Assembly (NCBI GenBank): GCA_016840945.1 | Contig: JAEORJ010000064.1 | Coordinates: 1 to 32,054, forward strand | Direction of reading: 5' to 3' | Length of the DNA stretch: 32,054 nucleotides | Origin: Candidatus Gerdarchaeota archaeon | GTDB taxonomy: Archaea > Asgardarchaeota > Heimdallarchaeia > JABLTI01 | Part shown: in pieces, positions 1 through 32,054 of the stretch | Numbering within the stretch: the stretch's first letter is position 1 | Layout of the letters: each line of letters starts with the position of its first letter | The notes under the pieces: model-generated | The model's database searches: none | The model's input: the letters and a program-made list of their open reading frames with translations, nothing else | Told to the model about the DNA's origin: nothing | Made by a program: the position numbers and the translations under genes

Positions 1-147
1 GCTTATGATGAACTTTACAAAATTTCATCTAAAACGGATTGAGTTCTAACTTAAAATTTTGTTTTTTGAATAGTTTTAATAATGAAAGTTGTAATATCAT
101 AATAGCTGTTATGACATTATTAGCAGTTTTATACGGAGTCTAATCAG

Positions 148-1431
148 ATGGCTGATGAAAAAAAATCGGATGATGATACTAAGGTTTTAACAACAAAGAA
201 TACAAGAATGAAATATCGATTTCAAAGACTGCGAACTGGTTTACGTAAAAGGTTGCTTATTTTTGCTATTGTATCCGTTATTGGTCTCTGTGTCAATCTT
301 GCAGCTTTAAATTTAACAGAATTTATATTATATAAATTCAATTCACCAGCTCTTGAATATGGTTATCAAATTTGGATTTTTAGCTTTACAATTATTGACC
401 TTATTTCAATAGCTATGGGGATAGCAGCAGCAACTATTTCAAATTATATTTTGAATAAAATTTGGACTTTTAGCGAAGCTAAATCTGAAAGAGTTAGCAC
501 TCAATTTCTAAAATATGCTATTGTAGGAGCATCAGGAGCTGTTTTGAAATATCTTTTTACAACAGCTCTTAAAACTCAATTTTTAAAAGTGATTATTGAA
601 GATAGGTGGGCTACTGTCCCTGCAAGTGCAATAGCTTTTATTATCACGGTATTTTGGAATTATCTATGGAATGAAGTATGGACCTTTGATATTGAGGAAG
701 ATGAAAAGCCCATTATTGTTCCCGAAGATATGGATTTCAGTGACATTACGGTTATCACTCCAACCTTCAATGAAAATGAAAATATCGGTTTACTTATGAA
801 CCATCTGGACAGACATTATTTAAACATTCATTTAATTGTCGCTGATGATGGCTCTACAGATGGCACTCGAGAGCAGGTTAGAGCTTTTAATAAAATCAAC
901 CCTAATTTCCAATTACTTGATCGTGAACAAGAAGAGATTCATGGTTTAACTATTAGTGTTTTAGAAGCAATTAAAATGACTACTACTAAATATTATGTTG
1001 TTATAGATTGTGATTTCCAACATCCACCTGAAAAAATTGGTGAAATAGCTATCAAATTACATGAAGGTTACCATTATGTTGTTGGTGAACGAGATGAAAT
1101 TCCTAATTGGTCTTTCAAACGTCGTTTAATATCCTGGGGCGCAAGTATTATTGGGCGATTTTCACATTTTATCCATCGTTCAGCTACTTGTAGTGATGTT
1201 ATGAGTGGATTTTTTGGTGGTGAAGCAGAATACTCTCGAGAGATTATAGAAAAGCATCCCAAAGGTTTTCGTCCTAAAGGATACAAGATTATGTTTGAAC
1301 TTTTAAAACACTCCCCTAGAAAGAACACTAAGGTTGGTAGAATTGGGTATGTATTCAACCCACGAGAAAGAGGAGAATCAAAGATTTCAAAAAAACATAT
1401 ATTTGAATTCTTAAAATCAGCATTTCCTTAA
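148..1431 (+). CDS. GtrA-like membrane domain fused to family 2 glycosyltransferase (polyprenyl-phosphate sugar synthase type)
   Basis: A 427-residue two-domain protein. Residues about 35-180 hold four hydrophobic helices of the GtrA type, each pair ending in a W-T/N-F-like motif (KIWTF at 104-108, EVWTF at 176-180). Residues about 198-427 are a GT-A fold glycosyltransferase 2 domain: VITPTFNENENI at 202-213, DDGSTDG at 233-239, and the metal/nucleotide motif IDCDFQHPP at 286-294, which closely resembles the DADLQHPP of dolichyl-phosphate mannose synthases. By family knowledge it would transfer a sugar from a nucleotide sugar to a polyprenyl phosphate at the inner membrane face for glycan assembly; the sugar is not readable. 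In many relatives the glycosyltransferase precedes the GtrA segment, so the order here is reversed. An AGGAG-like site (CGGAGTC) lies 8-12 bases before the ATG. It converges on the ABC ATPase gene with 5 bases between stops. Confidence 0.88.
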   Translation: MADEKKSDDDTKVLTTKNTRMKYRFQRLRTGLRKRLLIFAIVSVIGLCVNLAALNLTEFILYKFNSPALEYGYQIWIFSFTIIDLISIAMGIAAATISNYILNKIWTFSEAKSERVSTQFLKYAIVGASGAVLKYLFTTALKTQFLKVIIEDRWATVPASAIAFIITVFWNYLWNEVWTFDIEEDEKPIIVPEDMDFSDITVITPTFNENENIGLLMNHLDRHYLNIHLIVADDGSTDGTREQVRAFNKINPNFQLLDREQEEIHGLTISVLEAIKMTTTKYYVVIDCDFQHPPEKIGEIAIKLHEGYHYVVGERDEIPNWSFKRRLISWGASIIGRFSHFIHRSATCSDVMSGFFGGEAEYSREIIEKHPKGFRPKGYKIMFELLKHSPRKNTKVGRIGYVFNPRERGESKISKKHIFEFLKSAFP

Positions 1432-1436
1432 TCAAT

Positions 1437-2204
1437 TTATTTTCGGAATATTCGACTAATCACAACCTCAAACATATGCGCTTTTGGATCACCATCCCAA
1501 ACCACTCTACGATTTAAGCAAATTGCTCTCGTACAGCTTTCGCGAATAAAATCAATATCATGACTAACCAAAACGATAGTTAAATTTGTCTCATCATGAA
1601 TCTTCTTAATTATACTCATTATATTATTAGCTACTTTGAAATCCAAAGCTGAGGTTGGCTCATCTAGGAATAAAATATCAGGTTCATTAACAATACCTCG
1701 AGCGATCATTGCTTTTTGTTGTTGCCCACCTGATAAATGACCTATTGGTCTATTCTCGAATTCCTCTAATTCTACAATTTCCATGGCATGATGAATTTTT
1801 TCATAATCTCCCTTCCTAAAACTTCCAAATAAACCAATTTGTGAATATAGTCCCATTCCTACTACATCTTTTACTAATGCTGGGAAATTTCTATCAATAG
1901 GTTCCATTTGTGGTAAATAACCCAGCTTTGTTCTTATCTCATTTGAACCTCTTCTTTTACTCATTTCATGACCATTTATTTTCACAGTCCCTCTAAATGG
2001 TTCTAGAGCTCCAATCATTCCCTTCAATAAAGTACTTTTACCAGAACCATTTGGACCGCAAATGCCAACGAACTCATTTTTATAAATATCCAAATTTATA
2101 TCAAAAATAGCTACATTTGATTGATAAGAAATTGCTACATCATGTAAACAAATAATAGGCTTGGCTTTTTCCGGATTATTTTGGATTTCTTCAGTTGTTG
2201 TCAT
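1437..2204 (-). CDS. znuC: Metal ABC transporter ATP-binding protein (ZnuC/MntB family)
   Basis: A 255-residue ABC ATPase that would power uptake of zinc or manganese through the adjacent permease. All motifs are intact: Walker A GPNGSGKST at 50-58, Q-loop LPQ at about 97-99, signature LSGGQ at 157-161, Walker B ILFLDE at 177-182, and the switch histidine in VSHD at about 214-217. The length is usual for the family. It is the last gene of the operon, starting 2 bases after the permease stop. The AGGAA in the last permease codons is its likely ribosome site. No C-terminal regulatory domain is present. The metal cannot be told from the ATPase; zinc or manganese is inferred from the whole operon. 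Confidence 0.93.
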   Translation of the reverse strand: MTTTEEIQNNPEKAKPIICLHDVAISYQSNVAIFDINLDIYKNEFVGICGPNGSGKSTLLKGMIGALEPFRGTVKINGHEMSKRRGSNEIRTKLGYLPQMEPIDRNFPALVKDVVGMGLYSQIGLFGSFRKGDYEKIHHAMEIVELEEFENRPIGHLSGGQQQKAMIARGIVNEPDILFLDEPTSALDFKVANNIMSIIKKIHDETNLTIVLVSHDIDFIRESCTRAICLNRRVVWDGDPKAHMFEVVISRIFRK

Positions 2205-2206
2205 TG

Positions 2207-3244
2207 TTATTCCTGTTCCTCCATATGACTATGTAATGTTGGTTCTTTTTCGGGGAGATGTTTAGCACTAATAATTATCTGATCCTTACCATGAATGTGA
2301 GGTATTTCACCCAAATCACATTCTTCATTATCACATTCTTCGCAAGGACCTGGTAGAAAGTCCTTACAGAAAGGACATTCCACTTGGCTCCTTTTTGCTG
2401 ATCGTCTTTTTGGTGAGGCAATGAAAGAAATGACGAAAATTAAAGTAACTAAAATAACTATAGTTGAACCTGATGGCAAATCAAAAACATATGAGAAAAA
2501 TAAACCAAATATTGACGAGAAAACACCAAAAATAGATGACAATAGAATCATTTTATTCAATTTAAAAGTCCATTGATAAGCTGCAGCTGCTGGTGTAACA
2601 ATTAATGCAAAGACTAAGATTGCCCCTATTGCTTTAAGCGAAATGGATATTGTTAATGAAACGGCTATTAAGAAAATATAAGATAAAATTGATACTGGTA
2701 TACCTGATACTTGAGCTAATTGTGAGTCAAAAGTCATGTAGTACAATTCTTTTTTAATAGCAAAAACAAGCACCAATATTACTGTTGAAAAAGCTATTAG
2801 GAGTATCATGTCAGCCAATTCAACTAGTAAGATATTACCAAATAATATTGAATTAATATCAGAACTATATTCTCCGTAAATTCCTATAAAGAGTATTGCT
2901 AACGCCATGAAAAATGCAAATACAATACCTATTATCACTTCATTGCTCATTAATTTCTTCTGATTTACATACCCTATTCCAATTGCGGATAATACTGAGA
3001 AACCAATTATCGTTAATATTGGATCTATCCCAGTCAAAATTGCTAAAGCAGCTCCAGCGAAAGCTGAATGAGCTAGTGCTTGCCCTAGAAAAATTAATCC
3101 TCTGAGTAAAACAAAAACACCGATGATAGAACAAACAACCCCAATAACAATAGCTGAAATAAATGCTCTTTGCATAAATGAGCTTTCAAAAGCATGGAAG
3201 AAATCTATAGTTTTTTGCCAGTAATGATCAATGATTTCACTCAT
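2207..3244 (-). CDS. znuB: Metal ABC transporter permease (ZnuB/MntC family) with Cys/His-rich C-terminal tail
   Basis: A multi-spanning permease (about 8-9 hydrophobic helices) of the ABC-3 family. I chose the ATG at 3244 (MSEIIDHYW, 345 residues) over the longer frame opening at 3277. It has a perfect GGAGGAATTATC before it, and its ATG overlaps the TGA of the upstream regulator as ATGA, a sign of translational coupling. The core (MQRAFISAIVIGVVCSIIG, and GLIFLGQALAHSAFAGAALA, where the usual G-x-A-HS-x-x-A-G signature is seen) is typical. Unusually, the last 60 or so residues form a hydrophilic tail with CPFC, CEECDNEEC, HIH and HSH clusters. That looks like a metal-binding tail on the cytoplasmic side, possibly a sensor or metal acceptor (inference). 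Confidence 0.92.
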   Translation of the reverse strand: MSEIIDHYWQKTIDFFHAFESSFMQRAFISAIVIGVVCSIIGVFVLLRGLIFLGQALAHSAFAGAALAILTGIDPILTIIGFSVLSAIGIGYVNQKKLMSNEVIIGIVFAFFMALAILFIGIYGEYSSDINSILFGNILLVELADMILLIAFSTVILVLVFAIKKELYYMTFDSQLAQVSGIPVSILSYIFLIAVSLTISISLKAIGAILVFALIVTPAAAAYQWTFKLNKMILLSSIFGVFSSIFGLFFSYVFDLPSGSTIVILVTLIFVISFIASPKRRSAKRSQVECPFCKDFLPGPCEECDNEECDLGEIPHIHGKDQIIISAKHLPEKEPTLHSHMEEQE

Positions 3245-3693
3245 GATAATTCCTCCAAAGTTCTTTTTGTCGAACATTCAATAATTTTTGGGATTGTTTC
3301 ATTACAATGACATTTCTCAGGATTCTTTAATGCTTTGTTTATCTTATCAATTAAGCTACAAGAGATAACACTTGAAATTCGTTGGCTTTCCTCTTTTGCT
3401 TCTTCATGTGATAATCCGAGAACCTCCATTAAGAACATTACAACTAGATGATAGTGTCTCAAATTATGAGCAGCTAATTGCCTTCCTTTATCAGTTAATC
3501 TAATAGGACCATACTTTTCCCATTCAACCAATTCATCCTCCACCAAGCGTTGGATGATAGAGTTTATAGAAGAATGAGGGATATTGGTACCATCTTTTTT
3601 CAATTCATTTCGCAAATCACCTATTCTAATAGGTCTTAACCAATGATAGAGGAACCCTAGCATCTTTTCTTCCAAATCAATCCTTCTTTTCAT
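3241..3693 (-). CDS. DtxR/MntR-family winged-helix metalloregulator, metal site altered
   Basis: A 150-residue protein with an N-terminal winged helix (residues about 1-70) and a C-terminal helical dimerisation half containing HNLRHYHLVVMFLMEVLGL, the usual DtxR-type helix, and ending NPEKCHCNETIP, matching the family NP-x-x-C-P-x-G-x-PIP region. It would bind metal and repress the transporter operon. Compared from memory with MntR/DtxR, the C/E-x-x-E-H metal motif of the helix before 'IS' reads SQRISS, so most usual ligands are missing. The extra CHC and ECS cysteines might substitute. It sits inside the operon it probably controls, overlapping both neighbours by ATGA, and has an ideal AAGGAGGT ribosome site. 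The likely operators are the dyads at 4747-4764 and 4787-4801. Confidence 0.85.
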   Translation of the reverse strand: MKRRIDLEEKMLGFLYHWLRPIRIGDLRNELKKDGTNIPHSSINSIIQRLVEDELVEWEKYGPIRLTDKGRQLAAHNLRHYHLVVMFLMEVLGLSHEEAKEESQRISSVISCSLIDKINKALKNPEKCHCNETIPKIIECSTKRTLEELS

Positions 3694-4730
3694 ACAAAAA
3701 CCTCCTTAAGCGATTTTGAACGCTTAGCTCTAATGATCACAATAGTAAGAACTAAAGCTATCAATGATCCTCCTGCAATTCCAAGCAAAAACCATGTTGA
3801 CCAGTGGAAAATATTCGTTGGGGGATCAAAAGGATGTGTTAATGCTAATATATCATAATCAATCATTGAGATATAAGTACTTAAATTAAAAACACCCAAT
3901 AATGGGGTTAATTCAACAATCTGTATGTGTGTATCTCTTGCTATTTGGTTAACAACATTTTCATTCAACTGTGGTTGATTAACAATCAAACTGACATTTT
4001 CTTGTTGGATATCAATTATCAATTCCTGTATATGTTCTGGTGATGGTTCTACACCATCTTGTGTTTCAATAGCACCAATACGTACTATTCCTAAGAGATC
4101 AAATAAATACTTGAATGATGGGTGATGAACAACAACTTTTGTCCCACTATAAATTGTTTTAGCAGCAGCTATTCGATTTAGCAATAAATCTAAATCATTA
4201 AGATATTGTTCTTTATTTTCAGAATATGTAATGATATTAATTGGATCCAATAGTGCTACTCTTTGATAAATCTGGTTTACCATTGTTTTTACATTATTAG
4301 GGTCCATCCAAACATGTGGATTGTTTGCTCCAATTATATCATCATAAACAATCATTGATTCATTCACTAATTCTAAAACATTTAAGCCAGGATTTACATC
4401 AATTACAGATTGCACCCAAGGTTCAAGTCCTTCTAGACCGAACCTTATAAATAAATCAGCTTGAGCAACCATCTCAATTTCAGATGGTGTAGGTTCATAT
4501 ACATGAGGATTTTCATTTCCTGTTACAATGCTTTCAGCGACATATAATCCAGATCCAATTTGATTAGCAAAATCAGCAACAATAGATAATGATGTAACAA
4601 CATTTACCGAATTGTTAATTACAAAGTCCTTGCTTGATAGTTCTTCTGACTTTATCTCTTTTACACTAGTAACTGATAGCTGTGTTATTATAAGAATTAT
4701 TAGCATCAATGATAATGTTAATTTTTTCAA
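3690..4730 (-). CDS. znuA: Metal ABC transporter substrate-binding protein (ZnuA/TroA family), membrane anchored
   Basis: Extracellular metal-binding lipo/anchored protein of the cluster 9 family. I place the start at TTG 4730 (346 residues) rather than the open frame from 4805. The TTG has GAGGT 8 bases upstream, opens a good signal peptide (KKLTLSLMLIILIITQLS), and lies about 30 bases after the predicted transcription start. Expected metal ligands are visible: NPHVYEP, NNPHVWMDP and VVHHPSF histidines, and a C-terminal acidic residue region. There is no His-rich loop, so zinc or manganese are both possible. The C terminus has a single membrane helix (WFLLGIAGGSLIALVLTIVII) followed by RAKRSK, an anchor seen in some archaeal binding proteins. 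Its TGA overlaps the regulator's ATG. Confidence 0.9.
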   Translation of the reverse strand: MKKLTLSLMLIILIITQLSVTSVKEIKSEELSSKDFVINNSVNVVTSLSIVADFANQIGSGLYVAESIVTGNENPHVYEPTPSEIEMVAQADLFIRFGLEGLEPWVQSVIDVNPGLNVLELVNESMIVYDDIIGANNPHVWMDPNNVKTMVNQIYQRVALLDPINIITYSENKEQYLNDLDLLLNRIAAAKTIYSGTKVVVHHPSFKYLFDLLGIVRIGAIETQDGVEPSPEHIQELIIDIQQENVSLIVNQPQLNENVVNQIARDTHIQIVELTPLLGVFNLSTYISMIDYDILALTHPFDPPTNIFHWSTWFLLGIAGGSLIALVLTIVIIRAKRSKSLKEVFV

Positions 4731-4746
4731 GTAATCTGACCTCAAT

Positions 4747-4764
4747 TTTACGAATATTCGTAAA
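4747..4764. promoter_or_regulatory. Perfect 18-bp dyad over the metal operon transcription start (probable regulator operator)
   Basis: TTTACGAATATTCGTAAA is its own reverse complement over all 18 bases. It lies about 25 bases downstream of the TATA-like CTTATAAG at 4783-4790, so a bound protein would cover the transcription start. Perfect dyads of this size are typical of DtxR/MntR-type operators, and a regulator of that family is the second gene of the operon. Autoregulation is inferred. Confidence 0.75.
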
Positions 4765-4782
4765 GTTATACCGCTATACGAA

Positions 4783-4801
4783 CTTATAAGCATTATGCTT
4801 A
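4783..4801 (-). promoter_or_regulatory. Metal operon promoter: TATA-like box with overlapping 15-bp dyad
   Basis: On the minus strand CTTATAAG (4790-4783) is a good archaeal TATA element, placing the start near 4760. The 15-base dyad TAAGCATTATGCTTA (4787-4801, 7-bp arms, 1-base centre) overlaps the TATA and the BRE position. Its sequence differs from the 18-bp dyad, so it may bind a second factor. Confidence 0.55.
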
Positions 4802-4840
4802 ACAAAAGAACTGATTTGAATTGAAAGTTATAAAGGGATT

Positions 4841-4845
4841 AAAAA
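4841..4845 (-). terminator. T-tract terminator of the permuted 5S transcript
   Basis: Ten bases after the trailer strand, the minus strand reads TTATTTTTAAT, with five consecutive T. Archaeal RNA polymerase stops at such tracts without needing a hairpin. It separates the 5S unit from the metal operon promoter at 4783-4801. Confidence 0.5.
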
Positions 4846-4854
4846 TAAGGGGAG

Positions 4855-5010
4855 CACAAAACTCACCATTTCCGGGATCGGACGAGTCCGGGTGTTACCC
4901 TTCAGCTTTGACCGCGTCGCAACGCAGCTTTACGATTTTCCCGAACGATCTCTCAGATCAGTAATCATCATAACGTTTGAAGGCTTAACTTCCGGTGATG
5001 AGTTTTTGCG
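4855..5010 (-). ncRNA. Pre-5S leader/trailer pairing with bulge-helix-bulge splice motif
   Basis: The leader AAAACTCATCA (5006-4996) pairs with the trailer TGGTGAGTTTT (4868-4858) over 11 bp, with one G-U pair. A bulged A then allows CGC/GTG to extend the stem to 5010/4855. Inside this stem comes a 3-nt bulge AAA (4871-4869) on the trailer side, a 4-bp helix CCGG (4995-4992) with CCGG (4875-4872), and a 3-nt bulge AAG (4991-4989) on the leader side. This is the BHB spacing recognised by archaeal splicing endonuclease. The inner third helix is not formed, so it is a relaxed form. Predicted cuts are 4990/4989 and 4870/4869, releasing the 120-nt exon as a circle and joining leader to trailer. 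Confidence 0.8.
4870..4989 (-). rRNA. rrf: 5S rRNA, circularly permuted gene (3' half precedes 5' half); predicted 120-nt circular RNA
   Basis: Read on the minus strand, 4989-4922 is the 3' half of 5S: GTTAAGCC, helix V (TTATGAT/ATCGTAA), loop E and the helix IV hairpin GATCT-GAG-AGATC, TTCGGGAA, and the 3' strand of helix I (GCTGCGT, 4928-4922). TGCG (4921-4918) follows, then 4917-4870 is the 5' half: helix I 5' strand ACGCGGT, CAAAGCTGAAGG (helix II, pairing TGAAGG with CCTTCA), GGTAACACCCGG, the helix III loop ACTCGTCCGATC, and CCCGGAA. Joining 4870 to 4989 restores CCCGGAAGTTAAGCC, the most conserved stretch of 5S, and helix III (CCGG/CCGG plus AAC/GTT around the two bulged adenines). The circle is 120 nt, the normal 5S size. 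The region is GC-richer than its surroundings, as expected for stable RNA. No standard-order 5S is in the window. Confidence 0.9.
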
Positions 5011-5033
5011 TAATTCTTTCGTTTAATCATTTG

Positions 5034-5041
5034 CTTTTAAA
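5034..5041 (-). promoter_or_regulatory. TATA-like box of the permuted 5S gene
   Basis: TTTAAAAG on the minus strand, preceded by a BRE-like GCAAAC. A start 24-28 bases downstream would fall near 5012, just before the leader strand of the splice stem, giving a leader of about 20 nt. The position fits the RNA boundaries, which supports the call. Confidence 0.5.
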
Positions 5042-5046
5042 GTTTG

Positions 5047-5067
5047 CCGTTTTTATGGTAAAAACGG
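5047..5067. repeat. Perfect 9-bp inverted repeat upstream of the 5S promoter
   Basis: CCGTTTTTA and TAAAAACGG are exact reverse complements separated by 3 bases. It lies directly upstream of the TATA-like box of the 5S gene, so it may be an activator site or a backup transcript end for the tusA operon (the minus strand also has five T here). The role is not readable. Confidence 0.55.
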
Positions 5068-5148
5068 ATGGAATGATTTTTTGAACGAATTATATTTTCC
5101 TCAAAATCAAGCTCTCTAATATAAAGTCTTTCATTAGTAAAAATTTGC

Positions 5149-5182
5149 AAAAAAAGGAAAAAAGGACAGTTTTAAGTCTGTC
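5149..5182 (-). terminator. Terminator of the DsrE2-TusA operon
   Basis: On the minus strand GACAG (5182-5178) and CTGTC (5169-5165) form a 5-bp hairpin overlapping the tusA stop codon. Two T tracts of six and seven bases follow (5163-5158 and 5155-5149). The hairpin is short, but the T tracts alone suffice for archaeal termination. Confidence 0.6.
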
Positions 5183-5414
5183 TTTTAATAAAATATCTAG
5201 CATAATCTTCTTCGTCAACAATGGCGAGGAGTTCGTTGCCAGTTCGTGACGCCCATCGTGGAAAATCTTCTTTTGATCCAGGATCATTTGATAGAACTTC
5301 TAACACTTGTCCGATTTCAATTTCCTTGAGTTCTTTCTTTGCTTTCAAAATTGGTAGTGGACATTGCATTCCACGAGCGTCAACCGTTTTATTAGGAGTT
5401 GGTGTATCTGCCAT
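5172..5414 (-). CDS. tusA: TusA/SirA-family sulfur carrier protein
   Basis: An 80-residue sulfur carrier with the full family length. The active-site motif is MQCPLPILK (Cys at residue 18 in the C-P-x-P motif), which carries a persulfide passed between sulfurtransferases. The second half (GQVLEVLSNDPGSKEDFPRWASRTGNELL) matches the usual D-P-x-x-x-x-D-x-x-x-W pattern. It starts 23 bases after the DsrE2-like gene, so the two are probably co-transcribed. The neighbouring divergent DsrE-F-H genes are the known partners of TusA in sulfur relay (tRNA thiolation or sulfur metabolism). No DsrAB, Hdr or rhodanese gene is in the window, so the pathway cannot be assigned further. Confidence 0.92.
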   Translation of the reverse strand: MADTPTPNKTVDARGMQCPLPILKAKKELKEIEIGQVLEVLSNDPGSKEDFPRWASRTGNELLAIVDEEDYARYFIKRQT

Positions 5415-5437
5415 TATTTTTCACATCATTATTATTA

Positions 5438-5851
5438 TTATATGAACAGTTGTATATCACAATCTGCAGCAATATCTAGAAAGCCTGCTGCACCCATATA
5501 GCCTGTGACTTCGGGAATTAAATCTTCTTTCTTCACATTCATTAATTCCATTGTAGCTGTACAAGCGTATAATTTAATGTTTTCTGTTTCCAAAGCCATC
5601 TTTAATAGATCAGGTAAGGAAGCTATACCAACTTGTTTAATTTTATTTTTCATCATGCCAGTACCAATTCTCATTATGCCTGGTAATTTAGCTTTATTCA
5701 AACCATTCTTCTTTAAGAGTGATAGACCCCAGAATGTGAAGAATAAATAAACTTCCATATCAGATGCACCAGCAGCTGAAGCTAGCATAAGTGGAGGGTA
5801 TGCTTTATCTAGTGTACCAGAATGTACAACAATAGCCATTTTCTTTGTCAT
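5438..5851 (-). CDS. DsrE2-like (DsrE/F peroxiredoxin-like) sulfurtransferase subunit
   Basis: A 137-residue protein of the DsrE2 type (COG2210-like): KKMAIVVHSGTLDKAYPPLMLASAAGASDMEVYLFFTFWGLSLLKK is the characteristic start. IKLYACTATMELMNVKKEDLI carries the conserved reactive Cys after a beta strand. A second Cys occurs near the C terminus (AADCDIQLFI). The stretch with FFTFWG is hydrophobic, as in relatives that may associate with membranes. It heads a two-gene operon with tusA, and DsrE2-TusA pairs are known sulfur-transfer partners. Transcribed divergently from dsrE-F-H across a 158-base intergenic region. Confidence 0.85.
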   Translation of the reverse strand: MTKKMAIVVHSGTLDKAYPPLMLASAAGASDMEVYLFFTFWGLSLLKKNGLNKAKLPGIMRIGTGMMKNKIKQVGIASLPDLLKMALETENIKLYACTATMELMNVKKEDLIPEVTGYMGAAGFLDIAADCDIQLFI

Positions 5852-6012
5852 TTTAATCTATCCTATATTAAAATTAGACTAATAACCCAATGAGTAGGTC
5901 TTTAAATAAATTTGAGCATTTATTTTCTAAGGTAAGATAGAGCCATTTTTTGTTTATTTTCTAAACCGATTTCTTTAAACTTACTTATTTCATTCTAATC
6001 TTATAATGGTTG

Positions 6013-6387
6013 ATGATAAAAATGGGTAAAATTGCATTTTTACTTATGACAACGCCTTACAGCTTTCAAAATTCTGATACTGTAATTAAGTTGGCTCATG
6101 CAGCTCTTAAAGCAGGTCATGAAGTAACTGGTGTTTATTTGTACACCGATGGAGTATATAATTCTTTGAACACTATCAAACCTACTGATGATCGTGATCG
6201 CAATATTGCTGATCTCTTTAAAGAGTTGACAGCAAAAGGTATTCCAGTTGTATCCTGCCCTATTTGTTGTGATTATCGAGGTATAAACAAAAAGGAGATG
6301 CTTATTGAAGGCGCAGCTTTTGATGGACTTGGAGCCTTAAGTGAATTCGTTGAAGAATCTGATCGAATTCTTATCTTCACAGCGTAA
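6013..6387 (+). CDS. dsrE: DsrE/TusD-like sulfurtransferase subunit
   Basis: About 122-124 residues. Possible starts are TTG 6010, ATG 6013 and ATG 6022; the last (MGKIAFLLMTTPYSFQNSDT) gives the usual family N terminus, but no clear ribosome site decides between them. KIAFLLMTTPYSFQNSDTVIKLAHAALKAGHEVTGVYLYTDGVY is a typical DsrE start. GIPVVSCPICCDYRG carries the cysteine that receives sulfur from TusA in relatives. The adjacent CxxCC arrangement has extra cysteines. It is the first gene of dsrE-F-H, whose products form an alpha2beta2gamma2 complex in bacteria. Confidence 0.88.
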   Translation: MIKMGKIAFLLMTTPYSFQNSDTVIKLAHAALKAGHEVTGVYLYTDGVYNSLNTIKPTDDRDRNIADLFKELTAKGIPVVSCPICCDYRGINKKEMLIEGAAFDGLGALSEFVEESDRILIFTA

Positions 6388-6400
6388 TGGAGATGAAATT

Positions 6401-6760
6401 ATGGAACGAGTAATTGTTATTTTTAGAAAAGGTCCTTATGGTCAGATAAATAGTCTTGAAGGCATTCGTGTAGCTCAAGGATTATTGGTTTTAGATGTTG
6501 AAACTGATGCGGTGTTTATTGATGATGGCGTTTTTAATCTTATAAAAGATCAAAACCCTGAAGGAATTGGTCATCATTCTATCAGCGGGGCATTAGAAGC
6601 CATGCATCGTTATGATATACCAATTTTTGCAGTTGATTTCTCATTAGAACAAAGAGGAATTAAATCTGAGAATTTGGATCCTAATCTTGAAGTTAAAATC
6701 ATAACTTTAGATGAACTTAGTGATCTCCTCTTAGAAGCTGATACAACAATTGCATTATAG
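6401..6760 (+). CDS. dsrF: DsrF/TusC-like subunit
   Basis: A 119-residue DsrE-fold protein. The start is ATG 6401 (MERVIVIFRKGPYGQINSLEGIRVAQGL), preceded by GGAGATG at a good distance. The longer in-frame ORF from 6341 runs inside the upstream gene and is not needed. KGPYG-x-x-x-x-x-E-G-x-R-x-A is the TusC/DsrF pattern. It has no cysteine, which fits DsrF, a subunit without the catalytic Cys. It lies 13 bases after dsrE and 15 before dsrH. Confidence 0.85.
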   Translation: MERVIVIFRKGPYGQINSLEGIRVAQGLLVLDVETDAVFIDDGVFNLIKDQNPEGIGHHSISGALEAMHRYDIPIFAVDFSLEQRGIKSENLDPNLEVKIITLDELSDLLLEADTTIAL

Positions 6761-6775
6761 AAAGGTGATAGGAAA

Positions 6776-7105
6776 ATGACTAAAATCTTATTTATTACAT
6801 CAAAAAGCATTTACACTTGCGCTGCTCAAAAGACACTATTAGAGATGTCAAAAAAGCAAATTGAGAAAGGTAATGAAATAGCAATTTTATTAATTCAAGA
6901 TAGTACCCTTGCAGGTTGGAAAGGTGGACAAAATGTTATCGCTGAAGCAGCAAACCATGGTATAACTATCTATGCTATTAAGGAAGATTTAGAAGCTCGT
7001 GGTATATTCAATGATAAAATTCATCCTGGTATTATACCTATAGATTATGATGAAGCTATTTCTGTTATCATGGATAAATACGAGAAAGTTATTACTTGGT
7101 GTTAA
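6776..7105 (+). CDS. dsrH: DsrH/TusB-like subunit
   Basis: A 109-residue protein with a clear AAAGGTGATAGGAAA ribosome site. KILFITSKSIYTC...LLEMSKKQIEKGNEIAILLIQDSTLAGWKG resembles DsrH. TIYAIKEDLEARGI and the C-terminal KVITWC are typical of the family, which ends in a short strand with W. A Cys at residue 15 and the terminal Cys are candidate persulfide sites. It completes the DsrEFH set and is followed by a hairpin-T terminator. Confidence 0.85.
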   Translation: MTKILFITSKSIYTCAAQKTLLEMSKKQIEKGNEIAILLIQDSTLAGWKGGQNVIAEAANHGITIYAIKEDLEARGIFNDKIHPGIIPIDYDEAISVIMDKYEKVITWC

Positions 7106-7125
7106 TAAAATAAAACTATAAGAAT

Positions 7126-7161
7126 ATTAGACTATAGAAAGTCTAATTTTCACTCTTTTTT
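7126..7161 (+). terminator. Terminator of the dsrEFH operon
   Basis: ATTAGACT (7126-7133) and AGTCTAAT (7140-7147) form a perfect 8-bp stem with a 6-base loop, followed at once by TTT and then TCTTTTTTC. It lies 21 bases past the dsrH stop. Confidence 0.75.
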
Positions 7162-7243
7162 CTTAAACAAATAGAAGGGCAATTTTAAAAGAATTATATG
7201 TTTAAATGTTTAATTGTACTAACTTTCAGAAGATGTTAAAATT

Positions 7244-8083
7244 ATGTCAAAGGATAGAATAGAAACCCCTACAGGTATTCCAGCAATTGACCCTATGAAA
7301 GCTAAAATAATGGCGGCATTAAAAGGGATCAAACATGTTTTAGTTGTCGCTAGTGGAAAAGGTGGAGTAGGAAAAACCACCGTAGCAGTTAATATCGCTA
7401 CTTCCTTAGCTAAGAGAGGATATTCAGTTGGAATATTAGATGCTGATATTACAGGTCCGAATGTTCCAAAAATGATAGGATTAGAGGATCAAAGACCTGA
7501 ATATGATAATGAATTAAAGAAAATTATACCAATTACTTCATCAGAAGGTGTGAAAGTTATCTCAATGGAATTTTTATTAGAAAATAAATCCGATGCGGTT
7601 ATTTGGCGAGGGCCATTGAAGATGGGAGCTATCAATCAATTCCTAGGTGATGTTAAATGGGATGAATTAGACTTTTTGATTATTGATTTACCACCAGGAA
7701 CCAGTGATGAACCACTAAGCGTTGCGCAAATGATTCCTCGAGCTGATGGAGTAATCATAGTGACAACCCCACAAGAAGTTGCTTTACTCGATGTTAAAAA
7801 ATCGATTAGCTTCGTTGCTAAGGTAGGGATGAAAGTCTTAGGAATAATTGAGAATATGTCTGGATTCAAATGCCCACATTGTGGTGAGGAAATAAACATC
7901 TTTAGTAAAGATGGTGGTTTGAAGGCAGCTGTAGAATTAAATATTCCTTTCTTAGGAGCAATACCATTAGACCCTAAAATTGTACCTTTAGCTGATGCTG
8001 GTAAACCAATTGTTGTATCAGATTCTGCAACTCAAAAAGTGTTTGAAGGAATAATTGATAATATTCTAAAAGAAATAAGCTAA
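7244..8083 (+). CDS. mrp: Mrp/NBP35-type Fe-S cluster carrier ATPase
   Basis: A 279-residue ParA-like P-loop protein that builds or carries [4Fe-4S] clusters in the cytosol. The deviant Walker A motif is GKGGVGKTT at 38-46. Switch and Walker B regions follow ([14 protein letters not shown] at 66-79, [17 protein letters not shown] at 142-158), and the cluster-binding CPHC is at 210-213. The N-terminal DUF59 domain of bacterial Mrp is absent, as in most archaeal forms. It follows the sulfur-relay genes after a terminator, so it has its own promoter. A shared role in sulfur and Fe-S supply is inference. It converges on the PAC2 gene. Confidence 0.94.
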
Positions 8084-8108
8084 TAGAATTTGAAGTTGAT
8101 AGGAAAGA

Positions 8109-8903
8109 CTAGATGTAATAGTTCTTTCTATCGCTTCCTTCACGGGTTTTATTCATTTCTTCTAAAACTTTCATAGCATTAGCTTCTGTTTCTTCAATTT
8201 CAGAAATCATTTTATCCATTTTGCTTAAATCCATTTCTATGTCAAGAAGCTTTGCTACTACTTCAAGAACATTTTTAGCGGCATTTGGATCAACTGTAAA
8301 AGCAGCATTTGGTCCTTCCATTAATTTCACTTTACCCATTAAACCAAATGATTGTAAACCCCGTTCAGATGCAAGAGCAGTTAACACTCCAACAGCACCA
8401 CTAACTCGTCCTTCTTTAAAGATTGGGATATCATTTTTATGTAAAGTGTCAATATCTGCGTTAGTATAAGCAAAGCCTGTTACTTTATCAGCACTTTCAT
8501 ATTGAGTAGGAGTGAAACCACCAATAGCAATCACTTTATTAACACCCCATTTCTCAGCTAAATCTAAAATGGCATTTAATACATGGAACATTCCCTCAGG
8601 TCCTTCTTGTGGTTGGCTTTCACCGGTTACAATAATGATTGGAGTTTTGGTTTCTTCTATGCTATAGATTTCCGCGTGAATTAGTTTACCCAAATCACCT
8701 TGAAAAACAACAATCTGTGGGAAATAAGTCGAATAAATTTTTGCAGCTTTATTAGCATTAAAATACTCAATTAATTGCATGCCTGCAATACGACCAACTA
8801 GACCTTGCCCAGGAAAACATTGTATTAAAACACCATCTTTTAATTTGTGATCTTTAATTATTTTAGTAATTGTATTAGGGTAATAACCAGTCATTTCTTT
8901 CAC
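8109..8903 (-). CDS. PAC2-family protein (archaeal proteasome assembly chaperone-like)
   Basis: A 264-residue cytosolic protein of the PAC2 fold (COG1938-like). DGVLIQCFPGQGLVGRIAGMQLIEYF is the family signature. GESQPQEGPEGMFHVLNAILDLAEKWGVNKVIAIGGFTP and GRVSGAVGVLTALASERGLQSFGLMGKV follow in the expected order, and the C-terminal 60 residues are a helical, Glu-rich extension. Archaeal homologues (PbaB-like) are linked to proteasome or other complex assembly, but the function of this branch is not settled. It has no operon partner here. ATG 8903 is used; the second ATG, three codons on, is equally possible. Confidence 0.85.
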   Translation of the reverse strand: MKEMTGYYPNTITKIIKDHKLKDGVLIQCFPGQGLVGRIAGMQLIEYFNANKAAKIYSTYFPQIVVFQGDLGKLIHAEIYSIEETKTPIIIVTGESQPQEGPEGMFHVLNAILDLAEKWGVNKVIAIGGFTPTQYESADKVTGFAYTNADIDTLHKNDIPIFKEGRVSGAVGVLTALASERGLQSFGLMGKVKLMEGPNAAFTVDPNAAKNVLEVVAKLLDIEMDLSKMDKMISEIEETEANAMKVLEEMNKTREGSDRKNYYI

Positions 8904-9034
8904 TTCTCTTAACGTCTAATATTACTAATACAATTCATAATTAAAATGACTAGGTTTTATAATCAAAATTCAACCTAACTACTGCTAGTATATTAGAATA
9001 AAAAGAAATAAAGATTAGAAAAAGTTAAAACTAT

Positions 9035-9343
9035 TTAAGAGGTTTTAACAATTTCAACTGTTCTTGAACGAGGATAAGTTCTAACCCAAGTAGATTTACA
9101 TTCGTCACATGTTAAGCGTAAATCTATTTTTTGAGAGGTCTTGGAAGCCATCTTTGATTGAGAAATAGCTTTCTTTGAATATCTACCTTTATTTCCGGAC
9201 CCTCGTTTGTGTCGCTCAGCCCTTCTAGTACCTATAACAAGACCACTACCACGTCTTCCACCTTTTTCTTGACGAACGGTTTGTACAGTGTGTTTTTTGC
9301 ATTTTTTACAGTAGGTACGCATTGTTGCAGGAATCTTAACCAT
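9035..9343 (-). CDS. rpl44e: Large ribosomal subunit protein eL42 (L44e)
   Basis: A 102-residue zinc-binding ribosomal protein. I use ATG 9343 (MVKIPATMRTYCKKCKKHT) because GGAGAT lies 9 bases upstream and the N terminus then matches the family; the open frame from 9388 adds 15 unlikely residues. Zinc ligands are CKKC near the start and CDEC in LTCDECKSTWV. The basic middle (GGRRGSGLVIGTRRAERHKRGSGNKGRYSKK) binds 23S rRNA near the E site. In many archaea it is followed by eS27; here the next gene on the strand (PAC2) is unrelated. The promoter carries a strong dyad (9373-9394). Confidence 0.95.
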   Translation of the reverse strand: MVKIPATMRTYCKKCKKHTVQTVRQEKGGRRGSGLVIGTRRAERHKRGSGNKGRYSKKAISQSKMASKTSQKIDLRLTCDECKSTWVRTYPRSRTVEIVKTS

Positions 9344-9372
9344 CGCGTTCAATCTCCAGTTTTTTGCTTCGA

Positions 9373-9394
9373 TGATAATTGGCAACAATTATCA
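9373..9394. promoter_or_regulatory. Perfect 9-bp-arm dyad in the eL42 promoter
   Basis: The arms TGATAATTG and CAATTATCA are exact reverse complements around GCAA (plus strand). On the minus strand a TATA-like TTTTAAATA lies at about 9404-9396, so transcription should start near 9376, inside the dyad. Either it is a DNA operator, or, if transcription starts further upstream, a 5' UTR hairpin about 30 nt before the start codon. Confidence 0.6.
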
Positions 9395-9439
9395 GTATTT
9401 AAAAGTTAGCATGATAAAGATATAATTAATTTTTCTATT

Positions 9440-10306
9440 TTATACAAATAATACCATTTGTGAGGTTATAACTTCAATATTAACGGTATAACTACCTACA
9501 GTGCCAGGTTTGACGAATGTTAATGCTCGTTCAAATGGATTAAAACTTGAAAATATTGATCCATCGATATAAAAATCAGTATCAACAACAGCGCTATTTG
9601 AATAAACGGTGTTTGTTTGATTGTAATTAATCTTTAATAGTGAATAGCTGATGAAGTTAAAATCTGATACATTTTCTGAGAATTGTACCATATTGATAGT
9701 AACTGATAGAATATTATTTGTTGTATCAAACCAAGTATAGACATTCACTCTATAATCAAGATAAATTCTCATTTCATTGTCCTGAGGCCTCATAAGAGTG
9801 AGATTTGTTAAACCTTGATAAACATTAGATTCAATAGAGCCATTTACAAAGAAAACTTGTTGATCATTTGGACCTTTTAGATACTCATATTCACCAATTC
9901 TTATAAGGACTCCTTTTCGATTTGATATTATATACTCCATTCCACCCAGATTATTGTATGAATAAGATTCATTAAATGTACCATTAGCATCATGGAAAAC
10001 TAGTGTGACATTTTTGCCGTCATCGTGCCAGAAAGTACCATAATGTGGATCAAAATTTACTACTTTAGTTGAACCTGGTCCTTCAGAGAGTAAATTATAA
10101 ACTTCAGCATCTACTCGAAGAAAATAAGTTGTTACACTATTAATTGTATTTGAGGTTTGAAAACGTTGATAAGCTGGGAATAACCATCCCCATACTACAC
10201 CAATTGCGGTTGTAAATAAAATTATCATTATAATCGCAGCTAGTACATGAGATACTCCTTTTCTATTTCTGAAAAGTTTTTTCATTAATGGTTTTCGAAC
10301 CTTCAA
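9440..10306 (-). CDS. Archaeal type IV pilin-like surface protein
   Basis: A 288-residue secreted protein. The N terminus is a class III (prepilin) signal: basic FRNRKG followed by VSHVLAAIIMIILFTTAIGVVWGWLFPAY. PibD/FlaK-type peptidase would cut after KG, and the hydrophobic helix would form the filament core or membrane anchor. The rest is a beta-rich ectodomain with many N-x-S/T sites (for example NFS-, NES, NVS, NQT patterns), which suggests N-glycosylation. I keep the TTG start at 10306, as GGAG lies 9 bases upstream; the ATG at 10285 has no ribosome site. No pilus assembly ATPase or membrane platform gene is adjacent, so it is a lone pilin or adhesin. Confidence 0.75.
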   Translation of the reverse strand: MKVRKPLMKKLFRNRKGVSHVLAAIIMIILFTTAIGVVWGWLFPAYQRFQTSNTINSVTTYFLRVDAEVYNLLSEGPGSTKVVNFDPHYGTFWHDDGKNVTLVFHDANGTFNESYSYNNLGGMEYIISNRKGVLIRIGEYEYLKGPNDQQVFFVNGSIESNVYQGLTNLTLMRPQDNEMRIYLDYRVNVYTWFDTTNNILSVTINMVQFSENVSDFNFISYSLLKINYNQTNTVYSNSAVVDTDFYIDGSIFSSFNPFERALTFVKPGTVGSYTVNIEVITSQMVLFV

Positions 10307-10410
10307 TTTAATTGGCTCCAGGGATTTTCTATGGGTTATGAATTTATTATAGAATAATATTTAATGACACTTTTTAACTTATTAGTTCTTTTGTTGGTGA
10401 TATTTACCTA

Positions 10411-11097
10411 TTACTCTAATTTTCCTAATATCATCGCATGGTCTTTTTCTAATGGGTGAAGATTGATCGCTTCTAGAATCTTAAAGCCCTCTTCTTCAAG
10501 GATATTCATTTGTTGTTTGTAAATAACTGAAGGATTTTTCGTTGAACTGATACTTCTAGCTTTAATAGCAAGCATGATATAACCATCTTTTTTGAGATAT
10601 CTGAGAGCATTAGTTGCGATGATTTTTGCTTGATCTGGTTGGGCAACATCACAATACACAACATCCACAGTGCTAACAATGTGACTATAATTTTGTGGAT
10701 AACGAGCATCATCCAAAATAGGAACCATATTAGGTCTTTTTTCACTCAGAAAAACTAAATCCCTAATTGATCTTGGTGAAAATTCAACACAATACACTAT
10801 TCCATTAACACCAATTATATCGGACACATGACTTGGTGTTGTTCCAGATGCAGCCCCTAAATATAACACTGAACTCTTAGGGATTATTGGCAATTCATTT
10901 AATCCTTTAACTAATGCTGCAGCCAATTTTGAACGAGTGGGATCCCAAAAACGATATTCAATATTTTTGATGGTTATTAGTTCCTCATCATACACTTTCA
11001 ATCCTGAAGTGAGATTTTGTGTAGCAATTCGTTTTGAGCCATCTTGTAAGAAGATATTATATACACTCTTGAAAGACTTGAAATTTTTTAATGACAT
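10411..11097 (-). CDS. flpA: Fibrillarin, box C/D RNP 2'-O-methyltransferase
   Basis: A 228- to 230-residue SAM-dependent methyltransferase that methylates ribose 2'-OH in rRNA and tRNA, guided by box C/D RNAs. Family marks are YRFWDPTRSKLAAAL (residues about 50-64), SAM motif VLYLGAASGTTPSHVSDI (79-96), acidic VYCVEFS, DDARYP (131-136) and DVVYCDVAQPDQA (147-159). The first ATG (11103) is only 3 bases from GAGGATGA; the ATG at 11097 (MSLKNFKSF) is better spaced, so I prefer it. It lies just downstream of nop5, its structural partner, the usual archaeal operon. Confidence 0.96.
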   Translation of the reverse strand: MSLKNFKSFKSVYNIFLQDGSKRIATQNLTSGLKVYDEELITIKNIEYRFWDPTRSKLAAALVKGLNELPIIPKSSVLYLGAASGTTPSHVSDIIGVNGIVYCVEFSPRSIRDLVFLSEKRPNMVPILDDARYPQNYSHIVSTVDVVYCDVAQPDQAKIIATNALRYLKKDGYIMLAIKARSISSTKNPSVIYKQQMNILEEEGFKILEAINLHPLEKDHAMILGKLE

Positions 11098-11122
11098 TTT
11101 CATTCATCCTCTGTTTTGCTTT

Positions 11123-12388
11123 TTAGTTTTTCTTCTTAGAACCATCAGATTTTTTCTTCCCGTAATTACTTCTCTGTGGTTTTTTATATGAGTCTTGACG
11201 TTTACTTGGCGCAGCTCTTGGTATAGGTTTTGGTGGTTTTTCCGGTGGGTCTGGATATTTTGTTTTAATCTCTTCAATTTTAGCTGTAAGTTCTTTATCT
11301 AAGTCTTGGGATTTATCTTCAGCTTCAAAATAATCCATTCTAGCAGCAATAGATAATCTACCTGACATTACTCGAGCAATTTTTCCTCTTTGCCACCATT
11401 TTGCTTGATTTAATCTGGAATCTTGAAATATCACACCATGTTTTGGTGGAGGTGCACCAGTTTTAATCGTACGATAAAGTGCTTTTTCAGCTCCAAGAAT
11501 TTGTATTTTGCTTGATGCACATAAAGCCAAATCTTTCAAACTTCCAGCTAAGGAAATTAATCGCGCGCCTAGCAATGGACTAACAACACCACAGAGATTT
11601 GGTGCTACTGCCCGCATCGCTTCATCCATCCACTTTTCTAGTGATTGGCGTCGTTTATATAAATCAACAATAATTTTAGCTTGATCTTGAATAATTATCA
11701 TATCTTGTTCTAGTAGGGTGGATCCCATTGAATTTTCTCGTGCTTCAAGAATTTGTTGTGCTTTATCCTCTGGAAGATTCAACTCATCAACTAATATTTT
11801 CTTATCAATATTCTCTCGTTTTCCAGTTTCACTTATGATAATAGCTAATGTATTATGATTGTCAATAGCATCAACTAATTCAGGAAAATGCATACCATAG
11901 AATTCACGCAATCTTCCTGAAAAAAGATTCAAGGTTTTATCAATATCATCAATTGTTTCAATGGCATGAACAATTAATCTATCCCTTTTCTCTGCAGCCA
12001 ATTTAACTTTCTCTCGAGTTATCATTATTGCAGTATTTCTCAAGAAATCAAAATAATCCTTTTGTGTTTTAAACAAACCCATATTCATAACTTGATTTGG
12101 TAATTCTTTATGGAAGCGATCTATAATTGAATCTTGATATTCATTAATAACATTAAAACCACTTGATGACAATGCACGATATAGTGGGATGTTTTGAACA
12201 AAAATGTCGTCATTTTTGTGATCCTTCAAAATAAGTTCTAATTCGGATGGAATTTTACCTAATTGTAAATCAGCCATTCTTTTCGCAATTTCAGCTGAAT
12301 TTATTTTAAAATTCTTAACCCCAATTATATTACCATCATTATCTAATATGTAAGGACCAACTAGTGTTACTGTTAGATGAATTTTCAT
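11123..12388 (-). CDS. nop5: Nop5 (Nop56/58-like), box C/D RNP scaffold
   Basis: A 421-residue scaffold that links fibrillarin, L7Ae and box C/D RNA. It has the N-terminal fibrillarin-binding domain, a coiled-coil pair (residues about 130-245), and the Nop domain with the hallmark LISLAGSLKDLALCASSKIQILGAEKALYRTIKTGAPPPKHGVIFQ. The C-terminal 60 residues are a low-complexity tail rich in Lys, Pro and Ser (PPEKPPKPIPRAAPSKR...KKKSDGSKKKN), common in archaeal and eukaryotic members. It is first in the nop5-fibrillarin operon. A TATA-like AATTATAAATAG lies upstream in the gap to sir2. Confidence 0.96.
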   Translation of the reverse strand: MKIHLTVTLVGPYILDNDGNIIGVKNFKINSAEIAKRMADLQLGKIPSELELILKDHKNDDIFVQNIPLYRALSSSGFNVINEYQDSIIDRFHKELPNQVMNMGLFKTQKDYFDFLRNTAIMITREKVKLAAEKRDRLIVHAIETIDDIDKTLNLFSGRLREFYGMHFPELVDAIDNHNTLAIIISETGKRENIDKKILVDELNLPEDKAQQILEARENSMGSTLLEQDMIIIQDQAKIIVDLYKRRQSLEKWMDEAMRAVAPNLCGVVSPLLGARLISLAGSLKDLALCASSKIQILGAEKALYRTIKTGAPPPKHGVIFQDSRLNQAKWWQRGKIARVMSGRLSIAARMDYFEAEDKSQDLDKELTAKIEEIKTKYPDPPEKPPKPIPRAAPSKRQDSYKKPQRSNYGKKKSDGSKKKN

Positions 12389-12494
12389 TGTTCGTTATAC
12401 TCCAAAATTACCATTTGACTTTGATTTCTTTCTATAATGTAAATTTTCCTATTGTAAATACTATTTATAATTATGTTTTAAAGGGATATTCCCT

Positions 12495-13250
12495 TTAGAT
12501 TGCTAATTTTTGAATTAATGTGGGTAAACTTTCCTCACATTTTCCTTTAATAAAAACATCAGCAATGTCTGAATGTTCAGTTTGCTCTTTATTAAATGTG
12601 ATTACTTTAGCTCCATGTTCTTTTGATAGGAATGGTAGTCCAGCAGCAGGATATACTTCAGCACTAGTTCCTACCACCAATACTAGAGTTGCTTTTTTAG
12701 CAATTTGATAGGATCTTTTAATCAAATCTGCCGGTAATATTTCATTATATAAAATTACATCAGGCCTTAACATCCCACCACAACAACATAATGGAGGGAT
12801 TTCGTTTGGTATTTCAGTAAATTGTTCAATTTTACCGCATTTCACACACTTTACTCTTGTAATATTACCATGTATTTCTAGAACTCTTTTTGATCCTGCT
12901 TTTTGATGTAAGGAATCAGCATTTTGTGTTATAATATAGTCTATGAATCCTTCTTTTTCCATTTTTGCTAAAGCAATATGTGCTGGATTAGGTTTAGCAT
13001 TTAATATTACCCCTACACCTTCTGCGTAAAAAGTCCAGATCTTTATTGGATTTTTAGCCCAGGCTTCAGCTGTAGCTACTTCATTAAAATTATATTTCTC
13101 CCACAAACCATCTTCCCCTCGAAAGGTTGGGATATTTGACGCTCGAGAAATACCAGCACCTGTTAACACATAGGCTAAGTAGTTCTTTTCTTTCTTCAAT
13201 TGTAAAATTAAATCAGCTGCAGAATCAATATCAGAATTCATTTTTCTCAT
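12495..13250 (-). CDS. Sir2-family NAD-dependent protein deacylase
   Basis: A 251-residue sirtuin with all core motifs: GAGISRASNIPTFRG at 32-44, TQNADSLH at 108-115 (the usual TQNID with Ala for Ile), catalytic His127 in IHGN, zinc ligands C135-x2-C138 and the cysteine cluster PLCCCGG at 154-159, then GTSAEVYPAAGLP at 194-206. The Y-x-x-R pair that marks desuccinylases such as CobB is not present (FYAEGVG), so lysine deacetylation is more likely. Substrates such as Alba are known in other archaea. The start could be ATG 13250 or the ATG three codons on; neither has a clear ribosome site. Confidence 0.94.
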   Translation of the reverse strand: MRKMNSDIDSAADLILQLKKEKNYLAYVLTGAGISRASNIPTFRGEDGLWEKYNFNEVATAEAWAKNPIKIWTFYAEGVGVILNAKPNPAHIALAKMEKEGFIDYIITQNADSLHQKAGSKRVLEIHGNITRVKCVKCGKIEQFTEIPNEIPPLCCCGGMLRPDVILYNEILPADLIKRSYQIAKKATLVLVVGTSAEVYPAAGLPFLSKEHGAKVITFNKEQTEHSDIADVFIKGKCEESLPTLIQKLAI

Positions 13251-13320
13251 AAATACAAACTAGCTTCAACTAATATCTTTTATCTTTGAAAGAAAGAAAT
13301 AGAGGAGAATCCTATAAGGA

Positions 13321-14274
13321 TCATCCTTTAAATTTGAAATAAATAGCACCATGTGGACATGCATCTAAACATGAACCACAGTTTGTACAATTGCTATCTC
13401 TAACACGTTCATATGAGTAATCTAGGATTGGTACTTGCATAGCAGATTTTTCACACATGTCTTCACATGAACCACATCTTGTGCATCGAGCAGGATTCCG
13501 TGCGATACCTACTAGACTTATTTTGGCAGTATAACCCATGGCATAACCAATTGGGCAAACATATCGACAATAGAATCTTGGTATGAAAATGCTCATGACT
13601 ATGACAGCGAGTAAGATAATAATTCTGAAGTAAAACATGAATTTCCAATTACCAGCAACGAAATCTTCATCTCCTCCTGGATGTTGTTTCCAGAAGATCA
13701 TATAGAAGAACATTACAAATAATGTTGCTGCTGGGTTAAATGGTGTCCATGGTTGTTTGTCAAATGGTGCGAAACCTTCAACATAAGCTAAATCATCGAT
13801 TAGTATTTTATATCCTAGAAAACTGACCACAAGGATAATCGCCCAAAATATTACTGCACGAATATCTCGTAGCCCTTTATTTAATGGTTTAGAGATTTTT
13901 AGCTTCTTTATTGGTACTAATCGTAGGAGGTCTTGGAAGAATCCGAATGGGCAGACCCATCCACACATCATCCTACCTAATAATCCACCTATAATCAAGA
14001 ATACTCCAAAAGATATGAACGGAAACAAACCGCCTGCAAGCATTTGTTGTAAAACATCGAATGCACCTAGCACTGTTGTGAATGGTGCTCCCGCTGGTTG
14101 ATTGATTGGTAATATTGCTAAATGCCAACCTACGCCAATTAGTCCTCCATTAATTAAGAGGAAAGAGGCAATTTGAACTAACCATCGCAATAAGCGAACT
14201 TTTCTGGAGTTCATTGCTTCTAAGATACGCAAACTGAAGGTTTTGAATTTTGATTCTTCGGTTCTAGTGCCCAT
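13321..14274 (-). CDS. NapH/CcoG-like membrane 4Fe-4S protein
   Basis: A 317-residue integral membrane electron-transfer protein with about five helices. Two cytoplasmic motifs of the NapH/NosR family, CGWVCPFG (104-111) and CRYVCPIG (236-243), follow transmembrane segments. The C terminus holds two ferredoxin clusters: C264-x2-C267-x2-C270-x3-C274 and C296-x2-C299-x2-C302-x3-C306-P. The first cluster lacks the usual proline after its fourth Cys (CE instead of CP). Such proteins pass electrons between quinones or ferredoxin and a periplasmic or membrane enzyme; the partner is not identifiable. A small membrane protein gene lies 31 bases upstream, probably in the same operon. Confidence 0.88.
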   Translation of the reverse strand: MGTRTEESKFKTFSLRILEAMNSRKVRLLRWLVQIASFLLINGGLIGVGWHLAILPINQPAGAPFTTVLGAFDVLQQMLAGGLFPFISFGVFLIIGGLLGRMMCGWVCPFGFFQDLLRLVPIKKLKISKPLNKGLRDIRAVIFWAIILVVSFLGYKILIDDLAYVEGFAPFDKQPWTPFNPAATLFVMFFYMIFWKQHPGGDEDFVAGNWKFMFYFRIIILLAVIVMSIFIPRFYCRYVCPIGYAMGYTAKISLVGIARNPARCTRCGSCEDMCEKSAMQVPILDYSYERVRDSNCTNCGSCLDACPHGAIYFKFKG

Positions 14275-14305
14275 TTTGCTTTTCTCCGTTATATTTTTGT
14301 TTTTC

Positions 14306-14488
14306 TTAAGGTAGTGGTACTGGCATTCCGGCTACATATGTTCGAATAAATTCTTCAAATCTTTCAAGCAATGTTGGATCTATATTGAATTGCTCAATAA
14401 TAACCTCATGCATGCCAAGTAATATACCAACGACAATTGATATCGTACCTATCGCAAGTACTAGTATTAGCCATGACCTTGGTTTCAA
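14306..14488 (-). CDS. Small single-helix membrane protein
   Basis: A 60-residue protein with a TTG start preceded by GGTGTA at a suitable distance. Residues 5-25 (SWLILVLAIGTISIVVGILLG) form one membrane helix, followed by a short external or internal tail with IDPTLLERFEEFIRTYV. It resembles small accessory proteins that precede NapH-like genes, and the 31-base spacing supports an operon. No family recognised. Confidence 0.6.
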   Translation of the reverse strand: MKPRSWLILVLAIGTISIVVGILLGMHEVIIEQFNIDPTLLERFEEFIRTYVAGMPVPLP

Positions 14489-14538
14489 TTTTTTACACCA
14501 CTATTTGTACTATTTTTAATCGGGACTATTGCAAGTAA

Positions 14539-14562
14539 AAAAATATTCTTTAAAATATTTTT
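14539..14562 (-). terminator. Possible AT-only hairpin terminator after the DUF1922 gene
   Basis: On the minus strand AAAAATATT (14562-14554) and AATATTTTT (14547-14539) pair over 9 bp and are followed by two more T. All pairs are A-T, so the hairpin is weak. Confidence 0.4.
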
Positions 14563-14615
14563 CCGTCTGTTTGTGGATTTGATTTTTTTCGTAAATATAA
14601 GGTTTCTTAAAGTGT

Positions 14616-14816
14616 TTATTTATTCATCGCTTCTTCATTTTTCATTTTGACTAGAAATTGTGCTTGTTGATGATTTTCAGCATAAATTACCTCTAAGGGA
14701 TTTATTCTAAAGCTCTTTTCACATCGGCTACAAAATCTGGTTTTCTGTCGTAATTTTGCATAAGTCCATTTACCACATTTAGGACATCGTATAACTATAA
14801 AATTTTTTACACTCAT
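14616..14816 (-). CDS. DUF1922-family zinc-ribbon protein
   Basis: A 66-residue archaeal protein with a rubredoxin-like zinc ribbon: CPKC at residues 11-14 and CSRC at 29-32. The rest (KWTYAKLRQKTRFCSRCEKSFRINPLEVIYAENHQQAQFLVKMKNEE) matches the DUF1922 pattern, including the helical C-terminal half. The function of the family is unknown. It follows the YjbQ-like gene on the same strand with a 45-base gap. Confidence 0.8.
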   Translation of the reverse strand: MSVKNFIVIRCPKCGKWTYAKLRQKTRFCSRCEKSFRINPLEVIYAENHQQAQFLVKMKNEEAMNK

Positions 14817-14861
14817 TATGATATCTCAACCAAGAACTAAAAAAATTAGTGTGAAAGGGAA

Positions 14862-15281
14862 TTATTTTTTATCACCTATCACAGTAATTATGAGCTTCCT
14901 TTCACGACCCCTTGTATCAAATTCCATGAAAACTATTTGCTGCCAAGTTCCTAGTGCAGGTGCACCATTTATTACCGGAACAGTTATTTCAGGTGATAAC
15001 ATTGATGCTCGTATATGGCTGTGTGCATTATCATCTTGATAATCATGTTGGTAACCTGTGCCTTTTGGAACGAGTTTATTTAACAAATTAATAGTATCTT
15101 CAACTAATCGAGGTTCGTATTCCATTGTAGTGATAGCACCTGTGGCTCCTGGTACAAAAGCATTAACTAAACCTTTCATAATGCCTGATTCTTTGATCGC
15201 ATTTCTGACATTCAATGTAATATCAAAAATTTGATTTTCTTCTTCGGTTTCAATATCAATTTCAACTGAATATACGACCAT
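14862..15281 (-). CDS. YjbQ/UPF0047-family protein
   Basis: A 139-residue member of a small, widely conserved family; thiamin phosphate synthase activity has been reported for the E. coli member, but the true role is unsettled. Signature regions are present: GLVNAFVPGATGAITTMEYEPRLVEDTINLLNKLVP, YQHDYQDDNAHSHIRASMLSPEITVPVINGAPALGTWQQIVFMEFD and the final RGRERKLIITVIG. I prefer ATG 15281 (MVVYSVEI), with AAGGGA upstream, over ATG 15302, which adds seven residues. Confidence 0.88.
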   Translation of the reverse strand: MVVYSVEIDIETEEENQIFDITLNVRNAIKESGIMKGLVNAFVPGATGAITTMEYEPRLVEDTINLLNKLVPKGTGYQHDYQDDNAHSHIRASMLSPEITVPVINGAPALGTWQQIVFMEFDTRGRERKLIITVIGDKK

Positions 15282-15355
15282 TAAATGATTCCCTTCTAAC
15301 ATCTGAATTTTATGATTTCTTACTGTATAATAATTTCTTGATTAGACATAATAAG

Positions 15356-15514
15356 TTATGGATTTCGTTTTTTATTATCCCATAACTCTTTACGTAAGAG
15401 ATCCCTAATTGCTACTCTAATTGCTTCAGACCTGCTCGGATAGACACCTAATCGGACTAAATCATCTAAACCTTCAAGCGATGACTCGGGTATTTTTACT
15501 GAAATGAGATTCAT
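15356..15514 (-). CDS. Small ribbon-helix-helix transcription regulator
   Basis: A 52-residue protein starting [20 protein letters not shown] and ending LWDNKKRNP. The beta strand (LISVKIP) followed by helix 1 ([16 protein letters not shown]) and helix 2 ([17 protein letters not shown]) is the ribbon-helix-helix fold; [13 protein letters not shown] is the hallmark. It would bind DNA as a dimer and repress nearby or its own genes. GGTG lies 12 bases before the ATG. It fills most of the gap between the YjbQ gene and the tRNA, and it has no toxin partner next to it. Confidence 0.85.
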
Positions 15515-15695
15515 TGTTACAGTTTACACCTTTTACTAATTAACGTACGAAAAAAGTTTTTCCTTGGTAGTATGTTTCTTTGTTAAACTAGTACTTAAAA
15601 GCTTCGAGGATGAAAAATTTCTTTATAAGAGAAAATATTATAGCAGATAGCAAAAAATATTAATCCAATTCTAAGAGTTTTTACTAAAAAATAAT

Positions 15696-15770
15696 GCCGT
15701 TGTGGCCAAGCCTGGTTAAGGCGATTGATTCGTAATCAATAGATCGGGGGTTCGAATCCCCCCAGCGGCT
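15696..15770 (+). tRNA. tRNA-Thr (anticodon CGT)
   Basis: A complete 75-nt cloverleaf: acceptor stem GCCGTTG with CAGCGGC (one G-U pair), D arm GGCC-AAGCCTGGTTAA-GGC, anticodon stem ATTGA/TCAAT with loop TTCGTAA (anticodon CGT), variable loop AGATC, T arm GGGGG-TTCGAAT-CCCCC and discriminator T. The G1-C72, C2-G71 and U73 identity elements fit archaeal threonine tRNA. No intron, and CCA is not encoded. A TATA-like TTTATAAG lies near 15622-15629. CTTTTATT downstream may terminate it. Confidence 0.96.
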
Positions 15771-15776
15771 CTTTTA

Positions 15777-16208
15777 TTATACAGCTTTTATTTCTTTAGT
15801 ATAGTCATTTATGATTTTTAGCGCTTCTTCAATCGTTTTTTTAATTAATTCAGGATTGATCTCTTTCGAATCCCTGATAGCATATAGATAAAATTGAAAA
15901 TTTGCTTTTAGTTGGAGATTGATGTTTTTAATAACTGCTTCAATTAATTCTAGGCCTTTCTCATTTATGGAATAGCCATATGGTTTAACCGCATGGACTT
16001 TTAGAAACCCTCTTACGCTTAAGTTATGGATTGCTGGATAAATTGTTCCTTTTTTTGGTTCCCACAAATCTTTAAACGATTCTTCTAATTTCTCTATTAT
16101 ATCAGTTATTTTCAAAACTTCATCTTTTGCTCTTGCAAATTCAAGCAAAATCGCCACTTGTACTGAACTTATCTTCCCAAAATCAGTTATGGATTCAAGT
16201 ACCCACAT
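15777..16208 (-). CDS. PadR-family transcriptional regulator
   Basis: A 143-residue winged-helix regulator. VLKITDIIEKLEESFKDLWEPKKGTIYPAIHNLSVRGFLKV is the PadR signature (KKGTIYPAIHNL). SINEKGLELIEAVIKNI completes the wing, and a long C-terminal helix would support dimerisation. It is preceded by a clear dyad (16217-16232) at the expected transcription start, suggesting autorepression. The gene upstream on the same strand, a large membrane protein, may be a second target. The short leader (about 10-25 nt) lacks a strong ribosome site. Confidence 0.88.
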   Translation of the reverse strand: MWVLESITDFGKISSVQVAILLEFARAKDEVLKITDIIEKLEESFKDLWEPKKGTIYPAIHNLSVRGFLKVHAVKPYGYSINEKGLELIEAVIKNINLQLKANFQFYLYAIRDSKEINPELIKKTIEEALKIINDYTKEIKAV

Positions 16209-16216
16209 GATATATC

Positions 16217-16232
16217 AGTAAGAGGTCTTACT
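16217..16232. promoter_or_regulatory. Dyad operator at the padR transcription start
   Basis: AGTAAGA and TCTTACT are perfect 7-base inverted arms around GG. A TATA-like TTTATATTC lies about 25 bases upstream (minus strand, about 16246-16238), so the dyad covers the start site. A PadR dimer is the obvious candidate to bind. Confidence 0.6.
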
Positions 16233-16289
16233 TGAAGAATATAAAGGTTTCTTCGATAAAATAGGAAAAAAGAAGAAAAATTGGTTTTG

Positions 16290-18225
16290 TTAAGAAATTA
16301 CAAAACCATTATGTACTTTCCGCTCAAGATATTTGACAGCGATTTCTTCAACAACATAAACTGGAAGATTTGTGACTGTACTTATCCATTTAACACTCAT
16401 TTTCTTTCTATCGCCTATTAAACTTCGAACTTTTTCGATATCTCTATCATTTATTGTGATTGATGTTAAACTTCTAGATGTTTTGTCGATAACGAAACCA
16501 TCTTGAATTTCCTTATCTAATTCGCTGATAACAATCTCCTCAATGTTTTCAGGAGGTAATTGTGTAACTGTACTTAACCATTGAACACTTACTTTTTTAT
16601 CATCACCAATTAGGTTTCTAATGACATCAATATCATCTATGGTGTAACTTCCCACTTTTCTTATGGCTGGTTCTGTTGGTTGATCTCTGGTTATAATAGC
16701 AGATTCCGCCACAATCTTTTGCCTTCGATTTTCAATTATTGGTTGTAGATAATGAGCTATTATCGCTTTAACATCATTTGGATAAATTGGTGTATCATCA
16801 TCAATTTTCCAACAATTAATAATGATTTTCTTTGAAGTGCCATCTCTAAGATAGAAAACAGCATATTCCAAGATATCACCTGTAAATTCTTTTTCAGATT
16901 CATCAATCTTGAATTCATAACTTTCAACATTTTGTAAGATAATCTGACCTCTAGTATTTCGATCCTTCCAAACAATAAGATTTGATGAAATGGATAATTT
17001 ACTTTGTTTAATTGATAATGTTTGTGAGACAATAAGTAAAATGCTAAAGATAATACCTAATCCTACACCAATTGCAATGACATAATAGATTTCTAAAGAA
17101 TGAAATGAAGCAGTTAAACCTGTATTAGCTCCTATTATCATCATTATAGAAAGGCTCGCACTCATAGCAGTAAAAACACCTCTTTTCACTGCTTTACCAA
17201 ATGCATTACTCATCTTCAAGGATAACATTACTATGAGGATTATTGATATTACGGAAACAACAACAATGGCTATTGGTAATAATATTGCTCCTATAACTTT
17301 TCCGCAATTGTTATCACTATTATTATTATCACAATCATCATCCGAATCATAACAGCACAACCAAAAAGTTGTCCTGTAATATCTTCTTCTCCAATAATCA
17401 GCTTCATTTTCATAGTCTCTACCTTCTCTACATTTGAAGATGTTAGTGAAAGTATATTCTAATTCTTCTCCCATACTGGATCTTATACTGACTTTCATTA
17501 ATGCGCTAATAAAAAGACCAACTACACCACCTGCAAAAGCACCAATTGCTAATGCAACAGTGGGGCCAAATATAGCTAATGAACCAATTGTGCCTACAAT
17601 AATTCCTGATAAAATTCCTCCTCCTATAATACCTGTTATACCATAACTGGCTATTATTCCAATTAATACACCAATATTTAATCCTAAGACCATCCAAGCT
17701 AATAACCCAAAGATTACTAATGAAAAATCTGTTCCTTCAAATACAAAACCGGAAACCTCGAGAATATATCCTGCCAGGGGGCCTAAACATATTCCAAAAA
17801 TTATTCCAGTTATTGCACCAATGAAAATATTTGATCCAATACCAATACCATAACCGGTTCCATAATCTTCAACGATATTTGACTTTAAAGCAAGAACTAG
17901 AAATCCTCCAAGGATTAGACCATATACTGCACCTAGTCCTGTGCCAATACCAAAAATAGCGTACTCATTAGTGATATTAGTGTATCTTAAAATAACAGAA
18001 AATACTGCTCCAAGACCAGCACCAATTAATCCAGCAAGTAATATTAGTAGAATACTATTTCTTGAGTGATTTTTTCTTTGAACTGCTAAACTTAAATCAA
18101 ATTGACTCCCACTAATTAGTTTATCAACAATATGTTCACTTACAGGACCAACTTTACCATTTTTATATTGATTTGTAGGACAATTATTTGTGCTAATAAT
18201 AATTTCCTCCCAGAATTCTCTTCAT
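16290..18225 (-). CDS. Large Gly-rich membrane protein with duplicated C-terminal helical domain; apparent one-base frameshift near the N terminus
   Basis: An ATG at 17693 opens a 467-residue frame, but the same frame stays open for another 170 codons upstream and encodes similar Gly-rich membrane helices (LLILLAGLIGAGLGAVFS, FGIGTGLGAVYGLILGGFLVLAL, GIGIGSNIFIGAITGIIFGICLGPLAGYI), so the gene is longer. No in-frame ATG exists there. The ATG at 18225, with GGAGAT upstream, is one base out of frame; removing one G from GGG at 18211-18209 gives MKRILEEIIISTNNC and a continuous protein of about 644 residues. The middle has a Cys/Asp-rich loop (WLCCYDSDDDCDNNNSDNNC). The C terminus holds two copies of a 58-residue helical unit (IDDIDVIRNLIGDDKKVSVQWLSTVTQLP; DRDIEKVRSLIGDRKKMSVKWISTVTNLP). 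Function not recognised. Confidence 0.7.
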
Positions 18226-18315
18226 GTAAAATAAATCTCCTTTAGGATTATTTGTCAAAAGCTAATTTAAATATTTATGATTTAAATACCAATCTAAATA
18301 TGTTTCAGCTCTAGC

Positions 18316-19215
18316 TCAAGGTTTTCTCCCAATAGTAATTATTCTGTGATTGATTTCTTGTTCATGTATATGAGTTAATTCTGCTTTAGTAGCTTTCAAT
18401 AGCTTCTTGTGGTAATCAAACAACACTTTATAGGCGTTATCGATATCCTTCTTTTGTTCTCCTGCTTGTAATAATATCATTGTGGTTTCTTCTCGAGCAT
18501 TCTCAAGTAATTTCATTCTCTTTTCTAACCACTTTTTCTTATCATCGAAATCGAATCTATTATCTGATAATGTAAATACTGAAGTCCAACCATGAGATTG
18601 AATATCAATTAATTTAGCTTCTTCAAAAAATTGAGGATAGCAGTATTGCCAAGGATTACCCACCGTTTCTAGCCCATATTTATTACTCCAAGCGATGCAT
18701 TTGTGTATTTTAGCTTTGTCAAGAAAATCATTTGCTTGTTCAACTTCTTTTGAAGAATAATAATGCCTACTTGCTGGTAGTGGTTCTATCGCAACCAAAT
18801 AACCTTTTGATTTTATCGTCTTAGCTATCTGCTTTATAGCTAAGATAGGATCTGATAAATTATGTATAACAATATGGCTAATTGCTACATCGAAATTATC
18901 CTTTTGAATAGTGTGATCCTCAATAGTATTAACGATGATTTCTATTCTATCGCTAAATCTATTCTTTAATATTTGAACAAAAGAAGCATCAGGTTCTAAA
19001 CATGTTAGTTTAATTTTAGGAAACAGATTTAACAAAATATTAGTGAAAAAACCAGTTCCTGAACCCACCTCTAAAACTTTACAATCATCACTATCTAAAA
19101 ATGAAAGCCAATTTTTGAAATTCTTCTTAGCATCATCATCATATTCAAAATAACGCCCTACATCTATTTCATCAGCGCTTTGTAAATCGCTCCAGCTAGA
19201 TTTTAATTCCTTCAT
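18316..19215 (-). CDS. Class I SAM-dependent methyltransferase
   Basis: About 299 residues from ATG 19215 (MKELKSSWSDLQSADEIDVGRYFEYDDDAKK), preceded by GGGATGTGA; the longer frame from 19245 overlaps the upstream gene. SAM motif I is VLEVGSGTGFFTNIL, motif II is LTCLEPDASFVQILKNRF, and FDVAISHIVIHNLSDPILAIKQIAKTIKSKGYLVAIEP is the motif IV-VI block. The N-terminal DVGRYFEYDDDAKKNFKNWL recalls ubiquinone/arsenite-type small-molecule methyltransferases. The helical C-terminal third probably forms a substrate lid. Substrate unknown. It lies 26 bases after the esterase gene. Confidence 0.82.
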   Translation of the reverse strand: MKELKSSWSDLQSADEIDVGRYFEYDDDAKKNFKNWLSFLDSDDCKVLEVGSGTGFFTNILLNLFPKIKLTCLEPDASFVQILKNRFSDRIEIIVNTIEDHTIQKDNFDVAISHIVIHNLSDPILAIKQIAKTIKSKGYLVAIEPLPASRHYYSSKEVEQANDFLDKAKIHKCIAWSNKYGLETVGNPWQYCYPQFFEEAKLIDIQSHGWTSVFTLSDNRFDFDDKKKWLEKRMKLLENAREETTMILLQAGEQKKDIDNAYKVLFDYHKKLLKATKAELTHIHEQEINHRIITIGRKP

Positions 19216-19241
19216 TTCACATCCCACAAAAAAAAGTAAAA

Positions 19242-20015
19242 TCAAATTTTCTTTGAATTACTTTTAATGAAATTATATACTTCAATATGAACTTTATCCT
19301 TATCAGGACCTAAGGTTAAGCAATGAGGTGAATTTTTCAGATATAACACTTCCATTATTTCTGAAGATACTGCTTTTTGTATGATTTTTGATGATTTAAT
19401 GATCCATTTGACATCTTGCAGTCCTTGTATGATTAGGATTGGTTCTTTGATTTCAAATAATTTCTTTCTTACTGAACGAACTAATTTAAAAAGTGAATTA
19501 GCTGGAGCAATTGGATTCTTATCATAACTGATATTATTCATTTTCTCCTGTAATGCTAAATCTTCTTTACTTTTCTTGATAGCTCTATTTTTTAATAATA
19601 AAGCTCCAATTGGTAAAATAAGGCTCTCAAAAAAAGGTGTTTTAATAGGAGTAGCTAATGAAATTATCCCAGCTACATTATGCCCAGCTGCAAATTTAAG
19701 GGTTAAAACTCCACCAAGTGATAAACCTCCGACAAATATTTCGTCACAATACTCAGCTAAATCATTGTAGGCTTTAATATAATCTGCATACCAATCTGAT
19801 GCTCGTGTTTTTATCATATCTTTAACATTGGTACAATGACCAGATAGTCTTGGCCCTTTAACTGTAATCCCCTTTTCAGCTAAAAATTCACCTAGCTCCC
19901 TAAGTTCAGCTGGTGTTCCAGTGAAGCCATGACATAATAAACAACCAACCTTTCCCTTTTTAAAGAAAAAATCCTCAGAGCCTGGCATAAGTTCATTTTG
20001 AGTCATTAATTTCAC
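19242..20015 (-). CDS. Alpha/beta hydrolase, carboxylesterase/monoacylglycerol lipase type
   Basis: A 257-residue esterase. The oxyanion motif CHGFTGTPAELRELGEFLAEKG (28-49), nucleophile GLSLGG with Ser99, acid Asp201 in GLQDVKW and His231 in NSPHCLTLGPD form a complete triad in the usual order and spacing of the thermostable carboxylesterase Est30/monoacylglycerol lipase family. It probably acts on short acyl esters or monoglycerides in the cytosol. The start could be GTG 20015 or the ATG three codons later. It is likely co-transcribed with the methyltransferase downstream. Confidence 0.85.
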   Translation of the reverse strand: MKLMTQNELMPGSEDFFFKKGKVGCLLCHGFTGTPAELRELGEFLAEKGITVKGPRLSGHCTNVKDMIKTRASDWYADYIKAYNDLAEYCDEIFVGGLSLGGVLTLKFAAGHNVAGIISLATPIKTPFFESLILPIGALLLKNRAIKKSKEDLALQEKMNNISYDKNPIAPANSLFKLVRSVRKKLFEIKEPILIIQGLQDVKWIIKSSKIIQKAVSSEIMEVLYLKNSPHCLTLGPDKDKVHIEVYNFIKSNSKKI

Positions 20016-20084
20016 AGTATGATTTATGACGATTTTTTAATTAAATGTTGTTAGCAGAGGTGAACTGCATTTTAGGTGTTTTTA

Positions 20085-20092
20085 TTTATATA
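20085..20092 (+). promoter_or_regulatory. Consensus archaeal TATA box for the gene at 20145
   Basis: TTTATATA is an exact match to the archaeal TATA consensus. Transcription would start near 20112-20118, about 30 nt before the TTG/ATG start. Confidence 0.6.
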
Positions 20093-20144
20093 GATGAATG
20101 TGCTCCTTGAGAAAACATAAAATACTAGAAGTGATATTCATTTC

Positions 20145-20711
20145 TTGATTCAAATGAGTCCGGAAAGTGATAAATCTGGAAGTATAGAATATTCCATAGA
20201 GAATATTAAAATCCCCACATATAGTAGCAAAGGTTCACCAAAAGAAGCCGATATGGTTTGTGCTCTCTGGGTTTTTCAAAACTGTGGTGGTGAAAAAGCC
20301 AACAAACTTAAGAAAATTGTATCTTCAGTTAGATCTAGGAATTCTATTGATTGGTTACCAGTAACTGCTGATGGTAATATATGCATTGTACCATTCTTGG
20401 GAGAGTATTCTAACCTTATCAAATTACGTTCGAGCGTTTTTGGTTTGGGAGATGAATCATTTAGCTTTAAACCTGATAATTTCTGGATTATCCCACCAAA
20501 AGATCTCACCCAATTTATGACCTTCTTTGAAACTGTTAGATCGGATCTTCAATCACAAGGTAAACGATTGTTACAACAAAGAGAAAAACAAATTAAGTCA
20601 AAAACAGTTAAAGTTTCTCAAAGCGATTTCGGTGAAGCGGAAGAAGTTGACCTAACTGAAAAAGACATTGAAGATTTACGAAAAGAATTGGATGCTATCA
20701 GTTCAATTTAA
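20145..20711 (+). CDS. Hypothetical protein with C-terminal charged coiled coil
   Basis: A 188-residue soluble protein with no family I recognise. Residues about 30-135 look like a compact alpha/beta domain (VCALWVFQNCGGEKANKLKKIVSSVRSRNSIDWLPVTADGNICIVPF). From about 140 the chain is charged and helical (QGKRLLQQREKQIKSKTV...LTEKDIEDLRKELDAISSI). The start is TTG 20145 (with GTGAT 9 bases upstream) or ATG 20154. It converges on the thermosome gene. A promoter match upstream and an intact frame support a real gene. Confidence 0.7.
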   Translation: MIQMSPESDKSGSIEYSIENIKIPTYSSKGSPKEADMVCALWVFQNCGGEKANKLKKIVSSVRSRNSIDWLPVTADGNICIVPFLGEYSNLIKLRSSVFGLGDESFSFKPDNFWIIPPKDLTQFMTFFETVRSDLQSQGKRLLQQREKQIKSKTVKVSQSDFGEAEEVDLTEKDIEDLRKELDAISSI

Positions 20712-20787
20712 TATTATTCTAATAACTATTGAAGAAAAAAAGAGATAGAAGAGACTATAAGTCTCTATTATTTTTTGTTTTATTTCA

Positions 20788-22437
20788 TTACATAGGAGGC
20801 ATACCGCCAGGCATTCCACCGGGCATTCCAGGCATACCACCAGGCATTCCGCCAGGTCTTGCTTTAGCCGCAATCACATCATCTATTCTTAAAATCAATT
20901 CTGCAGCTTCAGAGGCTGATTTTAGAGCTTGTGATTTAACTCGCAATGGTTCAATGATGCCTGCTTTTGATAAGTCACTAACTTTGCTTTTGAAAAGATC
21001 TAAACCAAAGTTTATACCTTCTTTAGAAGTATGTTTAGCTCGAATTTCAGTGACTATATCGATAGCATCGAGACCAGCGTTTTCAGCTAATGTTTTTGGT
21101 ATGATTTCTAAAGCATCTGCAAATCGTTCTATAGCTAATTGCTCACGACCACCGATACTTTCAGCTAATTCTCGTAATCTCATTGAAATTTCGATTTCTG
21201 AAGCACCACCACCAGCAACTATTTTGCCATCTTCGATTGCATTTCTTACAACACTTAATGAATCTTTTAAGGCTCTTTCAGCTTCATCTGTAACATATTT
21301 ACTTGCTCCTCTAACTAAAATTGTTACTGAGCGTGGATTTTTGCATTCTGAAACTAGAACATTATCATCGTCGCCGATTTTGATTTGTTCAACTTTACCA
21401 GCAATACCAAGATCATCTTTATTGAGATCATCAATGGTTGAAACGATTTTACCTGCGGTTGCTCTAGCTAATTTTTCCATGTCAGATTTCTTGACTCTAC
21501 GTACTGCTAAGATACCATCTTTAGCAAAGAAATGTTGAGCTAAATCATCAATGCCTTTTTGACAAACAACCACATTTGCACCTGATTTCTTGATTTGTTC
21601 GACCATTTCCTCAATCATTGATTGTTCACGGTTAAGAAAAGCTTGCATTTGATGGGTTTCCTCAATCTTGATTTCAGCACTGAATTCAGTCTTTTGAATT
21701 TCAATATTATCATCAATTAATGCAATTTTAGCATTGGATATTTTCTTAGGCATACCAGGATGAACAACTTCTTTATCTAATAAAATACCTTTAATTAATT
21801 CTGTAGCAGCAAGAGATTTGCCTGCTTTCTGAACAATTTTAATCCAATCTAAATTAGCTATCATTTTGCCATTGCGTTCTTCAGCAACCTGACTTACAGC
21901 ATCGATGCTAATTTTTGCCATTAAATCCTTTGCATTTGACACAACTTTACTGTTTAAAGCAGTAGCAGCAACTTTTTCCAAAGTTTTCTTATCAGTTGGG
22001 TCAACATCAAAAGCAATTGTATTTAATAGCTCGGTTGCTTTATCAGCTGCTCTTTTATAACCAGAAATAATAATGGAAGGGTGAATGCCAAGTTCTATTA
22101 AACTATCTGCATGTTTCAATAATGCTCCTGCAAGAACAACAGCTGAAGTTGTGCCATCGCCAACTTGATCATCTTGTGTCTTTGCTACTTGAGTCATTAA
22201 TTTTGCAGCTGGATGTTCGACATCAATTTCATCTAATATAGTAGCACCGTCGTTTGTAATAACAACATCACCTAAGGAATCGACAAGCATTTTGTCACTT
22301 CCTTTAGGTCCAAGGGTTGAGCGAACTGCTTCAGCTATGGCCATAGCTGCACGCATATTGTTCTTTTGTGCTTCTTTCCCTCTTGTTCTTTGAGTGCCTT
22401 CTTTAAGTAGTATAATGGGAATATTTTGTTGAGACAT
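20788..22437 (-). CDS. Thermosome subunit (group II chaperonin)
   Basis: A 549-residue CCT/TCP-1-like chaperonin subunit that folds cytosolic proteins in a two-ring complex with a built-in lid. Motifs: [17 protein letters not shown] (about 39-53), TNDGATIL (61-68), the ATP site [12 protein letters not shown] (93-104), and [11 protein letters not shown] near residue 405. The end is the Gly-Met-Pro tail ([13 protein letters not shown]), which lies inside the cavity. The ribosome site GGTGA is 7 bases before the ATG, and a TATA-like TTTAAATA is at 22501-22494 on the minus strand. A single subunit is seen here; paralogues may exist elsewhere. Confidence 0.97.
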
Positions 22438-22493
22438 CTTTTTCTCACCAAGTTTTAGTAATTACAATCTATGTTTTTGCTGATTTGTATTGA

Positions 22494-22501
22494 TATTTAA
22501 A
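22494..22501 (-). promoter_or_regulatory. TATA box of the thermosome gene
   Basis: TTTAAATA on the minus strand, followed by TC, predicts a start near 22472 and a leader of about 35 nt with GGTGA before the ATG. It lies in the divergent 218-base gap to the gene at 22659. Confidence 0.5.
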
Positions 22502-22658
22502 TCTTATGGGTGCTCTTAGAACTTTTTGTGGTGGAAAAAATAATAGAAAATAAAACTCCCAATAAAAATCACCATCAATAGCATTGTTAATTGCACAATT
22601 CCTAAAAACGATGATAAATATTTGAAATATAGAATTATATTGAGAGTGCATTTATTTG

Positions 22659-23405
22659 ATGAGTAATGAGGAACCAATTTTATTTTTTAGTGAGCTTACA
22701 GAACCCGGTAATGTAAGTATATTTGCTACATTAAAAGACGCTGTTGATTTAATAGCTAAAAATAAGAAACCCTATTTGAGATTAGTTCTTACTGATCCAT
22801 TTGGAAAGGATATTTCAGTTCAGATTTGGAGTGATAATGAGCTTTATTTCCCTGTCAATATGTTTCTCAAACGTAATTTATTACATTTAAACGGAGCAAT
22901 TCATTTAATCGATATTTCTTACGATGGCGAATTTTTTAGCTCTTCAATAAAAACTAGAATTGACCCAATACCTACACAACATCCCATTTATCCAAAGTAT
23001 GCCCAATTAACTAATTATCGTACTACAAAATCTATCCCCGAAGATCCAAAAATCTTAAAGGAAATTCACAAATTAGTGAATACAAAACCGTTAATAGAAG
23101 CTATTCTCACACGTATCAAAGATGAAGGTGTTGATATCACCGAAGAGATATTTTGGGAAGTTACAAAATTAATTTGTGATAAGACTTACACTGGCACTAT
23201 ACACCTAATTGCTGGTAATACTCAACTTGAGGTTACCCCTCAATATCGCAATTATGTGTTAAAACAATTAGAAATGCTCATCATCGCTTTTGAAAAAGAC
23301 CTTACCAATAACCGCATTACACCAATCATTGTTCTTAGACGTCTACAAAAGGATCTTATTAGCCTATATGAATATACACAACTAATGACTGATTCAAATG
23401 AATAA
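22659..23405 (+). CDS. Hypothetical protein, possible N-terminal OB-like domain
   Basis: A 248-residue soluble protein. The first 105 residues are strand-rich (ILFFSELTEPGNVSIFATLKDAVDL...YLRLVLTDPFGKDISVQIWSDNE...LHLNGAIHLIDISYDGEFFSSSIKTRIDPI), with a pattern reminiscent of OB-fold nucleic-acid binding modules. The rest is helical (ILKEIHKLVNTKPLIEAILTRIKDEGVDITEEIFWEVTKLICDK...). It is divergent from the thermosome gene and converges on a membrane protein. The OB call is by eye only, and I recognise no family. Confidence 0.65.
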   Translation: MSNEEPILFFSELTEPGNVSIFATLKDAVDLIAKNKKPYLRLVLTDPFGKDISVQIWSDNELYFPVNMFLKRNLLHLNGAIHLIDISYDGEFFSSSIKTRIDPIPTQHPIYPKYAQLTNYRTTKSIPEDPKILKEIHKLVNTKPLIEAILTRIKDEGVDITEEIFWEVTKLICDKTYTGTIHLIAGNTQLEVTPQYRNYVLKQLEMLIIAFEKDLTNNRITPIIVLRRLQKDLISLYEYTQLMTDSNE

Positions 23406-23412
23406 ATTCTCT

Positions 23413-24273
23413 TTACATTTCATTTTCTTCATCAGATTCATTTGGTATGATATAAACTGGTGGAGGTTGAGCTGTGAAATTTACAGGAGTTTCTGTTTTG
23501 TAAAAAACTTTATCAAATCTCAGAGCCAGTCGTTTTGTTTCTTCTTTAGATATTTTTTCAATAGCGTAAATTGATGTAATAGTATATAATAATGAGAATA
23601 TAACAGTAATACCCCATCCCCATAAAACTAATGTTATAGGAGCAATTACTACATAAAAAACTACAAATAAATAAAATTCTGGTGTTTTAACAATAGAAAT
23701 TTGTAATGGATTTACTAAATCAGCTAAATCAGGCAAACCAAAGGTTATGAGCGAGACTAAAACATATAACCATATCCAATAAAAAACAGTATTATCAATG
23801 AGAGTGTCTAACCACTGGAATAATATTGCACCTGGAATTATCCAACCAATTATAACTGGAATATTCATTAATGGAGCCCAAAAGAAGATAATTCCTTCTC
23901 TTAGAGTTTTTAGTGGTCTAAGCACTCTTATACCTACTCTACTCCACCCCCAACCAAAGTTAATCACTTGTTCAGTTGGGTAATTTAGTTTTTTCAATGC
24001 ATACACATGCCAAACCATATGCATTAATGATCCAGGTAACATTATGAATTCTAATATTGCTACAATACCTTTTAGAAAAGGAATAATTTCCACTAATATT
24101 ACAATTAGTAAATTCATAACCAACCAGAATACAAAAATAAACAAGAAAATTGAACCAATACTCATTCCAGTGTATTTCAAGATGGTTTTTAACCATTCAG
24201 CAAATGTATCGAGTGTTACTCTTTCTGCAACAATTGTAATAATTTTGTTTATTGGTTCAATCATAGTTGTCAA
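23413..24273 (-). CDS. Multi-pass membrane protein with conserved-looking HxxxH segment
   Basis: A 286-residue integral membrane protein with about six helices and a soluble Pro-rich acidic C terminus (TAQPPPVYIIPNESDEENEM). The stretch LPGSLMHMVWHVYALKKLN in the second to third helix resembles the region around the metal site in membrane metalloproteases (H-x3-H), but the catalytic Glu of HExxH is absent, so no activity is claimed. The region GWGWSRVGIRVLRPLKTLREGIIFFWAPLMNIPVIIGWI and PDLADLVNP are distinctive. A second membrane protein at 31314 shares the Pro-x-x-x-D-x-x-x-L pattern only loosely. Function unknown. Confidence 0.7.
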   Translation of the reverse strand: MTTMIEPINKIITIVAERVTLDTFAEWLKTILKYTGMSIGSIFLFIFVFWLVMNLLIVILVEIIPFLKGIVAILEFIMLPGSLMHMVWHVYALKKLNYPTEQVINFGWGWSRVGIRVLRPLKTLREGIIFFWAPLMNIPVIIGWIIPGAILFQWLDTLIDNTVFYWIWLYVLVSLITFGLPDLADLVNPLQISIVKTPEFYLFVVFYVVIAPITLVLWGWGITVIFSLLYTITSIYAIEKISKEETKRLALRFDKVFYKTETPVNFTAQPPPVYIIPNESDEENEM

Positions 24274-24426
24274 CTTTGGTTAGTTGTTTAATTATTCAAA
24301 CTGATGTAATCTCACATATATCGTGTTTATTTCTTTTAAAAAGAGCTAAATGAAAAGAAATCTTTGTTACTTTATATGGAAAAAAAACCATTATGTACTT
24401 AGAGAGCAACAATTCGTGATGTATTT

Positions 24427-24909
24427 TTGAATTTTAAAATAGAAGATGAAATCCCTACTGATATTCTATCAGAAAAAGAAATGGCTATAATACTAGTTAA
24501 GAAATTATTTGATTTAGGATACCAAGCTACTACAGAATTAGTTTTAGATAATTCTCATTTTTCCATTGAAAAATTAACTGAGAAGAGTGTTTCTAAAGTA
24601 CGTATTGATGTTGCAGCACATAAAAATGGGGATATAATTTTTATTGAAGTTGAAAATGGTTTATGGTTAACTCATCCAACTCTCTATCGTGAATTTGCTC
24701 ATAGAGTATTCTTAGCTTGCCCCTATGAAATTACAACTCCAACAGATAATGAGCAACTTGAATATGCTGAAGCAAAAGGCATTGGTGTTATCAAAATTTC
24801 TGCTAACGGAACGTTGTTTACTATTTTACCTCCACAAAATTACGAAATACCAATATCTCGAGCAAAGGCAGTTATTAGTTTAATCAATAGAAAAAATGCT
24901 AAAGAGTAA
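24427..24909 (+). CDS. Small PD-(D/E)xK-like nuclease-fold protein
   Basis: A 160-residue protein from TTG 24427, supported by GTGATG a few bases upstream. ILVKKLFDLGYQATTELVL then VRIDVAAHKNGDIIFIEVENG (Asp61, Glu74-x-Glu76) follows the helix-strand-strand pattern of restriction-endonuclease-like folds, where D and ExK bind metal; here the Lys position is Glu/Asn, so activity is uncertain. ISANGTLFTILPP near the end fits the closing strands. It ends 2 bases from the stop of the HerA-like gene on the other strand. A helper role in DNA processing is inference. Confidence 0.65.
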   Translation: MNFKIEDEIPTDILSEKEMAIILVKKLFDLGYQATTELVLDNSHFSIEKLTEKSVSKVRIDVAAHKNGDIIFIEVENGLWLTHPTLYREFAHRVFLACPYEITTPTDNEQLEYAEAKGIGVIKISANGTLFTILPPQNYEIPISRAKAVISLINRKNAKE

Positions 24910-24911
24910 AT

Positions 24912-27900
24912 CTAAACGTCATGTATATACTGCCTTAAATCACTCATTAATTTCTCTGATAAGAGATTCTTCTTGATAATTTTAGATTCTAATTCTTCTA
25001 ATATTGAATTGTCTAATATCCCACCATCTTTTACTTCGGTGTATAATGTTTTTAAAGTAGAAACTATATCTGAGATGGTATACCCATCATCCATTTTACC
25101 ATTAAATCTAGTAACTAAGCAATGCCAGATGAAATCTTCATCATCAATTTCTGTTATTTCCATATGCTTAGCTATTTCTATCATTAGTTTTTTCTTGATC
25201 TTATCAAGTTTAACTTTCTGTTTATTGGCTTTATTTTTATTTAAGTCTTTGGAGTTTGTTTTTGGAGAAAATGGATCCTTGTCTGGCAATTCAAGTTCTT
25301 TCTCTGATATTGGATCTTCAAGCTTATCAAAGAAACCATCATCAAAAATACGACCTTTTTTAGGGTTATATGGCACACCACTAGAATCTATATGAGGTAA
25401 GCCTGCTGATTTCAAATCTTTCGAAGCAGCAACAAATAAGCTACCATTATTGGCATGCAAGTCTTGCTCTTCCAATTCTGAATCCTCTTCTAGACCATTA
25501 TCTTCCATAACTTCGATTTGTTTTTCCCAAGGATCAATTTTCGTAGTCAAATTTTTCGGTTCTTTCGTTTCAATTTCGCTTTTCCGTGTAATTTTTACTT
25601 TTTTCTTTGATTGGTCTCCATCCTCTTCATCATCATAAGTTTTTTTCAAATCCTCTCGTTCATCTTTCCATTGTTCCTCTTTTTTTAATGTTGTATGCTT
25701 AACCATTTTTAGTGAGTTTGCTATAGCTTGTGAAAATTCTTGATACAATCTTTTTGCTCTACTTAAATCACCAGCATCTTTTAAGGATGAAAGATAAGAC
25801 CAATGATCTAGCAACAAAGCAGCATTTTTCCCTTTAACAAAACGATCCTTTTCAGGTAACGCTCCAAGCAAATTAACAGTAATATCAACCATTAAATCAA
25901 CAGCTGAACTATTATCTCCAATTGAGAAATAATCCTCAATCTTCGCCAATTTACTAAAAATATCCTTTTCAAAGTTCTTTTCAGCTACTAAAGTTTTGAA
26001 TGAGATTAATGGAATTTTCTTCTTTAAGTCTAAATAACTCTTATAGTATTCCTCACCACGTTCAGTTAGTTTTAATAGACTTATACTTTCATTTGTATCG
26101 CTAGGAGCATTTTCAATTATTTTTATGAATGATTCTTCTCGAGCAATTTCTTTAGCACGTAAGACATCAGCTTCAGAACTATCTGGTATTAATGCTTCAA
26201 GGCCTTCTTCGGGAATCATTTTCCGTGGTTTTTCCCGTAAGATCTTTATTATTTCAAAAATTGTTCTGCGGATTTCTGGTGGGATTCCTTCAGTTCGCAA
26301 ATGCTCTTTTGAATTCAAAATCCTGAAGTTACTTTCTTTTTCTAATTTATCAATTTTTAATTTCATTTTTGTATTTGGTTGTGAATCAACTTTTATGATA
26401 TTTGGGGAAGTTAATTCGGACAATAGAATATAGAATTCCTTTTCAGACAATTTATTGAGATTTATTGAATCTTTTTTAGTAAAATTAAATTCATTCATTA
26501 AAAGATACTTATCTGCCATCACTAGTAGTCTATTAATGAATTTTGTTTGAGTATTTTTGAATAGCTCTGTTATTTTAGAAGGTGATCTTGCACTAATTAT
26601 TAAGTGGTAATCTTCAGCGAGACCTAGAATCAAATCGGTTAAATCATTTTGATTTTGCCAATTAGTTGAGTCTGAACCTATATAATCATCTAAATTTTCT
26701 AGAACGATAATCTTAGGGTCTTCATTTGTTATACTTCGTAATTTCAGAATTGTAAAAAGATAAGCAATCTTTGTCAATTGATCATCTTTTTTCGAGAATT
26801 GTATTATCGCACCTTTTGTGTCAAATAAAGTATCAAATGAGAAGGAACGACCTATTCGAGTAAGTACTGAGATTTCATCATATGTTCCTAATGGGTATAA
26901 AACATTGGAAACAATACTAGATTCGTTTCGACCCATCTTTGCTATCTCAGAAGTTAATTCTTGATTAGCAAAATCCCTAAATTGAAATTCTGATTTTGTT
27001 TGATTGTTGGGATCTCTATATGCACCTAAGAGATAAGTCTCTAACGTCTTTGTTATTTCTGAACGTAGACCAGTAGTATTTGCGATAATTCTGGCAAACC
27101 AATATGAATAGATTTGCTCTCTTATCCTCTCACCTTCAGTGCTAATGATATTTAGATAATAATTTTCTCCCAAAATGTAACCCCTAATCCTGGGATCAAT
27201 GGTTGTTAATTTCCCATAATTTTCTTTTGGATCAAGTATTAGAAAACGAGCATTAGCATTTCCTAAAATATTTAGTATTATATTCCGCCTTGTTTCCTCC
27301 TCACCAACAACCACTATTGGAAAACGACTTTCAGGAAAAGGTAAGATTTCATCTTTTACAGTAAATATATGGGATATAGCTTGTGGATCAGCAATTTTCT
27401 TCAATATAGGTTCTTGTTCTTGAATGTCCTTTCTCATTCCTTTAACTACAGGTACTAACATTGAGAAATGCTTTTGTTGAGTAGCTGTTTGGAGAAGTTT
27501 TTCATCTTGTAATTTTTCTACAAGTATCAATGGTAAATCTCGTGTTTGATGGAAATGAATTAAACTATTTTCTCCTCTCAAATAAAGTGGTTTACCGAGG
27601 GCTTTGAAATTAAAATGAATATCATCTTGAATTAAATCATCAAAATTTAATAATGCATTTTTTATGTATTCTTTTAGTTCATCTTTTGTTATATCATCAG
27701 GATAAAGATAATTATCACAGAAATGAGCTATCAATAGTATTGTTGGTGGGAAATATCTCTTCTTTTGAGGTGGTTTTTTACCTTGATATTTTTCTTTCAT
27801 TTTTTCTTGATATTTTTTCTCATCGGGATTTTTAAGAAAATATCTGATAAAGGATAGACTTCCTCTTTTGATAGTACCAATTACTTTTAATGGATTACTA

Positions 27901-28130
27901 ATATCTTTAGGAACACCTTTACGAAGATCGATAATTGCCCCATTACTATGTTTATTATTAAAAACATCTTCTAATATAAAGGCATAAATATGAACTGAAA
28001 AACTGTTGTTAGAAAGGTGATGTTGTACTAATATTGATTCATGCATTTTTGAATTTTTATTTTGATAAACCTCATATTCTGTTGTGAAATCTAATTTTGG
28101 TTCTGATGAAGGGGATTCTTGGTCTAACAA
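24912..28130 (-). CDS. Large HerA/VirB4-like ATPase with degenerate P-loop
   Basis: A 1072-residue protein. Residues about 260-540 follow the HerA/FtsK plan: the Walker A position reads VVVGEEETRRNII (273-285) instead of GxxGxGKT, then FLILDPKENYGKL (296-308, matching the DPxGEY step), Walker B position KIIVLENLDD (473-482, Glu-Asn instead of Asp-Glu) and LIISARSPSKI (510-520, like the TQRPS motif). So the fold is recognisable but ATP hydrolysis is doubtful. Residues 600-700 contain a winged-helix-like segment (IRRTIFEIIKILREKPRKMIPEEGLEALI). The C terminus is highly charged, with a final helical domain. The TTG start has GAGG 10 bases upstream. It is divergent from hef. Confidence 0.7.
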   Translation of the reverse strand: MLDQESPSSEPKLDFTTEYEVYQNKNSKMHESILVQHHLSNNSFSVHIYAFILEDVFNNKHSNGAIIDLRKGVPKDISNPLKVIGTIKRGSLSFIRYFLKNPDEKKYQEKMKEKYQGKKPPQKKRYFPPTILLIAHFCDNYLYPDDITKDELKEYIKNALLNFDDLIQDDIHFNFKALGKPLYLRGENSLIHFHQTRDLPLILVEKLQDEKLLQTATQQKHFSMLVPVVKGMRKDIQEQEPILKKIADPQAISHIFTVKDEILPFPESRFPIVVVGEEETRRNIILNILGNANARFLILDPKENYGKLTTIDPRIRGYILGENYYLNIISTEGERIREQIYSYWFARIIANTTGLRSEITKTLETYLLGAYRDPNNQTKSEFQFRDFANQELTSEIAKMGRNESSIVSNVLYPLGTYDEISVLTRIGRSFSFDTLFDTKGAIIQFSKKDDQLTKIAYLFTILKLRSITNEDPKIIVLENLDDYIGSDSTNWQNQNDLTDLILGLAEDYHLIISARSPSKITELFKNTQTKFINRLLVMADKYLLMNEFNFTKKDSINLNKLSEKEFYILLSELTSPNIIKVDSQPNTKMKLKIDKLEKESNFRILNSKEHLRTEGIPPEIRRTIFEIIKILREKPRKMIPEEGLEALIPDSSEADVLRAKEIAREESFIKIIENAPSDTNESISLLKLTERGEEYYKSYLDLKKKIPLISFKTLVAEKNFEKDIFSKLAKIEDYFSIGDNSSAVDLMVDITVNLLGALPEKDRFVKGKNAALLLDHWSYLSSLKDAGDLSRAKRLYQEFSQAIANSLKMVKHTTLKKEEQWKDEREDLKKTYDDEEDGDQSKKKVKITRKSEIETKEPKNLTTKIDPWEKQIEVMEDNGLEEDSELEEQDLHANNGSLFVAASKDLKSAGLPHIDSSGVPYNPKKGRIFDDGFFDKLEDPISEKELELPDKDPFSPKTNSKDLNKNKANKQKVKLDKIKKKLMIEIAKHMEITEIDDEDFIWHCLVTRFNGKMDDGYTISDIVSTLKTLYTEVKDGGILDNSILEELESKIIKKNLLSEKLMSDLRQYIHDV

Positions 28131-28173
28131 CTAATCTAGCCTCATATAAGTTTCAGAGAAATTTCTTTTTAAG

Positions 28174-28217
28174 CAGCTAAATTAATCAAGGGAAGCTTGA
28201 ATCGAATAGTTTAGCTG
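28174..28217. repeat. Nested inverted repeat between the HerA-like gene and hef
   Basis: CAGCTAAA (28174-28181) and TTTAGCTG (28210-28217) are exact 8-base inverted arms. Inside them TCAAG and CTTGA form a second 5-base pair of arms around GGAAG. It lies in the shared promoter region of two divergent genes; an operator or cruciform is possible. Confidence 0.5.
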
Positions 28218-28272
28218 TTTTAATACATTATTTCTCATATATTTTTGAAGTAATGCTATATGAGATGATCTC

Positions 28273-30633
28273 TTGACTACTGCTGAACTTATCAATCACC
28301 CGTATTTGAAAAATGGTATTGAACCAAGGTTATTTCAACAAACAATTTTGAACACTTGTATAAGCAAAAATACCTTAGTGGTTCTACCTACTGGAACTGG
28401 TAAAACTATTATCTCAATTTTGCATATTGCATATTTGTTACAAAAAAATGGTACCCAGGAATCAGGAAAATATATCTTGGTAATGGCTCCAACAAAACCA
28501 TTGATAAATCAGCATATGAAATCATTTCAACATTTCTTGAAATTACCACAAAACAAAATCATTGAACTATCAGGGGCAATTCAACCTTCTAAACGTAAAG
28601 AAATGGTTGATAATGCATTGATAATAATTGCCACACCCCAAACAATAAGGAATGACATTATCCATAATACGATAGATCCAGCAAAATGTGAACTTGTTTA
28701 TTTTGATGAAGCGCACCGTGCAAGAGGTGATTATGATTATGTTCCTATCGCAGAGATTATTCATGATAGAAACCCCGATGCTCGCTTAATTGCATTAACA
28801 GCTTCCCCTGGCACTAAAAAAGAGGAAATCTTAGAAATATGCCGGAATCTCTACATTGAGGTTGTTGAAAATAGGTCCAGATCAGACCCTGAAGTTAGAA
28901 AATATATTCACGAAGTTGAATTTGAGCGATTAGAAGTTCCACTACCATTGGAATTTGAAGAGATATTAAATACCATAGATAAGCTTGGTGATCGTGAATT
29001 ATCATTCCTGCGTAATAAAGGATTAACTGACAAAAATTTTGCTTTTCTCTATAAAGGTGAATTATTACAGATTAAGAGTAATCTATCAAGAAATTTTCGT
29101 GTTAATTACCTCGAGATAATGGCCTGTAATCGTTTAATCTACATTTTGATTTTACGTGAAACATTAGAAAGTCAAGGGATTCCCAGTTCCTCAACATTAA
29201 TTACAAGTTGGAAAGAGAAGAATAGTAAAAGTATTAGAGGGTTGTTTAAACTCAAAGAATTTCAAGATATGGTTGAGAAAATCACCTTATTAAAAAAACA
29301 AGGTGTCATACATCCTAAATTGCTTTATCTGCTTGATATTTTAGATAAAGTAGATCTAATTAGCTCAAGAGTACTTATTTTTTGTAATCTAAGAGCTACT
29401 TGTTTTGCTATTAGTAAAGAATTACAAAGAAGAGGTTTTGATGCTCGACCTTTTGTTGGGCAAGGTAAAGGAAAAAGTGGATTAACACAGAAAAAACAAT
29501 TGGAAATTTTAGAGTCCTTTAGAAATGATGTTTTTCCAATTTTAGTGTCAACAAGTGTTTTAGAAGAAGGGCTTGATGTTGAAGAGTGCAATCTAGTGAT
29601 ATTCTATGATGGAACACCATCAGCAATTAGAAAAATACAAAGATCAGGAAGAACTGGCAGGAAGAAAGAGGGAAGTGTCATTATATTAACAACCCATCAC
29701 ACAATTGATACCACAGCTCATTTTGTATCTAATGCTCGAGAGAGAAATATGAATCATCTATTAGGAGATGTAAAATGGTTGCAAAAGGAATTAGAAAAAG
29801 AACCTGAAAAGGATACAAGAGCATTTGCTCCAATTCATGAGGATGAGGAAGAAGAGTTGGGATTAGAAAATGAAAGTTCAAATGACAAATTATCTTCATT
29901 TAAATTAGCATTAGCTGATAAAGAAAAATGGTCAAAAGAGGAGAATGATAATGAACCAGAAATGATGGAAGAGGATAATGGTGATAGTGTAGATAAAAAT
30001 GAGGATGTAAAAATCATTGTCGATACACGAGAGAAAAATAGCAAGATCTTATTTTATTTGAAAAAAGAAGGCATTGATTTAGATTTTAGACAATTAGATA
30101 GCGGTGATTATATTCTCAGTGATCGAGTTGCTGTAGAATATAAAAAGGGTGAAGATTTATTATCATCTATAATTGATGGGAGATTATTTGAGCAACTAGG
30201 GCATATAACCAATGCTTATCAAATACCAATACTTTTGATAGAAGGATTTCCATCTGGGGGAATCCATCCTGAAGCTATTGCTGGTGCACTGGCTTCTTTC
30301 ATGATTGATTTTGGTGTTTCAATTATCCAAACACAAAATTCAGAGGAAAGTGCAGCAATACTCAAACGATTAGCATTTCGGGAACAAAAAACTAAGAAAA
30401 GGAAAGCATTCATTCGAAAAACAATCAAACTTTCTAACCCAAATGAAAATCTTATACAAGTGATTAGTTCTTACCCTGGCATAAATCGAACCTTAGCTTC
30501 ACGGATATTGGAAGCATTTGGATCAATAAAAAATGTAACCAATGCTACCCAAGAAGAGCTTTCAGAAATAGAAGGTTTAGGACCTAAGAAAAGTGAGAAA
30601 ATTGTTACATTGTCAAATCAGGAATATGAGTAG
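28273..30633 (+). CDS. hef: Hef helicase-nuclease (XPF/FANCM family)
   Basis: A 786-residue stalled-fork and branched-DNA processing enzyme. The N-terminal SF2 helicase has VVLPTGTGKT (36-45), VYFDEAHRARGDYDY (142-156), LTASPGT (175-181), and the C-terminal helicase motifs VSTSVLEEGLDVEECN and QRSGRTGRKKEG. A charged linker (about 505-578) leads to the XPF-type nuclease from 581 (IIVDTREKNSK, QLDSGDY, VAVEYKKGEDLLSSIIDGRLFEQ), then tandem HhH motifs (YPGINRTLASRILEAFGSIKNV, IEGLGPKKSEKI). The nuclease ERK triad reads EYK, keeping the acidic residue and Lys. The TTG start has GATGATC before it. The 3' end overlaps radB by 29 bases, tail to tail. Confidence 0.95.
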   Translation: MTTAELINHPYLKNGIEPRLFQQTILNTCISKNTLVVLPTGTGKTIISILHIAYLLQKNGTQESGKYILVMAPTKPLINQHMKSFQHFLKLPQNKIIELSGAIQPSKRKEMVDNALIIIATPQTIRNDIIHNTIDPAKCELVYFDEAHRARGDYDYVPIAEIIHDRNPDARLIALTASPGTKKEEILEICRNLYIEVVENRSRSDPEVRKYIHEVEFERLEVPLPLEFEEILNTIDKLGDRELSFLRNKGLTDKNFAFLYKGELLQIKSNLSRNFRVNYLEIMACNRLIYILILRETLESQGIPSSSTLITSWKEKNSKSIRGLFKLKEFQDMVEKITLLKKQGVIHPKLLYLLDILDKVDLISSRVLIFCNLRATCFAISKELQRRGFDARPFVGQGKGKSGLTQKKQLEILESFRNDVFPILVSTSVLEEGLDVEECNLVIFYDGTPSAIRKIQRSGRTGRKKEGSVIILTTHHTIDTTAHFVSNARERNMNHLLGDVKWLQKELEKEPEKDTRAFAPIHEDEEEELGLENESSNDKLSSFKLALADKEKWSKEENDNEPEMMEEDNGDSVDKNEDVKIIVDTREKNSKILFYLKKEGIDLDFRQLDSGDYILSDRVAVEYKKGEDLLSSIIDGRLFEQLGHITNAYQIPILLIEGFPSGGIHPEAIAGALASFMIDFGVSIIQTQNSEESAAILKRLAFREQKTKKRKAFIRKTIKLSNPNENLIQVISSYPGINRTLASRILEAFGSIKNVTNATQEELSEIEGLGPKKSEKIVTLSNQEYE

Positions 30634-31324
30634 TTTTTTCATCAACTATTTCAAATAAATGATTAAATTCCTCTATACCTGCAGAAACAATAGTAAAAGG
30701 TTCAAGCACTTCAAGTTCTTCACCATCAAAATCCTCAAAGGAAATCTCTGTTTGTTCTGTAGATAATCTTGTTAACCTTATAGTATAATCACCATAGCTT
30801 CTAGTTGATGCTGATGCTACCGGTCGGAATCCGTTATTTGAATCCATCATTGATGATACTTGATTTGTGAAAATAACTGCTAAATCCTTTCTTATTGCTA
30901 TGGATTGCAGACAAGACAATGCTTTTCGTAAAAGAGTTAAATTGATTGGATTTGCTTTTGTTCGATAAGCTGATGTAATTGAATCTATTATCAAAATATC
31001 AGCATCGATAGGTAATGATTGTAAATCTTTACATATTGCAACAATTAATTCATCAAATGTATAAATATCTGAAGTAAGTATTAACTCCAATAACTCATTT
31101 GTATACCAATCACAATTCTCTAACATTGATTGCATTCGAATCTCGATAGGTCGTTCGGTAGAGATTAATAGCGTTTTCTTACCAATTTTTGCTAATTCTA
31201 AAGCAATAACTGCGGATAGTGTTGATTTCCCTGATTTAGGTAGACCGTAGATATGAGTTATTTTTCCTTTTTGAATAAACACCCTATCAGTTTCTCTAGT
31301 TTGAATAAGTATATCATTTGCCAT
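30605..31324 (-). CDS. radB: RadB-like RecA-family recombinase paralogue
   Basis: A 239-residue RecA-fold ATPase without the N-terminal HhH domain of RadA, which is the RadB architecture. Walker A is GLPKSGKST (27-35), the strand with the catalytic-type Glu is LLISTERPIEIRM, Walker B is DILIIDSITSAY (109-120), and IAIRKDLAVIFTNQVSSMMD with RPVASASTRSYGDYTIRLTR is the core C-terminal part, the usual DNA-binding loop region. RadB assists RadA in homologous recombination in euryarchaea. It overlaps the upstream membrane protein gene by 11 bases (start within its last codons), with GGTGGATC as ribosome site. It is opposite hef, another repair gene. Confidence 0.85.
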   Translation of the reverse strand: MANDILIQTRETDRVFIQKGKITHIYGLPKSGKSTLSAVIALELAKIGKKTLLISTERPIEIRMQSMLENCDWYTNELLELILTSDIYTFDELIVAICKDLQSLPIDADILIIDSITSAYRTKANPINLTLLRKALSCLQSIAIRKDLAVIFTNQVSSMMDSNNGFRPVASASTRSYGDYTIRLTRLSTEQTEISFEDFDGEELEVLEPFTIVSAGIEEFNHLFEIVDEKTTHIPDLTM

Positions 31325-31988
31325 CTAGATCCACCGTACCACCTATCAAACTAGATTTCTCCTTTACATCCATTCTATTTGAAATTGGTGGAATAAAATA
31401 GGTAATCAAAGGAGTGAGGAGTATACCACCAATTACAGCTATCAAAACACCTAGAGTAGATAAGAAGGGAACTAATATTGCAGCAAATATTGCACAAAAG
31501 AGTGTTGCTAGAGCAAACCAGATAATAATTGATCGAGCAGAGCATTTAGTTAGATCCTTTACATCTTGGAACGATGGTACTGAGTTAACTGCTATAATGA
31601 ACCCAATAATATATAGGAAGATGGATAAGATAACAAGATTAGATTCAAGCAATATACCAATAGTAGATACTAGGGTACCTAGGAATAATCCAATTGACAT
31701 TGGTATTAACACTAATGAAGTAAACAAGATATCCCATCGTTCAGTTTCTTCATAGGAGAATTTTAATTGGAAAGCATCACACTCGTTGACTTCTAGCTTA
31801 AATATTTTCGATAATGTAAATTTCTTAAGTTGAAAACTTACAAAATAACCAAAGAACCCTATTATTCTAGCACCTTTTTCTCCGAAAATGAAAGTCAGTA
31901 CCCACTTAAATAATAACGCCAATAACCAGAATAATAATAATAACTCGATAGCCTTATACAAGGTTAAAATAGTAAATGCTTCAGCCAT
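31314..31988 (-). CDS. Multi-pass membrane protein, family unknown
   Basis: A 224-residue protein with about six hydrophobic segments: an N-terminal helix (AIELLLLFWLLALLFKWVLTFIF), then a soluble stretch with GARIIGFFGYFVSFQLKKFTLSKIFKLEVNECDAFQLKFSYEETERWDILF, and four C-terminal helices ending in IPPISNRMDVKEKSSLIGGTVDLDGK. I do not recognise the family. The 11-base overlap with radB suggests they share a transcript, but a functional link to recombination is not evident. Confidence 0.7.
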   Translation of the reverse strand: MAEAFTILTLYKAIELLLLFWLLALLFKWVLTFIFGEKGARIIGFFGYFVSFQLKKFTLSKIFKLEVNECDAFQLKFSYEETERWDILFTSLVLIPMSIGLFLGTLVSTIGILLESNLVILSIFLYIIGFIIAVNSVPSFQDVKDLTKCSARSIIIWFALATLFCAIFAAILVPFLSTLGVLIAVIGGILLTPLITYFIPPISNRMDVKEKSSLIGGTVDLDGK

Positions 31989-32054
31989 GGTTTCACTTCC
32001 AACTTCTTTCTTTTAAGCTAATAATTTCTCCTTTTTTTGATTATCAGATCGTAA

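Follow-up and report, generated by a model that had tools for sequence, protein, structure and literature searches.

A circularly permuted 5S rRNA gene in a Gerdarchaeota archaeon, its predicted bulge-helix-bulge ends, and its relatives across Asgard genomes

The stretch of DNA analyzed here, hereafter the window, comprises 32,054 nucleotides of contig JAEORJ010000064.1 from a Candidatus Gerdarchaeota archaeon (assembly GCA_016840945.1). Its minus strand carries a 5S rRNA gene whose halves stand in swapped order: the 3' half comes first (4989..4919), beginning with GTTAAGCC and continuing through helix V, loop E, helix IV, and the 3' strand of helix I, and the 5' half follows (4918..4870), running from GACGCGG to GGGTAACACCCGGACTCGTCCGATCCCGGAA. 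The neighboring genes, all likewise on the minus strand, are a TusA-like gene (5172-5414, assigned by eye), a DsrE-like gene (5438-5851), and a ZnuA-like transporter gene (3690-4805); no 16S or 23S rRNA was found in the window at gathering thresholds. The parts of the locus are as follows.

5036..5045, minus strand: TATA-like core AAACTTTAAA, a probable archaeal promoter; the identical 10-mer is present in 10 of 10 aligned Heimdallarchaeota loci
4996..5006, minus strand: outer helix (11 bp), leader strand AAAACTCATCA; pairs with 4858-4868 in 10 of 10 loci
4992..4995, minus strand: central 4-bp helix, leader strand CCGG; can pair with 4872-4875, and the strands co-vary across Asgard loci
4989..4991, minus strand: 3-nt bulge AA^G, predicted 3' splice site 4990/4989, from the bulge-helix-bulge geometry
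4919..4989, minus strand: 3' half of 5S, positions about 50-120 (sequence read, RF00001 piece, HMM)
4918..4921, minus strand: TGCG tetraloop capping helix I (4922-4928 with 4911-4917), where a normal-order 5S would have its two ends
4870..4918, minus strand: 5' half of 5S, positions 1 to about 49 (sequence read, RF00001 piece, HMM)
4872..4875, minus strand: CCGG with two roles by pairing, as the trailer-side central strand in the precursor and as the 3' strand of helix III once the RNA is mature
4869..4871, minus strand: 3-nt bulge AA^A, predicted 5' splice site 4870/4869, from the bulge-helix-bulge geometry
4858..4868, minus strand: outer helix, trailer strand TGGTGAGTTTT, pairing with the leader strand

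The predicted cut positions follow the archaeal tRNA introns, which are cut after the second base of the bulge. Archaeal transcription starts about 25 nt downstream of the TATA box, and AAACTTTAAA sits 54-57 nt ahead of the first base of the 3' half in all ten aligned loci; a start about 25 nt past the TATA-like box means, therefore, that the transcript would begin just ahead of the outer helix. The distance from TATA box to start is given as 26 nt for the Thermoproteus SRP RNA gene in the available text of its description (PMC4731332). A scan for sigma-70 promoters and terminators was set aside as uninformative, the host being an archaeon.

From its sequence, we regard it as certain that the window gene is a permuted 5S gene. 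An initial annotation, made from the letters alone, had proposed a circularly permuted 5S rRNA gene at 4870..4989 on the minus strand that would give a complete 5S with all five helices in 120 nt once reordered, and both proposals are borne out. A profile HMM of canonical Asgard 5S recognizes the reordered 120 nt as a full 5S, matching over positions 4-116 with 63.3 bits (E 2.6e-19), and the predicted fold of these 120 nt, at -37.0 kcal/mol, contains all five helices; the proposed ends coincide with the predicted splice sites. In native order, the same HMM matches in two pieces, positions 4-50 at bases 74-120 (26.7 bits) and positions 51-116 at bases 1-67 (13.5 bits), and the highest score among 200 letter shuffles is 1.8 bits. 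This HMM was built from 26 of 30 fetched normal-order Asgard loci, leaving out two of bacterial type and two cut by contig ends. A single copy of the gene was also expected to yield only partial 5S matches, as indeed it does: a lax cmscan of 4800-5060 returns two swapped RF00001 pieces. One has model positions 27-51 at 4893-4870 (13.8 bits); the other lies upstream of it on the minus strand and reaches model position 120 at 4919 (13.6 bits). Each falls far short of the gathering score of 38 bits. At gathering thresholds, RF00001 finds no normal-order 5S anywhere in the window. The permuted pattern GGAAGTTAAGC-N71..101-AACACCCGG occurs in none of 100 window shuffles, which excludes a chance origin for it.

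The permuted-order pattern recovers 13 stretches from a genome contig collection (described as 84,980 species). Four are bacterial and unrelated in sequence; the other nine belong to Heimdallarchaeota/Asgard, and all are exactly 106 nt long. TusA-like and DsrE-like genes lie upstream in nine of nine, and the shared span and shared neighbors therefore mark these as orthologous loci in separate assemblies. Downstream, five of the loci (L004, L006, L009, L010, and L011) have the ZnuA-like transporter gene, and none was found in the other four, including L002 with about 2.9 kb of downstream sequence. These relatives bear on the idea that the locus was created by misassembly, or is merely the point where two normal 5S genes in tandem meet. 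Tandem normal 5S genes do exist (three copies about 375 nt apart in genome G087), and some permuted copies lie at contig ends; however, the 106-nt spacing and the two upstream neighbors recur in nine assemblies, the halves are separated by only 4 nt, and the unique leader and trailer pair with each other, so that such an origin is hardly credible.

An alignment of the window locus with its nine relatives spans 156 columns and needs no gaps. Across the five 5S helices and the leader-trailer helix, 98.9% of cells are paired in the ten sequences, a value that none of 500 shuffles reaches, and slid partners pair at only 31-48%. Seven pairs carry changes on both sides (shuffle mean 3.1, with none of 500 shuffles as high): three in the outer leader-trailer helix, two in helix I, and two in helix V. 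One of the five covariation measures, the number of further pair types, shows no excess (17 versus 16.7 in shuffles). All five 5S helices can form in every relative, with 95-100% of cells paired per helix, and the 11 pairs of the outer helix are unbroken in all ten sequences, with both-sided changes in three. Helix I of L010 changes from GU...AC to AC...GU, two compensatory pairs that leave the four-base loop in place. Helix II varies on one side only, and helix IV and the CCGG of helix III are invariant and therefore uninformative on pairing. The earlier claim invited a search of related genomes for a normal-order 5S, and nothing emerged to refute it: RF00001, which detected 5S in 11 of 14 control genomes, finds none in the nine relatives. 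On the basis of these relatives, the permuted gene is very likely the host's sole 5S gene.

At the ends of the window gene, the end of the 5' half can pair as CCGG:CCGG with the bases ahead of the 3' half, a helix flanked by AAA on the trailer strand and AAG on the leader strand, and then by the 11-bp outer helix. The same 4-bp helix with 3-nt bulges, formed from leader and trailer, is present in all nine relatives. The archaeal bulge-helix-bulge is described, in the accessible portions of two papers, as just such a 4-bp helix between two 3-nt bulges (PMC7714728; PMC4731332). The predicted join in the window, CCCGGAA-GTTAAGCC (CCCGGAA-GTTAAG), is the normal 5S helix III sequence. What is new here is that leader and trailer form a bulge-helix-bulge around the ends of a 5S gene.

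We consider it probable that the transcript of this swapped gene, likely the only one, is cut at the bulge-helix-bulge and ligated into a circular 120-nt ribosomal 5S. Transcription would start shortly ahead of the leader, about 25 nt past the TATA-like box. According to the predicted fold, leader and trailer would form the 11-bp helix, and the CCGG strands would form the 4-bp helix with its 3-nt bulges; EndA would then cut both bulges, removing leader and trailer, and RtcB would join ...CCCGGAA to GTTAAGCC..., which gives helix III back its normal sequence. For the circle, the prediction is a complete 5S fold in which helix I is closed by the tetraloop instead of having free ends; such a circle might be expected to bind uL5/uL18 as usual and to replace the normal 5S in the ribosome. 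EndA and RtcB are the likely makers of the circle. The EndA family is present in 26 of 26 genomes hand-picked from 227, and 21 of them have at least two copies, which fits heteromeric, broad-specificity enzymes, as these presumably are; RtcB scores over the cut-off in 206 of 227 Asgard genomes.

The circle could also be an intermediate, reopened at helix I with removal of the tetraloop to give normal 5S ends. Permuted tRNA transcripts are processed in this manner, being circularized and then cleaved to the standard form, as far as the available text of PMC10085705 describes. For the 5S we find this very unlikely: the helix I strands are just 4 nt apart in the window, with no evident space for processing, and the covariation of helix I is that of a capped hairpin.

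Returning to the proposed splice, the motif can be followed well beyond the close relatives. In its strict form (4/4 central pairs plus 7 or more uninterrupted outer pairs), it occurs in 54 of 105 loci, versus 24 of 2100 leader shuffles. In 37 of the 105 loci, no motif was found even when 5 uninterrupted outer pairs sufficed alongside 4/4 central pairs; several of these show 3/4 central pairs or a short outer helix. A scan allowing small shifts (91 of 92 loci) gives 4/4 central pairs in 56; for 35 loci, no more than 2 of 200 leader shuffles match the score, and for 52 loci no more than 10 of 200 do. Central types include CCGG:CCGG, CTGG:CCAG, CCGA:TCGG, CGTG:CACG, CGGG:CCCG, CGAG:CTCG, CCAG:CTGG, and CAAG:CTTG, among others. 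The letters of the central helix thus change between lineages while the pairing stays, though in some loci it does not. When only the outer helix fixes the register, a mean of 3.00 of 4 central pairs form, versus 1.68 for swapped partners, and 9 of 25 distinct central types are fully paired, against 28 of 600 swaps; because only these 9 of 25 are fully paired in that register, the register is not unique. We also considered the leader CCGG as a mere copy of the helix III 3' strand. Duplicate and complement look alike in the window because CCGG is palindromic, and the idea was rejected on the evidence of other clades, which show the complement (CGTG:CACG, CGGG:CCCG, and CGAG:CTCG).

A search that took the motif at any position, required the full 4-pair center, and recognized a normal join by a hand-written pattern allowing small variants was applied to 109 loci. 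In 66 loci the join made by the best candidate restores normal helix III, and in 4 it restores normal loop C; in 25 it does not match normal 5S, and 14 loci have no candidate. Predicted joins that agree with normal 5S elsewhere include CACGGA-AGTTAAG in G174 (L075) and CTCGGAA-GCTAAG in G165 (L041). Nine of the 25 non-normal joins belong to the G016-G038 group (L039, L083, L085, L092-L094, L097, L104, and L105). The best motif in these nine loci lies further upstream, with a TCAG:CTGA center and an 11-bp outer helix, giving a predicted circle of 153-154 nt that carries one more hairpin ahead of GTTAAG; other members of the group give 121 nt and have a weak outer helix.

Within the predicted ensemble of the window, the leader CCGG pairs with the helix III 5' strand with a probability of 0.86 versus 0.14 with its trailer partner, and only in L006 and L013 does the trailer partner draw level or lead. 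The competing leader pairing, with the helix III 5' strand, is better by about 1.1 kcal/mol in the window, for which reason the splicing fold is not the predicted minimum. It is conceivable, on this modeling, that the precursor could switch between the two leader pairings.

A second opening point, in loop C and 16-17 nt earlier, is found in four loci (L252, L253, L254, and L257, of G125, G118, G122, and G099). These genes again show a bulge-helix-bulge, but with 3-4 outer pairs before an interruption; the predicted joins are ACCCGGTC-CCATCCGA in G118, G122, and G125 and ACCCAGAA-ACATTCCG in G099. Two opening points with the same device favor splicing over trimming, and so bear on a further reading, that of a linear permuted 5S whose leader and trailer are trimmed and which works unligated, with a nick in helix III. 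Work by Valach from 2014 reportedly found permuted mitochondrial 5S rRNAs to be expressed, which counts for this reading, as does the fact that ligation here is itself a model prediction. A circularly permuted 5S placed inside 23S rRNA, opened in loop C or D, can also replace the free 5S in E. coli, according to the available text of PMC7283268. Trimming alone, however, needs neither exact 3-nt bulges nor a co-varying 4-bp leader:trailer helix, both of which recur in divergent Asgard clades, and the bulge-helix-bulge appears at two different opening points. We therefore judge the linear form unlikely and retain the spliced circle. Should the splicing step prove true, many Asgard ribosomes would depend on tRNA-splicing enzymes for a core rRNA, and a circular 5S would be tolerated by the ribosome as a natural form.

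Across 227 Asgard genomes, a first model of the permuted form (R1) matches 103 at E<=1e-3, and a broader model (R2), built from 70 diverse matches, matches 150 at the same threshold. The 12 weakest R2 matches (E above 1e-9), all in genomes with normal-order 5S, were dropped, leaving 138 permuted genomes, which rest on model scores; 109 loci, including the window, were read as sequence. The canonical HMM alone finds both pieces in permuted order in 87 of these 109 loci, and in 99 after retraining on its own hits (ten misses). Normal-order RF00001 matches over the cut-off are present in 64 of 227 genomes; both forms occur in 5 and neither in 30, and the permuted and normal forms are thus nearly exclusive in Asgard genomes. 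The normal-order matches in G050 and G110 (bacterial-type 5S by eye) and in G134 (plastid-like 5S by eye) were taken as contamination and rejected as second genes, as was that in G039, which overlaps the permuted gene itself. G022 is the one genuine double, with an independent, archaeal-type, normal-order 5S that appears to bear an intron. Most of the surveyed genomes are drafts, and multi-copy or tandem genes often fall at contig ends in short-read assemblies. Permuted copies lie at contig ends in G039 (C77, C90, C106, and C132), G056 (C28 and C112), G022 (C261), and G013 (C9).

The survey also informs the suggestion that the permuted locus is a pseudogene or decoy, with the real 5S elsewhere. 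A second gene is possible in the source genome, which was searched within the window. Yet none of the nine relatives has another 5S, the sequence is strongly conserved and carries compensatory changes, and three near-single-contig genomes, G058 (3,155,859 bp), G060 (4,943,465 bp), and G174 (1,418,269 bp), carry the permuted gene without any normal-order match over the cut-off; we regard a decoy as exceedingly improbable. A gene with its order swapped would explain why no 5S gene has been found in some genomes of Asgard archaea, which are relatives of eukaryotes, and with a covariance model of the permuted type the rRNA annotation of well over a hundred genomes could be completed. The available text on Heimdallarchaeum endolithica, for example, states that its 5S genes could not be predicted (PMC8813620). 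A 5S gene is reported for Borrarchaeum and Jordarchaeum MAGs, which represent other Asgard lineages, in the portion available of PMC9723677, consistent with a phylum of mixed 5S types. The permuted 5S of Asgard archaea is cellular, widespread, and likely splicing-dependent.

The initial annotation was aware of no described permuted 5S rRNA, and here it must be corrected: the mitochondria of brown algae reportedly already have one, described by Valach in 2014 and represented in Rfam by RF02547. The order is permuted there as in Asgard, but the gene is organellar and of bacterial descent, and we know of no bulge-helix-bulge splicing for it. RF02547 has no match in the window at gathering thresholds, and finds none at E<=1 in 16 hand-picked Asgard genomes, a result to be read with its control detection of merely 1 in 14, below the cut-off.

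A closer parallel is the SRP RNA of Thermoproteus tenax and T. uzoniensis (Plagens 2015, PMC4731332). As far as the available text of that work goes, it too is a universal RNA with swapped halves and lost original ends, has a leader-trailer bulge-helix-bulge and a TATA box with a short leader upstream, and belongs to organisms whose annotation had the normal gene "missing". The cases differ in that the Asgard RNA is ribosomal and found in 138 of 227 genomes, whereas the SRP RNA is described from two species; and circularity and cleavage were measured for T. tenax SRP RNA, whereas for the Asgard 5S they are predicted only (PMC4731332, same portion). Archaeal 23S and 16S pre-rRNAs are circularized at bulge-helix-bulge motifs, as predicted here for 5S, but from the text available become circular or permuted apparently by processing and not by gene order, as is the case in Asgard 5S (PMC7758197; PMC12918454). 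The latter, a 2026 source likewise available in part, states that 16S and 23S, but not 5S, often take this circular route (PMC12918454). The engineered E. coli permuted 5S joins the native ends with a 4-nt connector, comparable to the 4-nt loop in the window; it is artificial, built into 23S rRNA, and opened in loop C or D, in the part of the report available (PMC7283268). Circular RNAs over the 5S genes of Halobacterium and Sulfolobus are circular archaeal 5S molecules as well, but they have variable ends, are proposed to be degradation products, and, on the text available, apparently do not arise from permuted genes (PMC12558985). Judging by titles and the openings of abstracts, and with subscription papers largely outside this scope, no permuted or intron-bearing archaeal 5S gene is described among the open-access papers listed; the exact phrases "permuted 5S" and "circular 5S rRNA" are absent from the open-access literature searched.

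The distribution of the two gene orders was mapped on a tree of 96 of the 227 genomes, hand-chosen to span the 5S types from among those with coordinates in the listed matches, and built from 16 ribosomal-cluster families (2,619 columns) without an outgroup. Its tips comprise 65 permuted, 22 normal, and 9 unknown states. At least 4 changes of 5S state are needed, compared to a minimum of 13 and a mean of 19.7 in 500 label shuffles, and the tree intersperses four clades of normal order with permuted ones. Provided that archaea started from normal order, the fewest changes are achieved by a single permutation close to the base and four later returns. Support for deep nodes is weak, at 0.61 for one large clade of permuted genomes, and with such nodes and an unrooted tree the history may instead have involved several gains. 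Being rare, easily scored, and different between clades, 5S order can therefore inform Asgard phylogeny. We offer as a tentative and somewhat doubtful scenario that most Asgard ribosomes contain a covalently closed 5S made via the tRNA-splicing machinery; that it goes back to one permutation near the Asgard base, from a 5S with a bulge-helix-bulge intron at this site; that there were at least four returns; and that the eukaryotic 5S may descend from a re-linearized gene.

Three loci are of interest with respect to how the forms might be connected. The normal-order, archaeal-type 5S of G022 (L236; C117:8277-8414, minus strand) carries an insertion of roughly 23 nt at the opening site of the permuted genes. 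The insertion forms a bulge-helix-bulge with a CACG:CGTG center and bulges GAA and AAA, and L236 is a candidate both for a 5S intron and for the ancestor of the permuted form. Another normal-order 5S (L238; G212 C15:39893-40044) has an insertion of about 32 nt after GTTAA, possibly another intron, in which no strict bulge-helix-bulge was found by eye. Finally, two permuted 5S genes stand in tandem in G063 (L025; C510:3662-3969), their matched stretches 6 nt apart; this is the only tandem seen, since G039, at first considered another, shows one copy at the contig start of C90. The intron gene L236 and the G063 tandem hint at a route between the forms, in which an intron-bearing gene may have been duplicated and lost its outer halves to give the permuted form, with the reverse giving normal order. 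Across the G063 pair, RF00001 returns a full-length match (1-120) at 31.2 bits, below the cut-off.
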